A stretch of 64,000 nt of DNA from Halobellus sp. LT62 (GTDB lineage Archaea > Halobacteriota > Halobacteria > Halobacteriales > Haloferacaceae). The translations under genes and the position numbers were made by a program. Where the stretch lies: NCBI RefSeq assembly GCF_037031285.1, contig NZ_JAYEZO010000001.1:992001-1056000 (forward strand). The letters run 5' to 3'. Shown in pieces: positions 1 to 64,000 of this stretch. The notes below the pieces were generated by a model, which saw only the letters and a list, made by a program, of their open reading frames with translations, did no database searches and was not told the DNA's origin. Position 1 is the stretch's first letter, and each line of letters begins with the position of its first letter.

Positions 1-654
1 ATCGAGGGGATCGAGCAGGCTCTCGAACCCCTTGGCGATCGTTTCCAGCCAGTAGGTCGTCGCGTACTCGGTGTCGTACAGCGGTACGACGAACTCGTCG
101 ACGTGCTCGGCGAGTGCGTCGACGTCGATTCCGGCGCGCTGATAGAGATGACCGGGGTAGGGGTCGGGGTACAGCGTCAGATACGTCCGACCGGGGATTC
201 GATCGGTCGCTCGGGCGACGAAGTCGGTGATCTCCGCGGCGCGCCACGACTCGCGGTCGTCGTAGTCGCTCTCGGCGAAGCGTCGGTCACACCGCTCGCA
301 GCGGCAGTAGCCCTCGCGCGGGAACCCGACGTCGTCGAGTCGGACGTCGTCGTTCGCGTCCGCGCAGTCGACGACGATTTCGAGGAGGCCGTCGCGATAC
401 CGCTCGTGCGTCGGGCAGACGTGCGACCAGTCGAAATACGGCTGCTCGCGCGTCGCGGGGGTTCCGTCCGCGTCGATAGCGACGAGGTCCGGATCGGAAC
501 TCACACCCGCGTTGTCGCCGAAACACGAGATCATATTTACCGCCTCGGAGAGCGGCTCTGCGGCCCGGCCGGTCACGTCTTTGACCTCGAAGAAGCCGAT
601 GTCGAACTCCGGCCACTCGATCTCCTCGGCGTTGCGCGTGACGACACCGTACAT
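1..654 (-). CDS. conserved hypothetical protein, C-terminus cut by window edge
   Basis: An uninterrupted leftward reading frame of 218 codons begins at the ATG at 652-654 (product starts MYGVVTRNAEEIEW) and runs off the window edge without a stop. The acidic composition and dense GC-rich codons support real coding. A CRCERC cluster follows a GFPREGY segment about 110 residues in, and the later part reads like alternating strands and helices (TYLTLYPDPYPGH, EFVVPLYDTEYA). That pattern is reminiscent of TIM-barrel glycosidase-like proteins with a C-x-C-x-x-C insert, but this is only a resemblance. No function is claimed. Overlapping frames on the other strand are shadows. Confidence 0.65.
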   Translation of the reverse strand, partial: MYGVVTRNAEEIEWPEFDIGFFEVKDVTGRAAEPLSEAVNMISCFGDNAGVSSDPDLVAIDADGTPATREQPYFDWSHVCPTHERYRDGLLEIVVDCADANDDVRLDDVGFPREGYCRCERCDRRFAESDYDDRESWRAAEITDFVARATDRIPGRTYLTLYPDPYPGHLYQRAGIDVDALAEHVDEFVVPLYDTEYATTYWLETIAKGFESLLDPLD

Positions 655-810
655 ACTCGCGATTCCGGCCCGAACGGTATCAGTCGTTCGCTCCGTTCGC
701 GGTCGGCGTCGAAGTGCTATCGGTCGCCGCAACGACGGCGTGACATCTCATACTACGGCCGCCGTTTCCGCGGGTAGCGCGTCGTGAAAGAAATCAGGTG
801 ATTCGACCGA

Positions 811-918
811 TTATTCGTCGTCGACTTCGACTTCGACGGGGTCCTCGCCGCCGGAGACGACGAAGTAGACGAGGGCGATGAGTGACAGTACCAGGATGAA
901 TTTCGCTTTTCCGGACAT
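811..918 (-). CDS. 35-residue single-span membrane protein
   Basis: A very short leftward gene starts at the ATG at 916-918 and stops at 811-813. The product begins MSGKAKFILVLSLIALVYF, one hydrophobic segment at about residues 7-22, and ends in an acidic tail (EDPVEVEVDDE). The short basic start, single span and acidic tail are what a haloarchaeal micro-membrane protein would look like. It lies between pyrI and the truncated gene at the left edge, on the same strand as both. No function is known from the sequence; a role as an accessory subunit of a membrane complex is only speculation. Confidence 0.6.
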   Translation of the reverse strand: MSGKAKFILVLSLIALVYFVVSGGEDPVEVEVDDE

Positions 919-987
919 ACGAGTAAATACAGCCTCTCGGTACAAAGTGGTTTCCCCTCTCTCCGAACGGGCCCGCGTCGACTCGCG

Positions 988-1458
988 TCAGGACACGTCG
1001 AGGCGCGAGGGGACCTCGTCCTCGCGGACGATCTCGCCGCAGTAATCACAGCGAAGTCCGTCGTCGAGGACCATAAACCGGGTTCGGATCGGCTCCTCGG
1101 CGTTCGTGATGCAGTTTCGGTTGGGACACGAGAGGACGTCTTCGACGTACTCGGGTCGCTCGATTCGTTTCTTTTCGATCACCTCGTACTCGCGGACGAT
1201 GTTGATCGTCGCCTCCGGAGAGATCACCGACAGGACGTCGACCTCCGATTGGCTCAGTTCGCGGTCTTCGACCTTCACGATGTCCTTCTTCGCGAGCTTA
1301 TCCGAGGGGACGTTCATCCCGACGGAGACGCCCTCACCGCCCGAACCGTCGATGCCGAGCAGCGCGAGGACGTTCAGCGCCTGTCCCGCGGCGAGGTGGT
1401 CGATGACGGTGCCGTTGCGGATCTTCGAGACGCGGAGCTCTCTGTCGGTGTCGCTCAT
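988..1458 (-). CDS. pyrI: aspartate carbamoyltransferase regulatory subunit
   Basis: The 156-aa product has the usual PyrI length and order: an N-terminal allosteric domain ([22 protein letters not shown], here split over residues 10-32) followed by a C-terminal zinc domain with Cys111, Cys116, Cys137 and Cys140 (C-x4-C and C-x2-C). In the known family it binds nucleotide effectors and clamps catalytic trimers of aspartate transcarbamoylase, the second step of pyrimidine synthesis in the cytoplasm. Its ATG overlaps the TGA of pyrB by 4 bp (ATGA), so the two are translated from one message. Nothing unusual is seen. Confidence 0.95.
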
Positions 1459-2375
1459 TGTGCTTCCTCCTCCGACAGCAGCATATCGAGGAGCGCCATC
1501 CGGACGGGAACGCCGTTGTGCGCCTGTTGGAAATACTTCGCGTGGTCGGTCTCGTCGACGTCCGAGGCGATCTCGTCGACGCGCGGCAGCGGGTGCATAA
1601 TCGTCAGGGAGTCTTTCGCCGCCGAGAGGTCCTCGGCGCTGATCTGGTACTCGCCGGCGACCTTCAGGTACTCGTTCTCATCGGGGAACCGCTCCCGCTG
1701 GATGCGCGTGACGTACAGGATGTCCAACTCGCCGAGCACCTCGCCCAAGCCGGTGTGCTCTCGCACCTGCGCGCCCGACTCGTGGAGGTCGTATCGGACG
1801 CTCCGGGGGAGACGGAGGCTTTCAGGGCTGATGAAGTGCTGGCGGATGTCGAAGTTCGTCAGCGCCGACGCGAGCGAGTGGACCGTGCGGCCGTACTTGA
1901 GATCGCCCATAATGCCGACGGTGACGTCGTCGAGCCCGGCGTTCTGCCGCATTGTGTAGAGGTCCAAGAGCGTCTGTGTGGGGTGTTGACCCGCGCCGTC
2001 GCCCGCGTTGACGAGCGGGACGTCGACGAACTCCGTCGCCATCTTCGCCGACCCCTCGGAGGGGTGTCTGAGGACGAGCGCGTCGGCGTAACCTTCGAGG
2101 ACGCGCATCGTGTCGGCCAGCGTCTCGCCCTTCTTCACCGACGAGGACTCGACTGCACCCATATCGATCGTGCGACCGCCGAGTCGTTTCATCGCGGTGT
2201 CGAAACTCATCCGCGTGCGGGTGCTCGGCTCGAAGAAGCAGAGGCCGAGAATCGAGCCGTCGTGTCGCCCCTGCCACGCGCTCGGATCGGCGTCGATCTC
2301 CGCCGCGCGGTCGAGCACCGCCTCGATGTCGGCCCGCGACAGCTGGGTCGCGGAGATGAGGTGGTCCTGACGCAT
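1455..2375 (-). CDS. pyrB: aspartate carbamoyltransferase catalytic subunit
   Basis: The 306-aa product catalyses carbamoyl phosphate plus aspartate to carbamoyl aspartate. The carbamoyl-phosphate loop STRTR is at residues 51-55, the SSSVKKGE loop with its lysine near 81, the HPTQ motif at 131-134, and an IMHPLPR segment near the end. The start chosen at 2373-2375 ([12 protein letters not shown]) gives the normal family length; the open frame continues upstream but that part is a basic, arginine-rich read-through of repeat DNA. It is the first gene of the pyrB-pyrI operon, overlapping pyrI by 4 bp. Confidence 0.95.
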
Positions 2376-2476
2376 TGTATGTATCCGCGCTCGGAACCAA
2401 CTTGAATCGCTCGGGTCGGTGACGGTCGGATCGGGAGAGAGAAGAATCGAGTGAGAGCGCGTTCGATCGATCAGCG

Positions 2477-2566
2477 TTTCCGGGCAATTCCCACGGCGCT
2501 TCCGGGCAGTTCCCAACGGATCTTCCGGGCAGTTCCCAACGGATCTTACGGCCAGTTCCCACCCTC
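2477..2566. repeat. 23-bp imperfect tandem repeats at the 3' end of gdhB
   Basis: Four units aligned on a (C/T)TTCCGGGCAGTTCCCAAC-like core start at about 2477, 2499, 2522 and 2545, giving a period of 22-23 bp. The last unit (CTTACGGCCAGTTCCCACC) is the reverse complement of the final gdhB codons for GNWP plus the stop, so the array looks like successive duplications of the gene's own 3' end into the pyrB upstream region. The units nearest gdhB are the most alike. The array lies about 100 bp upstream of the pyrB start. Confidence 0.75.
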
Positions 2567-3796
2567 TGCGTACGCGTCGGCGACGCGCTGAATGCCGACG
2601 ACGTACGCCGCCGTCCGGAAGTTCGGGAGGTCGTTCGACTTGTAGGCGTCGACGAGTTCGTCGAACGCGCCCGTGATCACCGATTCGAGTTCGTCGTTGA
2701 CGCGCGCTTCGCTCCAAGCGAAGCGCTGTCTGTTCTGCACCCACTCGAAGTACGAGACGGTGACGCCGCCCGCGTTCGCGAGGACGTCCGGGACCACGAG
2801 CACGTCTCGTCCGGTGAGCACGTCGTCGGCGGCGGGCGTCAGCGGGCCGTTCGCCGTCTCCACGATGACGTCGGCCTCGACGGCTTCTGCGAGGTCGGCG
2901 TCGATCGCGTTCTCCAGCGCGGCGGGGACGAGGAGGTCGACGTCGAGCGTGAGCAACTCCTCGTTGGTCAGCTCCTCGGTGTCCGCATAGCCCGTGACCG
3001 TCCCGGTCTCGTTCTTGTGAGATTTCACCGCGTGGGCGTCGAGGCCGTCGGGGTCGTACACGCCACCGGAGGAGTCGGAGACGGCGACGACAGTCGCACC
3101 GAGTTCCTCGATGAGCCGCGCCGCGACCGAGCCGGCGTTCCCGTAGCCTTGGACCGCGACGGTCGCCTCCGTGAGGTCTCGATCGAGGTAATCGAACGCC
3201 TCGCGAGCGGCGAACATCGTCGACCGGCCGGTGGCCTCGACGCGGCCCTCGCTCCCGCCGGAAGAGATGGCCTTGCCGGTGATGACGCCCGGTGCGGTCG
3301 TGCGTTCGAGCGTCTCGTAGGTGTCTTTGAACCAGTTCATCTCCCGTTGGCCGGTGTTGACGTCCGGCGCGGGGATGTCGCGGTCGGGACCGACGAGCGG
3401 ACGGAGTTCAGCGGCATACGCGCGCGTCAATCGCTCCAACTCGGCCGCGGAGAGTTCGTCCGGATCAACGACGATTCCTCCCTTCGCGCCGCCGAGCGGG
3501 ATGTCGACGACGGCGCATTTGTAGGTCATCCACCCGGAGAGCGCCTTGACCTCGTCGCGAGAGACGTTCGGATGGTAGCGAATCCCGCCTTTGTAGGGGC
3601 CGCGGTCACCGTTGAACTGCGATCGGAACCCCTCGAACTGTTCGAGCGACCCGTCGTCGCGTTCGACGGAGAGGGTCACTTCGAGGACCCGCTCGGGATG
3701 CTTCAGCCGTTCGAGCACATCGTCGTCGATATCGAGGTAAGCCCCCGCGTCATCGACCTGTTCTTGAAGGCTCTCGAAGGGATTCGCATCCGACAT
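2546..3796 (-). CDS. gdhB: glutamate dehydrogenase (NAD(P)+)
   Basis: The 416-aa product has the hexameric GDH layout. The N-terminal substrate domain holds [11 protein letters not shown] (67-76) and PLGGAKGG with the catalytic lysine at 105; the C-terminal Rossmann domain has [14 protein letters not shown]. It interconverts glutamate with 2-oxoglutarate and ammonium. The start at 3794-3796 ([10 protein letters not shown]) lies just behind a TATA-like TATTTAAAT on the minus strand at about 3819-3828. It is divergent from an IclR-type regulator. The symbol gdhB follows haloarchaeal usage; gdhA would be an equally fair name. The extreme 3' end is the template for a tandem repeat array. Confidence 0.92.
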
Positions 3797-3858
3797 ACAT
3801 TCCGGTTCTGCAGGTAGAAATTTAAATACTACTGTACTGGGTTTTCAAAACCCGAGTT

Positions 3859-3878
3859 CTTCCGACCCGTGTCGGAAG
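3859..3878. promoter_or_regulatory. inverted repeat, putative operator between gdhB and IclR gene
   Basis: CTTCCGAC and GTCGGAAG form perfect 8-bp arms around a 4-bp spacer, in the divergent space of gdhB and the IclR gene. The same TTCCGA/TCGGAA arms recur twice at 33.9-34.05 kb upstream of another IclR gene. A dimeric winged-helix regulator is a natural reader of such a site; which protein binds is not shown. Confidence 0.45.
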
Positions 3879-4020
3879 CTTCTGCTCAACAGAAAATAAA
3901 TAACTATATAGTTTATTTTAATCAAGTAATCCATTAACTCGTGTATAATTCCGATTAATGGGCGTAGTATAGGTACTACAATTGGAAAAGAAAACCCCTA
4001 GTGAGTTTTGTATATATCTG

Positions 4021-4036
4021 CACTATCTATATAGTG
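4021..4036. promoter_or_regulatory. inverted repeat overlapping an AT-rich promoter box
   Basis: CACTAT and ATAGTG flank a CTAT core, about 47-62 nt upstream of the IclR start. The run TATATATC just before it and CTATATAG within it can serve as TATA-box sequence, so a protein bound here would compete with TBP. Autorepression by the adjacent IclR protein is a reasonable inference. Confidence 0.4.
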
Positions 4037-4082
4037 TGTTTTCATACCGAAAATGTATGTGGTTCCGGGTGCATTGGGAGAT

Positions 4083-4850
4083 ATGACGAAGAAAGCGAAC
4101 CACCCCGTCCGGACGACTGAAAAGACGCTGACGCTCATCGAGACGCTCGACACCGACGAGGGGTTCCGACTCACTGAACTGGAAGAACGCCTCGATATGA
4201 GCAAGAGCGGGATTCACAACCACCTCAGCACGCTCAGAGAACACGGGTACGTCGAGAAAAACGGCGACGAGTACGCGCTCAGCCTGAAGTTCCTCTCGCT
4301 CGGAGGGCACGTCCGCAGTCGCTCGCCGCTGTACCAGTACGGTCGCTCGAAGATCGATCAACTGGCGAGTGACACGGGGATGCTCGCGAATCTCGCGACC
4401 GAGGAGGGCGGCCGAGCCGTGTACTTGTACCAGTCTCGCGGCAGTTACGCGGTCAACCTCGATACCCACGTGGGCTATCGGCTCCCGCTGCACAACATCG
4501 GGATCGGCAAAGCGATTCTCGCGTCGCTCCCGCGGGAGCGCGTCGAGGCCATCGTCGACGAGTGGGGGCTTCCGAAGGCGACCGAGAACACGATCACCGA
4601 TCGCGACGAACTGTTCGACGAGCTCGAGGAGATCCGCGAACGCGGGTACGCGACCGACGACGAGGAGCGGACGGAGGGGTTGACCTGCATCGGCGCGCCG
4701 GTCAAATTGGGTGGTGACGTCCTCGGTGCGATCAGCATCTCCGCTCCGACGAAACGACTGGGCAACGCCGGGTTCGACGACGACATCACCGCCGAGGTCG
4801 AGAGCACGGCCCACGAACTCGCCTTAGACATCAAATACGCGCGCCAGTAA
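4083..4850 (+). CDS. IclR-family transcriptional regulator 1
   Basis: The 255-aa product has an N-terminal winged helix-turn-helix at about residues 10-65 (LTELEERLDMSKSGIHNHL) and a C-terminal IclR effector domain of about 180 residues (GKAILASLPRERVEAIVDEW, and AISISAPTKR near the end). Family members bind promoters as dimers and respond to small aromatic or organic acids. The ATG at 4083 is chosen because IclR homologues begin close to the helix-turn-helix; an in-frame ATG lies at 4053. It heads the catabolic block and is divergent from gdhB. Control of the following amidohydrolase and the meta-cleavage genes is inferred from position. Confidence 0.88.
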   Translation: MTKKANHPVRTTEKTLTLIETLDTDEGFRLTELEERLDMSKSGIHNHLSTLREHGYVEKNGDEYALSLKFLSLGGHVRSRSPLYQYGRSKIDQLASDTGMLANLATEEGGRAVYLYQSRGSYAVNLDTHVGYRLPLHNIGIGKAILASLPRERVEAIVDEWGLPKATENTITDRDELFDELEEIRERGYATDDEERTEGLTCIGAPVKLGGDVLGAISISAPTKRLGNAGFDDDITAEVESTAHELALDIKYARQ

Positions 4851-4929
4851 TCGCTCGCGAGGGCGAAACGGCGGTTCGTCGGACGCCAGTGAGAACTATT
4901 ATCACCTCGTTCGCACGTACTACTGAGAT

Positions 4930-5907
4930 ATGCCGGAAATCGTCGACGGCTACACGCACGTCTTGACAGAGCGGTTCTTCGAGGACCTCACGGACAAGTT
5001 CGGGTTCCAAGGGCTCTCGGGCCGCCCGGAATTCCTCTGGGATCACGAACAGCGGAAGCGAGATATGGCCGATTACGGCGTCGACAAGCAGATCATCACG
5101 CTGGCGCTGCCGACGATGTTCCAAGGGATGGAACACGATCTCGCCCTCGATATCACGCGACTCGCGAACGACGAGATCAGGCGGCTGGCCGACGAACACC
5201 CCGACGAGTTCATCCCGGTCGGGACGATCCCGAAGGTGAGCGAAGAGTTCCTCGCGGAGTTCGACCGCTGCGTCGACGACCTCGATATGGCGGGCGTGCA
5301 GATCTTCTCGAACATCGACGGCCGCCCGCTCGACGACGACCGGTTCTGGCCGCTGTTCGAGCGCGCGGAGGCGACCGACACGCCGCTGTGGATGCACCCC
5401 CAACTCTGGGAGTGGTACGACTGGGCCTCCGAGTATATGGAGCACCGCCTCTTCGGCTGGCCGTTCGACACGACGCTCGCGCTGTCGCGACTCGTGTTCG
5501 GCGGCGTGATGGAGGAGTACCCCGACCTCGAAATCGTCTCGCACCACGGCGGCGGGATGGTCCCGTTCTACGGCCGCCGGATCGAGATGTTCTACGAGCA
5601 ACGGATGACGTACCCCGAGAACTACAAGGGCTACCACGAGCACGCCGCAGAGCTCTCACAGCCCGCCGAGGAGTACTTCAAGAAGTTCAACGCCGACACG
5701 GCCGTCTCCGGATCCACGCCGGCGATCGAATGCGCGTCGTCGTTCTTCAACGAGGGCAACGTCATCTTCGGAACTGACTACCCCTTCAGCCCCGAGCGCG
5801 GCCGGCAGACGATCGACTACACCATCGACGCCGTCGAGCGGATGGACGCCGACGAGGACGCCAAAGCCGACGTCTTCGCCGGCAACCTCTACGAGCTGAT
5901 CTCCTGA
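4930..5907 (+). CDS. ACMSD-type amidohydrolase 1, probable aryl-acid decarboxylase
   Basis: The 325-aa product fits the amidohydrolase_2/ACMSD family, whose members are mostly metal-dependent decarboxylases of aromatic or semialdehyde acids. Landmarks are VDGYTHV at residues 5-11, WMHPQLW near 155, IVSHHGGG near 203 and FGTDYPF near 280. The first histidine of the usual H-x-H metal motif is Tyr8 here; His10, the later histidines and the aspartate of TDYPF remain. The same position is altered in the paralogue at 31317. Family members convert hydroxybenzoates to phenols or catechols, which would feed the ring-cleavage enzyme encoded downstream. A hydrolase role is also possible. Confidence 0.8.
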   Translation: MPEIVDGYTHVLTERFFEDLTDKFGFQGLSGRPEFLWDHEQRKRDMADYGVDKQIITLALPTMFQGMEHDLALDITRLANDEIRRLADEHPDEFIPVGTIPKVSEEFLAEFDRCVDDLDMAGVQIFSNIDGRPLDDDRFWPLFERAEATDTPLWMHPQLWEWYDWASEYMEHRLFGWPFDTTLALSRLVFGGVMEEYPDLEIVSHHGGGMVPFYGRRIEMFYEQRMTYPENYKGYHEHAAELSQPAEEYFKKFNADTAVSGSTPAIECASSFFNEGNVIFGTDYPFSPERGRQTIDYTIDAVERMDADEDAKADVFAGNLYELIS

Positions 5908-6102
5908 TCGGGTACGTTTTCAATATCTGAATTCACCGGCCGTACGTTCGATATTTCGGGGGCGACTCCCGGGCTAAAAAACAGACGTACATATGTTATA
6001 AAAATCGGTAGTGTGACCGTAATTCCCCGATAGAAGGGCGAAAGCGTCTTGTTTCGTCCCGAATAGAGAGTTTTCGTGCAGAAAACGGTTCTGCCGGCAG
6101 CG

Positions 6103-6888
6103 TTATTCGGCGCGGACTTCCATCGTGCCGAGATTCGCGAACTCGATGGTGTAGACGTCGCCGGGTTCGATGTCGATGGCCGCCGTGATCCCGCCGCTCA
6201 TCACGAGTTCGCCCTCGCGGAGTCCGTCGTCGACGTCGTCGAGGCGTTCCGCGAGCCACGCGACCGGGCGGGCCGGGTTGCCCATGATGTCGCCGCCGAC
6301 GCCCGTCGACTCGAGTTCGCCGTTGACCGAGACGGCGACGCTCTCCATCTTCAGGTCGACGTCGGTGACGTCGCGGTACTGCTCGCCGACGATGACTTTC
6401 CCGGCGGAGGTGAGGTCGGCGATGACGTCTTGGGCCGAGGGGATGGACCAGCCCTGGAAGCGGCTCTCTAAGATTTCGACGACCGGGACGACCGCGCGGG
6501 TCGCCGTGAGCACGTCGGTCACCGAGACGGGCGCGGTGAGGTCTTCGTCGAGGATGAAGCCGATCTCGGCCTCGATGCGGGGCGCGATCATCTCGTCGGT
6601 CGGGACGGGCTCGTTTTCCAGAACCGTCTCGTGGGCGACGTAGCCGAAGATCGGCTCCGGAATGCCGAGCTGTTCCTGCTTGGCCTCGCTGACGAGCCCG
6701 AGCTTGTGACCGACGACGTCCTCGCGGCCGCCGGCGCTGAGACGGTCGAACACCTCGAACTGGATCCGGTAGGCGTCCTCCGTCGAGAACTCGACGTCGT
6801 CGGTCAGGGGCGCGATCGGTTCTTTCTGGTCGTAGGCCTCATAGAGCTTCGTCGCGAGGTCGTCGACCTCCGCTGAGCTGAGTGACAT
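6103..6888 (-). CDS. 2-keto-4-pentenoate hydratase / 4-oxalocrotonate decarboxylase family protein 1
   Basis: The 261-aa product belongs to the MhpD/DmpE/DmpH superfamily. The metal ligands are visible as APRIEAEIGF (E-x-E) and VVEILESRF; the C-terminus has the family pattern GGITAAIDIEPGD and FANLGTMEV. Compared with the paralogue at 11233 it departs more from hydratase sequences (AQDVIADLTSAG rather than QDTIADNASSA), so I assign it, by inference, as the 4-oxalocrotonate decarboxylase of the dehydrogenase branch. It is divergent from the aldehyde dehydrogenase at 7065 and shares its promoter region. Shortly after the stop a CAGAA-N5-TTCTG hairpin may help end transcription. Confidence 0.85.
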   Translation of the reverse strand: MSLSSAEVDDLATKLYEAYDQKEPIAPLTDDVEFSTEDAYRIQFEVFDRLSAGGREDVVGHKLGLVSEAKQEQLGIPEPIFGYVAHETVLENEPVPTDEMIAPRIEAEIGFILDEDLTAPVSVTDVLTATRAVVPVVEILESRFQGWSIPSAQDVIADLTSAGKVIVGEQYRDVTDVDLKMESVAVSVNGELESTGVGGDIMGNPARPVAWLAERLDDVDDGLREGELVMSGGITAAIDIEPGDVYTIEFANLGTMEVRAE

Positions 6889-7003
6889 ACACCCGCTACG
6901 TTCGCTGGTGCACTCATTATACTTTCGACAGACGGATTCGGGCGAGGAGACCGATCGTGACGTCGTGTAACCAAAAACAATTACTCGAACACGTTCGGAT
7001 TAT

Positions 7004-7035
7004 AATGATGGACGTTTTCCGGGGTCGACATCATT
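7004..7035. promoter_or_regulatory. inverted repeat in divergent promoter of hydratase-family gene and aldehyde dehydrogenase
   Basis: AATGATG (7004-7010) and CATCATT (7029-7035) are perfect 7-bp arms separated by 18 bp, between the leftward decarboxylase and the rightward aldehyde dehydrogenase. The right arm ends 29 nt before the dehydrogenase ATG, where a haloarchaeal TATA box would sit. A shared regulatory site is plausible; the match could be chance. Confidence 0.35.
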
Positions 7036-7064
7036 TTACTCGTGGGGTCCGTTAAAACGCGTGT

Positions 7065-8549
7065 ATGACTGAAGCAGCAAACGGCCAAGAGATCTCGATC
7101 GACGCGCCTTGGAACGGCCTCTACATCGACGGCGAGTGGATCGCCCCCGGCGACAGAAGGTCGATCGACGTCCGCAACCCGACGACGCAGGAATCGATCA
7201 CGTCCGTACCGGCGGGGACGGTCGAGGACGTCGACCGCGCGTTCGAGGCGGCGACTCGCGCGCAGGAGGAGTGGGCCGAGACGACGCCCGACAAACGCGC
7301 CGCGGTCGTCCGCCGCACGGCCAACCTGATCGACGAGTACGAAGAGGAGATCAGAGAGATCCTCGCGGTCGAGACCGGCGCGGCGAAGCCCCGACAGGAC
7401 ATCGAACACGGTGGGACGGTCACGTTCGTCCACGACGCGGCCTCGTTCGCCTTCCGTTCCTCGGGCGGGCACAACCAATCGAAGATCCCCGGGAAGGAGA
7501 ACATCATCAAGAAAGAGCCCGTCGGCGTCGTCGGCGTGATCTCGCCGTGGAACGTCCCGCTGAAGCTCTCGATCCGCGCGGTCGCGCCCGCGATCGCGCT
7601 CGGGAACAGCGTCGTCCTCAAGCCCGCCCAAGAGTCGTCGATCTCGGGCGGCCTGCTGCTCGCTCGCCTCTTCGAGAAGGCCGGACTCCCCGCCGGCGTG
7701 CTCAACGTCGTCACCGGAAAAGGCTCGGTTGCGGGCGACCGAACCGCCGCGCACCCCGACTGCGACGTCGTCGCCTTCACCGGCTCGACCGGCGCGGGTC
7801 GACTCGTCGGCGAAAACGCCATCGAGCACTTCGCGTTCCCCGCGCTGGAACTCGGCGGCAACAACCCCCACGTCGTGCTGGAGGACGCCGACCTCGATCA
7901 GGCGGTCGCCGCCGGGACGTTCGGCTCGTTCTGGAATCAGGGGCAGGTGTGCATCTCGATCAATCGTCACCTCGTTCACGAGTCGCTCTACGACGAGTAC
8001 GCCGAGCGGCTCGCCGAGCGCGCCGCGGAGCTGAAGATCGGTGACCCCACCGACGACGACGTCGTGATCGGCCCGATCATCAACGAGTCCCAGCGCGACG
8101 AGATGATCGAGTACATCGAGCGGACCGTCGAGGAGGGCGGCACCGTCCTCACCGGCGGCGAGGCCGACGGCCTGTTCGTCGAGCCGACGGTTATCACCGA
8201 CGTCACGAACGATATGGCGGCGGCGTGCAACGAGCACTTCGGCCCGGTCGCGCCGATCATCCCCTTCTCGGACGACGACGAGGCGGTCGAACTCGCCAAC
8301 GACACCGAGTACGGGCTCGCGGGATCCGTTCACTCGGCCGACCGCGGCCACGCTCGCGACGTCGCCGATCGGATCGACGTCGGGATGATGCACGTCAACG
8401 ACCAGCCGGTCAACGTCGAACCGCACGTGCCGTTCGGCGGCGTGAAAGAGTCCGGGCTGGGGCGCTACAACGGCGAGTGGATCATCGACGAGTTCACCGA
8501 AACCACGTGGACGTCGGTCCAGCGCGAGCCGAGAGAGTACCTGTTCTGA
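7065..8549 (+). CDS. aldehyde dehydrogenase, likely 2-hydroxymuconic semialdehyde or aryl-aldehyde dehydrogenase
   Basis: The 494-aa NAD(P)-dependent aldehyde dehydrogenase has PWN with Asn163, FTGSTGAGR at 238-246, ELGGNNPH with the general base Glu262, and GQVCIS with the catalytic Cys296. All core residues are present. The FGSFWNQGQVC form resembles benzaldehyde/vanillin-type dehydrogenases, while the surrounding pathway genes point to oxidation of 2-hydroxymuconic semialdehyde to 4-oxalocrotonate. Substrate cannot be settled from sequence. It is divergent from the decarboxylase-like gene and followed by mhpF and mhpE on the same strand, after a gap of 123 bp. Confidence 0.9.
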   Translation: MTEAANGQEISIDAPWNGLYIDGEWIAPGDRRSIDVRNPTTQESITSVPAGTVEDVDRAFEAATRAQEEWAETTPDKRAAVVRRTANLIDEYEEEIREILAVETGAAKPRQDIEHGGTVTFVHDAASFAFRSSGGHNQSKIPGKENIIKKEPVGVVGVISPWNVPLKLSIRAVAPAIALGNSVVLKPAQESSISGGLLLARLFEKAGLPAGVLNVVTGKGSVAGDRTAAHPDCDVVAFTGSTGAGRLVGENAIEHFAFPALELGGNNPHVVLEDADLDQAVAAGTFGSFWNQGQVCISINRHLVHESLYDEYAERLAERAAELKIGDPTDDDVVIGPIINESQRDEMIEYIERTVEEGGTVLTGGEADGLFVEPTVITDVTNDMAAACNEHFGPVAPIIPFSDDDEAVELANDTEYGLAGSVHSADRGHARDVADRIDVGMMHVNDQPVNVEPHVPFGGVKESGLGRYNGEWIIDEFTETTWTSVQREPREYLF

Positions 8550-8672
8550 GGCGCTGACTCGGGCGTTCAGCGCTCGTCATTTTCGAGTCGAAAACGCCGA
8601 ATTGCGCGGCGCTGAGCGTTCAAACGCGGGCGCAAGCGAAGTTATTTGTACGATAGATTCATATACCAATAT

Positions 8673-9617
8673 ATGTCGTTAGATGCGGCGATCGTCGGTC
8701 CGGGTAACATCGGAACCGACCTGATGTACAAGATACTCGACCGCGGGGAGGATATCGATCTCCAGCGGATGATCGGCATCTTCCCGGTCGAGGAGTCGGA
8801 GGGCCTGCAGGCGGCCGTCGACGAGGGCGTCGACGTCGGCACCGACGGCATCGACAGCGTCAAAGAGTACGCCGACGAGTTCGACCTCGTCTTCGAGGCG
8901 ACCAGCGCGGGCATTCACGAGCAGCACGCACCGGTGTACGAGGACTTGGGCCTCTTCGCGGTCGACCTCACGCCGGCAGCGATCGGCCCCTACACCGTCC
9001 CGGTCGTCAACGCCGAGGAGGTTCTCGCGGGCGGCCACGAGAACATCAATATGGTCACCTGCGGCGGGCAGGCGACGATTCCGCTCGTCCACGCGGTCGA
9101 CCGCGTCGCCGACGTCGAGTACGCGGAGATGCTCTCGCACATCGCCTCGAAGAGCGCCGGTCCGGGGACGCGAAAGAACATCGACAAGTTCACGCAGACG
9201 ACCGCCGCCGGACTCGAAGAGGTCGGCGGCGCGGACCGCGGAAAGGCGATCATCACGCTCAACCCCGCGGAACCGCCGATTATGATGCGGAACACGGTCT
9301 ACACGATGGTCAACGAGGACACCGACGTCGACGAGGTCCGCGACTCCGTCTCGCGGATCGAAGACGAGGTGCAGGGCTACGTCCCCGGCTACGACGTCAC
9401 GCTCGAACCGACCGTCAAGGACCAAGACGACGTCGCCTTCGACCTCGGCGACTCGATCATCCTCACGACGATGCTCGAAGTCGAGGGCGAGGGCCAGTAC
9501 CTTCCGCCCTACGCGGGCAACTTAGACATTATGACAAGCGCAGCACTCGGCGCAGCCGAACGGGTCGCACAGCAGTCAGCCGATGCCGACGCCATCGGGG
9601 GTGTGAAAAATGACTGA
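8673..9617 (+). CDS. mhpF: acetaldehyde dehydrogenase (acylating)
   Basis: The 314-aa product has the DmpF/MhpF layout: Rossmann motif GPGNIG at 9-14, then the catalytic cysteine in VTCGGQAT at residue 130. It converts acetaldehyde, CoA and NAD+ to acetyl-CoA, and in known systems forms a channelling complex with the aldolase encoded next. The ATG at 8673 starts the protein directly at the Rossmann strand; an in-frame ATG at 8646 would add nine unlikely residues. It overlaps mhpE by 8 bp. A TTTCGA-G-TCGAAA palindrome lies upstream at 8581-8593. Confidence 0.93.
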   Translation: MSLDAAIVGPGNIGTDLMYKILDRGEDIDLQRMIGIFPVEESEGLQAAVDEGVDVGTDGIDSVKEYADEFDLVFEATSAGIHEQHAPVYEDLGLFAVDLTPAAIGPYTVPVVNAEEVLAGGHENINMVTCGGQATIPLVHAVDRVADVEYAEMLSHIASKSAGPGTRKNIDKFTQTTAAGLEEVGGADRGKAIITLNPAEPPIMMRNTVYTMVNEDTDVDEVRDSVSRIEDEVQGYVPGYDVTLEPTVKDQDDVAFDLGDSIILTTMLEVEGEGQYLPPYAGNLDIMTSAALGAAERVAQQSADADAIGGVKND

Positions 9618-10659
9618 CGCCGACGTCCGACTCGTCGATATGACGCTCCGAGACGGGATGCACGCCGTCGACCACCAGTTCACCCCCGACGAGATGGCCG
9701 ACGTGGCCGCCGCTCTCGACGCCGCGAACATGGACGTCGTCGAAGTGTCGCACGGCGACGGAATGGGCGGCTCTTCGATCAACTACGGCTTCGCCGCCGC
9801 CGACACCGAGGAGTACCTCGACGCGGTCGTCCCGGAACTCACCGACACCCAGCTCTCGGTGCTACTGCTTCCCGGCATCGGCACCGTCGAGGAACTCGAT
9901 ATGGCGGTCGATCGCGGAGCCGACATCTGCCGGATCGCGACGCACGTCACGGAGGCCGACGTCTCCGAGGACCACTTCCAGTACGTCAAAGACCGCGGGA
10001 TCGAGGCCAACGGCCTGCTGATGCTCTCGCATATGGCCGAACCAGAGCGGATCCTCAAAGAAGCGAAGCTGATGGAGGAGTACGGTGCCGACGCCGTCTA
10101 CCTGATGGACTCAGCGGGCGCGCTGCTCCCCAACGACGTCCGCGACCGGATCAGCCTGCTCGTCGACGAACTCTCGATCGACGTCGGCTTCCACGCGCAC
10201 AACAACCTCGGTCTCGGCATCGGCAACACGCTCGCCGCGCTCGAAGAGGGCGCGGTGACGACCGACGGCTGTCTCCGAGGGCTCGGTGCCGGGTCTGGAA
10301 ACGCTCAGATCGAAGTGCTCGTCGGCGTCTTAGAGAAGGCGGGCTACGACATCAACCCGGACTTCTTCGGCGTGATGGACGCCGCCGAGGACGTCCTCGT
10401 CCCGATGATCGACGACGACGAGATGCCGAAACTCGACAACGACTCGCTGATGCTCGGATACGCGGGCGTGTACTCCTCGTTCCTGCGGCACACCCGCCGC
10501 GTGGGGAAGAAGTACGATCTCGACCCGCGCGAGATCCTTGTCGAACTCGGCGCGATGGAGGTCGTCGGCGGTCAAGAGGACCTGATCACCGACGTCGCCT
10601 CGCGGCTCGCCGAAGAGCGCGACGCGGGCGCGGCCGCCGAGGCCGCCTCCGACGACTGA
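9610..10659 (+). CDS. mhpE: 4-hydroxy-2-oxovalerate aldolase
   Basis: The 349-aa product has the DmpG/MhpE TIM barrel with MTLRDGMHAVDHQF (Arg14, Asp15 and His18 at the active site), the metal ligands in FHAHNN (His195, His197), and a C-terminal helical dimerisation/communication domain. It splits 4-hydroxy-2-oxovalerate into pyruvate and acetaldehyde, the last carbon-carbon cleavage of the meta pathway. Its ATG lies inside the end of mhpF with an 8-bp overlap, fitting translational coupling and the known two-protein complex. Confidence 0.93.
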   Translation: MTDADVRLVDMTLRDGMHAVDHQFTPDEMADVAAALDAANMDVVEVSHGDGMGGSSINYGFAAADTEEYLDAVVPELTDTQLSVLLLPGIGTVEELDMAVDRGADICRIATHVTEADVSEDHFQYVKDRGIEANGLLMLSHMAEPERILKEAKLMEEYGADAVYLMDSAGALLPNDVRDRISLLVDELSIDVGFHAHNNLGLGIGNTLAALEEGAVTTDGCLRGLGAGSGNAQIEVLVGVLEKAGYDINPDFFGVMDAAEDVLVPMIDDDEMPKLDNDSLMLGYAGVYSSFLRHTRRVGKKYDLDPREILVELGAMEVVGGQEDLITDVASRLAEERDAGAAAEAASDD

Positions 10660-10683
10660 ACGACGCCGCAGAATTCGTTTTAT

Positions 10684-11070
10684 TCAGAGATCGTCGCGGG
10701 GTTCGATCAGTTCGAGCACGTGCCCGTCCGGGTCGGTGACGAAGGCGATCCGCCCGCTCACGCCCGTCGAGTCGAGCGGACCGCGCAGGAGTTCGCTTTC
10801 GGTCTCCTCGGTGAGCCGTTCGACCAGCGCATCGGTGTCGTCGACTTCGAGCGCGAGGTGGTCGAAGCGCCGAGTCGACGGTTCGCCGAGGTCGTGCTCT
10901 TCCTTGTGTTTGAACTGGATCTCCGTCTCGCTCTCGCCGCGGACGTAGACGTTGCGCGCGTCGTCGCCGCCGACGAAGTCGTTGGTCTTCTCAAGTCCGA
11001 GTTCGCCGACGTAGAAGCCGAGAGTCTGTTCGACGTCCGACACCCAGATGGCGCTGTGGATGACGTCCAT
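10684..11070 (-). CDS. VOC-superfamily (glyoxalase-like) small protein 1
   Basis: The 128-aa product shows two beta-alpha-beta-beta-beta units of the vicinal-oxygen-chelate fold: MDVIHSAIWVSDVEQTLGFY at the start, FDHLALEVDDTDALVERL in the middle and FVTDPDGHVLELIEP at the end. Metal ligands are compatible with His5, a middle His in DHLAL and the Glu of LELIEP. The start at 11070 is preferred over an upstream ATG because the fold begins here. It is convergent with mhpE and sits inside the catabolic block, so a lactoylglutathione-like or extradiol-accessory role is possible; substrate unknown. Confidence 0.8.
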   Translation of the reverse strand: MDVIHSAIWVSDVEQTLGFYVGELGLEKTNDFVGGDDARNVYVRGESETEIQFKHKEEHDLGEPSTRRFDHLALEVDDTDALVERLTEETESELLRGPLDSTGVSGRIAFVTDPDGHVLELIEPRDDL

Positions 11071-11232
11071 ACTCGTCCGTCGGACGGGTGGTCGCATAAA
11101 TGTCGTGGATACTCAACTCGGCGGAGGGGAGGGGCCGTGTCCCGGTGGCGGGGAAGGGATCGTCTCCGGTGGCGACGGGGTGCGGTCCACCGGATCACCA
11201 ACCTATTTGACGTCGCCCTCGGTAGAGCGCGT

Positions 11233-12015
11233 ATGGCAGTCGAAGACGACACACGCGAGGAGTTGGCCGAAGCGCTGTACGACGCGCTGCGAACGCAGGA
11301 CCCCATCGACCGGCTCACCGCCGAGCACGACCTGACGATGGAGGATGCCTACGATATCCAGACCCGGTTCATCGATCGGCGACTCGACGACGGCGCGGAG
11401 ATCGTCGGCCACAAGATCGGCCTGACGAGCGACGGCATTCAGGAACAACTGGGCGTCGACGAACCCGACTTCGGCCGTCTGCTCGATACGATGTTCGTCG
11501 AGGGACGCGAGATTCCCGGCGAGGACCTGATCGCCCCGCGGGTCGAACCCGAGATCGGTTTCGTGATGGAGGAGACGCTCGAAGCGCCCGTGACGTACCT
11601 CGACGTGTTGGACGCGACGAGCGCCGTGCTCCCCGTCGTCGAAGTCATCGACAGCCGCGTTCGCGACTGGGACATCCGCATTCAAGACACCATCGCGGAC
11701 AACGCCTCCTCGGCGCTCTACGTCGCGGGCGAGCAGGCGAGCCTCGCCGACACCGACCTCTCCTTGGAGGGCGTCAAGCTCTACAAGAACGGCACGCTCG
11801 AATCCTCAGGCGTCGGCGCGGCGGTCCTCGATCACCCCGCGCGGTCGGTCGCGTGGCTCGCGAACACGCTCGCCGATCTCGACGAGCGCATCGAGGCCGG
11901 ACACGTCGTCCTCAGCGGGTCGTTGACGCCGGCGGTCGATCTCGCGCCGGGTGACGTCGTCTCCGTGGAGTTCACCTCGATCGGCACGGTGAACGCCCGG
12001 CTCGCGGAGGAGTAG
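11233..12015 (+). CDS. 2-oxopent-4-enoate hydratase (MhpD/DmpE family protein 2)
   Basis: The 260-aa product carries HKIGLTS, APRVEPEIGF, VVEVIDSRVRDW and QDTIADNASSA, all closely like bacterial 2-keto-4-pentenoate hydratases, and HPARSVAWLAN and GSLTPAVDLAPGD near the end. It would add water to 2-oxopent-4-enoate to give 4-hydroxy-2-oxovalerate, the substrate of the nearby aldolase. The start at 11233 (MAVEDDTREEL) follows a TATTTGAC-type box; the frame is open far upstream but that is a shadow of the opposite-strand VOC gene. Together with the paralogue at 6103 it gives the pair needed for the oxalocrotonate branch. Confidence 0.88.
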   Translation: MAVEDDTREELAEALYDALRTQDPIDRLTAEHDLTMEDAYDIQTRFIDRRLDDGAEIVGHKIGLTSDGIQEQLGVDEPDFGRLLDTMFVEGREIPGEDLIAPRVEPEIGFVMEETLEAPVTYLDVLDATSAVLPVVEVIDSRVRDWDIRIQDTIADNASSALYVAGEQASLADTDLSLEGVKLYKNGTLESSGVGAAVLDHPARSVAWLANTLADLDERIEAGHVVLSGSLTPAVDLAPGDVVSVEFTSIGTVNARLAEE

Positions 12016-12024
12016 CGTCGAAAA

Positions 12025-12142
12025 GTCGTATCGAAGAGTATCGTCGAAACGTCGCGTCGAAGAGTATCGTCGAAACGTCGCGTCGAAGAGTATCGTCGAA
12101 ACGTCGCGTCGAAGAGTATCGTCGAAACGTAGTATCGAAGAG
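12025..12142. repeat. 26-bp tandem repeat, about 4.5 copies
   Basis: Units begin at 12025, 12051, 12077, 12103 and 12129; the three central units are identical (GTCGCGTCGAAGAGTATC plus GTCGAAAC) and the outer ones differ by a few bases. The array fills the convergent space between the hydratase and the catechol dioxygenase and begins almost at the hydratase stop codon. No spacers of unique sequence occur, so it is not a CRISPR array. Confidence 0.95.
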
Positions 12143-12169
12143 AAGATCCGATTCGGCGCGGTAGACGAG

Positions 12170-13114
12170 TTACTTGTCCGTGTACGGAATGCCGCCGAGG
12201 CTGTACTGCGTCCCGAACCACTGGTGATCGTCTTCTGAGCCGATGTTCTCCTGCCAGACGACCGTCTCCCAGTCGGGCTCGAAGTTGAGGTAACCGGGGC
12301 CGGCGAACAGTTCGAGGCGGATCCCGCTGGCTGGGTCGTTCACGTAGAGGTAGTTCGCGTTCGTGATGGCGTGCTTGCCCGGGCCGCCGTCGATCTCGAC
12401 GTTGTTCTCCGCGAGGATGTCCGCGGCGTCCCAGAGGTCCTGCAGATGATCGAGGTGGTAGGCGATGTGGTGGAACTCCGTCTCGTCCTCTTCGAGGCGG
12501 TGCACGGCGAGGTCGTGCGGGAGCGGCGTCGTCGCGTGCCACCAGCCCCAGATCGTGCCGTCGGCGGACTTGAAAACCTCGTTGAGGCCCATCCCGAACT
12601 CCTCCTCGAAGAGCTGCGAGGTCGCCTCGGGGGTTCCGTCCTGCACGTGCGCGTGGTCGATGCGCTGGGGATAGACCCGGTTGGCGTACTCGGGACTGTA
12701 GCGACGCATCGGGATGTTCGAACGCTGCTCGCCGTCGATATCGGGCTTTTCCATCTCGTAGTAGATCTCGAAGCGGTGACCCGACTCCGACTCGAACATG
12801 ATCGAGTCGCCGATACCCGCCTCGTGGCCGTCTTCGGTCCACCAGACGTCGAGGCCCTGCTCCTCGAAGATCTCGGCGTACTCCTCGACGGATTCGGGGT
12901 CGGCCGCGCGGAGCCCGATGTGATCGATCGCACCGCGTTCTCCCTCGGTGAGACTCATCGTGTGGTGTTCGTAGTCGCGGAGCGCACAGAGATACGCCGT
13001 GTCGTCCTCCCGCTCGACGACCTTCATCCCCATCAGGTCCCGGAAGAACCAGAGCGACTCCTCGAGATCGGGGGTCTCGAACGCTATGTGCCCAAGTTTG
13101 GCCAATTCTGCCAT
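12170..13114 (-). CDS. catechol 2,3-dioxygenase (type I extradiol)
   Basis: The 314-aa, two-domain VOC enzyme matches class I extradiol dioxygenases in length. Iron ligands can be placed at His154 (RIDHAHVQ), His215/216 (FHHIAYHLDH) and Glu268 (IRLELFAG); catalytic-type histidines occur at 200 and 248 (GGPGKHAI). The reaction is meta cleavage of catechol to 2-hydroxymuconic semialdehyde with O2. The ATG at 13114 follows a minus-strand TATATAAC box; longer reading-frame starts lie upstream of that promoter. It sits beside all the downstream meta-pathway genes. Substituted catechols or dihydroxyphenylacetate are alternative substrates. Confidence 0.9.
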   Translation of the reverse strand: MAELAKLGHIAFETPDLEESLWFFRDLMGMKVVEREDDTAYLCALRDYEHHTMSLTEGERGAIDHIGLRAADPESVEEYAEIFEEQGLDVWWTEDGHEAGIGDSIMFESESGHRFEIYYEMEKPDIDGEQRSNIPMRRYSPEYANRVYPQRIDHAHVQDGTPEATSQLFEEEFGMGLNEVFKSADGTIWGWWHATTPLPHDLAVHRLEEDETEFHHIAYHLDHLQDLWDAADILAENNVEIDGGPGKHAITNANYLYVNDPASGIRLELFAGPGYLNFEPDWETVVWQENIGSEDDHQWFGTQYSLGGIPYTDK

Positions 13115-13288
13115 ATAAAATTCGTTGGTAGTTCTGTTATATACATTTAGCGATCCCTCTGAGTGGCCCGTCGCACTTCGTCGACAGCGCTGTGCGTCAA
13201 CGGCGTGCAACGGAACTCAGCGCGCGTGGTTCCCCGGAGAAAAATTCGTGTCGTCGCGTGAAGCGTAGGAAGCCCGGAGGTGACGGGT

Positions 13289-14959
13289 TCAGTCCGCCTG
13301 TGCGAAATCGGCGACGCGGTCGCTCGGAACGATGCCGTCGTCGGTCCAGCCGCGGGCCTCGTAGTACTCTTGGATCGAGGATTCGAGATCGGGAAGTTCG
13401 TAGGGCAGACGGTCGTCGTCCGTGTCGCGGCCGCGCTGGTTGTTGAAGTGGCGTTCGAGGGTGACGACGCGGTCGCCGACCGCCAGAATGTCCTCGTAGT
13501 CCTCGTCGAACAGCGCCTCGAACACCTCCTCCTCGATGATGCGCCCCAGCCCGAACTGACAGAGCACGGCGCTGTCGCGGACGGCGTTGCGGTTCTCCTG
13601 GTCGATGAGGAAGTCGGCCTTGCCGGCCGTGCCCTCCGCGGGAATGATGTCGTTGTACTCGGGGATCATCATCGTCGAGTACATATGGTCGGCTCCGCGG
13701 TTGCCGACGGCGTAGGAGAGCCCCTGCCCGTGGACGACGCGGCCGTCGTGGGCGGCGAAGTCGAGCCCTTTGACGGTCCAGTTCTCGACGCCGAGGTCCT
13801 CGTGGATTCGGTCGATTCCCTCCGCGAGCGTGTCGCCGATTCCCTCGCGGTGGGCGATCTTCTCGATGAGTTCGTGAATCAGTTCGACGTTGCCGAACTC
13901 GTCCTCGCTCGCGAGGTAGGCGGCGATGGTGTTCCCACAGGAGATGGTGTCCATCCCGAGGTCGTCACAGAGTTCGTTGGACTTCATGATGTCGACGATG
14001 TCGTCGACCAGCGAGTTGCTGCCGAACGCCATCACCGTCTCGAACTCGGGACCTTCGGTCTCCAGTCCGCTCGCCTCGTCTTCGGTGGGAAGCTTGCAGG
14101 CGAAGGCACACATCGAGCACGCCGCCTTCTTGTACTTCTTCTCCTCGACGCGGTCGCCGTTGATCTTCTCGGCGTGCTCGAAGGACATCTCCGAGAAGTA
14201 CTTCGTCGGCAGCGAGAAGTTGTCGTTGAGGATCTGGACGAGGTGGGTCGTCCCCTGCCGGCGGAAGATATCGTCGCTCGTCGCCGCCTGCCGGTGGACG
14301 TCCATCTGCACGTCCTCGTTGGGGAGTTCGATCTCCGGTGCGGAGTCGCCGTCGAAGGAGACGCACTTGACGTTCTTCGAGCCGAGTATCGCCCCGAGCC
14401 CGCCGCGACCGAACGCCCGCTCGTCGTACGTCATCGCCGCGGCGAAGCGGACCTCGTTCTCTCCGGCGGGGCCGATCGTCACGAGGTTCTCGCTTTCGAG
14501 GCCGTGCCGATCGCTCATTTCCTCGGTGACTTCGGGAACGGTCGCGCCCGCGAGTTCCGGTACTTCCTCGAACTCGACGCCCTCGTCGGTGACGTGGACG
14601 GCGAGCAGTTCGTCGCTCTCGCCCGCGAGTTCCACGACCGAGTGGCCGGTTTCGACGAAGTTCCGCGAGAGGTAGCCCCCGGCGTTCGAGGAGAGCAGCC
14701 CGTCGGTCAGCGGCGAGACGCCGGTCATGTTCATCCGCCCGGTGAAGCTCATCGAGGACTGCTGGAGGGGACCCGAAGCGAAGTACGCGCGGTTTTCCGG
14801 TCCCAGCGGGTCCGCGTCGAACGGGATCCGGTCGTGCGCGAGTTTCGTCGAGACGCCGCGCCCGCCGATGAACGCCTCCAGCTCATCGTCGATGGTCGTC
14901 GTCTCCGCTGTCCGGTCTCCCACGTCGACCGTCAGCAGCGATCCGTTGGCGTGTAGCAT
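13289..14959 (-). CDS. aldehyde:ferredoxin oxidoreductase family (tungsten) enzyme
   Basis: The 556-aa product is a full-length AOR-family protein. The 4Fe-4S ligands are Cys281, Cys284 and Cys288 (CSMCAFAC) with Cys467 (AVLCQFG) as the likely fourth; the N-terminal pterin-binding part has GGRGVSTKL and FTGRMNMTGVSP, and GRGGLGAILGSKNVKC lies at 185-199. Family members oxidise aldehydes, or reduce carboxylates, using ferredoxin and a tungsto-bispterin. Start 14959 (MLHANGSLL) is taken over an upstream ATG for fit with the family. It lies 175 bp downstream of the dioxygenase gene on the same strand, so an aromatic aldehyde or acid is a likely substrate, by inference. Confidence 0.88.
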   Translation of the reverse strand: MLHANGSLLTVDVGDRTAETTTIDDELEAFIGGRGVSTKLAHDRIPFDADPLGPENRAYFASGPLQQSSMSFTGRMNMTGVSPLTDGLLSSNAGGYLSRNFVETGHSVVELAGESDELLAVHVTDEGVEFEEVPELAGATVPEVTEEMSDRHGLESENLVTIGPAGENEVRFAAAMTYDERAFGRGGLGAILGSKNVKCVSFDGDSAPEIELPNEDVQMDVHRQAATSDDIFRRQGTTHLVQILNDNFSLPTKYFSEMSFEHAEKINGDRVEEKKYKKAACSMCAFACKLPTEDEASGLETEGPEFETVMAFGSNSLVDDIVDIMKSNELCDDLGMDTISCGNTIAAYLASEDEFGNVELIHELIEKIAHREGIGDTLAEGIDRIHEDLGVENWTVKGLDFAAHDGRVVHGQGLSYAVGNRGADHMYSTMMIPEYNDIIPAEGTAGKADFLIDQENRNAVRDSAVLCQFGLGRIIEEEVFEALFDEDYEDILAVGDRVVTLERHFNNQRGRDTDDDRLPYELPDLESSIQEYYEARGWTDDGIVPSDRVADFAQAD

Positions 14960-15090
14960 CGTCCGTAGATACGTAACCGAATACAAAAACCCGTCGCACA
15001 TACGTAACTGAATCAGAGAGCCCGATTCATCGTTAGAGAACCCGATTCATCGGCTCTCGAATCCATCCAAGGCATCACGGCGAGGGCGGA

Positions 15091-16485
15091 CTAGCCAACG
15101 ATCGCCAGAATTCCGAGTTGGATCGGAGCCAAGAGGAGGATCGTCGCGAGCGTGACCGCCGAGACGACGCGGATCAGCTCCCGCGCATCGACGATATCAA
15201 AGGCGAGGATGACGACGAGCACCGCCGATTGGTAGGGGAAGAAGGGCATCGAGAGCGCGACCGCCTCGGTCAGCGCGACGGGGAGCAACGGGAGGCCAGC
15301 GTCGGCAGCGAAGGCGAGTAGAACAGGTGTTACCACGCTCGCGGCGGCCAACCCGCTGACGACGAACATCAAGACGACGGTGAAGACGAAGACGATACCG
15401 AGGACGACGAAGAGCGACGCGTCCGTCGGGACGACGGTCAGCAGTTGCTCGGCCAGCGCCGCGGCGACGTTGGTCCGAGTCAGTCCCTCGCCGATCGCGA
15501 GCACGGCGGCGATGAAAAAGAGAATCGAGAAGTCGACGTCGGCGACGGTGTCCTCAAAGTCGGCGACGCCGACGACCGGGAGAGAGGCCAGCACCGCTAC
15601 CAGCATCGCCCCGTAGACCGGGTGAAGGCCGTGAAGCACGTCGGTCACCCACACGGCTACACCCGCGACTAAGAAGAGCAGCATCCGGCGTTCGTCGCGG
15701 TTCATCGCCGCTGCCGTCGCGGCGGTGCGCTCGACGGTGAGATCGGACGGTGGTCTAAACAGCGCGTACACCACGGCAACGGTCACGAGCAGTCGCCCGA
15801 GGCCCATCACCGGGAACATCAGCACGAACCACTCCGACCACGCGATCGACGCGCCGGTCACGGACTCGAAGATCCCGAGGATCACGATGTTCGGCGATCC
15901 GCCGGTGAGCACGGCGTAGCTCCCGAGATACGTGACGAGGACGGGCCCGAAAAACAGCCCGAGTCGCACCCGCCGAGCGTCGAATCGCTCGCCGACCTCC
16001 AGTGCCACGGGCGCGAGGACGAGCACCCGAACGATGCCGACGGGGATCACCAACACGAGCAGTAGTCCGGCCGTAGACAGCCCGAGCAGGAGTCGTCGGT
16101 ACGTCCTCGCCGGCGCGGTGTCCGTCCGCCGGGTGACGCGGTCGACGATCCAGCGACCCGTCCACTCCGCGAGACCGCTTCGACGGGTGGCCTCGCCCAT
16201 CACCAACCCGAAGGCGATGAGCCACGTCGCCGGCGAGCGAAAGCCCGAGAGCGCGAGGTCCAACGAGAACGCGAGGCCGAGCAGTCCGAGACACAGTACG
16301 CCGGTGTACGCCGGCGAGACGACGTTACTGATCCACAGCGTGATACAGAACGCGGTGATCGCGAGCATCGTCGCGCTCGCGGGGCCAAACGGCGCACCGA
16401 ACCGGACCACGACGGCCGCAACGATGCCGAACGGAACGGCGAGAGCCCTCCGGTTTCGAGGCCATCCGACGGAAGCGGCGATCAT
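15091..16485 (-). CDS. SLC13/DASS-family anion transporter
   Basis: The 464-aa product is almost entirely hydrophobic with about a dozen membrane segments. Family landmarks are LAITAFCITLWISN in the N-terminal half, GGSPNIVILG in the middle and ALSMPFFPYQSAVLVV near the end. Known relatives import dicarboxylates, sulfate or citrate with sodium. Placed after the AOR gene, it may move an organic acid of the local pathway, but that is only context. It is read leftward with the AOR and dioxygenase genes but has a gap of 131 bp, so it may have its own promoter. Confidence 0.82.
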   Translation of the reverse strand: MIAASVGWPRNRRALAVPFGIVAAVVVRFGAPFGPASATMLAITAFCITLWISNVVSPAYTGVLCLGLLGLAFSLDLALSGFRSPATWLIAFGLVMGEATRRSGLAEWTGRWIVDRVTRRTDTAPARTYRRLLLGLSTAGLLLVLVIPVGIVRVLVLAPVALEVGERFDARRVRLGLFFGPVLVTYLGSYAVLTGGSPNIVILGIFESVTGASIAWSEWFVLMFPVMGLGRLLVTVAVVYALFRPPSDLTVERTAATAAAMNRDERRMLLFLVAGVAVWVTDVLHGLHPVYGAMLVAVLASLPVVGVADFEDTVADVDFSILFFIAAVLAIGEGLTRTNVAAALAEQLLTVVPTDASLFVVLGIVFVFTVVLMFVVSGLAAASVVTPVLLAFAADAGLPLLPVALTEAVALSMPFFPYQSAVLVVILAFDIVDARELIRVVSAVTLATILLLAPIQLGILAIVG

Positions 16486-16771
16486 CCGTCGTTCTCACAC
16501 TCCCGTTGGAAGGCCACTGTCTGCACGACTACACCCTCGGAGATTGATCATAAATATATTCGGACTGGTAGTCCGGCGTGTGTGACGAGCGATCCGGGAA
16601 TGCAGTGACAGCCCTGTGGAGAAAAAGAGTTCTGAAATGGAAAACAAATATGTGGAACTACATCGAGTTTCCTCGGGAGAAACAGACCAGTTACCGGTTA
16701 CTCTACTGCACAAATTGTCTTTTTCGGCCCTTAACGACGAATCTGTCCGCTCTACGACCTCACAGATGTTC
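16486..16771. other. AT-richer intergenic stretch without a gene
   Basis: The 286 bases after the SLC13 start contain only short frames without haloarchaeal codon character. GATCATAAATATATTCGG near 16546-16563 could provide the SLC13 TATA box on the minus strand. Nothing else is recognised before the MITE-like element. Confidence 0.5.
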
Positions 16772-16855
16772 TATAGTAGCGTTTGCAACCCATTGCGCAT
16801 CCGATCGCACGACGGCGTTCGATCGAGTGAGTGAAGATTTGCAAACGCTACTATA
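16772..16855. mobile_element. MITE-like element with 17-bp perfect terminal inverted repeats
   Basis: TATAGTAGCGTTTGCAA (16772-16788) is the exact reverse complement of TTGCAAACGCTACTATA (16839-16855). The 84-bp unit has no coding capacity. Its inner 80 bases align without gaps to 62655-62734 at about 70% identity (56 of 80 by hand count), including the inner CATCCGA and CGAGTG-GTGAAGA blocks, so this is a dispersed family, not a chance hairpin. It is probably moved by a transposase encoded elsewhere. Confidence 0.75.
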
Positions 16856-16936
16856 TTGTTTGAGTTAGTGGCGTGCCAGATTGATCGCAGGAAGTTTTCA
16901 AATGGAGAATCCCACTTATGCGGAAGATAACCGGTG

Positions 16937-17039
16937 TTCGTCCGTATTTCGGACGGAGAGCGGTCAGAACAGACTTAGCGAACCAATTTCTCTGAATTGG
17001 ACCGCTGAACGAGCCGTTTCCGAGTGGCGCGAACGCCAC
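16937..17039. ncRNA. run of stem-loops, candidate structured RNA or 3' end element
   Basis: Three stem-loops follow each other: TTCGTCCG/CGGACGGA with a 5-nt loop (16937-16957, one wobble), an outer stem AGCGGTC/GACCGCT (16959-17006) holding CAATT/AATTG, and GTGGCG-CGAA-CGCCAC (17024-17039). They lie 48-150 nt beyond the stop of the leftward ABC permease. They may form its 3' UTR or terminator region, or a separate small RNA; strand is not known. No covariation evidence is available here. Confidence 0.3.
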
Positions 17040-17087
17040 AGAGAACGCGAGAGATACCGCCACGGGACGTGGGTCGCCGCTCGGATG

Positions 17088-17876
17088 TCACTCCGTCACT
17101 CGTACCCCTTCGGCCTCGGGTCGCCACTCCATCACTCGCTCGTGGAGCGGCGCGAGAACGCCGTACTCGACGGCAATCAGGAAGACCACGAAAATGATGA
17201 GCCAACTCATCATCGTCGGGAGGTCGTACTGGTCGAAGTACCGCCGGAACATGAAGCCGACCCCGCGCGTGAGTAAGAACGCCTCGACGAGCAGCGTGAT
17301 CTTCCAGCCGATCGAGAGCCCGGAACGGAAACTGGCGAACAGGAACGGCGCGAGTTGTGGAATGATGATGTCTTTGAACGTTTGGAGCCGTCCGGCACCG
17401 AAGAACTCCGCCATCTCCGCGAGGTCGGTGTCGAGGTTCCGTGCGCCCTCCCACATATTCAGTCCCACGAACGGCGTGATCACGAGGGGGATAGCGAAGT
17501 ACCCGCTACTGGCGTCGAAGCCGATCCAGATGGCCGAAACGAACACGATCACGAGCGACGGAATCGCGAGCCACGCGTAGACCCACGTCGCGAGCGTGCT
17601 TTCGAGCGTCTCGTTCCGACCGAGCGCGACGCCCAAAATCGTTCCCGCGACCATCGAGACGATGAGCGACGCGAAGAGCATCTCGATGGTCTTCCAGACG
17701 TGGAAGTAGAACATGTTACCGTACGGCCCCGGGGTGGTGAGCACGACGACGAGCGCGGCGAAGGTCTCCGGAAGACCGGGAATCACCTCCGGGAGCGTGA
17801 CGCCGCCGATGTACCACAACGCCAACAGCGTGATGATCGATACGACGGTGTACAGATAGCGAGTCAGCCGGTCCAT
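17088..17876 (-). CDS. ABC transporter permease, nitrate/sulfonate/taurine (SsuC/TauC) type, system 1 leftward
   Basis: The 262-aa membrane protein has about six spans and the EAA cytoplasmic loop at LAEMAEFFGAGRLQTFKDIIIPQLAP, split across roughly residues 158-185, which docks to the ATPase. It ends 211 residues of clear BPD_transp_1 fold with the last span SWLIIFVVFLIAVEYG. The gene follows the ATPase with 1 bp between them, so the two form one leftward unit. A second, different permease for the same system lies to the right at 20006. The natural ligand is unknown; aromatic or other organic acids are likely from context. Confidence 0.88.
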   Translation of the reverse strand: MDRLTRYLYTVVSIITLLALWYIGGVTLPEVIPGLPETFAALVVVLTTPGPYGNMFYFHVWKTIEMLFASLIVSMVAGTILGVALGRNETLESTLATWVYAWLAIPSLVIVFVSAIWIGFDASSGYFAIPLVITPFVGLNMWEGARNLDTDLAEMAEFFGAGRLQTFKDIIIPQLAPFLFASFRSGLSIGWKITLLVEAFLLTRGVGFMFRRYFDQYDLPTMMSWLIIFVVFLIAVEYGVLAPLHERVMEWRPEAEGVRVTE

Positions 17877-17877
17877 C

Positions 17878-18681
17878 TCAATTCACCACGTGCTCGTGGA
17901 ACTCCCTGTAGAGTTCGGCTTCACGCTTCGCGATATCCGGGTCGTCGTACTGTCGCGGTCTATCGATATCCACCTCGCGTCGAGCGAACATCTCCCCGTC
18001 GGTGTTCATCATATAGATGTAATCGGACAGGAACACCGCCTCGTTGATGTCATGTGTGACGAACACGATCGTCTTCTCCTCGCGCTTCCAGATGTCGAGT
18101 AGCTCCTCGCGGAGGTCGCGGGCGGTGATCTCGTCGAGGCTGCTGAACGGTTCGTCCATCAGCATAATCTCGGGTTCGATCGCGAGCGCGCGGGCGATCG
18201 ACACGCGCTGTTTCATCCCGCCGGAGAGCCGCGTCGGGTAGTTGTCGTGTTCGTCGTCGAGATTCACCATCTCGAGGTACCGATCGACCCGGTCGTCCCA
18301 CTCCTCGTCGGGGACGTCGCGTGCCTCGAGCGCGAATTCGATGTTGCCTCGGACCGTCTTCCAGTTGAGGAGCCGCGGTTCTTGGAAAATGTATCCGAGC
18401 GAGAGGTCGTCCGGTGAGACGTCTTTGCCACCGCGTCGCATCGTTCCGCGATCCGGTTGAATCAGCCCGGATATCACGTTCATCAGCGTGGTCTTCCCGC
18501 AGCCCGACGGACCGAGCAACGAAACAAACGCGCCCGCCTCGACGTCGAGATCGACCTCGTCGAGGACGAGAATCTCACCCTGTCCGGGTTTTTCGAAGCG
18601 CTTGACGATGTCTCGGAGTTCTAACATACCTGTCGACGAATCGGCGCGGTCCGATTTCATCGATCGCTCTTCAGTGGCCAT
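17878..18681 (-). CDS. ABC transporter ATP-binding protein (SsuB/TauB type), system 1
   Basis: The 267-aa cytoplasmic ATPase has Walker A GPSGCGKTT, a Q-loop at IFQEPRLLNWKTV, the signature LSGGMKQRVSIARAL, Walker B IMLMDEPFSSLDE and the switch histidine in VTHDINEAV. The W in LLNWKTV is typical of nitrate/sulfonate-type importers. The ATG at 18681 is preferred to a GTG one codon earlier. It is divergent from the binding-protein gene at 18888, and is followed at once by a permease. Confidence 0.92.
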   Translation of the reverse strand: MATEERSMKSDRADSSTGMLELRDIVKRFEKPGQGEILVLDEVDLDVEAGAFVSLLGPSGCGKTTLMNVISGLIQPDRGTMRRGGKDVSPDDLSLGYIFQEPRLLNWKTVRGNIEFALEARDVPDEEWDDRVDRYLEMVNLDDEHDNYPTRLSGGMKQRVSIARALAIEPEIMLMDEPFSSLDEITARDLREELLDIWKREEKTIVFVTHDINEAVFLSDYIYMMNTDGEMFARREVDIDRPRQYDDPDIAKREAELYREFHEHVVN

Positions 18682-18741
18682 CACAGCGCCCTCCTTCGAT
18701 GCGTGGCAGAGAATCCCCGCAGAGATCGTCTTGATGCATAA

Positions 18742-18769
18742 ATCGTGTGAACGTGTCTCATAACACGAT
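18742..18769. promoter_or_regulatory. inverted repeat ATCGTGT/ACACGAT in the divergent promoter of ABC system 1
   Basis: ATCGTGT (18742-18748) and ACACGAT (18763-18769) are perfect 7-bp arms with a 14-bp spacer; a further ACACGAT half-site occurs at 18839-18845. They lie between the ATPase and binding-protein genes, so one bound regulator could switch both arms of the importer. Confidence 0.45.
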
Positions 18770-18887
18770 GGATATTTAATAATCTTACTATGGCGAGTAT
18801 CCAGCGACGGCTCGTGGCCGACTATTGGTTCTAATTATACACGATCTTCCCGGTATTTTTATTACGCTCGGTAAGTTGCTCGGACAT

Positions 18888-19979
18888 ATGCAACGTGTTA
18901 CCAGAAGGCGGTTCATCGTTGGATCGGGTGCGACGGGTATTGCCGGATTAGCAGGCTGTAGTAGCGGCGGCGACGGCGGTGGCGGCGATGGTGGCAGCGA
19001 CGGCGGCGATAGTGGAGGTGGCGGTGACAGCGGGGGCTCCGACGGGACCACGGCCGGATCCAGCGGGGATGAGCTGACCGCCGTTCGGATTCAACTCCCG
19101 GAGGGGACGATCCACTACCCGATGTACGAGGCCGCGACCGACGCGGGCGTTTTCGAGGAAGAGGGAATCGACCTGACCGTCGATTACGCCCCGTTCAGCG
19201 CACAGGTGCAGTCGCTGACCAGCGGCGAAGTCGACGTCAATATGGTCTCGATGATCCCCTATATGGGCAACTACATTCAAGGGGAGGACCTCGTCACCTT
19301 CGGCTGGGACGGCTGTCTCCAGAGCATCAACGCGCTCTATACGCGCGCGGCGAGCGATTACGAGTCGATCAGCGATCTCGAAGGCCGGCGGATCGGCGTG
19401 TGGTCGTGGGGCTCGTCGACGGTCCAAGCGTTCCAGGCCGTCGTCGCCGAGGAGTCCGGCCTTCGGCTCCGGCAGGACTTCGGCACGACGACCGCCGCGC
19501 CGCCCGCGCTGCTCGGCCTCCTACAGGACGAGGAGATCGACGGCGTGATCAACGTGAGCGGGCTCACGATCACGATGGAGTCCGATCCCGACACCTACCG
19601 TCGGCTGACGCAGCTGAACGAGATGTGGCGCGAACGGACCGGGTACACCCTGCCGCTCACGTCGTGGTGGAGCTACTCCGATTGGTACGAGAACAACACC
19701 GAAACCGCTGCCGCGCTCCTCCGCGGCGGTCAGAGCGCGACGGAGCACTGGCGGGAAAACACCGTTTCGATACTCGAGGAGTACGGCGAAACCGCCTCGA
19801 TCGACAACCAAGCGAAGATCGACGTAGTCGACGAGTGGGCCAGCGACGGGCAGATCTTCCGCGACACGACCAGTGACGACTACCGAGACGCCACGTGGGA
19901 GTTCGTCGAACTGATGAGTAGCTACGACTTCCTCGAAGAGACGCCGTCGCAGGACGAGGTCCTCCGAAACCCACAGTAA
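18888..19979 (+). CDS. ABC substrate-binding lipoprotein (NMT1/SsuA-like), system 1
   Basis: The 363-aa exported protein starts with a Tat signal (TRRRFIVGSG) and lipobox LAGC, followed by a Gly/Ser/Asp-rich linker of about 45 residues, usual for haloarchaeal lipoproteins tethered outside the membrane. The mature part has the two-lobe NMT1/THI5-like pattern, with EEEGIDLTVDY and GRRIGVWSWGSSTVQA. The ATG at 18888 places the twin arginines near the start; an upstream in-frame ATG would precede the signal by 21 residues. It is followed by the rightward permease. Ligand unknown. Confidence 0.9.
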   Translation: MQRVTRRRFIVGSGATGIAGLAGCSSGGDGGGGDGGSDGGDSGGGGDSGGSDGTTAGSSGDELTAVRIQLPEGTIHYPMYEAATDAGVFEEEGIDLTVDYAPFSAQVQSLTSGEVDVNMVSMIPYMGNYIQGEDLVTFGWDGCLQSINALYTRAASDYESISDLEGRRIGVWSWGSSTVQAFQAVVAEESGLRLRQDFGTTTAAPPALLGLLQDEEIDGVINVSGLTITMESDPDTYRRLTQLNEMWRERTGYTLPLTSWWSYSDWYENNTETAAALLRGGQSATEHWRENTVSILEEYGETASIDNQAKIDVVDEWASDGQIFRDTTSDDYRDATWEFVELMSSYDFLEETPSQDEVLRNPQ

Positions 19980-20005
19980 CGGTCTCAACGACGCTAGATT
20001 TCCTT

Positions 20006-20767
20006 ATGTATTCCTACGTTCAAGCCCGAAATCTCGAAAAGAAGGCGGCCGTAGCCGTCGTGCTACTCGCCGCTTGGCAGCTCGGATCGCAGTTTTTCCC
20101 CGCGTACGTTCTCCCCGGAGTCGTCGAGCTTCTCACGGCGACGCGAACAGTCATTGTCGATCCCCAGTTCGGGACGTATCAGAGCAACATTCTCGACACT
20201 TTCCAACGCCTGCTGGCGGGGTTCGTGATCTCGGTGGTCGTCGGGACCGTGGTCGGTACCGCGATGGGGCTTCGAAAGGAGGCGGAGGCGTTCCTCCGGG
20301 CGTGGATCGTCCTCGGCCTCTCCGTGCCGTCGATCGCCGTCGCGTTCGCTCTTATCATCGCCCTCGGTATCTCGGAGTGGGTCCCCGTGCTGACGGTCGT
20401 GATCGTCGGCGTTCCGTTCGTCATTCTGAATATGTGGGAGGGTACCCAAGAGCTCGATCCGGAGATCACGGAAATGGCCGATTTCTTCGGCGCAACCCGC
20501 CTGCAGCGATACCGGGATATTCTTCTTCCCCAAGTCCTGCAGTACCTCTTTCCCTCGATGTACTGGGGGCTGGTCGTCTCTTGGAAGGTACTGTTCATCG
20601 CCGAGGTGTTCGGCGCGGGCTCCGGCGTCGGCTATATGGTCAACTACTGGTTCCAACAGCAACGCGTCGACCTCCTTCTCGGCTGGATCGTCATTCCCGT
20701 CATCCTGATAATCGTCGGACAGGAAGGTCTGCGAGCCGCCGAACACCGTCTTATGCGGTGGCGGTAA
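20006..20767 (+). CDS. ABC transporter permease (SsuC/TauC type), system 1 rightward
   Basis: The 253-aa permease has about six membrane segments and the ATPase-docking EAA loop at ITEMADFFGATRLQRYRDI, at about residues 152-170. It follows the binding-protein gene by 26 bp and so belongs to the rightward transcription unit. The related but distinct permease at 17088 serves the leftward unit. As there is one ATPase and one binding protein, the simplest inference is a heterodimeric membrane channel rather than the homodimer known for SsuC. Confidence 0.88.
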   Translation: MYSYVQARNLEKKAAVAVVLLAAWQLGSQFFPAYVLPGVVELLTATRTVIVDPQFGTYQSNILDTFQRLLAGFVISVVVGTVVGTAMGLRKEAEAFLRAWIVLGLSVPSIAVAFALIIALGISEWVPVLTVVIVGVPFVILNMWEGTQELDPEITEMADFFGATRLQRYRDILLPQVLQYLFPSMYWGLVVSWKVLFIAEVFGAGSGVGYMVNYWFQQQRVDLLLGWIVIPVILIIVGQEGLRAAEHRLMRWR

Positions 20768-20943
20768 GTCGATCACCGCTCTCCCGACGGCGGTTGTTTC
20801 CGCCCACGGAGGCCGGTGATGTCCCCCGAATGCCAACTATTATATCGCGACGTGGCGACGTCGAGAACGATGCATCGCAGCTCCGTCGATAGTCGCTACC
20901 TTTCGAGATGCGGTCGTCCCGATACCGGCCCGGGAGCGGTAAG

Positions 20944-21852
20944 ATGATTCCCGGCGGCGAGGTCCTCACTCTCGGCGTGTTCTTGGCCGCGTTCGGTGCC
21001 ATCGCCCTCGCGGTACAGTCGTTGTCGATCCGCTACGGGACGATCACAAGCGACTCCTCCGACGCGCTCGTCGTCGTCCTCGCGGTGAACATCCTCGCTC
21101 TCGTGCCCGCAGCGTTCCTTTTCGGCTCCCCGATCCAAGAACTGACGCTCAGAGCGCTCGCGGCGTTCTCCGCTGCTGGGTTACTGGGCACGATGGTCGG
21201 ACGGGCGATGCACTTCGAGGGAATCAAGCGGATCGGTTCGAGCCGGGCGGAACCGATCAAGGCCTCCCAACCGCTGCACGCGTCGCTCATCGCCGTGGTC
21301 GTGCTCGGGGAGGTCGTCACCGGCGGCCACCTCGTCTCGATGATCGCCATCGTCCTCGGCATCGCGATCATCACGTACGAACACGGTCGCTCCGATCGGA
21401 GCGACGCGAAAAACGGGTACGTCGGCCTCGCGTTCCCCTTCACGGCCGCATTCTTTTACGGGATCGAACCGACGTTCGCGAAGCTGGGGTTCGCGGAGGA
21501 CGTGACGGTTCTCACTGGGTTGACGGTCAAGACGGCCAGCGCGAGTCTCGGGTTTCTCATCTACTTGTGGTGGACACAAGGGCTCCCGGATCTCCGAGAA
21601 GTAGAGAAGCGCGAACTCCCGTGGTTGGTCGGTGCGGGCGTCGCAAACACGCTCTTTCTGCTCGGCTACTACGGCGCACTGGCGTTAGAGCCGGTTTCGC
21701 TCGTCGTCCCGCTGGTCCAGTCGAGCCCGCTCGTGATCATCTTACTCTCCGTGCTCTTCGTGAGCGACAACCTCGAACGAATCACTCCGCGGCTGGTGAT
21801 CGGCGCGCTCGTCGCCGTCGCGGGCGCAATCGGTGTAACGCTTCTGAGTTGA
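20944..21852 (+). CDS. EamA/DMT-family transporter
   Basis: The roughly 302-aa product has about ten membrane segments in two EamA repeats; the second begins near KNGYVGLAFPFTAAFFYG. RIGSSRAEPIKASQP and ALEPVSLVVPLVQSSPL are the typical loop-helix motifs of the drug/metabolite transporter superfamily. Members export amino acids or metabolites, or import nucleotide sugars or cofactors. The ATG at 20944 is chosen at the first hydrophobic segment; an in-frame ATG at 20908 would add 12 polar residues. Substrate unknown. Confidence 0.82.
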   Translation: MIPGGEVLTLGVFLAAFGAIALAVQSLSIRYGTITSDSSDALVVVLAVNILALVPAAFLFGSPIQELTLRALAAFSAAGLLGTMVGRAMHFEGIKRIGSSRAEPIKASQPLHASLIAVVVLGEVVTGGHLVSMIAIVLGIAIITYEHGRSDRSDAKNGYVGLAFPFTAAFFYGIEPTFAKLGFAEDVTVLTGLTVKTASASLGFLIYLWWTQGLPDLREVEKRELPWLVGAGVANTLFLLGYYGALALEPVSLVVPLVQSSPLVIILLSVLFVSDNLERITPRLVIGALVAVAGAIGVTLLS

Positions 21853-21885
21853 ACCACTACACAGGATTCGGTTCGGACCCCCGAT

Positions 21886-22611
21886 TCAGTAATACGAGAG
21901 GCCGGGATCGGCGTTGACCGCCTGTCCGGTCATAATGCCGCTGTCGGCCCCGGCGAGAAACGAGACGACGCCCGCGATGTCCTCGGGTTCGACCACACGA
22001 TCGAGGTCCTGTTTGTCGACGTACTCTTCGAGATACTCATCGCCGGCCTGCTGGGACGCCTCAGACCACGTGAACCCCGGCATTACGGCGTTCACGCGAA
22101 CGCCGATGTCGCCGACTTCGGCCGCCATCGCGCGCGTCATCGCGAGCACCGCGCCCTTCGAGGCGACGTAGTGCAAAAAGCCCGGCACCCCCATCGTGAC
22201 GACTGACGAGGAGATGTTAACGATGCTCCCGCCGTCGTCGAACGCCCCGAGCGCGTGTTTCGAGGCGAGAAAGGTCCCCTTCGTGTTCACCGCGAGTACC
22301 GTGTCCCACTCCTCAGCGGTGATCTCATCGAAGCGTTTCTTGTCCGTGACAAGCGGCGCGTAGTAGGCGGCGTTGTTGACCAAAACGTCGAGTTCGAGCC
22401 CGTCGAACAGCGACTGCATCGCGGCTTCGTCGGTCACGTCGGCCTCGCGGAACTCGGCGCTCCCGCCCGCGCTTTCGATCCGCGAGACGGTCTCGCTTCC
22501 GTCCGCGATGTCGCTGACGACGACGTGCGCGCCGTCGGCTGCGAGGCGCTCTGCGATCGCCCGTCCGATGCCGGTGGCCGCTCCCGTCACCACTGCGGTC
22601 GTCTCGTTCAT
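21886..22611 (-). CDS. SDR-family oxidoreductase
   Basis: The 241-aa classical short-chain dehydrogenase has TGAATGIG for cofactor binding near the N-terminus, NNAAYY after strand 4, the catalytic Ser in NISSSVV and Tyr-x3-Lys in YVASKGA, and the C-terminal MTGQAVNADPG. Asp in VVSDIAD after strand 2 suggests NAD(H). It is convergent with the EamA gene and probably oxidises a hydroxyl group of a pathway intermediate, for example a cis-diol or hydroxyacid; substrate not deducible. Confidence 0.88.
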   Translation of the reverse strand: MNETTAVVTGAATGIGRAIAERLAADGAHVVVSDIADGSETVSRIESAGGSAEFREADVTDEAAMQSLFDGLELDVLVNNAAYYAPLVTDKKRFDEITAEEWDTVLAVNTKGTFLASKHALGAFDDGGSIVNISSSVVTMGVPGFLHYVASKGAVLAMTRAMAAEVGDIGVRVNAVMPGFTWSEASQQAGDEYLEEYVDKQDLDRVVEPEDIAGVVSFLAGADSGIMTGQAVNADPGLSYY

Positions 22612-22796
22612 CTCGAATCCGGAGTTTGCGCCGAACGGCTATAATCGTTCGGTCGACGCAGATGGTACTGTTTAGTTAGGAACGAACTGGTCGAGATTGA
22701 TACAGAGAAGGTGACGGAAGCCCACCCATTGGCGGTTTTTTGGCTTGCCATCGCTTAACTAAACACGACCGCGCAGATCGACCGCGGGCCGTATTA

Positions 22797-23315
22797 TCAC
22801 TCCTCAGACATCACGGACACCACTGGGCGGTCGGCTTCGAGCAGGACCGACTGGGTGACGCTCCCGAAGATCGCCTTTCCGACGGGCGTTCGCCTTCGCC
22901 CGCCGACGACCAGATACCGCGGGTCCTCCTCGCTCGCGACGCGGAGTATCTCCTCGGTGACGTTGCCAACGTGCCCGCGATAGGAGACCGCTCCGACGTC
23001 TTCGACGGTCCCGTTCGTCACGTCCTCTGCGACACCCGCTGCGTCGCGCTGGGCGTGTTCGAGCGAGTACCGTTTGTCGCTGCCACCGGGCGTCCCCGTC
23101 TGGTCGCCGAGTTCGCGGTAGGTGATCTCCGGGGCGAACGTCAGCGCGAGATCGGACGTGCTCTCGACCGACGACTTCCGCTGCTCCTCGAAGACGTCTG
23201 TGGGAATTACGTGGAGGACAATGAGCTCCTCGCCGTGCTGTGCTGCGAGTTCGGCCGCCACCTCGACGACGCGGTCCGGGACCGACGATCCGTCGGTTGC
23301 TGCGAGAACGGACAT
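22797..23315 (-). CDS. UspA-family universal stress protein 1
   Basis: The 172-aa product has one Usp domain: MSVLAATDGS at the start, LIVLHVIP after the first helix, and the ATP-binding signature VVGGRRRTPVGKAIFGSVTQ near the end (G-x2-G-x9-G type). A minus-strand TATTAAATATA box at about 23337-23347 lies 22 nt upstream, suggesting a short leader. Solo Usp proteins often accompany haloarchaeal transporters and may tune them to energy state; that role here is inference from its place between two ABC systems. Confidence 0.88.
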   Translation of the reverse strand: MSVLAATDGSSVPDRVVEVAAELAAQHGEELIVLHVIPTDVFEEQRKSSVESTSDLALTFAPEITYRELGDQTGTPGGSDKRYSLEHAQRDAAGVAEDVTNGTVEDVGAVSYRGHVGNVTEEILRVASEEDPRYLVVGGRRRTPVGKAIFGSVTQSVLLEADRPVVSVMSEE

Positions 23316-23403
23316 AGTTCCCGTGTTCTCCGCCCATATATTTAATACTCCCTCTGAAGTGGATCGAGCGTCGCTACCGGAAGTGACCGAGTGCCGTCAA
23401 AGG

Positions 23404-23490
23404 GAGTGAGGGCGTTCCCGACGGTGAGTGAGAACGTCAGCAGAAGGGAGGGAGAACGTCGGCAGAACGAAGTGAGAACGCCGCCGGTCA
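23404..23490. repeat. 22-bp tandem repeats abutting a permease stop codon
   Basis: Four units aligned on AG(A/G)(A/G)CG recur at 23409, 23431, 23453 and 23475, a constant 22-bp spacing, with variants of GTGAGAACGTCAGCAGAA. The last unit touches the stop codon (23488-23490) of the leftward permease. The arrangement matches the arrays at gdhB and rdfA. Confidence 0.8.
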
Positions 23491-24297
23491 GAGGACGCCG
23501 AAGTCCGCCTCCTTTCGGTAGGCGAACACCTTCCGTTCGAGGGGCCGTAAGACGGCCATTTCGAGGAGGAAGACGATGACGACGAACACGGCCGCCCACG
23601 CCATCGCGGTGTCGTACTGATAGCGCGAGAACGCCTCGATCGCTCGATAGCCCACCCCCGAGTTCGAGGCGAAGATCTCCGCTTGCGTCTCGATCTTCCA
23701 CGAAATCGCCAGTCCGAACCGGACGGCGGTGAAAAGCGCCGGCGCGATGCTGGGAAGGATCATCCGGCGGAGCAGGCGTACCTTCGAGATATCGAACGAC
23801 CGACTCATCCGAACGAGGTCGGGATCGATGTCCTCGACGCCCTTCCAGATCCGAAGTGAAATGTACGGGAACACGGTGACGGCGGTGGCGACGACCGGAG
23901 CAGCCACACCGAACCCGAAGATGATCGTGGTGATCGCCGCCCACGCGATGCCGGGAATCGAGAGCGCGATAATGATGATCGGCGTCGAGAAGTGTTCGCC
24001 GAAGTTGTTTATCCCCATCGCGACGCCGAGTGCTCCGCCGACGAAGAACGCGCCGATGAACCCGAGGAACGTCCGGAAGAAGGTGGCCTCCATGTGGGTC
24101 CAGACGATACCCGAGGCGAGCAGTTCCACGGAGGCGTTCACCGTCTCTATCGGTCCGGGAAAGAGTCCGCGAGGGAAGATTACGGTGACCAACCACCAAG
24201 CGGCAAGGCCGAGTATGCCGCTGATGATCGCTGCGGCCCACTTGTCTCCGAGTGTCGAACGCAGCGGCGTCGGCAACGAGCGGTTACTTGTCGACAT
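23488..24297 (-). CDS. ABC transporter permease (SsuC/TauC type), system 2 leftward
   Basis: The 269-aa permease has about six membrane spans and an EAA loop at LVRMSRSFDISKVRLLRRM, residues about 175-193. The segment SWKIETQAEIFASNSGVG is conserved in nitrate/taurine-type permeases. It lies 164 bp downstream of the ATPase gene on the same strand. It is the counterpart of the permease at 17088 in system 1, and differs clearly from the rightward permease at 26965. Confidence 0.87.
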   Translation of the reverse strand: MSTSNRSLPTPLRSTLGDKWAAAIISGILGLAAWWLVTVIFPRGLFPGPIETVNASVELLASGIVWTHMEATFFRTFLGFIGAFFVGGALGVAMGINNFGEHFSTPIIIIALSIPGIAWAAITTIIFGFGVAAPVVATAVTVFPYISLRIWKGVEDIDPDLVRMSRSFDISKVRLLRRMILPSIAPALFTAVRFGLAISWKIETQAEIFASNSGVGYRAIEAFSRYQYDTAMAWAAVFVVIVFLLEMAVLRPLERKVFAYRKEADFGVL

Positions 24298-24461
24298 CGG
24301 GTGTCACTCCACCGACCCGGTCGACGATAGTTCGGCACCGTCGCCGGTCGGTCCTTGCTCTCGGAGCAACTGTGATTCTCTCGCACGCATACGATCACGA
24401 ATTACGCTTATAGACTTAATACTTTGCTTCAAGTCCGTAGTAGCGCGTCTCATCTGACGTC

Positions 24462-25259
24462 TCACTTGATCGAGTGGAACCGGTTGATCGCGTCCTGTCG
24501 GACTTTCAGGAACTCCTCGGAATCGACGTCGCGAGGTCGTTCGAGATCGATCGACATGTCGTCGAAGATCGTTCCGTTCCCGAGCATCAAGATTCGATCG
24601 GAGAGCTCGATCGCCTCGGTGATGTCGTGAGTGACGAAGAACACCGTCTTCCCGAGTTTCTGCCAGATATCGATGAGTTCTTCGCGCAGCGACTCGGCCG
24701 TGATCTCGTCGAGGTTACTGAACGGTTCGTCCATGATCAGGATCTCGGGGTCGATGCTCAGCGCGCGGGTGATACCGACGCGCTGGCGCTGCCCGCCCGA
24801 CAGCTGTGATGGGTACTTGTCGTAGTGATTCGAGAGTCCGACGAGATCCAGATACTCCTCGGCTAACTCTCTGGTGTACTCGGGGTTATTCTCGTGGACG
24901 TACTCGATGTTCTCGACGCAGGTGTTCCACGGCAGCAGTCGCGGCGATTGGAAGACGTGCCCGAGCGTCACTTCCTCGTCCCGCGTTGCCTCGAACTCGA
25001 CGCTTCCCGCCGTCGGTTCGAGGACGCCGCTGATGATGTTCAGTATCGTCGACTTCCCGCTGCCCGAGCGTCCGATGAGTGTCACGAACGAACCGGGTTC
25101 GATGTCGAAACTCACGTCCTCGAAGACTCTCTCGACCCCCTCCTCGGTGTCGAACTCCTTCGTGAGGTTCTTGACGTGGATCGCACCGGCCGCCGAGGTC
25201 CCGTGGGCAACCCCCGCGGAATCGTCTGATTCGGTCGATTGCTGTACTTCAGACGCCAT
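24462..25259 (-). CDS. ABC transporter ATP-binding protein (SsuB/TauB type), system 2
   Basis: The 265-aa ATPase has Walker A GRSGSGKST, the Q-loop FQSPRLLPWNTCVEN, the signature LSGGQRQRVGITRAL, Walker B ILIMDEPFSNLDE and VTHDITEAI. A GGGGTGA-like ribosome-binding site 8 nt before it supports the ATG at 25259 over one at 25277. An extra N-terminal stretch of about 30 polar, Ser/Ala-rich residues precedes the fold. It pairs with the permeases at 23488 and 26965 and the binding protein at 25714. Confidence 0.92.
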   Translation of the reverse strand: MASEVQQSTESDDSAGVAHGTSAAGAIHVKNLTKEFDTEEGVERVFEDVSFDIEPGSFVTLIGRSGSGKSTILNIISGVLEPTAGSVEFEATRDEEVTLGHVFQSPRLLPWNTCVENIEYVHENNPEYTRELAEEYLDLVGLSNHYDKYPSQLSGGQRQRVGITRALSIDPEILIMDEPFSNLDEITAESLREELIDIWQKLGKTVFFVTHDITEAIELSDRILMLGNGTIFDDMSIDLERPRDVDSEEFLKVRQDAINRFHSIK

Positions 25260-25713
25260 CGGCGTCACCCCTGCCACTCGAAGCCTCAGAAGACGGTCGA
25301 ATACGGGCTGAGTGAGAGTTGCTCTCTTTCATAGCTGTGACCGCCTATAGATAGTCGGTGTACTTTAGATTTGCTACGCGATATCATCCCAAGCCTCCGA
25401 ATTTTTGAAACCGAGTTGACCTGTCGCGTCTGGGTGCGGTTCAGTTCGTACTATCGTAGCATTTGCAACTATATCATTCTCTACTTCTTTGTCCACTCAT
25501 GTCTATCATTCCGCATACGCACGTGCGATCTCCGGCAGTCAGACCGGCATTCGACGTGAGACAGATACGAATCTAGACGACGTTCGTCCCGAACGATTGT
25601 CTACGACATTCCGCGGTGATCTCGCGGTCGCGTTCCCGTCAGCAGTCGCGTTACTGTGGTGTCCGTACCCATAATCGATGGGTTTATAATGATCGATACT
25701 GATTTGCTACCGT
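25260..25713. other. 454-bp divergent intergenic region of ABC system 2
   Basis: No convincing gene lies here; frames of 60-odd codons lack acidic haloarchaeal composition. It contains a lone MITE-like end at 25450-25470 and, at 25683-25689, a TTTATAA box placed 25-31 nt before the binding-protein ATG, so that gene is probably leaderless. The stretch between them may be old insertion debris. Confidence 0.55.
25450..25470. repeat. solitary MITE-like terminal sequence
   Basis: ACTATCGTAGCATTTGCAACT differs by only two bases from the left end of the element at 16772 (CTATAGTAGCGTTTGCAAC). No matching right end is found within a few hundred bases, so this looks like a broken copy. Confidence 0.45.
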
Positions 25714-26958
25714 ATGCCACGGGATGACCAGTCGTTTCGATCAGTCAGTCGTATAAACAGACGGAAATTCATTAAAGCCACAGGTGCCAGTGCGGTTGCC
25801 GCGACACTCGCCGGTTGTACCAGTGGCGGAGACGGCGGCGGGGACAGTGGCGGTGACAGTGGCGGCGACGGCGGCGGTGACGGCGGTGGGGACAGTGGTG
25901 GAGACAGCGGCGGTGACAGTGACGGCGACGGCGGCGGTGACCTGACCTCCGTGTCGTTCGCGACGCCGCCCGTCGGGATGCCGGTCAACATCGTGATGGA
26001 GTACTACCTCGCGGAGAACGACCTCATTCAGCCCCGCTTCGAGGAAGACGGGTATCAACTCGATTACGAGCTCACCTTCGAGGACGCGACGCTTTTCGCC
26101 TCCGGGCAGATCGATATGGGGACTGTGAGCTGGGTCGAGGACGCACGGCTCGGCGTCGAGCAGGACCAGCAGTTGGTCACGTTCGGGAACATCGAGGGTG
26201 TCGTCTCGACCCCGTGGGTGGAAGTCGGCGGACCGTACGACCCCGACGAGACCGGCAGCGTTCAGGCGTCGCTCGACAAGATCGTCGAGGAAGAGGCCCG
26301 GTTCGGCATCCCCGGCTGGGCGGCCGGTGCCGTACCGCACCTCCAGAACATCATCCAAGAGAAGTACGGGTACAACCTCGCGCAGGACGGCGGCGATTTC
26401 AACGTCCAGACAGCCGACCGCGGAACGATGCCGCAACTCACGCTCCGCGGCGACCTCGCGACGGCGGTTCACTCGGCCTCGTCCGCCGGACTCACAGAGA
26501 TCGTTAACGGCGAACTCAAGCCGCTACTGTGGATCTGGAACGATTACCTCGAACAGGGCTGGGGCCGGCCGCCGCTCGTCAGCCTCTCGACGCGGCTCGA
26601 CTTCGCCGAGGAGAACCCCGAAGTGCTCCTGAATATGATCAATATGTGGAGTGAGGGTCTCAATTACGTCCAAGACAACATTCCGGAGATCGCCGAAGAT
26701 CCGGCCGGACAGGAGACCCTCGAAGCCGAGAGCCAAGAGGAAGCGCGGTTCCTGATGGACCTGTTCTCCGGTAACGACGTCGAACAGATCGAGAGCCTCA
26801 CACAGTCGGCTCTGTACTCCGAAGTCGGTCTGGACGACCAGTCCGTCGAGGACGCTCGGAGCGTCATGAACGTGATGGAGGATCTCGGCCAAGTCCCCTC
26901 GGGTTGGCAGGATCACCTCACGTTCATGACGGTCTCCGATCTCGAAGAGATGGTCTGA
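25714..26958 (+). CDS. ABC substrate-binding lipoprotein (NMT1-like), system 2
   Basis: The 414-aa exported protein has a Tat signal (NRRKFIKATG) and lipobox LAGC, then a strikingly repetitive Gly-Asp-Ser linker (GGDSGGDGGGD-type) of about 45 residues encoded by a GGCGG-rich repeat tract. The mature part shows the NMT1-like two-lobe fold (GMPVNIVMEYYLAENDLI, FGIPGWAAGAVPHLQNI). It is larger than the system 1 protein by about 50 residues. The TATA-like box at 25683-25689 implies leaderless transcription. It is followed by its permease after 6 bp. Confidence 0.9.
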   Translation: MPRDDQSFRSVSRINRRKFIKATGASAVAATLAGCTSGGDGGGDSGGDSGGDGGGDGGGDSGGDSGGDSDGDGGGDLTSVSFATPPVGMPVNIVMEYYLAENDLIQPRFEEDGYQLDYELTFEDATLFASGQIDMGTVSWVEDARLGVEQDQQLVTFGNIEGVVSTPWVEVGGPYDPDETGSVQASLDKIVEEEARFGIPGWAAGAVPHLQNIIQEKYGYNLAQDGGDFNVQTADRGTMPQLTLRGDLATAVHSASSAGLTEIVNGELKPLLWIWNDYLEQGWGRPPLVSLSTRLDFAEENPEVLLNMINMWSEGLNYVQDNIPEIAEDPAGQETLEAESQEEARFLMDLFSGNDVEQIESLTQSALYSEVGLDDQSVEDARSVMNVMEDLGQVPSGWQDHLTFMTVSDLEEMV

Positions 26959-26964
26959 GGTCAG

Positions 26965-27786
26965 ATGAGTACTTCACAGTTACGTGGGACGATCGAAGGC
27001 ATCCTCTTGGGCAACCGGAGAGTCATCTTCGTCGAATCGATCCTCCTGCTCGTCCTCGTCTGGGAACTGGGCGCTCGCGTCTTCGGGATCACCGATCTCA
27101 TCGCATCCCCGCTTCTCGTCGGTTCGTCGATGTACGGAATGCTCCAAACCGGCGATTGGGTGATGCACTTCGTCGCTTCGATGAAGCGGATTCTCTACGG
27201 GTTCGCCGCCGCCCTCGTCGTCGGCGTGATCGGTGGCATCGTCCTCGGTGTGAGCAGCTTCTGGGGGCGAGTACTCCGGTACTACGTTCTCGTTGGGATG
27301 GCCGTACCGGGCTTGTTCGTTGTCATCTTCACCGCGATGGCGTTCGGTATCAGCGACACGACGCCGATGCTCGCAACGGCGATCATCACGGCACCGTTCG
27401 TCGTCGATATGATCCAGAGCGGCGTCGAGAACGTCGACTCGGACCTGCTCGATATGTCGAGCGCGTTCGACGTGTCGCGAGCGCGGGTGTACAGGCGAGT
27501 CCTGTTCTCGTCGATCCTTCCCGAGGTGTTCTCGAGCATCCGATTCACCTTCTCGGTCGCGTGGAAGGTCACCATCCTCGCGGAAGTCGTCATCTCGAAC
27601 ATCGGTATCGGGTTCCTCATTCGTGACAACATGAGTCGGTTCTCGATGGTCGGCGTGCTCCAGTACGTCGTGTTGTTCGTGATCGTGATGATGCTCATCG
27701 AGTACGGCGTCTTCAGCAAGGTCGAGAAGTATCTCTTCCACTGGCGCGAGGACGTCAAGTCCTCGATGGGCACTGGTCCGCGGTAA
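26965..27786 (+). CDS. ABC transporter permease (SsuC/TauC type), system 2 rightward
   Basis: The 273-aa permease has six predicted spans and an EAA loop at LLDMSSAFDVSRARVYRRV, residues about 166-184. SIRFTFSVAWKVTILAEVV is the conserved stretch after it. Its ATG follows the binding-protein stop by 6 bp, with AGGTCAG as a possible weak ribosome-binding site. With the leftward permease at 23488 it gives system 2 two unlike channel subunits, as in system 1. Confidence 0.88.
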   Translation: MSTSQLRGTIEGILLGNRRVIFVESILLLVLVWELGARVFGITDLIASPLLVGSSMYGMLQTGDWVMHFVASMKRILYGFAAALVVGVIGGIVLGVSSFWGRVLRYYVLVGMAVPGLFVVIFTAMAFGISDTTPMLATAIITAPFVVDMIQSGVENVDSDLLDMSSAFDVSRARVYRRVLFSSILPEVFSSIRFTFSVAWKVTILAEVVISNIGIGFLIRDNMSRFSMVGVLQYVVLFVIVMMLIEYGVFSKVEKYLFHWREDVKSSMGTGPR

Positions 27787-27878
27787 TCGCAGCTGTCAGG
27801 CACCCCTCTCTCCGGGCTTTTGGCACCGCTCGTTCACTGATTTTCGTCCCGTTGGCGACATAGTTATATCCGGGTCCA

Positions 27879-29636
27879 TTGTGGATGTTTCACGTTGGAG
27901 TGAGTAATCCCGTGTCAGAATCCGATTCGAATCCCACGACAGCCGACCGTACCGCCGCAGAGCGATTCCTTCGAGCGTTTCACAGCTACGGTGTGGACCG
28001 CGTCTTCGCGAATCTCGGGACCGATCACACGCCGCTCTTGGAGGCGGCGGCCGCCGTCCGTCGCGCCGGCGATGACGACGAAATCCCCGAGATCGTCTCC
28101 TGTCCGCACGAGTTCGCCGCGATGAGCGCGGCGCACGGATACGCCGCCGTGACGGGCGAACCACAGGTCGTGCTCGTCCACGTCGACGTCGGGACCCAGA
28201 ACCTCGGGGCCGCGATGCACAACGCCCACCGGGCCGGTGCCCCCGTCTTCGTCCTCGCCGGTCTCGCACCGGTGACGGACGCCGGTCACTCCGGTTCCCG
28301 CGATCACCCGGTTCACTACTTCCAAGACGTGTTCGATCAGCCGGGAATAGTGCGAGAGTACTGTCGGTGGACCGACCAGTATCGGCCGCCCGCAGATCCC
28401 GCCGAGACCGTCCGCCGCGGATTGGAGCGCGCGGTCTCCGAACCGCCGGGTCCGGTCTACGTCACGGCTACGAGAGAGGCGCTCAGTGAGACGGTGGCTG
28501 ACAGGCCCGTCACCGCCGCTCGACGCCGTGTCGGCCCGGGCGGAGCCGACGGCCGCGAAACCGAGCGACTCCTCTCGTACGTCCGAGAGGCTGACAGACC
28601 GGCAGTGATCACGAGCGACATCGGACGGGCTCCGGCCGATGACCGCGTCGAGGCGCTCGTCGCGTTCGCCGAGGCCGCCGGCGCTGGGGTGGTCGAACAG
28701 ACGCCGACGACGCTGTGCTTCCCGCGCGATCACGACCGGCACCTCGGATACGATCCGTCGGTGGCCTTAGACCGCGCGGACCTCGTGATCCTCGCGGAGA
28801 CGGACGTTCCGTGGATACCCGATGAGAGCGAGTCTCCGACGGACGCGACCGTCGTGCAGGTCGATCCCGACCCGACGAAGCCTGCCTACCCCCGGTGGCC
28901 GTTCGCGATCGACGAAACCGTCCAAGCCGACGCGGCGACGACGCTGGAAGCCGTCGCCGACCGACTGGATTCGACGACGGACGCGAGCGAATCCGGATCC
29001 TTTTGGCGGGAGGTCGCCGCCGAATGGCGCGCGGACGCCGCAGACCGACTTTCCGCAGACGAGTCGGCGGGGCGGCTCACCCCGACCGTGCTCTCTGCTG
29101 CCATCTCCTCGATCGTCGACGACGACACGATCGTCGTCGAGGACGCGGTCACCAGCCGCCCCGCGATTATGTCTCAGATCCGGCTCTCGGAGCCGGGAAG
29201 TTACTTCTGGAAGGGCGGTGCCGGACTCGGTTGGGCCGGCGGGGCGAGCGTCGGTGCGAAACTCGCGTCGCCGGATAGCCGGGTGCTCTCGCTCGTCGGC
29301 GACGGCTCCTACCTGTTCGCGAACCCATCGGCGTGCGCGTTGCTCGCCGCCGAATACGGCGCGCCGACGCTTACTGTCGTGTACAACAACCAGGGATGGA
29401 ACGCAGTCGAGGGCGCGACAAGGGCGCAGTACCCCGAAGGTGCGGCGGCCGCCGATGCGGTTCCCGAGAGCCACATCGAGACGCGCGTCGACCTCTCAGC
29501 GCCTGCGACCCTCGTCGACGCACATACGCGCACCGTCGACGACCCCGACGAACTGCCCGCGGCGTTAGAGGAGGCCGCCGCCGCGGTGGACGGCGGAACG
29601 CCGGCCGTCCTCGACGTCGCGGTCGAACGCCCGTAG
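27879..29636 (+). CDS. thiamine-diphosphate-dependent enzyme 1 (acetolactate synthase/decarboxylase-like)
   Basis: The 585-aa product has the three-domain ThDP layout: an N-terminal PYR domain with the glutamate in CPHEFAAMSAAHGYA, a middle domain and a C-terminal PP domain with the ThDP-Mg motif GDGSYLFANPSAC ... YNNQGWN. Relatives act on 2-oxo acids (acetolactate synthase, benzoylformate or phosphonopyruvate decarboxylases); none can be assigned. The true start may be GTG 27900 or 27912, since TTATATCC near 27865 looks like a TATA box and would start transcription after 27879. It follows ABC system 2, suggesting its substrate is imported there. Confidence 0.88.
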   Translation: MWMFHVGVSNPVSESDSNPTTADRTAAERFLRAFHSYGVDRVFANLGTDHTPLLEAAAAVRRAGDDDEIPEIVSCPHEFAAMSAAHGYAAVTGEPQVVLVHVDVGTQNLGAAMHNAHRAGAPVFVLAGLAPVTDAGHSGSRDHPVHYFQDVFDQPGIVREYCRWTDQYRPPADPAETVRRGLERAVSEPPGPVYVTATREALSETVADRPVTAARRRVGPGGADGRETERLLSYVREADRPAVITSDIGRAPADDRVEALVAFAEAAGAGVVEQTPTTLCFPRDHDRHLGYDPSVALDRADLVILAETDVPWIPDESESPTDATVVQVDPDPTKPAYPRWPFAIDETVQADAATTLEAVADRLDSTTDASESGSFWREVAAEWRADAADRLSADESAGRLTPTVLSAAISSIVDDDTIVVEDAVTSRPAIMSQIRLSEPGSYFWKGGAGLGWAGGASVGAKLASPDSRVLSLVGDGSYLFANPSACALLAAEYGAPTLTVVYNNQGWNAVEGATRAQYPEGAAAADAVPESHIETRVDLSAPATLVDAHTRTVDDPDELPAALEEAAAAVDGGTPAVLDVAVERP

Positions 29637-29658
29637 CCCCCCGAACGCTCGTAGCATC
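29625..29658. repeat. direct repeat of a gene's 3' end, 18-bp period, two copies
   Basis: GAACGCCCGTAGCCCCCC, which holds the TAG stop of the ThDP enzyme, is followed by GAACGCTCGTAGCATC at a spacing of 18 bp. It looks like a short duplication of the stop-codon region, as at gdhB. Confidence 0.55.
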
Positions 29659-29704
29659 CCGATCACATCGATCACCTCCCTCCCTGAACGACGAACGACA
29701 GCGA

Positions 29705-31144
29705 CTACTCGTCGCCGGCGATGTCGATGTTGATCGTCTTCTGCTGCGTGTAGTGCTCGACGGCCTGCATCCCCTTCTCCCGGCCGAGACCGCTCTTTTT
29801 GTAGCCGCCGAACGGCGTCTGCGGGCGAGAGCCGGCGTACTGGTTGATCATCACGCTACCGGCCTCGATGCCGTTGGCGACGCGGTGGGCCCTGCCGAGC
29901 GTGTTCGTCCAGACGGTCGCGTAGAGACCGAACTCCGTGTCGTTCGCCCGGCGGATGACCTCCTCCTCGTCGGAGAACGAGTAGAGGTTAATGACCGGAC
30001 CGAACACCTCCTCACAGGAGATCGGCGCGTCGTCTGCGGCCCCCTCGATGACGGTCGGTTCGTAGAAGTTGCCCTCGCGGTCCGCGGGCCTGCCGCCGGT
30101 GAGGGCAGTCGCCCCGTTCTCGACGGCGCTCCGGACGTAGCCGTCGATCTCTTCGACGGCGTCGGCGGAGATCACGGGACCCAGATCGGGGTTCTCCGAG
30201 CCGGGCCCCAGCGTGAGGGATTCGACGGCGTCGACGTAGCGATCTCTGAACTCGTCGTAGACGTCCTCGTGGACGAAGATCCGCGTCGTCGCGAAGCATA
30301 CCTGCCCGTTGACGAGCGTGATCGCCTTCATCGCACCGTCGAGCGCGGCGTCGAGATCGGCGTCGTCGAAGACTACCGCGGGGCTCTTTCCACCCAGTTC
30401 CAGCACCGTCGGGATGACCTGATCGACCGCGGCCTTCCCGACGATCTGCCCGGTCGAGACCGAGCCGGTGAAGGTTATCTGTCGGACGCGAGAGTCCGTC
30501 GTCAGCGCTTTGCTGGTTTCGACGAGCCCCGGAACCACATTGAACAGACCGTCGGGCAGCCCCGCCTCGCTCGCGATCTCGGCCAGCTTGAGGATGATTC
30601 CCGGGGCGAACGGGGACGGTTTGACCACAACGGCGTTGCCGGCGGCCAGCGCCGGAGCGACGCCCCGGAAACAGAGCAGCACCGGCGCGTTCCACGGAAC
30701 GATCTGTGCGCTGATTCCGATGGGCTCCTTCCGACTGAAGGCCTGATTCGACTGCGTTAGCGGATACGTCTCGCCCTCGACCTTGTCGGTCATCCCCGCG
30801 TAGTAGTCGACGTAGTCGACCGCGTTGGCGACTAAGCCCTTCGACTGCCCGATCGGGCGGCCGATCTCTCGGGTCGCGAGTTCGGCTAATTCGTCGACGT
30901 GGGCTTCCAGTCCCCGGGCGACGTCGCGCAGTACCCGACCGCGCTCGACGGGGTCCATCGCGGCCCATTCCGATTGGGTGCGTTCCGCGGATTCGAGCGC
31001 GGCGTCCACGCCGCTCTCGCCCGCGTCTGTCACCGACGCGATGGTCTCACCGGTCGACGGATCGTCGACCGAGAACGTTTCGTCGGTGTGGTGGTACTCG
31101 CCGTTGATAAACATCCCTCGCTGCTCGATGCGCTCCTGAGACAT
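29705..31144 (-). CDS. aldehyde dehydrogenase 2
   Basis: The 479-aa product is a complete NAD(P)-dependent aldehyde dehydrogenase: VPWNAPV with the oxyanion asparagine, TFTGSVSTGQ, VLELGGKSP with the general base glutamate, and NGQVCFATTR with the catalytic cysteine. The start at 31144 (MSQERIEQRGMFING) is at a normal distance from the first beta strand; the upstream extension of the frame overlaps the promoter region of the divergent amidohydrolase gene. It may oxidise the aldehyde released by the ThDP enzyme next to it, with which it is convergent. Substrate unknown. Confidence 0.92.
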   Translation of the reverse strand: MSQERIEQRGMFINGEYHHTDETFSVDDPSTGETIASVTDAGESGVDAALESAERTQSEWAAMDPVERGRVLRDVARGLEAHVDELAELATREIGRPIGQSKGLVANAVDYVDYYAGMTDKVEGETYPLTQSNQAFSRKEPIGISAQIVPWNAPVLLCFRGVAPALAAGNAVVVKPSPFAPGIILKLAEIASEAGLPDGLFNVVPGLVETSKALTTDSRVRQITFTGSVSTGQIVGKAAVDQVIPTVLELGGKSPAVVFDDADLDAALDGAMKAITLVNGQVCFATTRIFVHEDVYDEFRDRYVDAVESLTLGPGSENPDLGPVISADAVEEIDGYVRSAVENGATALTGGRPADREGNFYEPTVIEGAADDAPISCEEVFGPVINLYSFSDEEEVIRRANDTEFGLYATVWTNTLGRAHRVANGIEAGSVMINQYAGSRPQTPFGGYKKSGLGREKGMQAVEHYTQQKTINIDIAGDE

Positions 31145-31258
31145 ATCTCCCAGTATCCGGGTAACGGTATTAGGCTTTGCGACCAACCAGCACGCGTGAA
31201 CCGCGCTGCGATCGTCGACTGAGGGCTCCCCAAAATCGGACCGACCTATCATCACTGG

Positions 31259-31300
31259 GGGTGAATTCACCCGAGGCACACAATAATTTAAGTATTATTA
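31259..31300 (+). promoter_or_regulatory. 14-bp perfect palindrome and TATA box upstream of amidohydrolase 2
   Basis: GGGTGAATTCACCC at 31259-31272 is a perfect palindrome in the divergent space of aldehyde dehydrogenase 2 and amidohydrolase 2. It is followed by AATAATTTAAGTATTATT (31282-31299), holding a TATA box 20-30 nt before the ATG at 31317. The palindrome sits where an activator would sit, upstream of the BRE/TATA site. Confidence 0.5.
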
Positions 31301-31316
31301 CGCCAATCGGCGAACG

Positions 31317-32306
31317 ATGCCCGAGATCATAGACGCGACCTCGCACATAATGTCGTACGAGGCGCTCGACGAACTGGAGAAGGTCCACCCGAGTTCCGAG
31401 CTGGATAGTCTCCGGAACGCGCCGCGGATGTTCGAGGTCGACGGGCGACTCGAGTACCTCGATAAGAACGGAATCGACAAGCAGGTGATCAACCTCGCCG
31501 CACCGATGCTGTGGCAGGGGGCCGATCCCGACGACGCCCTCGAAGCCACCCGCGTCGCGAACAACGAGATCCGACGGATCGCAGACGAGCACCCCGATCG
31601 GTTCATCGCGACGGGAACGGTCCCGTTCCTCACCGACGAGTACGTCGACGAAGCCCGTCGCTGCGTCGAGGACCTCGGAATGCACGGCATTCAGATCTTC
31701 TCGAACATCGACGGCAAGATGCTCGACGACGACGATTTCGAGGAGTTCTACGCCACCGTCGACGACCTTGACGTCCCCATCTGGATCCACCCGCAGCTCG
31801 CCGATTGGCACGACTACGACCAGTCTCACACGTGGATCTACAAGATGCTCGCGTGGCCGTTCGACACCAACATCGCGCTGGCGCGGCTCATCTTCTCCGG
31901 TGTGCTCGATCGCCACGAGAACTTGGAGATCATCTCACACCACCTCGGCGGATCGTTCCCCTACCTCGTCGGTCGGATCCGATCGTGGTATCAGACCCGG
32001 AGCGAAGAGCCGGAACTGTATCAGAACCCCGCGATCGCCGACCTGTCGGAACCGCTCGACGCCTACTTCGACCGGATCTACGGGGACACGGCCGTCAGTA
32101 GTCAGGGCGAGTCCTATCCGCTGGAGTGCGGCTTGGAGTTCTTCGGCGCGGACAACGTCGTCTACAGCGCCGATTACCCGTTCGGTCCCGACAAGGGACA
32201 GTACTGGGCGACCGAAATCATCCCGCTGATCGAGGATCTCGACATCTCGGAGGCCGACAAGGAGAAGATCTTCTCCGGGAACATGAAACGCCTCCTCGAC
32301 CTGTAG
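31317..32306 (+). CDS. ACMSD-type amidohydrolase 2, probable aryl-acid decarboxylase
   Basis: The 329-aa product is a paralogue of the protein at 4930 with the same landmarks: IIDATSHIM at the start, FSNIDGKMLDDDDF, IWIHPQLAD, IISHHLGGSFPY and YSADYPFGPD. The first metal histidine of the family H-x-H is Thr8, with His10 kept. Like its paralogue it is probably a metal-dependent decarboxylase of an aromatic acid. The promoter gives almost no leader. It lies 157 bp before the LigM-like O-demethylase on the same strand, suggesting sequential demethylation and decarboxylation of a methoxybenzoate; this is inferred. Confidence 0.8.
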   Translation: MPEIIDATSHIMSYEALDELEKVHPSSELDSLRNAPRMFEVDGRLEYLDKNGIDKQVINLAAPMLWQGADPDDALEATRVANNEIRRIADEHPDRFIATGTVPFLTDEYVDEARRCVEDLGMHGIQIFSNIDGKMLDDDDFEEFYATVDDLDVPIWIHPQLADWHDYDQSHTWIYKMLAWPFDTNIALARLIFSGVLDRHENLEIISHHLGGSFPYLVGRIRSWYQTRSEEPELYQNPAIADLSEPLDAYFDRIYGDTAVSSQGESYPLECGLEFFGADNVVYSADYPFGPDKGQYWATEIIPLIEDLDISEADKEKIFSGNMKRLLDL

Positions 32307-32426
32307 CGCTCCGTCGGATCGACCGGTCGCCGGCCCGGGGTTCGACCGCGCCGGTCAGATCGAGATACCGATCGCGTATACATCAGCGAGGTCGAGTATT
32401 CTCGCGATTTCGACCGTTTCCTCGTA

Positions 32427-32441
32427 AGATATATTTAAGTA
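32427..32441 (+). promoter_or_regulatory. TATA box of LigM-like gene 1
   Basis: AGATATATTTAAGTATA lies about 23-37 nt upstream of the ATG at 32464, the distance expected for a haloarchaeal TATA box on a leaderless message. The sequence between has GGGTGACCC at 32446-32454, a 4-bp-arm palindrome that could bind a repressor. Confidence 0.5.
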
Positions 32442-32463
32442 TATGGGGTGACCCTCTCGCTGT

Positions 32464-33807
32464 ATGGACCCCGAAGCCATTCAGGCGTCAGGCGATCCTG
32501 TCGAGGTACTGCGCCAGAAAGGTGGCGACTACACGGACAACTTCCCGGTCGTCCCGAACGAGATAACGAACTGGCTGGACGAACAGCGGGCGGTCACTGA
32601 GTCGGTCTCACTCGCGAACCTCTCGCATCATATGACGGCACTCCGCGTCACCGGTCCCGACGCGGCGGACCTGTTGCGTGATCTCAGCGTCAACAGCTTC
32701 GAGAACTACGACGTCGGTCGCGCCAAGCAACTCGTGATGTGCAATCCGAACGGACACATCATCGGCGACGGTCCGATGCTTCGGCTCGACGACGAGGAGT
32801 ACTACAGCGCCGGGATGCTCTCGGCGAATTGGGTTCGATACAACCTCGAAACGGGCGATTACGACGCCACCGTCGAGACCGAACCCCGCACGTCGGCGCA
32901 CGAGGGCGACCCCGAGAACTTCGTGTTCCAAGTGCAGGGCCCGAACGCGCGGCCGGTCCTCGAAGGGGTCACGGACGCGGATCTAGACTCGATTCCGTTC
33001 TACCACTTCGAGACGATCGATCTCGCGGGCGTCGAGACCATCGCGCTCGGACACGGGATGTCGACGGAGTTCGGATTCGAGTTCATCGGCCCGTTCGAGC
33101 ACGCCGATCAGGTCCGCGACGCCATCGTCGAAGCGGGCGAGGAGCACGACCTCAAGCAGCTCGGCTCGAAAGCGTACCATACCCTCTCGGTGAAGCTTGG
33201 CTGGGTACCCCCGGGCGTACCGCCGATCTACGACGTTGACGAGATGAGCGATTACCGCGAATGGCTCGACGCCGACAGCCGCGAAGCGACGTACTCGATC
33301 GACGGGAGCTTCGTCGCCGACGACATCTCCGCGTACTATATGGACCCGTTCGAGCTCGGCTACGGGAAGCTCATCAGCTTCGATCACGACTTCGTCGGTC
33401 GCGAGGCGCTCGAAGGGATGGCGGGCGACCCCGACCGGACGCTGGTCTCGCTCGCGTGGAACGAGGACGACGTGATCGACGTCTACGCCTCGCTGTTCCG
33501 CGCCGGCGAGACGAAGAAGTTCATGGACCTCCCACGAATCGGGTGGGGACGAGCGAACTACGACGAGGTGCTGATCGACGGCGAGCGCGTCGGACTGTCG
33601 CACTCGCGCTCGTACGAGTACGACGCCGGCACCGTAATTTCGCTGTGTAGTCTCGATACCGAACACGCCGAACCCGGGACCGAGGTCACGCTGATCTGGG
33701 GGGAGGACGACTCGCCGAACCCGAAGGTCGAGCGGCACGAACAGTGCGAGATCACTGCCACCGTCGGCGACGTCCCGTACTCCGCGGACCGCCGGAAAGG
33801 CGAGTAA
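32464..33807 (+). CDS. LigM-like tetrahydrofolate-dependent O-demethylase 1 (GcvT family)
   Basis: The 447-aa product is a GcvT/aminomethyltransferase-fold protein of the long form typified by bacterial LigM, which moves the methyl of vanillate or methylgallate to tetrahydrofolate. Landmarks are LSHHMTALRVTGPDA near 57, LSVNSFENYDVGRAKQ near 77, CNPNGHIIGDG, FVFQVQGPNA, LGSKAYHTLSVKLGW near 240 and FDHDFVGREALEG. It is longer than glycine cleavage T protein (about 370 aa), and no other glycine cleavage genes are nearby, so glycine cleavage is unlikely. A paralogue lies at 43036. Assignment as O-demethylase is by family resemblance; the actual methoxy substrate is unknown. Confidence 0.8.
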   Translation: MDPEAIQASGDPVEVLRQKGGDYTDNFPVVPNEITNWLDEQRAVTESVSLANLSHHMTALRVTGPDAADLLRDLSVNSFENYDVGRAKQLVMCNPNGHIIGDGPMLRLDDEEYYSAGMLSANWVRYNLETGDYDATVETEPRTSAHEGDPENFVFQVQGPNARPVLEGVTDADLDSIPFYHFETIDLAGVETIALGHGMSTEFGFEFIGPFEHADQVRDAIVEAGEEHDLKQLGSKAYHTLSVKLGWVPPGVPPIYDVDEMSDYREWLDADSREATYSIDGSFVADDISAYYMDPFELGYGKLISFDHDFVGREALEGMAGDPDRTLVSLAWNEDDVIDVYASLFRAGETKKFMDLPRIGWGRANYDEVLIDGERVGLSHSRSYEYDAGTVISLCSLDTEHAEPGTEVTLIWGEDDSPNPKVERHEQCEITATVGDVPYSADRRKGE

Positions 33808-33888
33808 GCCCGCGAACAGTCCCGATTCGGTTCTTTTACCGCCTTAGCGACGCGCCCGCGTTTCGGTGTGATTCAACTCCCACACTAC

Positions 33889-33907
33889 TTTCCGACAATA
33901 TCGGAAA
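33889..33907. promoter_or_regulatory. putative operator TTTCCGA-N5-TCGGAAA
   Basis: Perfect 7-bp arms, TTTCCGA (33889-33895) and TCGGAAA (33901-33907), flank CAATA. The core repeats the arms of the site at 34033-34049 and of the 3859-3878 site, both also beside IclR genes. Confidence 0.5.
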
Positions 33908-34032
33908 AATTGCTCTGATTGATAATGAAGGTATTCCGTGTGTCTGCGGGACAGATAACAAGTGTACAGTTGTTTTCTATGGGCTATAGGTAATGAATAA
34001 GGGGCTAGCGGCCGAAAATATATGATATTTAA

Positions 34033-34049
34033 TTCCGAGATGGTCGGAA
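34033..34049. promoter_or_regulatory. putative operator TTCCGA-N5-TCGGAA
   Basis: TTCCGA (34033-34038) and TCGGAA (34044-34049) flank GATGG. Arms and 5-bp spacing equal those of the site 138 bp upstream (13 full turns of about 10.6 bp), which would put both on the same DNA face and permit looping by an IclR tetramer; this is inference. Confidence 0.5.
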
Positions 34050-34268
34050 ATAGCCAGATTACAGTTGCTACCAATTAGCACACTACGCCATCGACTGGCG
34101 CTCGTAACCTCGATGTATTCCTCAGAAAATTCGGCGAATAGAAGCGATCTAACCGCCAAACAGTGTCGTCACGACACGGAGCTACGATCTCTTATCCGAT
34201 AGTTTCGATTCCGGAATTCACTGTCCGAGACCGCAACAGTAACGGTGTGTGACTACAAATCGTGCCAT

Positions 34269-35033
34269 ATGACGATGACAGACCAACCCATTAAATTACA
34301 ATCTGTCGAGCGGGTATCCGAGATTATCGAATTACTGCAGCGGAACGGACCGCTCGGGGCCACAGAGATCACCGAGGCGCTCGATATCCCGACGAGCACC
34401 GCACACGACTACCTCTCGTCGCTGCACGACCTCGAGTACCTCGTAAAGACCGATCGGAAGTACGATCTAGGGCTCAGACTGCTCGATCACGGGATGGCCG
34501 CCCGGGACCGCCATCCGATCGCGTCGATCGGCAAGCAGACGCTCGCGTCGTTAGCGAAAGACACCGGCGAGGCCACGTATCTCGTGACCGAAGAGCACGG
34601 CCGAGCCGTCTACCTCGATTACGCTCACGGAGAGCACGCCGTGCAGACACACGCACGTATCGGTACTCGATCGTACCTTCATCAGTTGGCTTCGGGTAAG
34701 AGCATCCTCGCGTACCTCCCGGAGGAACGGGTTCACGAAATCGTCGACAGACACGGCCTGCCGCAGCGCACCCCCCGAACGATCGATACCCGCGAGGCGC
34801 TGCTCGAAGAGCTCGAAGCGACGCGTGAGCGAGGCTACGCGATCAACGATCAAGAAGCGGTCGAGGGGGCGCGAGCGGTCGGGAAAGCGGTCGTCGTCGC
34901 CGGTGAGGTCGTCGGAGCAATAAGCGTCGTCGGCCCGGCGAACCGGCTGACGGATCAACAGCTCGCAGACGGCCTCGTCGATCAGATCCGAGGTGCCGCG
35001 AACGAACTAGAACTGAAGCTGAGTCAGAGCTGA
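34269..35033 (+). CDS. IclR-family transcriptional regulator 2
   Basis: The 254-aa product has a winged helix-turn-helix at about 10-65 (GATEITEALDIPTSTAHDYL) and an IclR effector domain (SGKSILAYLPEERVHEIVD, AISVVGPANRLTD). The ATG at 34269 is taken because the wHTH begins soon after; an ATG six bases later is also possible. It lies downstream of LigM-like gene 1 and behind two identical inverted repeats, so self-regulation and control of the O-demethylase block are likely. Convergent with rdfA. Confidence 0.88.
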   Translation: MTMTDQPIKLQSVERVSEIIELLQRNGPLGATEITEALDIPTSTAHDYLSSLHDLEYLVKTDRKYDLGLRLLDHGMAARDRHPIASIGKQTLASLAKDTGEATYLVTEEHGRAVYLDYAHGEHAVQTHARIGTRSYLHQLASGKSILAYLPEERVHEIVDRHGLPQRTPRTIDTREALLEELEATRERGYAINDQEAVEGARAVGKAVVVAGEVVGAISVVGPANRLTDQQLADGLVDQIRGAANELELKLSQS

Positions 35034-35085
35034 GTCGGACGAGGCGGATACGTAGAACGGGTTTGTGTTGGATTAGCGCGGATCT

Positions 35086-35170
35086 GTGGCGACTCAGGGC
35101 GAACCCGTGACGGAGTCGAACGAACCAGTAGCGACTCAGAGCAGATCAGTAGCGATTCAGCGCGAGCTCA
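35086..35170. repeat. 21-bp degenerate tandem repeats abutting the rdfA stop
   Basis: Four units start at 35086, 35107, 35128 and 35149, three of them beginning GT(G/A)GCGA(C/T)TCAG. The last ends in the TCA that is the rdfA stop codon on the minus strand. It fills the convergent space between IclR 2 and rdfA. Confidence 0.7.
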
Positions 35171-35785
35171 CGACTGCTGGCAGTCGCACCCGCGCTTTTC
35201 GAGAAATTCGGCGACGGAGTACTGTGACCCGCAGCGCTGACACAGGACCTGCATATCGAGGAGGACCTCGAACTCGTCGACGTCGACCCGACCGGTCTCT
35301 CGGAGCTTTTCGATCCGCTCTTCGGTCACCGAGAGCGTCCGTGTCATCAGCCGCTGGATGCTCTGGAGGTCTTTCTCGACCTTTTCATCGTCGGAGAGCT
35401 GCCGATACTCCGCGTCGCGATACTCGGTGAGGTACGAGCGGATCGCCTGATAACTGACGAAGTTCGATTCGAGTGTGTCAACATCGATACTATTCTGCTC
35501 GAGTCGACTCCGTGCGTCGGTTTTTACCCCCGTACTCACGTCGTCATCTGTGAGGTTCTGATATGTCGTTGAAACGTCACTTTCGAGGGCGCTCATTCCA
35601 GCGTCGATGAGCGTCTGTTCGAGCAGGCGTTCGTTGAAATAATCCGCGAGATCGCGGAGACTCATCCGCTCGACACCGTCCCCGGTCCACAGAGCCTCCA
35701 GTTCATCCCCCAGACCGTCGAGGTCGTACTCGTCGATCAGCCGCGCCACCTTGCTCGACGGTCGGTTGTCGGTCGCATCTGTCAT
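35168..35785 (-). CDS. rdfA: rod-determining factor RdfA
   Basis: The 205-aa product matches haloarchaeal RdfA, reported to be needed for rod-shaped cells. It has an N-terminal segment SSKVARLIDEYDLDGLGDEL, a central helical part and a C-terminal zinc-ribbon-like end (CQRCGSQYSVAEFLEKRGCDC). The ATG at 35785 is favoured by AAGGA 9 nt upstream over ATGs at 35791 and 35812. It lies 75 bp downstream of the SMC-like gene on the same strand, the pairing seen in other haloarchaea. Assignment is from memory of the family, with no search. Confidence 0.85.
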   Translation of the reverse strand: MTDATDNRPSSKVARLIDEYDLDGLGDELEALWTGDGVERMSLRDLADYFNERLLEQTLIDAGMSALESDVSTTYQNLTDDDVSTGVKTDARSRLEQNSIDVDTLESNFVSYQAIRSYLTEYRDAEYRQLSDDEKVEKDLQSIQRLMTRTLSVTEERIEKLRETGRVDVDEFEVLLDMQVLCQRCGSQYSVAEFLEKRGCDCQQS

Positions 35786-35860
35786 TGCCATCCTTTCGCC
35801 GAAGAGGCTCAAAAATGTACTGGGGTTCGTCGATCGAGGCGGTTCCCGATTGAAACCGCT

Positions 35861-37810
35861 TCAGATGGACGTCACGCGCGCGAATTCGTCGGCGAGTGCT
35901 TGGGCGTCCTCGGGCAGCAGCGCGACGACGAGGAAGTCCGCGTAGTCCGCGAAGTACTCGACCAGCGCCGCGATTCGGTCGGAGTCGATCGCTTCCAGCG
36001 AGTCCAACAGCATGAACGGCACCGTCTCGTGGAGGTCGTGGACGAGATAGCCCGCCAGCGCGAAGATCAGTCCCGTGACCTCGCGTTCGCTCTCCGAGAG
36101 GTGGTCGATCGTGTCCTCGTAGGCCGCCCCATTTTCGGTCGTCCGCACGATGTGCAGCTCGAAGCGCGTCTGGCCCTCGTTCGCCCCAGTGCCCTCGATC
36201 CGCTCGATCCAGATCCGTTCGATGTTCTCGTAGCCCAGCAGATCCAGAATCGACTCCATGTGCTCGTTGAACGAATCGACCGCCTCGGCCTCGATCTGAT
36301 CGATCTTCGTGCGCTGATCGGTGAGTTCGTCGACGAGTTCCGTGCGCTTCTCGCGAAGTTCCTCAGCTCGCTCGACGTCGTCTTCGATCTCCTCGATTTC
36401 CTCGGTGACCGAGTCGAGATCGGATTCGAGGCTGTCGATCTCGAATTCGAGTTGATTCGCCTCCTTGTGCAGCGAGAGGATCTCGTCGAAATCCGCGGAT
36501 TCGAGGTTTTCGACCTCCGATTCGAGCGATTCGACGTCTTCGGTCAGCGATTCGCGATTCGCTTTCAGCGCGTCGATCTGCTCGTCGCGGCGGTCCAGCT
36601 CCGCGTCGATGTCGTCGAGCTTTTCCTCGATGTTGCTGCGCTGGCGCTGCTTCTTCGTCGCCTCCTGTTGCTCCTGTTTCTTCTCTTCGAGCGCGCTCTT
36701 GACCTCGTTGAGGTCCTCGACTTTCTCCGTGCGGATCGATTTCAACCGCTCGATGGTGGACTCGATCTGCTCGCGCTCGACCGAGGAGCCGCAGGTCCAA
36801 CAGACCACGGTCTCGTCGTCCGCGTCGACGAGCTGGTCGGTGACAGAACCACCACCGCTTTCGGCGGCCGCGCCGCCGTCGCCCTGTAAGAGCTCGTAAT
36901 CCTCGGCTTCGAGGCGTTCCTCGTTGTACTGGATGAGGCTCCGGAGCTCGTTGATCTCGGTGTTCAGGTCCTGTCGCTCGCCGCGGAGTCGATCGATCTC
37001 CGAATCGAGATCGCGATGATCGCCCATCGGCGTCTCGGGCAGCTCGTCGAGGTCGGCTTCGAGTTCGTTCTGCTCGCGCTTGAGCGAGGAGATGCTCTCC
37101 TCTTGGCGCTCGATCTTTCGGCGGATGGATTCGAGCTCCGAACGGGTCTCGCGCAGCTCTTGGAGCTTGTCTTCGAGTTCCGCCTGCTCTTGACGGCCCT
37201 CCTCGACGTCGCGGCTGCTGTCGTCGATATCTTCTTCGAGCTCGGCGAGTTCCTCGCGCTTGTCTTCGATCTTCTCGCGGAGTTGCGTCCGGCGCTGTTC
37301 GAGCTCGGGAAGCTCTCGCTTCTTCGATTCGATGCGCGCGAGGGTGTCGTTGATGTCGCCTTTTTCCTCTTCGAGGCGGCTGATCTCCGAGCGGATGGCG
37401 TCGACGTCGACGGGGCGCATAATGACGTCGCGGAGCTGTTCGCCGCGGGCGGCGGCCTGTCTGGCGTCGTTAGTCTCTAAGAGGAACGCGAACAGATCCG
37501 CGACCTCGGGGTCGTCGAGGTAGGCGTCGCCCTCGAAGCTGACGCCGTCGCCCGCGCGGGTGAGCGTTCGCTCGTAGGTCGTGCCGTCGAGCGTGAGTTC
37601 GACTCGACCCTCGTCGGCGTCGCCTTTCAGCGAGACGCGCTGGCTGCCCATCGCGCCCATAATCGAGCGAAGGAACGAGGTACGATTGGTCGCGTTCTTG
37701 CCCGTGAGGACGGTTACGCCGGGCGGAATGTCTACCTCAGTACTATCGATACCGCCGATGTTCTCGACAGAGAAATGAGCGGCGTCTGCCAGTTGTTCTG
37801 ATGTTGCCAT
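35861..37810 (-). CDS. sph3: archaea-specific SMC-related protein
   Basis: The 649-aa product has a Rad50/SMC-type ATPase head split by a long coiled coil (about residues 140-530, heptad-rich Glu/Arg/Leu). The N-terminal P-loop reads LTGKNATNRTSFL; the C-terminal half has LSESEREVTGLIFALAG (signature region) and PFMLLDSLEAID (Walker B). The hinge carries CWTCGSS, a zinc-hook-like C-x2-C. A TTTAAATA box lies 5-12 nt upstream of the ATG on the minus strand with further AT-rich sequence behind it. It is paired with rdfA. The symbol follows haloarchaeal usage as I recall it. Confidence 0.85.
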   Translation of the reverse strand: MATSEQLADAAHFSVENIGGIDSTEVDIPPGVTVLTGKNATNRTSFLRSIMGAMGSQRVSLKGDADEGRVELTLDGTTYERTLTRAGDGVSFEGDAYLDDPEVADLFAFLLETNDARQAAARGEQLRDVIMRPVDVDAIRSEISRLEEEKGDINDTLARIESKKRELPELEQRRTQLREKIEDKREELAELEEDIDDSSRDVEEGRQEQAELEDKLQELRETRSELESIRRKIERQEESISSLKREQNELEADLDELPETPMGDHRDLDSEIDRLRGERQDLNTEINELRSLIQYNEERLEAEDYELLQGDGGAAAESGGGSVTDQLVDADDETVVCWTCGSSVEREQIESTIERLKSIRTEKVEDLNEVKSALEEKKQEQQEATKKQRQRSNIEEKLDDIDAELDRRDEQIDALKANRESLTEDVESLESEVENLESADFDEILSLHKEANQLEFEIDSLESDLDSVTEEIEEIEDDVERAEELREKRTELVDELTDQRTKIDQIEAEAVDSFNEHMESILDLLGYENIERIWIERIEGTGANEGQTRFELHIVRTTENGAAYEDTIDHLSESEREVTGLIFALAGYLVHDLHETVPFMLLDSLEAIDSDRIAALVEYFADYADFLVVALLPEDAQALADEFARVTSI

Positions 37811-37848
37811 TGTTTTCTATTTAAACCACGACTACAAAATAATTCGGA

Positions 37849-37865
37849 CCAATTTCGGAAATTGG
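37849..37865. promoter_or_regulatory. palindrome CCAATTT-CGG-AAATTGG upstream of the SMC-like gene
   Basis: Seven-base arms flank CGG, 39-55 nt upstream of the ATG on the minus strand, just behind the TATA region. A plausible operator; no candidate regulator is known. Confidence 0.4.
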
Positions 37866-39216
37866 ATTTGTTGAAATACTCTTGTTGTCTTGCAGTTTGA
37901 TGAGAATCCAGTTTTCATCGGACCCGTGTTATCTGGTAGCGAAGTCTCTTTCTTCAATGTTAACGCTGAAGTATTTCAACTGAGTCGGCATTACAGATAC
38001 GCTTACAATTGTCCCGAAAGCTGGGGGGTCGCGACGCTCTTTTGAGTACTCTATCAAGACACCCTCTGAAGTCAGAAATATACTACGTAGGAGCGGTATT
38101 TTATACCATTGCTATAAAAACGTATAGAAATTATTAGCGAATCTGTTTATTTAATTTAGAGCCTGTCCTCTATATGGTTAGTATTTATGAAAACTCTGAA
38201 TGAAATTAAAAGAACAAAGTTACACCGAGGTAAATTTAACATTCCATAACACACATTTTAATTTTTGCACTTATGCTCTCTCCATATTGCGTCTATCTGC
38301 TGTGCGAAATAGTATTATTGTGATACTATTCCATTGCTGGTATGCCATTTTCTATACTATCTTATGCCATTATTCCCTGCCACCGACCCCTTCCTATGAG
38401 GGTCTCCTGTTACTGGGAACTTTTCAGAAGACACACTTTATCGCACTAACTCCGATATTCCTGCAGTACTCACGCCTGCTATTGGTATGAAAATAGCCAA
38501 CAATAATCTCTAGAATAGTTTCTCTTCACTTGAAAAGCGGGACCAAAGAGAAACTTCTATACGTCTGTTTTTGAACTTAATTTTCCAACAAATAAAATAT
38601 CTCACGACCACTAAAACTGAGACAACAAAAACTGCTTTCCAAAGTCTACCTTCCCCCAGCTATACTTACTACTCACTGATTGTCTAGGAATAGAACACAA
38701 ACGCTGTCTGAAACGCTCCCATCAATGTCAAATCTATTTTAATACATACTACATCTAGCTTATCTACTACTCTTTAGGTAGTCCACTCACCACGTCCCTA
38801 TGGGTAATCCTTGAATAGTATTGGAAAATCGATATCGGCAATTACGATATTTTATTCAGCTTGCAACCCACTGTCAAAACGGCCCGCCGAAGGCTATGGT
38901 TCATCAAGTTGGGTTTCAAAAACGAGGACTGCTGTAACTTTCTCCCTCTCACGCTCTCAGACGGATATTATTTGGATTTGCTAATACCGACTGATATGCG
39001 TCGTCGATATCCTGGTCAGAAAGATAGACGTGTCAACTTGGCACACGTGAGCTTGGAATCCACCCAAACCACATACACATCTGAACTTCCGTGAAGTAGT
39101 TCGCCAGATACGTCGCCCTACTCTGTCTGACGTGATGTAGGTTCACTGGTTTCTCGATTCCTGCACATTCTCTTGCTTTATCAAATACTTTGAGTCGAAT
39201 ATACTGATAAGGATGT
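37866..39216. other. 1.35-kb AT-rich region without convincing genes
   Basis: Base composition drops sharply here. The longest frames (about 96 codons at 38200 and 77 at 38861) have hydrophobic or basic, cysteine-containing products without the acidic bias of all neighbours, so I regard them as non-coding. It is likely imported DNA or decayed insertion material at the boundary of the accessory region. Confidence 0.6.
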
Positions 39217-39481
39217 GTTGAAATCCTCTTCTTCGGACATATTCTTCTCCAAAACAGCTATTCGCTGAAGATTATGCACTCGCAGTATGTCACTGAACTC
39301 ACCGAATGCATCGAGATCCTGCAGGCTGCCGGTGACTTGGAAGTCGCTGATATCGGTCGAATGACGGCTTGTTGCACCGTCCGCGGATGTTGAGGACGCG
39401 ATTGCGGCCTTGTTTGATCATCACGAGCGTCAATGGCGCACACGAACTGGATCGATGATGCCCGGCGGGGAGGATTTCAAC
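39217..39481. mobile_element. decayed insertion element or MITE with 12-bp terminal inverted repeats
   Basis: GTTGAAATCCTC (39217-39228) and GAGGATTTCAAC (39470-39481) are perfect inverted repeats at the ends of a 265-bp unit, with 7 of the next 12 bases also matching. Inside, one frame reads MHSQYVTELTECIEIL and EVADIGR, perhaps a piece of a transposase, then breaks up. No target duplication was recognised. It is probably an internally deleted insertion sequence of unknown family. Confidence 0.55.
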
Positions 39482-39544
39482 TAACCGCCTGTCTTGATTA
39501 CGTGTCTCGATCTAGGTTTCAGTAACTGGTTACTGGTTACGTAA

Positions 39545-39802
39545 TCAGTAATTGATCACTGATGAGCAGAGAGGGCAAGTTGGTTTCTCGTAATATGATT
39601 CGGTCACGGATGTGCGAGTTTCCAGAGCCCCATTGGACGACACCAAGAACGGAAGATACACCGGGAGGAGTACCCACGGGACGGACGGGCCGAGCGGCGT
39701 GGCGACCACGAGGACGCTACCGACGGCGATGAGGGCGACCGACCCGACCGCAGCGCCAACGAACCGCCGGTTGAGCGGTGAGAGGTCGGTCGACTGGAGC
39801 GG
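39545..39802 (-). pseudogene. fragment of a membrane protein
   Basis: A leftward frame contains two clear hydrophobic segments (VGAAVGSVALIAVGSVLVV and VPWVLLPVYLPFLVSS) after LSPLNRR, which look like part of a haloarchaeal integral membrane protein. The upstream part of the same frame is low-quality and Ser-rich, so the gene has lost its start. It lies between the decayed insertion element and helicase and integrase scraps, in a zone of rearrangement. Confidence 0.4.
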
Positions 39803-40002
39803 GATGTCGATGACGATTCCTGCGCGGATGGTCGGGGCCTGTGGCCTCGTTGTCAAAGAGACCGAAGATGTGACGGCGGCAGAGTCGCACTTAGCGGTTG
39901 AGGGCCCGATGGCGCTGCTGCAACTCGATGAATCGGAGCGGACCTCACTGTGCAACTCCCCGAGCCCCCGGAGGATGTCCCTGAACCCGAGGCGTCCGGA
40001 TT

Positions 40003-40198
40003 ATGACGATCCATTCCGCGAAGGGACTCGAGTTCCCGATCGTCACCGTCCCCGATCTCGGGAGTGACTTCAACTTCGGTCGTTCCGTCGACGACCATAG
40101 CTACGTTCGACTCGTGAATGGAACTTATGACGCGCCGCCGGTGCCGGCGGTCGGTGGGCCAAATCCGAGCGATGTGTTCTCGATCGAGAAGACGCCGA
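40003..40198 (+). pseudogene. fragment of a UvrD/RecB-like helicase
   Basis: The frame reads TIHSAKGLEFPIVTVPDLG, the motif V region (SAKGLEF) of UvrD/PcrA/RecB-type superfamily 1 helicases, followed by SYVRLVNGTYDAPPVPAVG. The whole helicase would need several hundred more residues; only about 65 remain. Near 40200 similarity passes to an integrase in another frame, marking a deletion joint. Confidence 0.55.
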
Positions 40199-40202
40199 CC
40201 AC

Positions 40203-40778
40203 GTCCGGGATCTCTATGAGGCCGCCGAATCGGACACCGAACGCTTCCTGCTGCTCGCGCTCGGGGCGTGGGGGCTTCGCCGCAGCGAGGTCGCTGCGTT
40301 GCACGTCTCACAGTTTATCCCAAACGCCGACCCACCCCAGATTGAATTCGAAGAGCGAAAGAATGGCCCCTCCAGCGTGCAGCTGCTGTTCGGCATCGAT
40401 CTCTACCTGAATCGTATTGAGGAACTCGACACCGATGATTGGAACGGCTATTTGTTCCCCTCCCCGGCCGCCGAGAGTGGGCATATCACGCCGGGGACGG
40501 TGAACAATCGGTTTCGGTCGCTCGTCGAGCGTGCCGGGGTCACAATCGAAGGAGAGGAGCCGACCCCGCACGCCTGTCGGAGCTTCTGGTATCGAGTCAA
40601 CCAGGGCGCGATCGCTGACCTCCAAGAGAGCGTCGACGTTGTCGCCGAGGAACAAGGGAGTGCCTCCTCACAGGTCGTCAGCGAGAACTACCTCGGTGAG
40701 GAACAGGCGCGTCGGGCACGCCGCGAGCATATGCGAGCGCGTCTGTCTGAAGCCTTCTCAGTGGTCAACTCGGTGTAA
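40203..40778 (+). pseudogene. truncated tyrosine recombinase (phage integrase family)
   Basis: The frame from 40203 reads RDLYEAAESDTERFLLLAL then AWGLRRSEVAALH (catalytic Arg I), HACRSFWY (the H-x-x-R box) and SENYLG with the likely nucleophilic tyrosine. It is the C-terminal catalytic domain of about 190 residues; the N-terminal core-binding domain is missing and the upstream DNA codes for a helicase scrap. It may be the remnant of the integrase that brought in the AT-richer genes to the right. Confidence 0.65.
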
Positions 40779-41004
40779 GTATCACACTACAGAGTCAGAT
40801 CGAGTGATGGGATCTCATAAAAGGTTGTCACGGAGTCTATTTCACGATCTCATAGCTGAATCAGCCACACGAATCTGCTTGCGAACTTACCAGCGGGTCC
40901 TATGAATTCTGGTTCTACAACTACTTAACCACCTTAAAAAGGCATACCCTCAAACTTCTCTTCAACTGCGCAATATCTAATTAATACGCTTCGTCATAAG
41001 CCTA

Positions 41005-41652
41005 TTAGATGGAATCCTTGACAATAGGTGGGGTAGGTCCACTTGAATTTTCAGGGTAGTATTCTTCACAGATATCTGTCACTTCTTCTTGTGATGGGAT
41101 TTGGTTATCATCTATTTTGACAACATCATATGGTTCAAGTATGTAGACTAGTTCGCCGATGAGTTTTGCATCTTCATCATATGGCCAGAAGTCAGCGTAC
41201 AGAGCGTTCATCCGATATATTGCATCTGGGTCATCGATTTCAGCATCCTTGAGATAGAAACTGTCAGACAGTCCGGAAGATCTCAATTCTTCTCCACTCT
41301 GGTACATAACTACCGAAAGAAATTCGGCTAGCCCCCATTCATTGACAAATGTTTGATGATAATCGTCGGCAATAAGGAAGAAGTTTAACTCCTCTGCCTC
41401 TTCATAAAATGCTTTAACTCCCTCTGCACTGTCGATGACGATAGTTTCCTCAGGCCCATTTCGGACTTCGTAATGTGGATCGTCAACGATTAATTCACGT
41501 GTGAAGATTTCCTCCCACTCCCCACCTTGTTCCAGAGCGACATGGTGCAGGTAATTCCAGAGGATTGCACTACGGTGTGGATTCTCTTCTTCCTGTGCTC
41601 TGTTTTCTACGTTCTCCATCCATCTCTCAAGACGCTCTAAATCTTGCTTCAT
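41005..41652 (-). CDS. SnoaL/NTF2-like hypothetical protein
   Basis: The 215-aa acidic product starts MKQDLERLERWMENVENR. Its pattern (LHHVALEQGGEWEEIF, TIVIDSAEGVKAFYEEAEE, FWPYDEDAKLIGELVYI) is compatible with an NTF2/SnoaL-like cone fold, found in cyclases, dehydratases and small binding proteins. Codon use is distinctly more AT-rich than the 1-35 kb genes, as for the next genes, suggesting transfer as a group. It is downstream of the VOC gene on the same strand. An enzyme acting on a hydrophobic acid of this module is possible but unproven. Confidence 0.7.
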   Translation of the reverse strand: MKQDLERLERWMENVENRAQEEENPHRSAILWNYLHHVALEQGGEWEEIFTRELIVDDPHYEVRNGPEETIVIDSAEGVKAFYEEAEELNFFLIADDYHQTFVNEWGLAEFLSVVMYQSGEELRSSGLSDSFYLKDAEIDDPDAIYRMNALYADFWPYDEDAKLIGELVYILEPYDVVKIDDNQIPSQEEVTDICEEYYPENSSGPTPPIVKDSI

Positions 41653-41865
41653 ATTGCTCCAGTGTCATAGAATGTGCCAATTAATAATAAATGTTTGGAT
41701 AATGACAAGGCGTGTTTAGTTAAGTAGTAGAATAATATGCCATCCAGAGTCTCTGTACGGTGGATAATGCCAAGTTAGATGAGTTTGTAGCCTAAGTTAG
41801 TAACTCAATCAACGCAGACTCGCACTCAAAGTAGATTGAGGGTATCCCGTTTGCATATCCACCTA

Positions 41866-42369
41866 TTAGTCGAGATTATAGACACGGTCTGGTTCGTCAT
41901 TGGCGACATCTACGATCTCTAAGATCGTGCCATTCATTACGTCACGTGTATCTAAGTACCAAAATTCTCCATCACCAAATTCCGCCTGTTGAAGAAGTGG
42001 AACTCCGGCGTTCTTGTATTCGTTGACAGCATTATGCGGGTCATCAAATGAGAAACATACAATATGGTGAAGTCCTTCGCCATAGGTTTTGAGATGATTA
42101 GTATAGGCGCTTTCCCCCTCTAATGGTTCGACCAATTCGATTTGAAAAGAACCAATGTTGGCCAGTCCTGCACGAAATGTGTAGTCTACCTCTTCTCCTT
42201 GATACGTTGTGTTCTTTAGTTTTGGTGGCTCAAATCGGAAAACAACCCAAGAGTCTAATCCGAGGATCGCACTAAAGCGGTCCATTCCGTCGTCAAGATC
42301 CTTTACAACAATTCCAACCTGATCGACACTGGGTATGCTTATATCCTCAGATTTGTAACCGGATTCCAT
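41866..42369 (-). CDS. VOC-superfamily protein 2
   Basis: The 167-aa product has VDQVGIVVKDLDDGMDRFSAIL at the start (strand-helix of the first VOC module), HHIVCFSFDD in the middle and NGTILEIVD at the end, with ligands like methylmalonyl-CoA epimerase and glyoxalase relatives. It is in the AT-richer module between the SnoaL-like gene and the second LigM-like gene, all leftward. Racemase, isomerase or dioxygenase activity are all open. The start at 42369 (MESGYKSEDIS) gives normal length. Confidence 0.8.
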   Translation of the reverse strand: MESGYKSEDISIPSVDQVGIVVKDLDDGMDRFSAILGLDSWVVFRFEPPKLKNTTYQGEEVDYTFRAGLANIGSFQIELVEPLEGESAYTNHLKTYGEGLHHIVCFSFDDPHNAVNEYKNAGVPLLQQAEFGDGEFWYLDTRDVMNGTILEIVDVANDEPDRVYNLD

Positions 42370-43035
42370 AACCGTCGATCGTGTCTAAAACAGATAATTC
42401 TTTCGGCAAAGCAATAGACCGTAAAGAGGTACCCGAGACAGGCGATGCTCTCGTTGATACGATGTTCGGTGTGGACTTCACAAAGGGATCCTCAGGGCCT
42501 CAGAACGGGATCTCGCTACCGATCAGCTCGCAAGACAAGAAACGAGTAGAGCCGACCTCATCCACACAAAAACGGCGAATATAAGACACTATGCCTGTAT
42601 GAATTTATATAACGGTTGTTAGGTTTCTTTGAAGCCAATACTGAATATGTGGAGGCAGACGCGGAACACCCCTCCCATACGTTTTATTCAATCGCAACCC
42701 CCCAACATTCTTTAAACTCCCTTGCAAATAGTAGTTGAGCAGGTCTACGATTGGCATCATTAACTAACTCTACGACCTGCTCATTTCTAAAAATGTGTAA
42801 CTAGATAGTGCGTGGTTGAGTCTGTTATCAGTAACGGGGCTAGTATGGAGTCTCGAAAAGCATCATCGTTTGTTGAATGACGCTTCATTACCCCTGACCA
42901 CAAATACTCTACCTAGCTGCCCAGTTAGACCTTCTCCTTAACGATTGGTCGAGTATGGCTAACCGATTTTGAGGATAGTATTCTTCGAGATGACAATGAA
43001 TTCCTCTTGTGGGGGGGACGTCGTCTTTGTGTATC
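42370..43035. other. 666-bp intergenic stretch without a supported gene
   Basis: A 67-codon rightward frame at 42381 (MSKTDNSFGKAIDRKEV) lacks similarity I recognise and ends near a GAATTTATATAAC box at 42601-42613. The rest is AT-rich, with an isolated run of seven G near 43012. It may be a 3' and promoter zone between the leftward LigM-like and VOC genes plus decayed sequence. Confidence 0.5.
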
Positions 43036-44400
43036 TTAATTTCGATCCTTGTGTAGTGGGGAAGGAGCGACTGTTGCAGTAATTTCTGTTTCAGTGTGCC
43101 GTTCGATACTCGAATTCGACGATTTCTGATCTCCCCAGACCATCGTTAGTTCAGTCTCTGGCTCAGCGAATTTCCTATCGATAACAGCTAAGGACAACAT
43201 TGTCCGTTCGTTATAATTGTAACTCGGGACTTTCGAGATACCCACAATTTCTCCGTCCTTCAGTACCTTATCGTTATGGTTGTAGTCCCACTGATAATAT
43301 GTGTCAGGGATATCGATGAACTTGCTAGTTTCTCCCTCGTGGAATAGTGACGCGTAGACGTCGATTACGTCTTGGTCGTCCCAGATGAGGGTAACCCGCT
43401 TCCGCCGCGGATTATCTACAATCTCGCGAAGGGATTCCTTTCCGACAAAGTCGTGGTCAAAGTCGATCAGATGTTCGTAACCCATCTCAACAGGGTCGAG
43501 GTAATAATCTGTGATATCGTCGGAGTGGTAGCTTCCGCCGATAGGAAGGTATCCCTCAGGACTGTGGATGTCTAGCCATTCACGGTACTCTTCCAACTCT
43601 TCGTTATCGTAGATCGCCGGCAAGAGAGTCCCGAACCACCCAATTTCAGTAGTAGTAGTCTTGTAGGACTTCGTACCAAGCTGTCTGATCCCGCGGTCCT
43701 TCCCCACTTCAAGTATTCGGTCTCTGATTTCGTCGTGATAATCGTATGGACCAGCGATTTCGACTCCGAAGGATCCGGCCATTCCGTGTCCCAAAGCGTA
43801 CAACTCCCGATCGTCGATGGTGAGTTCTTTGATTTCGAACAGAGAAATCTCCGGGACACCCCCGTCAATCACATCGTCCATCACCGCCTTCGCATTTGGG
43901 CCTTGTACTTGGAATCGGAACTCTCTCGGGTCGTCTGCCGAGCCTGGATTGTTGCCTACCTCTATAGATACATCGTATTCTCCGGTCTCGATATGGTATT
44001 CGAGCCAGTGTTGCAGCATTGCTGTACTTGTAGTCACGTACTCATCTTCGTCTAAATAATAGAGTGCTCCGTCGCTGATCACGTAGCCATCGGGATTACA
44101 GCAAACGAGCTGTTTAGCCTGAGGGGGTTCCTGAGTTCTGAAATTCTCGAAGCTATTTACGCCCAGATCAGAGAAGAGATCAATTGCGTCTGGACCTTCG
44201 ATGTACAGATTATTCATATGATACGACATATTTCTGAATGCGCACCCTTCCCGCCAGGACCGTTGTTCCTCGATCCAGTTTGTGTATTCGTCGGGTTGGG
44301 TCCAAATCGTCCTAGAAGGCATATCTAGGTCTCGGAACCATTCGACGATGTTTTCTTGCTGTGCTAGAAGTTCCTCTAGGCTTGCCGGTGAGGAAGACAT
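43036..44400 (-). CDS. LigM-like tetrahydrofolate-dependent O-demethylase 2 (GcvT family)
   Basis: The 454-aa product is a clear paralogue of the protein at 32464: MSYHMNNLYIEGPDA, LGVNSFENF, KQLVCCNPDGYVISDG, FRFQVQGPNA, LGTKSYKTTTTEIGW and FDHDFVGKESL occupy the same order. Some of these segments (CNPDGYVI) are nearer to bacterial LigM-type sequences than paralogue 1. It should transfer a methyl group from an aryl methyl ether to tetrahydrofolate; substrate unknown. It is divergent from the binding-protein gene at 44679 and lies in DNA of lower GC than paralogue 1, pointing to separate acquisition, not a recent local duplication. Confidence 0.8.
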   Translation of the reverse strand: MSSSPASLEELLAQQENIVEWFRDLDMPSRTIWTQPDEYTNWIEEQRSWREGCAFRNMSYHMNNLYIEGPDAIDLFSDLGVNSFENFRTQEPPQAKQLVCCNPDGYVISDGALYYLDEDEYVTTSTAMLQHWLEYHIETGEYDVSIEVGNNPGSADDPREFRFQVQGPNAKAVMDDVIDGGVPEISLFEIKELTIDDRELYALGHGMAGSFGVEIAGPYDYHDEIRDRILEVGKDRGIRQLGTKSYKTTTTEIGWFGTLLPAIYDNEELEEYREWLDIHSPEGYLPIGGSYHSDDITDYYLDPVEMGYEHLIDFDHDFVGKESLREIVDNPRRKRVTLIWDDQDVIDVYASLFHEGETSKFIDIPDTYYQWDYNHNDKVLKDGEIVGISKVPSYNYNERTMLSLAVIDRKFAEPETELTMVWGDQKSSNSSIERHTETEITATVAPSPLHKDRN

Positions 44401-44538
44401 TTGTGCTCTCCCTTGATCGGTCTCTGTAGATAACTATAAAATTATTGGAGATCGGCTTCGATGAGCAGCACATACGGTATTACCTCCTATCGACGGTAAC
44501 ACAGATCGTTTCTCAAGCCTCGGTATGATCGCTTCACT

Positions 44539-44551
44539 ATCGGTTTCCGAT
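44539..44551. promoter_or_regulatory. short inverted repeat ATCGG-TTT-CCGAT in divergent promoter
   Basis: Five-base arms around TTT lie between LigM-like gene 2 and the binding-protein gene. It shares CCGA/TCGG with the TTCCGA sites near the other IclR genes but is shorter; could be chance. Confidence 0.3.
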
Positions 44552-44678
44552 CAGAAATGACGTCGACGCCCTACGTGGAGTCTAAGATTGGGTAGTTTAG
44601 GTGGCCCGTGGAGAATAGCTGCCGAGAACTTGTATCTGAAATTTCAAAATGTTTATAAACTTTTGGAGGATCGTTTCT

Positions 44679-45713
44679 ATGATGTCATTCGAAAGGTCCC
44701 AGCGTCGTTCATTCCTGAAACGAAGCGCAGCTATCGGTACCGTCGGTCTCTCCGGCCTCGCTGGTTGTTCGAGTATTTCCAGCGTCACTGGTGGAGGAAC
44801 ACCAGAACTCGGACTGGCATTCACAGTCCCTATCGAGAATATCGCCTCACTGTTTGCGATTCCAGAAATCCAAGATCAACTCTCGAATCTTGGCTCCGAG
44901 TACGAACTCAACGTTACACGCGATCAGAGCACGCCGGACTCCCTGAACAAGATGGCCGCGGGTGACGCCGATATGGCGCTGCTCTCAACAGTGAGTTTCG
45001 CTTCAGCGGTTTTACGAGAAGCCGTTCCCGGCAACATCAAGATGATTGCAGTTGACGTTTGGGACGCTCACCCCGAATGGTTCGGTATCTCTGTGTTCTC
45101 CGGCCCTGACTCGGGCATCACTAATCCTGAGGACCTTCAGGGCAAAACCCTCGGCGTCAATGCCAAGGGCACTGGCGTGCACGCAATCTATGCGAAGCAA
45201 TTCCAGCAGATTGGGCTGAATCTAGAAAATGACGCAGAAATCGTCGAACTGCCATTCCCAACGTTCGTCTCCGCCGTCAAGGAGGGACGCATCGACGCTG
45301 GTATCTTCCCCGCCCTCTTCTCCCTCCAAGCTCGTTCAGAAGGGTTCAACAATGTGTTCACTAGCCATGATACGTGGGACGAAGAGTACCCATTTGCATA
45401 CGTGGTAGCCTCCAACAACGCTATCGACGAGAAGAGCGACGCCATCAGCGCTTGGGGTGAGGACTTCAGAGAGATGGTCAACTACTGCTACGACAACCGC
45501 GACGAAGTCGTCTCCCTCGCCGCCGAGCACTTCGAGCTGCCAGAACCACTCGTCGACGGATTCTTCCTCACGGAGAACGACTACTATCGGTCTCTCCCAA
45601 TCGGGATGGATCGGCTCCAATATTCGATGGACGAGATGGTGGATCTCGGATTCGTCGAAGAAAGCTTCGACGTCACGGAGTACGCTACCAACGAATTCGT
45701 CCCTTCGAACTGA
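44679..45713 (+). CDS. orphan NMT1-like substrate-binding lipoprotein
   Basis: The 344-aa exported protein has a Tat signal (QRRSFLKRSAAIG) and lipobox LAGC, then an NMT1/TauA-like body (PDSLNKMAAGDADMALLS, GKTLGVNAKGTGVHAIY). It has no permease or ATPase gene beside it, unlike the proteins at 18888 and 25714. GTTTATAAAC at 44651-44660 is a TATA box 19-28 nt ahead of the ATG, and GGAGG at 44665-44669 may also serve as ribosome-binding site for 44679. It could share one of the ABC systems at 17-28 kb, or act as a sensor. Confidence 0.85.
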   Translation: MMSFERSQRRSFLKRSAAIGTVGLSGLAGCSSISSVTGGGTPELGLAFTVPIENIASLFAIPEIQDQLSNLGSEYELNVTRDQSTPDSLNKMAAGDADMALLSTVSFASAVLREAVPGNIKMIAVDVWDAHPEWFGISVFSGPDSGITNPEDLQGKTLGVNAKGTGVHAIYAKQFQQIGLNLENDAEIVELPFPTFVSAVKEGRIDAGIFPALFSLQARSEGFNNVFTSHDTWDEEYPFAYVVASNNAIDEKSDAISAWGEDFREMVNYCYDNRDEVVSLAAEHFELPEPLVDGFFLTENDYYRSLPIGMDRLQYSMDEMVDLGFVEESFDVTEYATNEFVPSN

Positions 45714-45870
45714 ACACTTCGTCTATCACCTGATTCGCTAGAACAAACACGAGTGCGTTGGCAACACCAACGCCTTACAGTTACTTTTCTTGGCGTCGTA
45801 ACTTCCACAAATCCCTAACGTTAACACTGATTATGACGTACTCCCAGTATGCACGGAGCCTAACCGTCTA

Positions 45871-47571
45871 ATGACTGGAAATCAAATTTTACTCGAGATA
45901 CTAGAAGCCGAAGACGTCACGACTGCGTTTTCGCTCCTTTCTGAAGAGCTTATGGGGATTACTATGGCAGCTGAGGAGGAACATAGTAACATAGAAATTG
46001 TTCAGACCCGGCACGAACAGTCTGCCGTCGCAATGGCCGACGGCTATGCCCGGGTAAGCGATGAAATCGGTGTGGCGGTAATCGGTCGCGGCCCGGCCAT
46101 CGCTCAGACGGGCACCGCACTTACTACAGCATACAATCACGGGTCAAATATTCTCGTTATCATTGCAACGCGCCCTCGTCACTCCTTCAATGACGAACTA
46201 AACAAGGGATTCCGTCAAGAGTCCTTCATCGATTCCCTTGTCGATGAGTTCTACACAGTCTGGGACGAGGAAACATTTGTTCCATCGTTTGCCGATGCAT
46301 TCAGAAAACTTCACGCTGACTCTGGACCAGTTGTCGTCCAAATTCCGTGGGATATTTTAGACGCTGAACTCGGCGACAAAGGAGAATGGCGTGAAACATC
46401 GATTGGGTCGCCGCGCCCCGATCGCTCCACCGCTTCTCTCCGCCCTAATGAGGACGACGTCGTGGAGGCGGCCACGATGTACGAAACGTGTTCACTATCG
46501 AATCCACCAGTAATCTTGGCAGGAGCGGGAGCCGTCAAAGACGATGCCGGTGACGCAATAGAATCCCTTGCAAAGCGGTTGAACGCAGTTATCGTCACAA
46601 CGATGCAGGCACGGTCATTCCTCGCTGACCACCCCTATATGGCGGGGTTCGTTGGGGGATTAGGCGATCCCAACGCGAACGCTTACCTCAAACAAAGTGA
46701 GTTCGTACTCGCTCTCGGTGCAAGTCTGAATAATCATACGACCCAGCATGGAGAACTTCTAGCGGAGGGCATCACAATCCAATCTGATATTGAACCGGCT
46801 CACTTAGATCGGTATAGTTCAGTCGATCTCAGCATTGTTGGCGGGGCTACGGCTATGGCAGAGGCATTAGACAATGAACTCGACCAGCGTGGGATCAACG
46901 AGCAAGATTGGTTCTGGACTGATACATTGGTCGAACAGTTGAACGAATCTCCACAGGTAGATACACGCGAATTTTCGCCCAAGGCAGATTGTGTTGACCC
47001 TCGCGCGCTTGTGTCCGAACTAGACAGTCTTCTTCCGGACGAACGCATTGTGGTAACGGATTCGGGGCAGCTCACCACTTGGGTGATTAATGAGATCAGC
47101 ATCACACAGACTGACGATTTTATCTGGCCAATGGACTTCGGATCGATCGGTCTTGGACAGCCCATTGCCCTCGGTGCAGCTCATTACGACTTTGAAAAGC
47201 CAGTTATTGTTTTCTGTGGCGATGGCGGCTTTCAGATGTCTCTTCAAGAGTTGAATACGGCTGTTCGTTCTGAACTCCCTCTCATAATTGTCGTAATCAA
47301 CGATGGCGCCCTCGGAGCTGAGTACCAGCGAATGCGAAATCACGAGGGGTCGGCTGCTCCTGCTCTCATCGATACTCCTGATTTCGAAACTATTGCTGAA
47401 GGATTCGGGGCACGTGCACATACAATTCGCTCTCTGGATGATCTTGGGACTGTTGCAGAGGATGTTTCAGTTACGCCGTTTGGGCCGATTGTCCTCGATT
47501 GCAAAGTCGATCAGAGAATTCAGATCCCGAAGTTCGACCCGGACTATGAATCAGAAAGCGGGGTGGAATAG
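45871..47571 (+). CDS. thiamine-diphosphate-dependent enzyme 2 (acetolactate synthase-like)
   Basis: The 566-aa product shows the standard ThDP three-domain order: glutamate in TRHEQSAVAMADGYAR near residue 49-64, a middle domain with ILAGAGAV, and the ThDP-Mg motif GDGGFQMSLQELNTA ... VINDGALG. The H-E-Q form is that of acetolactate synthase and benzoylformate decarboxylase types, unlike the H-E-F of enzyme 1 at 27879. No regulatory subunit is adjacent, so a catabolic role is likelier than valine synthesis. Part of the AT-richer module, read with the binding-protein gene. Confidence 0.9.
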   Translation: MTGNQILLEILEAEDVTTAFSLLSEELMGITMAAEEEHSNIEIVQTRHEQSAVAMADGYARVSDEIGVAVIGRGPAIAQTGTALTTAYNHGSNILVIIATRPRHSFNDELNKGFRQESFIDSLVDEFYTVWDEETFVPSFADAFRKLHADSGPVVVQIPWDILDAELGDKGEWRETSIGSPRPDRSTASLRPNEDDVVEAATMYETCSLSNPPVILAGAGAVKDDAGDAIESLAKRLNAVIVTTMQARSFLADHPYMAGFVGGLGDPNANAYLKQSEFVLALGASLNNHTTQHGELLAEGITIQSDIEPAHLDRYSSVDLSIVGGATAMAEALDNELDQRGINEQDWFWTDTLVEQLNESPQVDTREFSPKADCVDPRALVSELDSLLPDERIVVTDSGQLTTWVINEISITQTDDFIWPMDFGSIGLGQPIALGAAHYDFEKPVIVFCGDGGFQMSLQELNTAVRSELPLIIVVINDGALGAEYQRMRNHEGSAAPALIDTPDFETIAEGFGARAHTIRSLDDLGTVAEDVSVTPFGPIVLDCKVDQRIQIPKFDPDYESESGVE

Positions 47572-47999
47572 GAAATAAGTGCGGTATTTCTTGGAAGAGG
47601 TTCACGGCAATCTTGGTGCAGTATAGCGGGTGACTACGCAAGTGTGGATAGAGAAGCGTCGATAAACCTGATTCGGAGGTTATAATGTGGCCGTGCTACC
47701 TTTGCGACTTTGATGTCGAGATATTATAGCTTGTAAACGTAAGAATAGATTCGTTCGACTATTCCGACTAGCCTAAAACAGCCTTCCTTACTTAAAATTC
47801 TCTCAAATGCCACCAATAAGATTACAATACTACGTTTGTAAAGAAGGTCCAATTGTTGTGGTCTTTCCTTATGATTGCGTGTGCGGGATATCCAGACAGA
47901 CATCTTGCAGGGAAGTACAAAGGAAGAAGCGGTTCCAACTTTCATTGCTTGTTCGGAATGACCGCACGATTTATGTTAGAAGCTACCCAAAGAGAATCT
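47572..47999. other. 428-bp intergenic region upstream of IclR 3
   Basis: No gene is supported. The frame of the IclR gene is open upstream to 47853 but that part (cysteine- and Arg-rich) does not look like protein. A TTATAATG at about 47680-47687 and TTTATGTTAG at 47970 are AT-rich boxes; no clear inverted repeat was found. Confidence 0.5.
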
Positions 48000-48776
48000 A
48001 TGTCCGAACCACGTGTCCCTCTCAAAACAGTCAAGCGGGCATTCGATATCATTGAGCTTCTGAAATCGATGGATAGTGCAGGGCCTACCGAAATTTCTGA
48101 ACGAATGGATCTTCCGAAGAGCACTGTTTACGAGTCTCTGTGTACATTAGAGTCAAGGGGATACTTAATCAAGGAAGACGGGAAGTATAAAATTTCGTAT
48201 AAATTTTTGACTATTGGAGGCCATCGGTTACTCAGGAACCTCCCATTCCAAGTTGCTAAGCCTGAACTAAGCAGGTTAGCAAAGGAGACAGGGGAGCTCG
48301 TTAATTTCCACATCGAAGAACGTGGTCAATCGATTATCATTCATCAAGTAGCGGGAGAGAACTCATTAGGTATTGTTGTCCACCCGGGGATGGAGGGACC
48401 GCTTCATACTCAAGCCGCCGGGAAAGTACTACTAACCCACCTTCCCCGAGATTATTCGCAAAAAACCCTTAACAGCGAGTTGGAAAAAAGAACTGAGAAA
48501 ACGATCACGGACAAAGAACAGCTACAAGGCGAGTTGGAGCAGATTCGCGAGCAAGGATACGCCATAGATTGGGATGAACAATTGATCGGGATGGGAGTCG
48601 CATCCGTCCCGGTTTTTACCCAAGATGATCTTATTGGCGCTCTTGCTATCGTATGTGAAACGAATAAGCTAAAGGATCAGGAGTTCCAGAAAGAAATAGT
48701 GTCAAAACTACAAGAAGCGTCTAATACAATCTCGCTGAATGTCCAATACGGGACGGATCGTGCACTGTCCAGATAA
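48000..48776 (+). CDS. IclR-family transcriptional regulator 3
   Basis: The 258-aa product begins MSEPRVPLKTVKRAFDI and has a wHTH at about 10-65 (PTEISERMDLPKSTVYESL) then the effector domain (AAGKVLLTHLPRDYSQ, ALAIVCETNKLKD). Codon use is AT-rich, like the rest of the 41-50 kb module, and lysine content is higher than in IclR 1 and 2. The ATG at 48000 is preferred, with AGAGA upstream; ATG 47973 is a possible alternative. It probably controls the module around it. Confidence 0.87.
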   Translation: MSEPRVPLKTVKRAFDIIELLKSMDSAGPTEISERMDLPKSTVYESLCTLESRGYLIKEDGKYKISYKFLTIGGHRLLRNLPFQVAKPELSRLAKETGELVNFHIEERGQSIIIHQVAGENSLGIVVHPGMEGPLHTQAAGKVLLTHLPRDYSQKTLNSELEKRTEKTITDKEQLQGELEQIREQGYAIDWDEQLIGMGVASVPVFTQDDLIGALAIVCETNKLKDQEFQKEIVSKLQEASNTISLNVQYGTDRALSR

Positions 48777-48924
48777 GCGATATTTGAGACGCTGAGAATT
48801 TTCATTGAGGTGGCTAGATCATTGAGGAACTTCCTAGAACGAACGTGAACGACTCAAACGAACATCCACGGACAAAGGAGATCCTTTCCCTCTCGGAATT
48901 CAATTCTCTATCCGTTTCTGCCCT

Positions 48925-49908
48925 CTAGCTATTCTGCTGTAATTCTTCAATGGCATCAAGTACTTCTGTGTGTGCAGCCGATAATTCCTCCATCTCTTCA
49001 GAGGAGATTTCCCACTCGATTATCTCCTCGACGCCGCTGTTAGTTAGCGTGAACGGAACACTTAGACATCCATTTGAAAATCCGTATTCGCCGGAAAGCG
49101 GAGTCGAAAGGCAGAGCGGTCGATCGTTTTCTTCTTCGAACATCGCCCTTAGTATCCGTAGAATTCCAGCGCTGGTCACCCAACGAGACGAATCTTGAAC
49201 CCCTCGTTTATCGGCGATATCGAATGGAATGTCCAAGACGTACTCACGAATCTCTGCTTTCTCTGAGTCCGTTAATTCAACTGGTTCTCCGTCAATCGTT
49301 GCTTTCGAAAAGACTAGAACGACATTTTCGCCGTGCTCACCCATTGTCGGGCAGTATACACGGTTTGGATGAACGTCTTTCACTTGTGCGATAGCGTCAG
49401 CGGCTCGGGCAGATTCCGAGAGAGCATATCCGATGAAATACTCCCTCGACCAGCCTAGTTTAGACCAAAGGTAGTTGGTCACACCATCAATTGGATTCGT
49501 GACCACGATCGACGGTAATGGTCCGAAATCCGCTAGCTGGCTAGAAATACTATCACAGACGGTTCTGACTTTATCCAGATCTTTGACACGGTCTCCCCTC
49601 CCTGCAGAGTCTTTCGGCTGTGGAATGCCGGCGGCGACGATGGCGATATCGGGATCAAGGTCTGCTGTCGCATCAGTATGGATGCCTCGAATAGTTCCAA
49701 GTGTTGGTTTCTCTCCGGATCTGTTTGGGGCGAATTTCGGCGCATCGGAGTGATGAAAGTTTCCGTGGGTCACATCTTTCGCGTGCCCCCACGCTGCGTC
49801 TTCGTTGATGTCGATCAACGTGATGTCGATGCTTGGATCGTACGCAGTTATCGCATTAGCCGTGGTTGAACCAATAGTGCTAGCACCACCGATGATAGCA
49901 ATATGCAT
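48925..49908 (-). CDS. malate/lactate dehydrogenase-family 2-hydroxyacid dehydrogenase
   Basis: The 327-aa product has an N-terminal Rossmann motif (IAIIGGASTIGS), VTNPIDG after the cofactor domain, and the catalytic histidine in GEHGENVV. In the mobile loop the usual R-x-x-G-M-x-R-x-D-L is replaced by PQPKDSAGRGDRVKDL, so substrate differs from ordinary malate or lactate. It may reduce or oxidise a longer 2-oxo/2-hydroxy dicarboxylate made by the ThDP enzyme or the enolase-superfamily protein in the module. ATG 49908 directly precedes the first strand. Divergent from tctC. Confidence 0.87.
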   Translation of the reverse strand: MHIAIIGGASTIGSTTANAITAYDPSIDITLIDINEDAAWGHAKDVTHGNFHHSDAPKFAPNRSGEKPTLGTIRGIHTDATADLDPDIAIVAAGIPQPKDSAGRGDRVKDLDKVRTVCDSISSQLADFGPLPSIVVTNPIDGVTNYLWSKLGWSREYFIGYALSESARAADAIAQVKDVHPNRVYCPTMGEHGENVVLVFSKATIDGEPVELTDSEKAEIREYVLDIPFDIADKRGVQDSSRWVTSAGILRILRAMFEEENDRPLCLSTPLSGEYGFSNGCLSVPFTLTNSGVEEIIEWEISSEEMEELSAAHTEVLDAIEELQQNS

Positions 49909-50057
49909 ACTACAAAAATACTGTAATGGAGTAAACTTATATGTGTGGGTTAGTGGCATTTCACCGAAGTTTCCAATAGTCTTGAAGGACGGTCAAATGT
50001 CATCAAATAATAGATAACCTTTATTTATTAGTTGAATCTGTGTGAGTATGGGTACCG

Positions 50058-51080
50058 ATGACTAACGAGTTCACAGCGAACACAACCAGACGTAGAAACT
50101 TCATTCGAACACTCGGGGCCACCGGGCTCGTAGGAATAGGTACATCTCTCAGTGGGTGTCTTGGAGGGGGCGACGGCGAATATCCCTCCGAAGAAATCAG
50201 AGCGCTTGTTACAGCGCCCCAAGGGGGTGGCAGTGACACCTATACGCGTCAGATCTGGAACCAGATTAGCGACGAGTACGACGTTCAAGTTGCCGTCGAA
50301 AACGTCACCGCCGCAGCCGGGGTTCAGGCGAAACAACAGGTGTATAGCGCTGATCCAGACGGCTACCACGTCGTCATTTATAACTCGCCTTTTGGGATTC
50401 AAAACGTCTTTCAGGATCATGGATTCTCAATGGACGAGTTCCGGTTCCCAGCTGCGTTCACCGAGAGTGTCTGGGTGCTGTGCGTCGATCCCGATCTCGA
50501 AATAGAAAATTTCGACGATTTCGTCGAACGCTACCGGAACGGCGATCTCGAAAACGCGGCTGCGCAGAATCCGGGTCAACAGAATCATCTCATCTGGGAA
50601 GTGATGAAAGAGGACTCCGAATACGACGTCCCGTGGGAGCAGTATATTGCGTACGACGGATCCGGCCCAATCCTACAAGCGATCGTTTCGGGAGAAGTGC
50701 CTGCGGGTATCGTCACAGAGACGGCGGCCGAGTCCGTCGTTAGCTCAGGCGACGTCGATGTCCTCGTCTCGTTCGGTAGTTCCGGAAGCTCCGTTTTCCC
50801 AGATATTGATTCTGTGACGGATATTGGCTATCCCAACATTGACCACGTGGGTGCGTTCTGGCGGGGCTTTGCCACGACTCCTGACGTTCCGGATGACGTC
50901 CTCGAAAAACAGGCAGAAATGATCGAATCTGTCGTAACGGGCGAGGAACTTCAATCGTGGTCTGAAGAAACCGGAAACCCGCTTGGATTCCTCTCTGGAC
51001 CAGAAGAAACGTACAATCGAGTAGAAGAGGAACTCCAACAATTCGAAGAACAGATCGATCCTGACTGGTTTATGGACTAA
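50058..51080 (+). CDS. tctC: tripartite tricarboxylate transporter substrate-binding protein
   Basis: The 340-aa exported protein has a Tat-type start (TTRRRNFIRTLGATG), lipobox LSGC and a body of the TctC/Bug family: IRALVTAPQGGGSDTYTRQ, then YHVVIYN and AGIVTETAAE. Family members bind carboxylates (citrate, aromatic acids, others) outside the membrane and pass them to TctAB. It is first in a tctC-tctB-tctA unit with near-contiguous genes. Ligand unknown; context suggests a carboxylic acid used by the 41-54 kb module. Confidence 0.92.
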   Translation: MTNEFTANTTRRRNFIRTLGATGLVGIGTSLSGCLGGGDGEYPSEEIRALVTAPQGGGSDTYTRQIWNQISDEYDVQVAVENVTAAAGVQAKQQVYSADPDGYHVVIYNSPFGIQNVFQDHGFSMDEFRFPAAFTESVWVLCVDPDLEIENFDDFVERYRNGDLENAAAQNPGQQNHLIWEVMKEDSEYDVPWEQYIAYDGSGPILQAIVSGEVPAGIVTETAAESVVSSGDVDVLVSFGSSGSSVFPDIDSVTDIGYPNIDHVGAFWRGFATTPDVPDDVLEKQAEMIESVVTGEELQSWSEETGNPLGFLSGPEETYNRVEEELQQFEEQIDPDWFMD

Positions 51081-51093
51081 GTTGGTTTTGACA

Positions 51094-51675
51094 ATGCATT
51101 GGAATCGCATACGGAGTTTGGTAGATCGGGTAACGACGTCCATAACATCCGATCAGCTGCTGGTGGTCTCGATGGGAGTGTTTGCGTTGTACACTTTCAT
51201 CGACTCGTACAATCACGGATGGGAGGCCGCCATTTTCCCCCGGTTCGCATCCGCCGTCGTATTGGTCGGCTGTATATTGATCCTGTTGAAAGCCTATCTA
51301 CCGTATCCGCTGAACCTTCTCTTTAGTGAGGGGGGTGATTTTCTGAGTACCGACGAAATGGAATCTACGGAGTCAGAGGATTCAGCGATGGACAAGCCCG
51401 AGGAAACGGGACCGGAAAACCCAGTGTACGTTATGATGGGATTAGTGACCGCATTTGCCGTCCTCGGCTACCTGTTCGGGCTGCTCTGGGTCGCGCCGTT
51501 GTTCGTACTCGTCTTCGGACGGTACTTCGATCTGCCAACAGCGATAACCGTGGTATTGATCGCTCTCTCGATGGTTGTCGTCCTCGGCTTCCAGTGGATA
51601 TTCAACATCCAGATGGGAGAGGGGCTCCTTTTCGAGCCGGAGTTCCTGATGGTAAGTGGGGGAATCAATGGCTGA
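51094..51675 (+). CDS. tctB: tripartite tricarboxylate transporter small membrane subunit
   Basis: The 193-aa product has four predicted membrane segments (for example LVVSMGVFALYTFID, YVMMGLVTAFAVLGYLFG and VVLIALSMVVVLGFQWIF) with an acidic loop of about 35 residues between pairs, as in TctB. The start at ATG 51094 is preferred to a TTG at 51082. It overlaps tctA by 8 bp. Confidence 0.85.
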   Translation: MHWNRIRSLVDRVTTSITSDQLLVVSMGVFALYTFIDSYNHGWEAAIFPRFASAVVLVGCILILLKAYLPYPLNLLFSEGGDFLSTDEMESTESEDSAMDKPEETGPENPVYVMMGLVTAFAVLGYLFGLLWVAPLFVLVFGRYFDLPTAITVVLIALSMVVVLGFQWIFNIQMGEGLLFEPEFLMVSGGING

Positions 51676-53152
51676 CGTCGGCGTCCTCTTTGAGGCGATA
51701 GAACTGGTGTTTTCGTGGCCAGCGATCGGATGGTTGGTTGTCGGAATCCTCTTTGGGACCATTCTCGGCGTCATTCCCGGTCTCGGTCCCGGTCTAGGTA
51801 TGGCCATCGTCCTTCCCTTTACGCTACTTCTCGACGGCTTTGCAGCCGTCGTATTGTTGATGGCGATTTACTTAGGAACGACTTACGGCGGGTGCGTCAC
51901 CGCGATTTTGATCAACACGCCGGGAACCGCACAGGCTGCGGCAACGTGTCTGGACGGCTATCCGATGTCGCGCCAAGGAAAGGCGAAAGAAGCACTAGTC
52001 ATCTCGGCTGCGTCGTCGTCTATCGGAGGCATAATCGCCGGACTCGGTATTCTTGCGCTCACACCCGTGCTCGTCACGATCGTACTGCTATTCGGATCAC
52101 CTGAATACTTCTTGGTGGCGCTACTGGGAATCTCTCTGATCGCGATCGTTTCACGCGGAGAGATGGTGAAGGGGTTAACAGCTGGCGCGTTCGGATTGCT
52201 TCTTTCGACAATCGGGTATCCTGTTGCGAGCGGACAACCGAGATTCACATTCGGCTCGTTTATGCTATACGATGGTATCTCGTTTATTGCAGTCCTAATT
52301 GGGTTATTCGCTATTGGTGAGATGATCAAACTTTCCGCGGAAACCGGAGGAATTGCTGAGTCTGACTTCGAGATAGAGGGACCAATTCTTCCTGGACTTC
52401 GAACCGTTCTCAATAATCCAATCACACAGCTCAAATCAGGGGTTATCGGCGGCTTAGTCGGGGCGGTACCTGGAGCTGGAGCGTCTATCTCGAACTTCGT
52501 CTCCTACGCTGAAGCGGTTCGGAGTGACAGTGGAGACGTTCCCTATGGCGACGGAAACCCAAAGGGCGTTATGGCCTCGGAAGGAGCAAACAACGCTACC
52601 GTTTTTGGTGCCCTCGTTCCAACTCTGTCATTCGGTATCCCAGGTAGCGGATCGACCGCAATTTTGCTCGGTGGCTTACTGATGCACGGGATTCGACCAG
52701 GACCCCAACTGTTCGAGACAGAACTGCAATTCACTCAGGGATTGGTGATTGCCCTTATGGTCGGCTGCGTCGTCATCGGCTTCATCGGCGTCTTCCTCGT
52801 CTCCAAACTGGCCGCCTTCACAAAAATCGACACGAATTACATCATTCCCATCATCGTCGTTCTCGCTCTCGTCGGTTCATTAACGTTCAGGAACAATTTC
52901 ATTGACATTTTCACTGTCGTGTTATTCGGCATCATCGGCTTCATTATGGTGAAAAACAACTTTTCCATAGTCGCACTGGTGTTAGGTGTCGTTCTCGGGC
53001 CCATCGCTGAAGAAAATCTCATTCGTTCGCTGCAGTTATCGCAAGGGTCGCTGGATATATTCGTTTCAGAGCCGCTTTCCATTTTTCTCGTGCTCCTCAT
53101 CGTAGTTGCGATACTATCACCGTTTATTGATCAATTGATGAACAAAGTCTGA
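51668..53152 (+). CDS. tctA: tripartite tricarboxylate transporter large membrane subunit
   Basis: The 494-aa protein has about twelve membrane segments and the two TctA-type signature loops: GVIPGLGPGLGMAIVLPFT near residue 38-56 and GAVPGAGASISNFVSYAEA in the second half, and the conserved FGIPGSGSTAILLGG. It forms the channel of the secondary transporter driven by an ion gradient. The ATG at 51668 overlaps the tctB end. An in-frame GTG lies 12 bases upstream. Confidence 0.93.
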   Translation: MADVGVLFEAIELVFSWPAIGWLVVGILFGTILGVIPGLGPGLGMAIVLPFTLLLDGFAAVVLLMAIYLGTTYGGCVTAILINTPGTAQAAATCLDGYPMSRQGKAKEALVISAASSSIGGIIAGLGILALTPVLVTIVLLFGSPEYFLVALLGISLIAIVSRGEMVKGLTAGAFGLLLSTIGYPVASGQPRFTFGSFMLYDGISFIAVLIGLFAIGEMIKLSAETGGIAESDFEIEGPILPGLRTVLNNPITQLKSGVIGGLVGAVPGAGASISNFVSYAEAVRSDSGDVPYGDGNPKGVMASEGANNATVFGALVPTLSFGIPGSGSTAILLGGLLMHGIRPGPQLFETELQFTQGLVIALMVGCVVIGFIGVFLVSKLAAFTKIDTNYIIPIIVVLALVGSLTFRNNFIDIFTVVLFGIIGFIMVKNNFSIVALVLGVVLGPIAEENLIRSLQLSQGSLDIFVSEPLSIFLVLLIVVAILSPFIDQLMNKV

Positions 53153-53369
53153 CAGGGTAAGTTCATTTGAGGTATTCAACACCTCTCAACTAGATACGCC
53201 TACGACAGGTCATCAGATCAGGTAAGTTATAATACCGGAACTACTGGAATCCTAATCCTCAGTTTAGAGATGAACAGCTTCCTATACACTTCTTCGAGCC
53301 ACGATTTATGATTGATCATATACAATAATAGTTTTTAGGAATCAAGTTCGATTAATCAGCGTGAGCTCT

Positions 53370-54446
53370 ATGGAGATAACAAGCATCGATGCGACTACCG
53401 TCACCGTCCCTGTTGAGTTACCGCCTGATTTAAACACCGTTGAATTTACCATCGTCCTCGTCTCGGTGGAGACAAATACGGGAGTTGTTGGCTACGGTGA
53501 AACAGGTATGGTCACACCAGAAGCCACCGTTTCATACATTGAACAGCAAATAGCGCCACGCCTCATCGGGCGAGATCCAATACGGACTGGCCACATATGG
53601 ACTGACCTGCAAAAGGAACTAAACCCCCGAACCCAAACTGGCGTCTGGAGCACAGCGGTCAGCGCTGTTGATATCGCTCTTTGGGATATCAAGGGGAAAC
53701 ACTACGGTGACCCAATATGGCGGCTTCTCGGCGGTGCAAGTGAAACTTTACCAGTATACGTGACCGTTGGCGGTCACTTTGAGGAGACGGAGACATTGAT
53801 CGAAGCCGTCGAGAAGTACGTCTCAGACGGCTTTAACCGAATCAAAATTCGGGTTGGAGAGGGTACACCGCCTGATCCACTTGAGGATGCAAAACGGATT
53901 ACCGCTGTGAGAGAGGCAATCGGTCCAGAAGTCGAATTGATGATCGATGCAAATTACCAGTATTCGTTTTCGAAGGCTCTCGAACTCTGTAATCTGATAG
54001 AAGACGTCAATCTCACTTGGTTCGAGGAACCAGTATATGCGAATGATGCATCATTATTATCCGATCTCCGGACGCGAACAACGGTTCCAATTGCCGCCGG
54101 GCAGAACGAGGGAAGTCGACATCGGCACAATAGTTTGATTGAATCCAGGTCGGTCGATATTAGCCAACCGAACGTCTGTTTTGTGGGTGGTTTTACCGAA
54201 GGTGTGAAAGTCGCTGCGACGGCGGAATCATCGAATATTCTCCTCGCTCACGGAGGTGGCTGGCCGTTCCAAAATATGCATCTCTATGCAGGAATCCCGA
54301 ATGGGTGGCGTCTCGAACTACACGATATTGTCTGGAATTGTGCTGAGAAAGTTTATCAGTCCATTCCCGAGATTGCCGACGGGTCAATTACCCTTCCCGA
54401 GGCACCCGGAATCGGACTCGAACCAGATGAAGAAGCGATAAAGTAA
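53370..54446 (+). CDS. mandelate racemase/muconate lactonising enzyme family protein
   Basis: The 358-aa enolase-superfamily enzyme has an N-terminal capping domain and a barrel with metal ligands at Asp193 (LMIDANYQ), Glu219 or 220 (WFEEPVY) and Glu247 (GQNEGS), and a general-base histidine at 294 (LLAHGGGW). The K-x-K of most family members is Lys159-Ile-Arg161 here. Members dehydrate sugar acids, epimerise or cycloisomerise; with Arg161 a dehydratase using the histidine face is plausible. ATG 53370 is preferred to GTG 53361. It lies 217 bp after tctA and probably acts on the imported acid. Confidence 0.87.
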   Translation: MEITSIDATTVTVPVELPPDLNTVEFTIVLVSVETNTGVVGYGETGMVTPEATVSYIEQQIAPRLIGRDPIRTGHIWTDLQKELNPRTQTGVWSTAVSAVDIALWDIKGKHYGDPIWRLLGGASETLPVYVTVGGHFEETETLIEAVEKYVSDGFNRIKIRVGEGTPPDPLEDAKRITAVREAIGPEVELMIDANYQYSFSKALELCNLIEDVNLTWFEEPVYANDASLLSDLRTRTTVPIAAGQNEGSRHRHNSLIESRSVDISQPNVCFVGGFTEGVKVAATAESSNILLAHGGGWPFQNMHLYAGIPNGWRLELHDIVWNCAEKVYQSIPEIADGSITLPEAPGIGLEPDEEAIK

Positions 54447-55473
54447 TTTAATTGAATACTACTCTTAGAGAACTAGAGGATGAGCACTCTCGCAGAGGCG
54501 GAGATCAAAGGTTGCTATGAAGGTAACCAAGGAATGACTTGATCGTGTATGGGCTGTATAAGCAAGATCAATCTTCTTCCTTAACTCTCTGCCAACACAG
54601 AACAGGTTGATTAGATCTATCGTCATTCCCTATCTGTTAGTCCCATCACCGGACCTCCAACTTCTTCATCGATAGTTCATCCTCACCTTCTTTACCTCCC
54701 CAACCGACAGAATTCTCCTCCGTGATATGGAGTTGCTTGGCTGCCTCTTTTGGATCGTAAGTCGACAGAGGACCTATTCAAAACATAATTAATGGTCGAA
54801 ATATAAAATTAAAATTATAGATGTATATAATGTATTTACTATAAAATATAAAAATATATCTCCGGTTATAGTGCTTAATTACGTTATTTACGGCTTCTTA
54901 CGTAGCTATTATTGTTATCAGAAATAATATATAACACGTATATTTTAATATTCTAGTATGTTGGCGAATATATCCAACACCATCTCTTGGCCTCCGAATA
55001 GCTCCGATAAAACCGCTTCTTCAGATACAATTCTGGATGAACCAGCCGGTCACTCAATTACCTGTATGAGCGATTACCCACAGAAAGTTGTCTCAGACTT
55101 TATGGAAGATTCGCGCTGTCTAATCAGCACGCTGGCTGCAACCTGTTGCTGATAGAGGGTTACAACAAATCCGCTATAGAGTAGAAACAGATCCTTCCGA
55201 ATCCCGTCGAGCAATTTTCAGCGTCTAACATAACCGGAATCGAGGGAATCGGGAGTATTTCACTATTAGAAGTGCTGAGCTGGAAACCTCCAAGGACTCA
55301 GAACAGGTGAAGTAGCAACCCGAAAAAATCAGATATGCCCGATATCACGCTCGTTACCCCGCCGTCGAGCAAATTTTGAATCTCAGAGTCATCCCCGAAC
55401 TCGTCGAGGTACTTTCTAGGCTCTCAAATCGGCCCGACGGGGTTCTTCCGCGATTTGAGGTCGCTATTTCGTC
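54447..55473. other. 1-kb AT-rich region, no supported gene
   Basis: GC falls to its lowest here, with poly-A/T runs at 54780-54960. On the minus strand at 54647-54768 a broken frame reads YDPKEAAKQLHITEEN and ends KKLEVR, perhaps the tail of a lost gene. The 64-codon frame at 54958 has no haloarchaeal character. It marks the right edge of the AT-richer catabolic module. Confidence 0.55.
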
Positions 55474-55516
55474 TTGCATATCGCGAATTTCGTCCAAAGA
55501 AAGAGGCGATATGCAA
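55474..55516. repeat. perfect 11-bp inverted repeat
   Basis: TTGCATATCGC (55474-55484) and GCGATATGCAA (55506-55516) are exact reverse complements 21 bp apart. It could be a hairpin, an operator or a replication-type site, 108 bp upstream of the three-way-junction candidate. Confidence 0.55.
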
Positions 55517-55623
55517 TGTGCGAAGGCCGCTGGCTCTCTCAGGCCGAGGGGCCATTACAGAGGTAATGGACTCAAGAAAATATCAGATTTATCGCATAGA
55601 GAAAACGGGTGCATATCGGTGGT

Positions 55624-55675
55624 GTCTATCGCCCCCGCGAGGGGTGACGGGGCGCATCACGTGCCCCCGATAGAC
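55624..55675 (+). ncRNA. 52-nt three-way-junction RNA candidate
   Basis: The DNA folds on paper into a compact junction. The closing stem is GTCTATCG (55624-55631) with CGATAGAC (55668-55675). Inside, CCCC-GCGA-GGGG (55633-55644) is a hairpin with a GNRA tetraloop, and GGGGCGC (55649-55655) pairs with GTGCCCC (55661-55667, one wobble) around ATCAC. Only C55632 and TGAC (55645-55648) are left unpaired at the junction. It ends one base before the ATG at 55677, so it may be a 5' UTR control element, or a free small RNA. The opposite strand could fold similarly, losing the GNRA loop. Confidence 0.45.
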
Positions 55676-55676
55676 G

Positions 55677-56057
55677 ATGGCTTCGGAACGACGCAGCGAA
55701 ACACGAGCAGCGCATCAAGCGGCAAGTACCCCTGACGGTCAGGCGCCGTGGGCAGACCTCGAGGTGGTGGTCCCGACCGACCGGGATCACGCGTCGGTCG
55801 TCGCCCGCCAGGTCGGGCGGTCGACGCGGACGCAGTACGTCGCGGCCGACGACGTCGGCGAGCAGTTCCAAAAACGGCACTTCGACGACCGGCTGGGCTG
55901 GAACGAGACCAGCGTCCCTCGACGAACCGTTCGCGACGACCTCATCACCCAGCTCACGCGGTCGCCCTCGACGCCGGCGGAGCGGTCAGGTGAGAGAGCA
56001 GCCAGCGAGCCAGACACCTTCGTCGTGAAGCCAGTTCGAGATCTCCAGACCCCATAG
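55677..56057 (+). CDS. hypothetical 126-aa protein
   Basis: The frame returns to GC-rich haloarchaeal codons after the AT-rich stretch. The product starts MASERRSETRAAHQAAS and has a folded-looking core (LEVVVPTDRDHASVVARQV, QYVAADDVGEQFQKRHF) and TVRDDLITQLTR. I do not recognise a family. It begins one base after the three-way-junction candidate. It may be the start of a longer gene that has been cut, as the C-terminal part (KPVRDLQTP) is short and plain. Confidence 0.45.
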   Translation: MASERRSETRAAHQAASTPDGQAPWADLEVVVPTDRDHASVVARQVGRSTRTQYVAADDVGEQFQKRHFDDRLGWNETSVPRRTVRDDLITQLTRSPSTPAERSGERAASEPDTFVVKPVRDLQTP

Positions 56058-56208
56058 CCCACAATCTTAACCAACACCCCGGGCCAACCCCGCGTTTTGT
56101 TGGTTAACAGTAGATCGATGCGTGATTTCTTAATTCAGAACGAGGACTGGAACATCCGTTACGGACGTCAGTATATACGATTCAATCAGCGAGGGCATTT
56201 GGTGAGGT

Positions 56209-57477
56209 CTAGGCGGTCATATTAGGACTAACCCCAACTACCCCACGATGTCGAATTGAGGTCCACATTGTCGGGTTATGTGCGGGTTCGCTCGCTAATA
56301 GAAAGTGGTCAGTTGCACCTTGCTCAACAGCCCACGATTTCGTTTGGTTGCCGTGAGCGATGGCGGGTGCATGCACAAATAGTGACTTTCCACCTTGGTG
56401 TCCAATAAGAGTGCTCCCATCTGTGAGGACGAACGTTAGACGTTTCATCAGAGGGTCCGTCAGGATCATCATACATCCCACCAGCCAGTTCAGCAACTCG
56501 TTCGACGACGGAACTGATACTCTCCCAGAGAGGAATTCTTGGAATAGGTCGTGGACTTTGAACACTCTATCTCCGGTGTCTTCTGAGCGACCTAATTCCT
56601 GAACGACTGCCTTGGTGCTCAGAGAGTCAAGAGTGCGCCGGGCCTGTGTGCGACTCACGTCATCCAATACTGCCGAGCAGATGTCTTCGTCCAACTCAGC
56701 AAGTCCCGCAGTCTTCCGAATGAACTCCTCTTCAGCCTCCGACATCGAGTCAAGGTACGCGCTCTCGATGAAGTCCCGTGTGTCCTCTTTGGGAATCTCG
56801 AATGTACCGTCGTCACCTGCAGCCTCCCTGAGTAGACCGAGATAATAGGGATGGCCGTCCAACTTCTCGTAGACGCCGTCTATCGTTTCGTTGTCGACGT
56901 CTGGGTGCTCCTCTTGGAAATAGTTCGCAGTTTCCTCGCGTGAGAACGTTTCCAGATGGACGGTGTAGTCAGCGTCATCAAATGAAAGGCGTCCTGCCGT
57001 GATGAGGTGGACATTCTCTCCGAGAGTGGAAGATAATTCACGGAGGAAGTCCCGCGTGACCTCCGGTTCGTCGAGCTTGTGTACGTCGTCGACGAAGAAA
57101 ATGAGCCGTTTGTACTCGTTGACGGACTCCGAGAGACTGGCTAACTTTCGAAGATGGCGTGCGCGGTCGTCAGTGGATACCCCAGCACTCGCAGGACTGA
57201 TTCCTACACTCATTCCAGTCGCTTTGTTAATCAGAGCACTGAGAGTTCCGACCGCGTCACGGGCTTCGATGAGGAGATCTTGCGAGAGTGTTGTAGGAGT
57301 GTTGCCTTCACGAACGTAGAGTACTCGGGTTCGGTACCACTCCAAAAGTTCTTCTTCCAATTCCTCCAAGAACGTACTCTTCCCGACGCCCGGTTGCCCC
57401 GAGATGTGAACAGACTGGACACCGTCATCCACAGCTTGAAGAACCGCGTAGAACTCGTCTTCGCGTATCCAAGGCAT
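56209..57477 (-). CDS. STAND/NACHT-like AAA ATPase
   Basis: The 422-aa product has Walker A SGQPGVGKSTFLEE near residue 26-39, Walker B LIFFVDDVHKLDE near 125-137, the sensor-like LITAGRLSFDD, and a helical/winged-helix tail (HPYYLGLLREAAGD, VFKVHDLFQEFLSGRVS), the order of STAND NTPases. The last 90 residues after about 330 do not resemble the family and may be a replaced or frameshifted C-terminus. Such ATPases act as regulators or antiviral sensors; no effector domain is seen at the N-terminus. It is divergent from the 105-aa gene. Role unknown. Confidence 0.7.
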   Translation of the reverse strand: MPWIREDEFYAVLQAVDDGVQSVHISGQPGVGKSTFLEELEEELLEWYRTRVLYVREGNTPTTLSQDLLIEARDAVGTLSALINKATGMSVGISPASAGVSTDDRARHLRKLASLSESVNEYKRLIFFVDDVHKLDEPEVTRDFLRELSSTLGENVHLITAGRLSFDDADYTVHLETFSREETANYFQEEHPDVDNETIDGVYEKLDGHPYYLGLLREAAGDDGTFEIPKEDTRDFIESAYLDSMSEAEEEFIRKTAGLAELDEDICSAVLDDVSRTQARRTLDSLSTKAVVQELGRSEDTGDRVFKVHDLFQEFLSGRVSVPSSNELLNWLVGCMMILTDPLMKRLTFVLTDGSTLIGHQGGKSLFVHAPAIAHGNQTKSWAVEQGATDHFLLASEPAHNPTMWTSIRHRGVVGVSPNMTA

Positions 57478-57576
57478 TTCTTAGAATTCTGTATTACTCT
57501 GATACGAAAGAACCTTCGGACACACCGACTCTTCTGCTCGTTAGGTTAATGGGTGTAAAGGAAACATTCTGATCTA

Positions 57577-57894
57577 ATGAATCGAGAGGAGTTCGTCGGA
57601 GATGTGGTCCGGCACACAAAGGGTGGCGTCGTCCACTGTCAAGGACACCCACAGATGGGGAAGGTCGATTACGGTCCCCACAACTGCCAAGAGAGTATGG
57701 AGGCCGGAGATGGTGTCATCATCTACTACGTGAAAGACCACGAACGGGGTGATGAAGAGTTGTACCAGCGGTTCCGATTCTGTGCGAATTGCGATGATGC
57801 CCGCCGACTCCCAGAGGAAGGTCGGCAGGTCGGCAAGGAACAGGCAGTAGTCGAGGGGCTTCTGGAGCACTTTGAGGGAACTGTTGAGGGGTAA
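57577..57894 (+). CDS. hypothetical 105-aa protein with Cys/His pairs
   Basis: The product begins MNREEFVGDVVRHTKGG and contains GGVVHCQGHPQMG, HNCQES and FCANCDDAR, giving cysteines and histidines that could bind one zinc. The C-terminal third is helical and acidic. It is divergent from the STAND ATPase with a 99-bp shared promoter region, so the two may work together. Family not recognised. Confidence 0.55.
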   Translation: MNREEFVGDVVRHTKGGVVHCQGHPQMGKVDYGPHNCQESMEAGDGVIIYYVKDHERGDEELYQRFRFCANCDDARRLPEEGRQVGKEQAVVEGLLEHFEGTVEG

Positions 57895-58208
57895 TTCTAC
57901 GATGACGCGGTTCGTCTCATCGACGCTGAAATACGGACATACAGCCCCGAAACCGAGGGATAAGTCGAGGACTGTCTCTGCGGTCTTGCGAAGTCACTCA
58001 GTTACTTTGAGGTAGGGCAGTCCCACAAAACGAAAGCGCATCTCAAGGGATTCAATCCCGTCCCTCAGGCCGGCGAACTCACGGTATAGTTCTGATCACT
58101 CCGAACCAGAAAACTAGTGAGCCAAGATTAGCAGGTAGTGTCGCATCAATGGGACTTCCGTATCTTCGCCGAAACGCTCATTCCGTGCCCATCCATTTGT
58201 GAGAAAGA
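57895..58208. other. 314-bp gap without a supported gene
   Basis: Only short broken frames occur. It separates the 105-aa gene from the 41-aa/DUF429 unit. No inverted repeat or TATA box stands out. Confidence 0.45.
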
Positions 58209-58334
58209 ATGTCAAGGGCCGAAGAACGAACTGATACCGCGAAGGTGGGGGCGACGCTACAGGAGCTCCACGCCCTCCGTGACATCATCGGGCCGCACAT
58301 CCGCGCACTCAGCGAAGAACATGCCAAGAGCTGA
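58209..58334 (+). CDS. 41-aa helical small protein upstream of the DUF429 gene
   Basis: ATG 58209 opens a 41-codon frame (MSRAEERTDTAKVGATL, then HALRDIIGPHIRALSEEHAKS-like end split over two segments) ending at TGA 58332-58334. The composition is acidic and helical, with heptad-like spacing of hydrophobics. The stop overlaps the DUF429 start by 14 bp, indicating translational coupling. It may be a partner or antitoxin-like adaptor of DUF429; that is speculation. Confidence 0.55.
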   Translation: MSRAEERTDTAKVGATLQELHALRDIIGPHIRALSEEHAKS

Positions 58335-59043
58335 GAGCGCGGTCGGTGTCGATGCCTGCCCATACGGGTGGTTCGCGACTGTCCTTACCGGGGGCAGCAT
58401 CGAAACGGAGCTATACGAGGACTTTTCCGAAGTTCAATCAGACTACCAAGAGGCTCGAGTATTCGTGGATATCCCAGTCGGGCTCCCGACGGGGAGTAGG
58501 CGCCGCTGCGACATCGAGGCGCGTGACCTACTCGGTTGCCGTGGTAACTCCGTGTTCTTTCCGCCGTGCGAGTCTGCAGCCGCCGTTGAGGATTACGACG
58601 AGGCGAACGCAATACATCAAGAGGATATGGTACACGGTCTCTCCCAGCAAGCCCACGCGATCAGCGACAAAATCAACGAGGTACGAGAGGTCGTGGGCGA
58701 GACCTACGACGGGCCAATCTACGAGAGTCATCCGGAGCTCTGTTTCTACGCGCTCAACGGACAGCCGCTCGCTTACTCGAAGTCTTCGAAGAGAGGCCTC
58801 GGGTTCCGTCGGCACCTCCTCAAACAGAAGCACTCTGGCATGGATGACGAGTACGAGCAGGTACTTGACGACACTCTCCGGAAGGACGTCCGGCGAGATG
58901 ACATTCTCGATTCGATGGCTCTCGCACTCGCCGCGCAGAGTGAGGAGTTACAGAGTGTCCCGGAAGATCCAAGACCGGAGGCCCCACGTATCTACTACCC
59001 GACCACATCCGCGATTGCAGATAGCTCGTGGAGTAAACCATGA
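58321..59043 (+). CDS. DUF429-family protein (predicted RNase H-like fold)
   Basis: The 240-aa product reads VGVDACPYGWFATVL at the start (VGxDxxxxGW), VFVDIPVGLP in the second strand pair, CDIEARDLLG and SVFFPPC, YESHPELCFYALNG, and DDILDSMALALAA near the end. These acidic motifs are those of DUF429, predicted to have an RNase H-like nuclease fold. The ATG at 58321 gives the family start; the frame extends upstream through the 41-aa gene in another register. It overlaps the next gene by 4 bp. Function unknown. Confidence 0.85.
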   Translation: MPRAESAVGVDACPYGWFATVLTGGSIETELYEDFSEVQSDYQEARVFVDIPVGLPTGSRRRCDIEARDLLGCRGNSVFFPPCESAAAVEDYDEANAIHQEDMVHGLSQQAHAISDKINEVREVVGETYDGPIYESHPELCFYALNGQPLAYSKSSKRGLGFRRHLLKQKHSGMDDEYEQVLDDTLRKDVRRDDILDSMALALAAQSEELQSVPEDPRPEAPRIYYPTTSAIADSSWSKP

Positions 59044-59513
59044 CGGTTCAGGAGGCAATCAAACGACTGGACGCTGAATTTCAAGAGACACCTCTGGGGT
59101 TCACAGTCGAGACCGCGCTTCAAGCCCGGCTCCTCGAACTCCTGCGGGCCAAGGTGGGAAAGACGATTCAGGTACGCGGTGGCTACAACACGGCCGACGC
59201 GACCGGGTACAAGCGAAAGTATCTCGACCGGATCGCGAAGCCACAGTCCATCAGTAGTGTCCAACCGGAGGTGAACTTCGGCATGTCCGGCGACGGGAAT
59301 CGGAACGCCGTCAAACGCCTCTCCAAAGAACTCAAAAGCCGAACCGACCAGTTCGCCACTTACTACCGCAATGTGAATCCAGCAACCGCCGAAATCTGGC
59401 TGTTCTCACGAGACTTCTGTCAAAACCAGCTCATCGGGACAATGTCTTGGACTAGCGTCACACTACCATTGATCCAGCGGCACGCTTACTTAACGATCAG
59501 AGGAGGAGTTTAG
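59040..59513 (+). CDS. hypothetical 157-aa protein, probably truncated
   Basis: The product starts MTVQEAIKRLDAEFQETP and shares an ATGA overlap with the DUF429 gene, so it belongs to the same operon. The first half (TVETALQARLLELLRAKVG, YLDRIAKPQSISSVQPEVNFG) looks like the lead-in of haloarchaeal nuclease-like proteins, which normally continue with a D-x(n)-E-x-K core. Here the core is not apparent and after DFCQNQLIG the sequence loses character, so the gene is likely cut and rejoined. A nuclease relationship is tentative. Confidence 0.5.
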   Translation: MTVQEAIKRLDAEFQETPLGFTVETALQARLLELLRAKVGKTIQVRGGYNTADATGYKRKYLDRIAKPQSISSVQPEVNFGMSGDGNRNAVKRLSKELKSRTDQFATYYRNVNPATAEIWLFSRDFCQNQLIGTMSWTSVTLPLIQRHAYLTIRGGV

Positions 59514-59641
59514 ACACATTCACCCTTTCGCTTCGCTTCCACCTTTAGAACTACGCTATCCCCTCTCTACGGATTCAACAGAGTAGTACCAAGCTACTAC
59601 GGCGCTCTCATTTTTCGATCATATTTGGACACTGTGATTTA

Positions 59642-60091
59642 CTATTTGTCACTTAATTGTGTGACAACGGGACATTCAGCATTCAACAGAATTTGTTGAG
59701 CAGTATTCCCAAATACTGCTTTTCCAGTGGGCGACCGACGACGCCCGCTAATAACTAGAAATCGTGGTTCTAGGGATGCAGTTTCGGCCAAGATTTCATC
59801 AGTAGGATTACCCACGCGTCCTCGGGCTTCTAATTTGTTCAAATCAACGTTATCGACAGATTCCTGAACGAATCTTTTGGCAAATTTTTTGCCGCTTTCT
59901 ATCTCTTGTGTAATTGAATAGTTCTGAAACTCAGGAATACTTTGCAAGGAATTCCTATGAGAATCAAAGCCCTCTTCGGGTACAACGTGTAACGCCACTA
60001 GGGTATCATTATACGTTTCAGCGAGGTCGGATGCTATCTTTGCGACTGTTTTGGAACGTTCGTTTTCATCGATGGCAGCAAGTATCGACAT
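59642..60091 (-). CDS. UspA-family universal stress protein 2
   Basis: The 149-aa product has MSILAAIDENERS, TLVALHVVPEEG and the nucleotide-binding end FLVISGRRRSPTGKAVFGNTAQQILL. It is a relative of the protein at 22797 (GRRRxPxGKAxFG in both), but in AT-richer codons. ATG 60091 starts at the first strand; an upstream ATG at 60118 adds nine residues. Likely binds ATP in the cytoplasm; role unknown. Confidence 0.85.
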   Translation of the reverse strand: MSILAAIDENERSKTVAKIASDLAETYNDTLVALHVVPEEGFDSHRNSLQSIPEFQNYSITQEIESGKKFAKRFVQESVDNVDLNKLEARGRVGNPTDEILAETASLEPRFLVISGRRRSPTGKAVFGNTAQQILLNAECPVVTQLSDK

Positions 60092-60609
60092 ATCTTGGCT
60101 ATGTGGCTGTAGCTTCAAGAGTATTTATCAACAATCTCCAAGTCACAAATTGCGATCTTCTCTTGAAAAGCTTGTTGAAATTTCCCAAAATAGACATAGA
60201 GCAGTGCGTATATCATCATCGACTTTCGTATATTCTGTTGGAAACGAGATCTTTAGAAGATCGTATGATAGGGAGAGTTTCAACAAGGCGACTCTACTGA
60301 AGCGGATGTCAACCTTAGCGTGAAGGATGCGGCCGAAGGAGATGCGCGAGCGGGGCATCCAGCAGGTGCGGTACTACATCGGCGTCGAGGTTACGCCGCT
60401 GGAAGTCAGCTCCCGACGCGGTAGTGCGTGCGATTGGCGTAGTGGCGACTGGGCTGGTCGCGATCGAAGCCAGTAAAATCGATGGCGGCGTGGCCGGTGC
60501 GTTTCTCGGCGCGTCACCCGATCAACGAGGACTCACGCGGTATTCGGAGGGACGCACGGCACTCTTCTTGGGAAAGATATATATAACATTTCGGCCCAAA
60601 CTTAGCGTT
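60092..60609. other. 518-bp region with gene debris and a promoter
   Basis: After an AT-rich half, a GC-rich stretch from about 60325 reads MRERGIQQVRYYIGVEV in one frame, perhaps a scrap of a lost gene, then breaks. AAGATATATATAACAT at 60574-60589 is a TATA box 21-36 nt before the VOC 3 ATG. Confidence 0.5.
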
Positions 60610-61128
60610 ATGGTCGGAGTAGACTACTCTCATGTGACGATCGTGGTCGACGATCTCGACGAAACCGCCGAGTTCTATCAGGAGGTATTTGACCTCGAGG
60701 AGTTACCGACACCTAACTGGGACACCCCAGTCAGGTGGTTCCGGATCGGTAATGGGCAGCTTCACCTCCTCGACGATGACTCTGACCCGGCAGCGGTCAG
60801 TCACTACGGGCTGCACATTGACGAGTTCGAGCCGGTGTACGAAGGGGTTCTCGACCACGACACTGCGACCGTCGAACCGTTCACTGACCGAACCGGTCAC
60901 GGGATTGTCGACGGACATCCACCGGTGTTCTACCTTCCCACCGGCACCGTGCAGTGGTACATCCGCGATCCCTCGGGGAACCTAATCGAGATCAACTATC
61001 CCAATGTCGACGATATCGACGAATCGGTAGTCCCCAACATCGTCGAACGGGAGGACGTGGAACCGGGAGACGGGCCCCATCCAGGAGATATCTACGGGGA
61101 GTTCGGTTTCCAACCCGCTGACGACTGA
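60610..61128 (+). CDS. VOC-superfamily protein 3
   Basis: The 172-aa product has YSHVTIVVDDLDETAEFYQEVF at its start (as strand-helix of module one, split here), SHYGLHIDEFEP in the middle and WYIRDPSGNLIEINYPN at the end, giving His8, a middle His and Glu near 138 as metal ligands. The C-terminal 30 residues are an acidic Pro/Gly-rich tail. ATG 60610 agrees with the TATA box; the frame is open upstream but through debris. A dioxygenase, lyase or isomerase role is possible; it lies ahead of the alcohol dehydrogenase-like gene. Confidence 0.8.
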   Translation: MVGVDYSHVTIVVDDLDETAEFYQEVFDLEELPTPNWDTPVRWFRIGNGQLHLLDDDSDPAAVSHYGLHIDEFEPVYEGVLDHDTATVEPFTDRTGHGIVDGHPPVFYLPTGTVQWYIRDPSGNLIEINYPNVDDIDESVVPNIVEREDVEPGDGPHPGDIYGEFGFQPADD

Positions 61129-61148
61129 GGAAGTACGCAGGCACTCGA

Positions 61149-61431
61149 TCATACCGAAACCTGAATTTCTGCGGACGCAACGGCCGATAACAGAGGTGCG
61201 AGCTTCTGCGATCGACAACTCACACCGACTGTTACCACGAGAGGCCGTGGCGAAACTGGTCTCCCATCTGCATCGGTGAGAAGAGCATGTGGTAGTAACC
61301 CGGCAAAAAAGTAGCCGGAGGGGGTCAGCGTAAGAAAAACAACTGCGGTCCCGAGAATCCCGAGCGAGTAACCCAAAAGAGTAAGGCAGGGTCTGCCGAA
61401 CTGAGATTCGACGATGGTAACTAATAGCAAG
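61149..61431 (-). pseudogene. possible fragment of a membrane protein
   Basis: On the minus strand at about 61270-61420 a frame reads LLGYSLGILGTAVVFLTL then SGYFFAGLLPHALL, two hydrophobic segments. It overlaps the start region of the alcohol dehydrogenase gene and has no plausible start, so if real it is a remnant. The 300 bp otherwise hold only the upstream region of the alcohol dehydrogenase gene. Confidence 0.25.
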
Positions 61432-62475
61432 ATGACGGTGTTGGAGAAATCCAAACCGGGTGAAGGGATGAATCTCGCAGAGCGACCGATCCAATCGCCG
61501 GGAGAGGGAGAAGTTCGAATCGCAGTGAAGTCCGTCGGCATCGATGGCGGCGTCGAAGCGCCTTTTTATCGCTGGGAGGACTCGTACCACCGCTACGAGC
61601 CACACCTTCCGCAGGTGTTCGGACACGAGTTCGCGGGCGTCGTTGACGCTGTGGGGCCGCGTGTCGATGACTGGGAAGGCGGCGAGCGCGTCGCCGTCGA
61701 ACCACGGATCTCCTGCGGGCGCTGTCGCAACTGCCGGGACGGATACAGCAACCTCTGCGAGAACGAAACGGGGTTCTCGCCGCACGGCCGGAAAGCCATC
61801 GGGATCGACACCGAGGAACCCGGTGCGCTCGCAGAGTACGTGAACGTCCCCGCACGGAATCTCTACACGCTCCCCGAAGGTGTCACGTTCGACGAAGGCG
61901 TCTTCTTGGAATTGCTCGCGATCGGCGTTCACGGTCTCGAGGTCTCGTCGTTCGAGGTCGGCGATCGCGTCGCAATCACAGGGCCCGGTTCCGCGGGACT
62001 AAGTGCACTGATCGCGGCCGAGCAAGCGGGTGCAAGCGAAATCGTGATGATCGGGGCTGACATCGACGAGGAAACGCGACTCCCGATCGCCGAACAGATG
62101 GGTGCGACGGAAACCCGAAACGTTTCCGAAGGGCCGCTCGAAGAACCAGTCGACGTGTTCCTCGAAGCGTCCGGCCACGAGTCCGCCCTTCATCTCGCGG
62201 AATCGAGCATTCGTCCGAACGGCGAACTCATCCAGATCGGAGCCTATCACGGAGCCGACCGCGTTTCAGTCGACTTCAGCAAATTTCTCACCGACGAGAT
62301 ATCGATCCAATCGGTCAACGCCCGTCGCGAATCTGACTGGCGGCGAACCCTCGCGATTGCTCCCTCCGTCGATCTCTCCCCCGTCGTCGGACCCGCGTTC
62401 GATATGGAAAACTACGAAGCCGGATTCGCCGCCGAGGCGAACCGCGAAGGGATCAAAATCATTCTCCGCCCCTGA
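61432..62475 (+). CDS. zinc-type alcohol dehydrogenase (MDR family) with altered catalytic site
   Basis: The 347-aa medium-chain dehydrogenase keeps GHEFAGVVDAVG, the four structural-zinc cysteines (CGRCRNCRDGYSNLC) and a Rossmann strand AITGPGSAGLSALIAA. The catalytic-zinc cysteine, normally in ICGTD, is replaced: the segment reads VGIDGGVEAPF, with Asp in its place. The enzyme may use Asp as ligand or lack catalytic zinc. ATG 61432 fits the family start; ATG 61414 is in frame. Substrate unknown, perhaps a threonine- or sorbitol-dehydrogenase-like polyol or hydroxyacid. Confidence 0.85.
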   Translation: MTVLEKSKPGEGMNLAERPIQSPGEGEVRIAVKSVGIDGGVEAPFYRWEDSYHRYEPHLPQVFGHEFAGVVDAVGPRVDDWEGGERVAVEPRISCGRCRNCRDGYSNLCENETGFSPHGRKAIGIDTEEPGALAEYVNVPARNLYTLPEGVTFDEGVFLELLAIGVHGLEVSSFEVGDRVAITGPGSAGLSALIAAEQAGASEIVMIGADIDEETRLPIAEQMGATETRNVSEGPLEEPVDVFLEASGHESALHLAESSIRPNGELIQIGAYHGADRVSVDFSKFLTDEISIQSVNARRESDWRRTLAIAPSVDLSPVVGPAFDMENYEAGFAAEANREGIKIILRP

Positions 62476-62654
62476 GAAAACGTCTCTGACTTACTCGGGA
62501 CCCGCTCAGCCTTTCGAGAACTCATCACCGCGAGAGGAGAGTGTCGTCTTCGCACAGCACGTTCGTTCCGGGCAGAAATATCAACTGTGGACGTCCGACG
62601 GAGCCGACGGAAAGCAGTGAGCAGTCGTCCTTCGACTATACCCGAAGGCCCCTA

Positions 62655-62734
62655 ATGTAGCGGTTGCAACTGAGAATTCATCCGACCGAATGCCGCCGTC
62701 CGGCCGAGTGGGTGAAGACATACAAGCGCTACAA
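62655..62734. mobile_element. second MITE-like element
   Basis: An 80-bp unit begins ATGTAGCGGTTGCAAC and ends CATACAAGCGCTACAA; the ends are imperfect inverted repeats. It aligns gap-free with 16775-16854 (56 of 80 bases equal), conserving inner CATCCGA and CGAGTG-GTGAAGA blocks. No coding capacity. It lies in the 507-bp gap between the alcohol dehydrogenase and dppB-like genes; the rest of that gap (62476-62982) shows no supported gene. Confidence 0.7.
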
Positions 62735-62982
62735 CACGATGCATTGTCGCTCCTGTTCGCGGACAGCAGCCCGCGTCCAATCGTGAAAATCTCGGCTCGA
62801 ACCGATTGGGAACCGAGACGCGGCGCGTGCGCGCTCTTACGGGAGACGAGGATACCGGACAAGTCGTCCGCTGGAAACGAAAAACGGCTGTTTATGACGA
62901 TCTGCAACGCCTTCGAGGTCTGCTCTCGGATACGAAGGGGACGTTTTGTCGTCCCCACATCTGACAAACGTGGAGGTCGAAA

Positions 62983-63972
62983 CTACGCCTCCTCCTCCAA
63001 GGAGATTCGTGGGTCGATATACATATACAGGATATCCACGATGAAATTCGAGATAATCACCAGCGCGGCAGTGATGAAGAACAGGAACATCAACACGGGG
63101 AAGTCCCTGGCGAAGACCGCTTGGACGATCGTGTATCCGATCCCGGGCCAATTGAACACCGTTTCGATGAGGACGAGTCCACTCATCGACTGCGCGATCG
63201 AGATCGGATAGAGCGTGATGACCGGCAGGATCGAATGCCTAATGAGCCGTCGCAGTTGATCGGTCGAAGGCAGCCCACTGACTTCGTGATAGAACATAAA
63301 CTCTTGATTAGACACTTCGGTAAGGCTCGTTCTCATCGTCGTCGTCGGCAAGAAGAGATACCGGAGGACAACCGTCGCGGCTGGTAGCGTCCAGTGCCAC
63401 AGGAAGTCCTTCGTGAGATACACCTCATACCACGCCATATCGGTCGTGAGCGTCTCGACGGATGCCAGTCCACCAGTCGGGAAGATCCCCAAGATCCCCG
63501 CGAATACAATGACCATCACCATCGCGAGGAAGAAACTGGGGAACGATCCGACGAAGAGGACGCTTACCAGACCCGTCCGTTCAATCTTCGACCCCTTGTC
63601 GAAGCCCATATAGGAGCCAAAGAGGGTGCCGAGGACGTACGCCAGCGTGATCGCCGGCACCCCGAGGAGGAGCGTGTTCAGAATGCGGTCTTTCGTATAC
63701 TCCCAGACGGGTTCGCCGTTTTGCAGGGAGTTACCCATATCCAGCGTAAGGAAGTTCTTGAGGTACTGGTAGTACTGCACGTACAGCGGTTGATTGAGCC
63801 CCCACTTTCGCTCGAACGCGGCGATCGCCTCCTCGCTCGCCCCATCCGCCAGCAGCACCGAGGTGATAGACCCCGGCATCAATCGAAGTAGGAAGAAGAG
63901 GAACGTGAGCACTACAAATAGCAGAAATACAGTCTGTGCCGTCCGCTTCAGTAGGTAGGTGATGCTACTCAT
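62983..63972 (-). CDS. peptide/nickel-type ABC transporter permease (DppB-like)
   Basis: The 329-aa product has an N-terminal membrane anchor (TVFLLFVVLTFLFFLLRLMPG), the periplasmic WGLNQPLYVQYYQYL segment that marks DppB/OppB proteins, five further spans and the conserved FNWPGIGYTIVQAVFARDFPV near the end. It forms half of a channel for peptides or other solutes, with DppC, ATPases and a binding protein. No partner follows downstream within the window, so partners must lie to the right. ATG 63972 overlaps the stop of the preceding frame. Confidence 0.9.
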   Translation of the reverse strand: MSSITYLLKRTAQTVFLLFVVLTFLFFLLRLMPGSITSVLLADGASEEAIAAFERKWGLNQPLYVQYYQYLKNFLTLDMGNSLQNGEPVWEYTKDRILNTLLLGVPAITLAYVLGTLFGSYMGFDKGSKIERTGLVSVLFVGSFPSFFLAMVMVIVFAGILGIFPTGGLASVETLTTDMAWYEVYLTKDFLWHWTLPAATVVLRYLFLPTTTMRTSLTEVSNQEFMFYHEVSGLPSTDQLRRLIRHSILPVITLYPISIAQSMSGLVLIETVFNWPGIGYTIVQAVFARDFPVLMFLFFITAALVIISNFIVDILYMYIDPRISLEEEA

Positions 63973-64000
63973 ACGAACTCACCCCCGAACGGATCACGGA
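63969..64000 (-). CDS. C-terminal tip of the gene upstream of dppB, cut by window edge
   Basis: On the minus strand a frame reading RDPFGGEFV and then TGA (63969-63971) overlaps the dppB-like ATG by ATGA. Such coupling and the acidic ending suggest the end of an ABC binding protein gene, but ten codons are too few to be sure. Confidence 0.35.
   Translation of the reverse strand, partial: RDPFGGEFV

Follow-up and report, generated by a model that had tools for sequence, protein, structure and literature searches.

What does the compact RNA-like structure that ends one base before an ATG in Halobellus sp. LT62 do? It could be a cis-regulatory RNA of the gene behind it, a small self-contained RNA, or a DNA structure used by a mobile element. 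The window, i.e., the whole stretch of 64,000 nucleotides that was analysed, contains one copy of the structure, which was compared with its homologues in other haloarchaeal genomes.

The leader in the window

The structure consists of a closing stem (P1) and two hairpins (H1 and H2). Its parts are the following (R3 is a covariance model described below).

55624–55675, plus strand: AUG-proximal structured leader, window copy, a three-way junction (R3 score 69.8 bits, E = 3e-15 within the window; model E-values are rough)
55624–55631, plus strand: 5′ arm of P1, GTCTATCG (8 bp in the window; elsewhere about 3–5 bp or absent)
55668–55675, plus strand: 3′ arm of P1, CGATAGAC, which pairs with 55624–55631
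55633–55644, plus strand: hairpin H1, CCCC-GCGA-GGGG, the most sequence-conserved part of the leader
55649–55667, plus strand: hairpin H2, GGGGCGC-ATCAC-GTGCCCC, 7 bp with one G.U (sequence and length differ among gene families, pairing is kept)
55641–55647, plus strand: GGGGTGA, a Shine-Dalgarno-like stretch (cf. GGAGGUGA) with a putative role, the first four bases inside H1

The features that an earlier note had read from the letters (an 8-bp closing stem, a CCCC-GCGA-GGGG hairpin with a GNRA loop, a 7-bp stem and five unpaired bases) are all exact in the sequence. C55632 and TGAC at 55645–55648 stay unpaired in the junction, and the leader ends at 55675, with a single base between it and the ATG at 55677. 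Folded in isolation, the 52-mer adopts precisely this three-way junction as its MFE structure, at −29.7 kcal/mol and z = −3.9. When 101 nt of context are included, another MFE structure results and z is only −0.46. The statement that such economy is rare by chance was too strong: a scan for this geometry gives five matches in the window, versus a mean of 0.8 per dinucleotide-shuffled window. What speaks for the importance of the leader is comparative evidence.

The upstream repeat

The perfect 11-bp inverted repeat that had been noticed upstream is present, 107 nt from the leader. It lies in a separate conserved non-coding element, called module A.

55440–55556: module A, found alone on some plasmids
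55474–55484: left arm of the 11-bp inverted repeat, TTGCATATCGC
55506–55516: right arm of the repeat, GCGATATGCAA
55493–55503: TCCAAAGAAAG, in the loop of the repeat (from the sequence)

Module A is 88–92% identical on plasmids which have neither the leader nor the ORF, and such plasmids (L082–L084) are as small as 41 kb. Module A, of which the 11-bp repeat is a part, is a separate unit and can occur without the leader. The arms of the repeat in other homologues are unrelated yet complementary (e.g., TGCACC/GGTGCA), and the loop between these variable arms is conserved as TCCAAAG(A/G)AAG. Module A may serve the plasmids as an origin of replication or of transfer. The leader (module B) accompanies an ORF. 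In one subgroup it has an unrelated gene in front of it, and the left arm of P1 is exactly where the homology sets in.

Two further hairpins are seen between the upstream region and the leader, at 55423–55459 (CTCAAATCG/CGATTTGAG) and at 55552–55569 (CCATTAC-AGAG-GTAATGG).

The downstream gene and its family

The ORF that follows the leader belongs to a family of plasmid proteins of 146 aa, present in 126 of 391 Halobacteria genomes.

55677–56057, plus strand: 126-aa ORF, a decayed copy of the 146-aa family, by comparison with the family
55805/55806, plus strand: junction of a 60-bp in-frame deletion which removed 20 residues of the conserved core (ALVECALVELTHEAVGAVF..), by comparison with the homologous loci L041, L042 and L009
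56067–56107: conserved inverted repeat TTAACCAACA...TGTTGGTTAA, past the stop codon of the ORF

The deletion probably arose between short direct repeats, CGTCGCCC. The 126-aa protein has no Pfam or NCBIfam match and no convincing PHROG match; its AF2 model has a mean pLDDT of 59, and Foldseek gave no PDB match at E ≤ 0.001.

The leader and the ORF occur together on dozens of haloarchaeal plasmids; on pNRC100 of H. salinarum NRC-1 the leader is at 141817–141873, in front of VNG_RS12870. A unit of about 1 kb around the leader matches 71 haloarchaeal plasmid records, pNRC100 included, mostly at 80–90% identity, and no relatives were found in the viral contigs and phage genomes searched. The same genome has a second copy of the unit at a distance of 61 kb. 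As judged by size and order, this copy follows ORFs of the primase type, as is usual on the plasmids, and its ORF is altered at the C terminus. Both copies look like relics, because of the 20-residue deletion in the window and the altered C terminus in the second copy. Since the gene downstream of it has decayed, the leader in the window may itself be a relic.

At three loci (L117–L119) a degenerate second leader and the start of a related ORF are found about 130 nt upstream of the ORF, before the intact leader and ORF, as if the leader and the gene had been replaced as one unit.

Occurrence before unrelated genes

Three models were used. R1 is a structural covariance model built from homologues of the leader, with the start codon included; R2 is a sequence-only model which serves as a comparison for R1; R3 is a generalised model of H1 and H2 only, and it also includes the ATG. 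R3 matched 207 of the 391 Halobacteria genomes, representing 64 of 86 genera; a genome often has several matches, and most matches lie on plasmids or small contigs. None of the R3 matches listed for 295 genomes of the phylum lies outside the order.

A search of 242 genomes with R1 returned the leaders of the 146-aa family and, more weakly, sequences before ArdC-like, SWIM-finger, HNH-like, DUF6166-like and small zinc-finger-like ORFs; the matches before these unrelated ORFs end exactly on the ATG. The leader does not, then, always precede the same gene. The genes downstream of leaders include the 146-aa family, DUF6166, plasmid TFB, HNH, ArdC-like, TnpB-like, SWIM-finger and DUF6735 genes, where the names of some unannotated ORFs rest on likeness to annotated relatives and known motifs and the others are record annotation. 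Judged by these sequence comparisons, the leader is an element specific to Halobacteria which many unrelated genes of plasmids and integrated elements carry directly in front of the start codon.

In 70 of the 77 loci that were followed up, the end of the match falls exactly on the ATG of an ORF (36/37 with ORFs of at least 40 aa and 34/40 with ORFs of at least 50 aa). These counts are uncorrected for relatedness and biased towards start codons, since R1 and R3 contain the ATG. As a background, 39% of all ATGs in these loci open ORFs of at least 50 aa. The leaders of TFB, TnpB-like and DUF6735 genes and of a 126-aa family were found though these were absent from the training set of R3, and several leaders outside this set coincide with annotated starts. 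A small self-contained RNA is therefore unlikely, because there is a start codon at the end of the element nearly every time.

In NZ_LN831304.1 (L295:40421) the leader places the start of a DUF6166 gene 18 nt upstream of the annotated start, which is likely misannotated. At L294:45396-47439, a toxin-antitoxin pair and an HNH gene with a leader apparently interrupt a DUF6166 gene, and a DUF6166 gene continues behind them; the same pair of leaders is found in G049:C2. This arrangement is a possible insertion of a mobile HNH unit.

Conservation of the structure

Homologues that preserve the pairing do exist. At about 50% protein identity they keep the CCCC-loop-GGGG hairpin, the second hairpin and the end just before the ATG, and the architecture is also kept before unrelated genes. 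RNAalifold on group 1/2 alone gives the three-way junction that had been reported. R1 matches most divergent loci over its full length and where expected, and it gives most of them a higher score than R2 does.

The three helices differ in how they are conserved. In close homologues 95% of the P1 cells are paired, with changes on both sides at the third and fourth pairs. In the leaders of other families (n = 52), H2 forms in 50, H1 in 46, and P1 is kept in 25. P1 thus appears to be an optional closing stem, which is unusually long in the lineage of the window. H1 and the UG that follows it are nearly fixed in sequence, and H2 is free in sequence and length, yet paired. Taken alone, the conservation of H1 could be one of sequence.

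Pair retention across families is above that of shuffles (1/500) and of slid controls. Within the close family most changes affect only one side of a pair, and the pair counts are hardly above those of shuffles. A tree-aware covariation test gave no significant pair in the close family, in group 3 or in group 4; the best covarying pair within a helix in group 3 is in H1 (GC/AT, E = 1.7). Watson-Crick pairs change to G.U more often than to A.C (35 versus 20, P = 0.03), a bias which is driven by H2 and P1, H1 showing no preference for G.U. The folding z-scores of the leaders of groups 1–4 are −3.7, −3.3, −1.9 and −1.4, compared to −0.1, −1.6, 0.05 and 0.12 for a control 60 nt upstream (uncorrected for relatedness).

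Two finer features were considered and dropped. The GNRA tetraloop is found in only 53 of 127 scorable leaders and does not define the element, and a K-turn in the junction was abandoned because its UGA is not conserved (it is mostly UGC outside the 146-aa family). Rfam release 15 gave no match at the gathering threshold and nothing meaningful at permissive thresholds.

Ordinary intergenic or relic sequence, i.e., functionless GC-rich repeats carried along with genes, would fit the fact that the geometry alone is common, the weak covariation in the close family and the decay of the window's own gene. It does not account for matches in so many genera and before unrelated gene families, for the exact position at the ATG or for an H2 that is kept despite a changed sequence, and is very improbable. 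What the sequence comparisons show is a conserved structured element which lies at the AUG in the coding strand, keeps its pairing and is common to genes of mobile elements.

RNA or DNA

Of the two strands, the coding one folds better: its z-score is −2.39 and that of the complement −1.47, and it is the better folder in 122 of 159 leaders (uncorrected for relatedness). This makes a DNA-level structure of a mobile element, as the earlier note had envisaged among other possibilities, less likely.

One form of this idea is a single-stranded DNA element: while a plasmid conjugates or replicates, the hairpins in one of its strands would be priming sites or single-strand promoters of early genes. 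Frpo and ssi elements of F-type plasmids, the single-stranded promoters of plasmid leading regions, are of this kind: they are hairpins on one strand, near ArdC-type genes. Leaders lie on a single strand in 21 of the 24 contigs with at least three matches, even over more than 150 kb, and this pattern speaks for such an element, although the annotated genes on these plasmids are themselves 69–81% co-oriented. Many carrier plasmids are typed MPF_T and encode primase genes, and an ArdC-like gene is among the targets. However, such an element does not predict the exact placement at the ATG; the strand that folds better is the coding one, whereas for a single-strand promoter the incoming strand would serve as template; and with DNA parameters the window leader folds more weakly (−15.3 kcal/mol). 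A single-stranded DNA element is thus unlikely.

An equally unlikely explanation is a DNA operator or promoter, in which the dyads are bound by a plasmid regulator, or which serves as a special promoter for plasmid TFB/TBP with transcripts starting at the AUG. H1 and H2 are indeed dyads, the plasmids encode TBP and TFB, and plasmid TFB genes carry the leader. Yet the distance from the conserved block, the SD-like GGGGUG, to the AUG varies from 22 to 48 nt, unlike a TATA-to-start spacing; an AT-rich (TATA) box at a fixed distance was sought and none was found. The arms of H2 change freely, unlike a protein-binding half site, and a dyad is strand-neutral whereas the folding is strand-biased.

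The leader shows a fixed position before the start codon in the coding orientation, and its structure is kept despite sequence changes, as expected of a cis-acting leader. We infer that it is probably a cis-acting mRNA element which controls translation initiation. Of the reading as a cis-regulatory RNA of the 126-aa gene, the cis-regulatory part is thus the best supported; the element is not confined to this gene, which is itself a truncated copy. Autoregulation of the ribosomal-protein type by the 146-aa protein was rejected, since the leader is also found before unrelated genes. A riboswitch would have a ligand-binding core and control the genes of one pathway; the targets here (TFB, ArdC-like, HNH, DUF6166, etc.) have no pathway in common.

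A possible mechanism

GGGTG is present in 127 of 150 leaders and GGGCG in 18, so the SD-like stretch is not found in all of them. The distance from GGGUG to the AUG is 30.3 ± 3.0 nt along the sequence and 9.2 ± 2.0 nt when H2 is removed; with shuffled H2 regions the mean is similar (9.4 nt) but the standard deviation is 4.6 nt. A search by pattern for the 3′ end of the 16S rRNA gave no match and was uninformative.

The core of the leader consists of two tandem hairpins, H1 (CCCC/GGGG with a short loop) and H2, which ends about 9 nt before the AUG; the short stem P1 may join them. H1 would sequester the purine-rich GGGGUG, which resembles the haloarchaeal Shine-Dalgarno sequence, while H2 would loop out as a spacer and so place GGGGUG about 9 nt away from the AUG. 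As long as H1 is closed, translation would be low; the opening of H1 would release it, and the opener could be a trans-acting protein, salt, temperature, or ribosomes coming from an upstream gene. This model, a gate in H1 and a spacer in H2, is favoured because stem-loops in haloarchaeal 5′-UTRs lower translation (PMC2636863) and because the haloarchaeal SD consensus is GGAGGUGA (PMC8241225), but in this detailed form it is rather doubtful.

With one leader in common, an element could switch many genes together. It is conceivable, if somewhat short of probable, that the tandem-hairpin leader defines an RNA regulon, a common translational switch for unrelated element genes (TFB, ArdC-like, TnpB-like, HNH). 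Transfer, or a trans-acting RNA-binding protein, might set the timing of such a switch.

Comparison with known systems

The leader seems previously undescribed: literature searches, which covered few subscription papers, found no motif of this kind. Natural cis-regulatory RNAs are few in archaea (PMC8241225, from 2021, names one experimentally established archaeal riboswitch), whereas about half of the haloarchaeal genomes sampled gave a match to the present element. As a translational switch, if it is one, it would reveal how the genes of archaeal mobile elements are coordinated, and would offer a route to haloarchaeal initiation on structured leaders without a nearby SD. It would also help to find unannotated element genes and to correct start codons, as for DUF6166 in NZ_LN831304.1.

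The attC site of integrons is a folded element repeated beside different genes on mobile DNA; the present leader, in contrast, is fixed before the ATG and does not flank genes as arrays. What the leader has in common with Frpo/ssi is hairpins that occupy a single strand of conjugative-type plasmids in the neighbourhood of ArdC-type genes, but the leader is much shorter, abuts the ATG and folds better on the coding strand.

Translational riboswitches and autoregulatory leaders of ribosomal-protein genes are likewise structured beside the initiation site, with tandem hairpins and an SD-like stretch in a stem. Unlike them, the present leader has no Rfam match, no common target pathway and no large conserved aptamer core.

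The haloarchaeal 5′-UTRs of hp (HVO_0721) and gvp also lie before the AUG, can lower translation and need no canonical SD (PMC2636863, PMC8241225), and the hp leader has a stem-loop too. These are leaders of single genes, however, whereas the present element is common to unrelated families and has a fixed place at the AUG.
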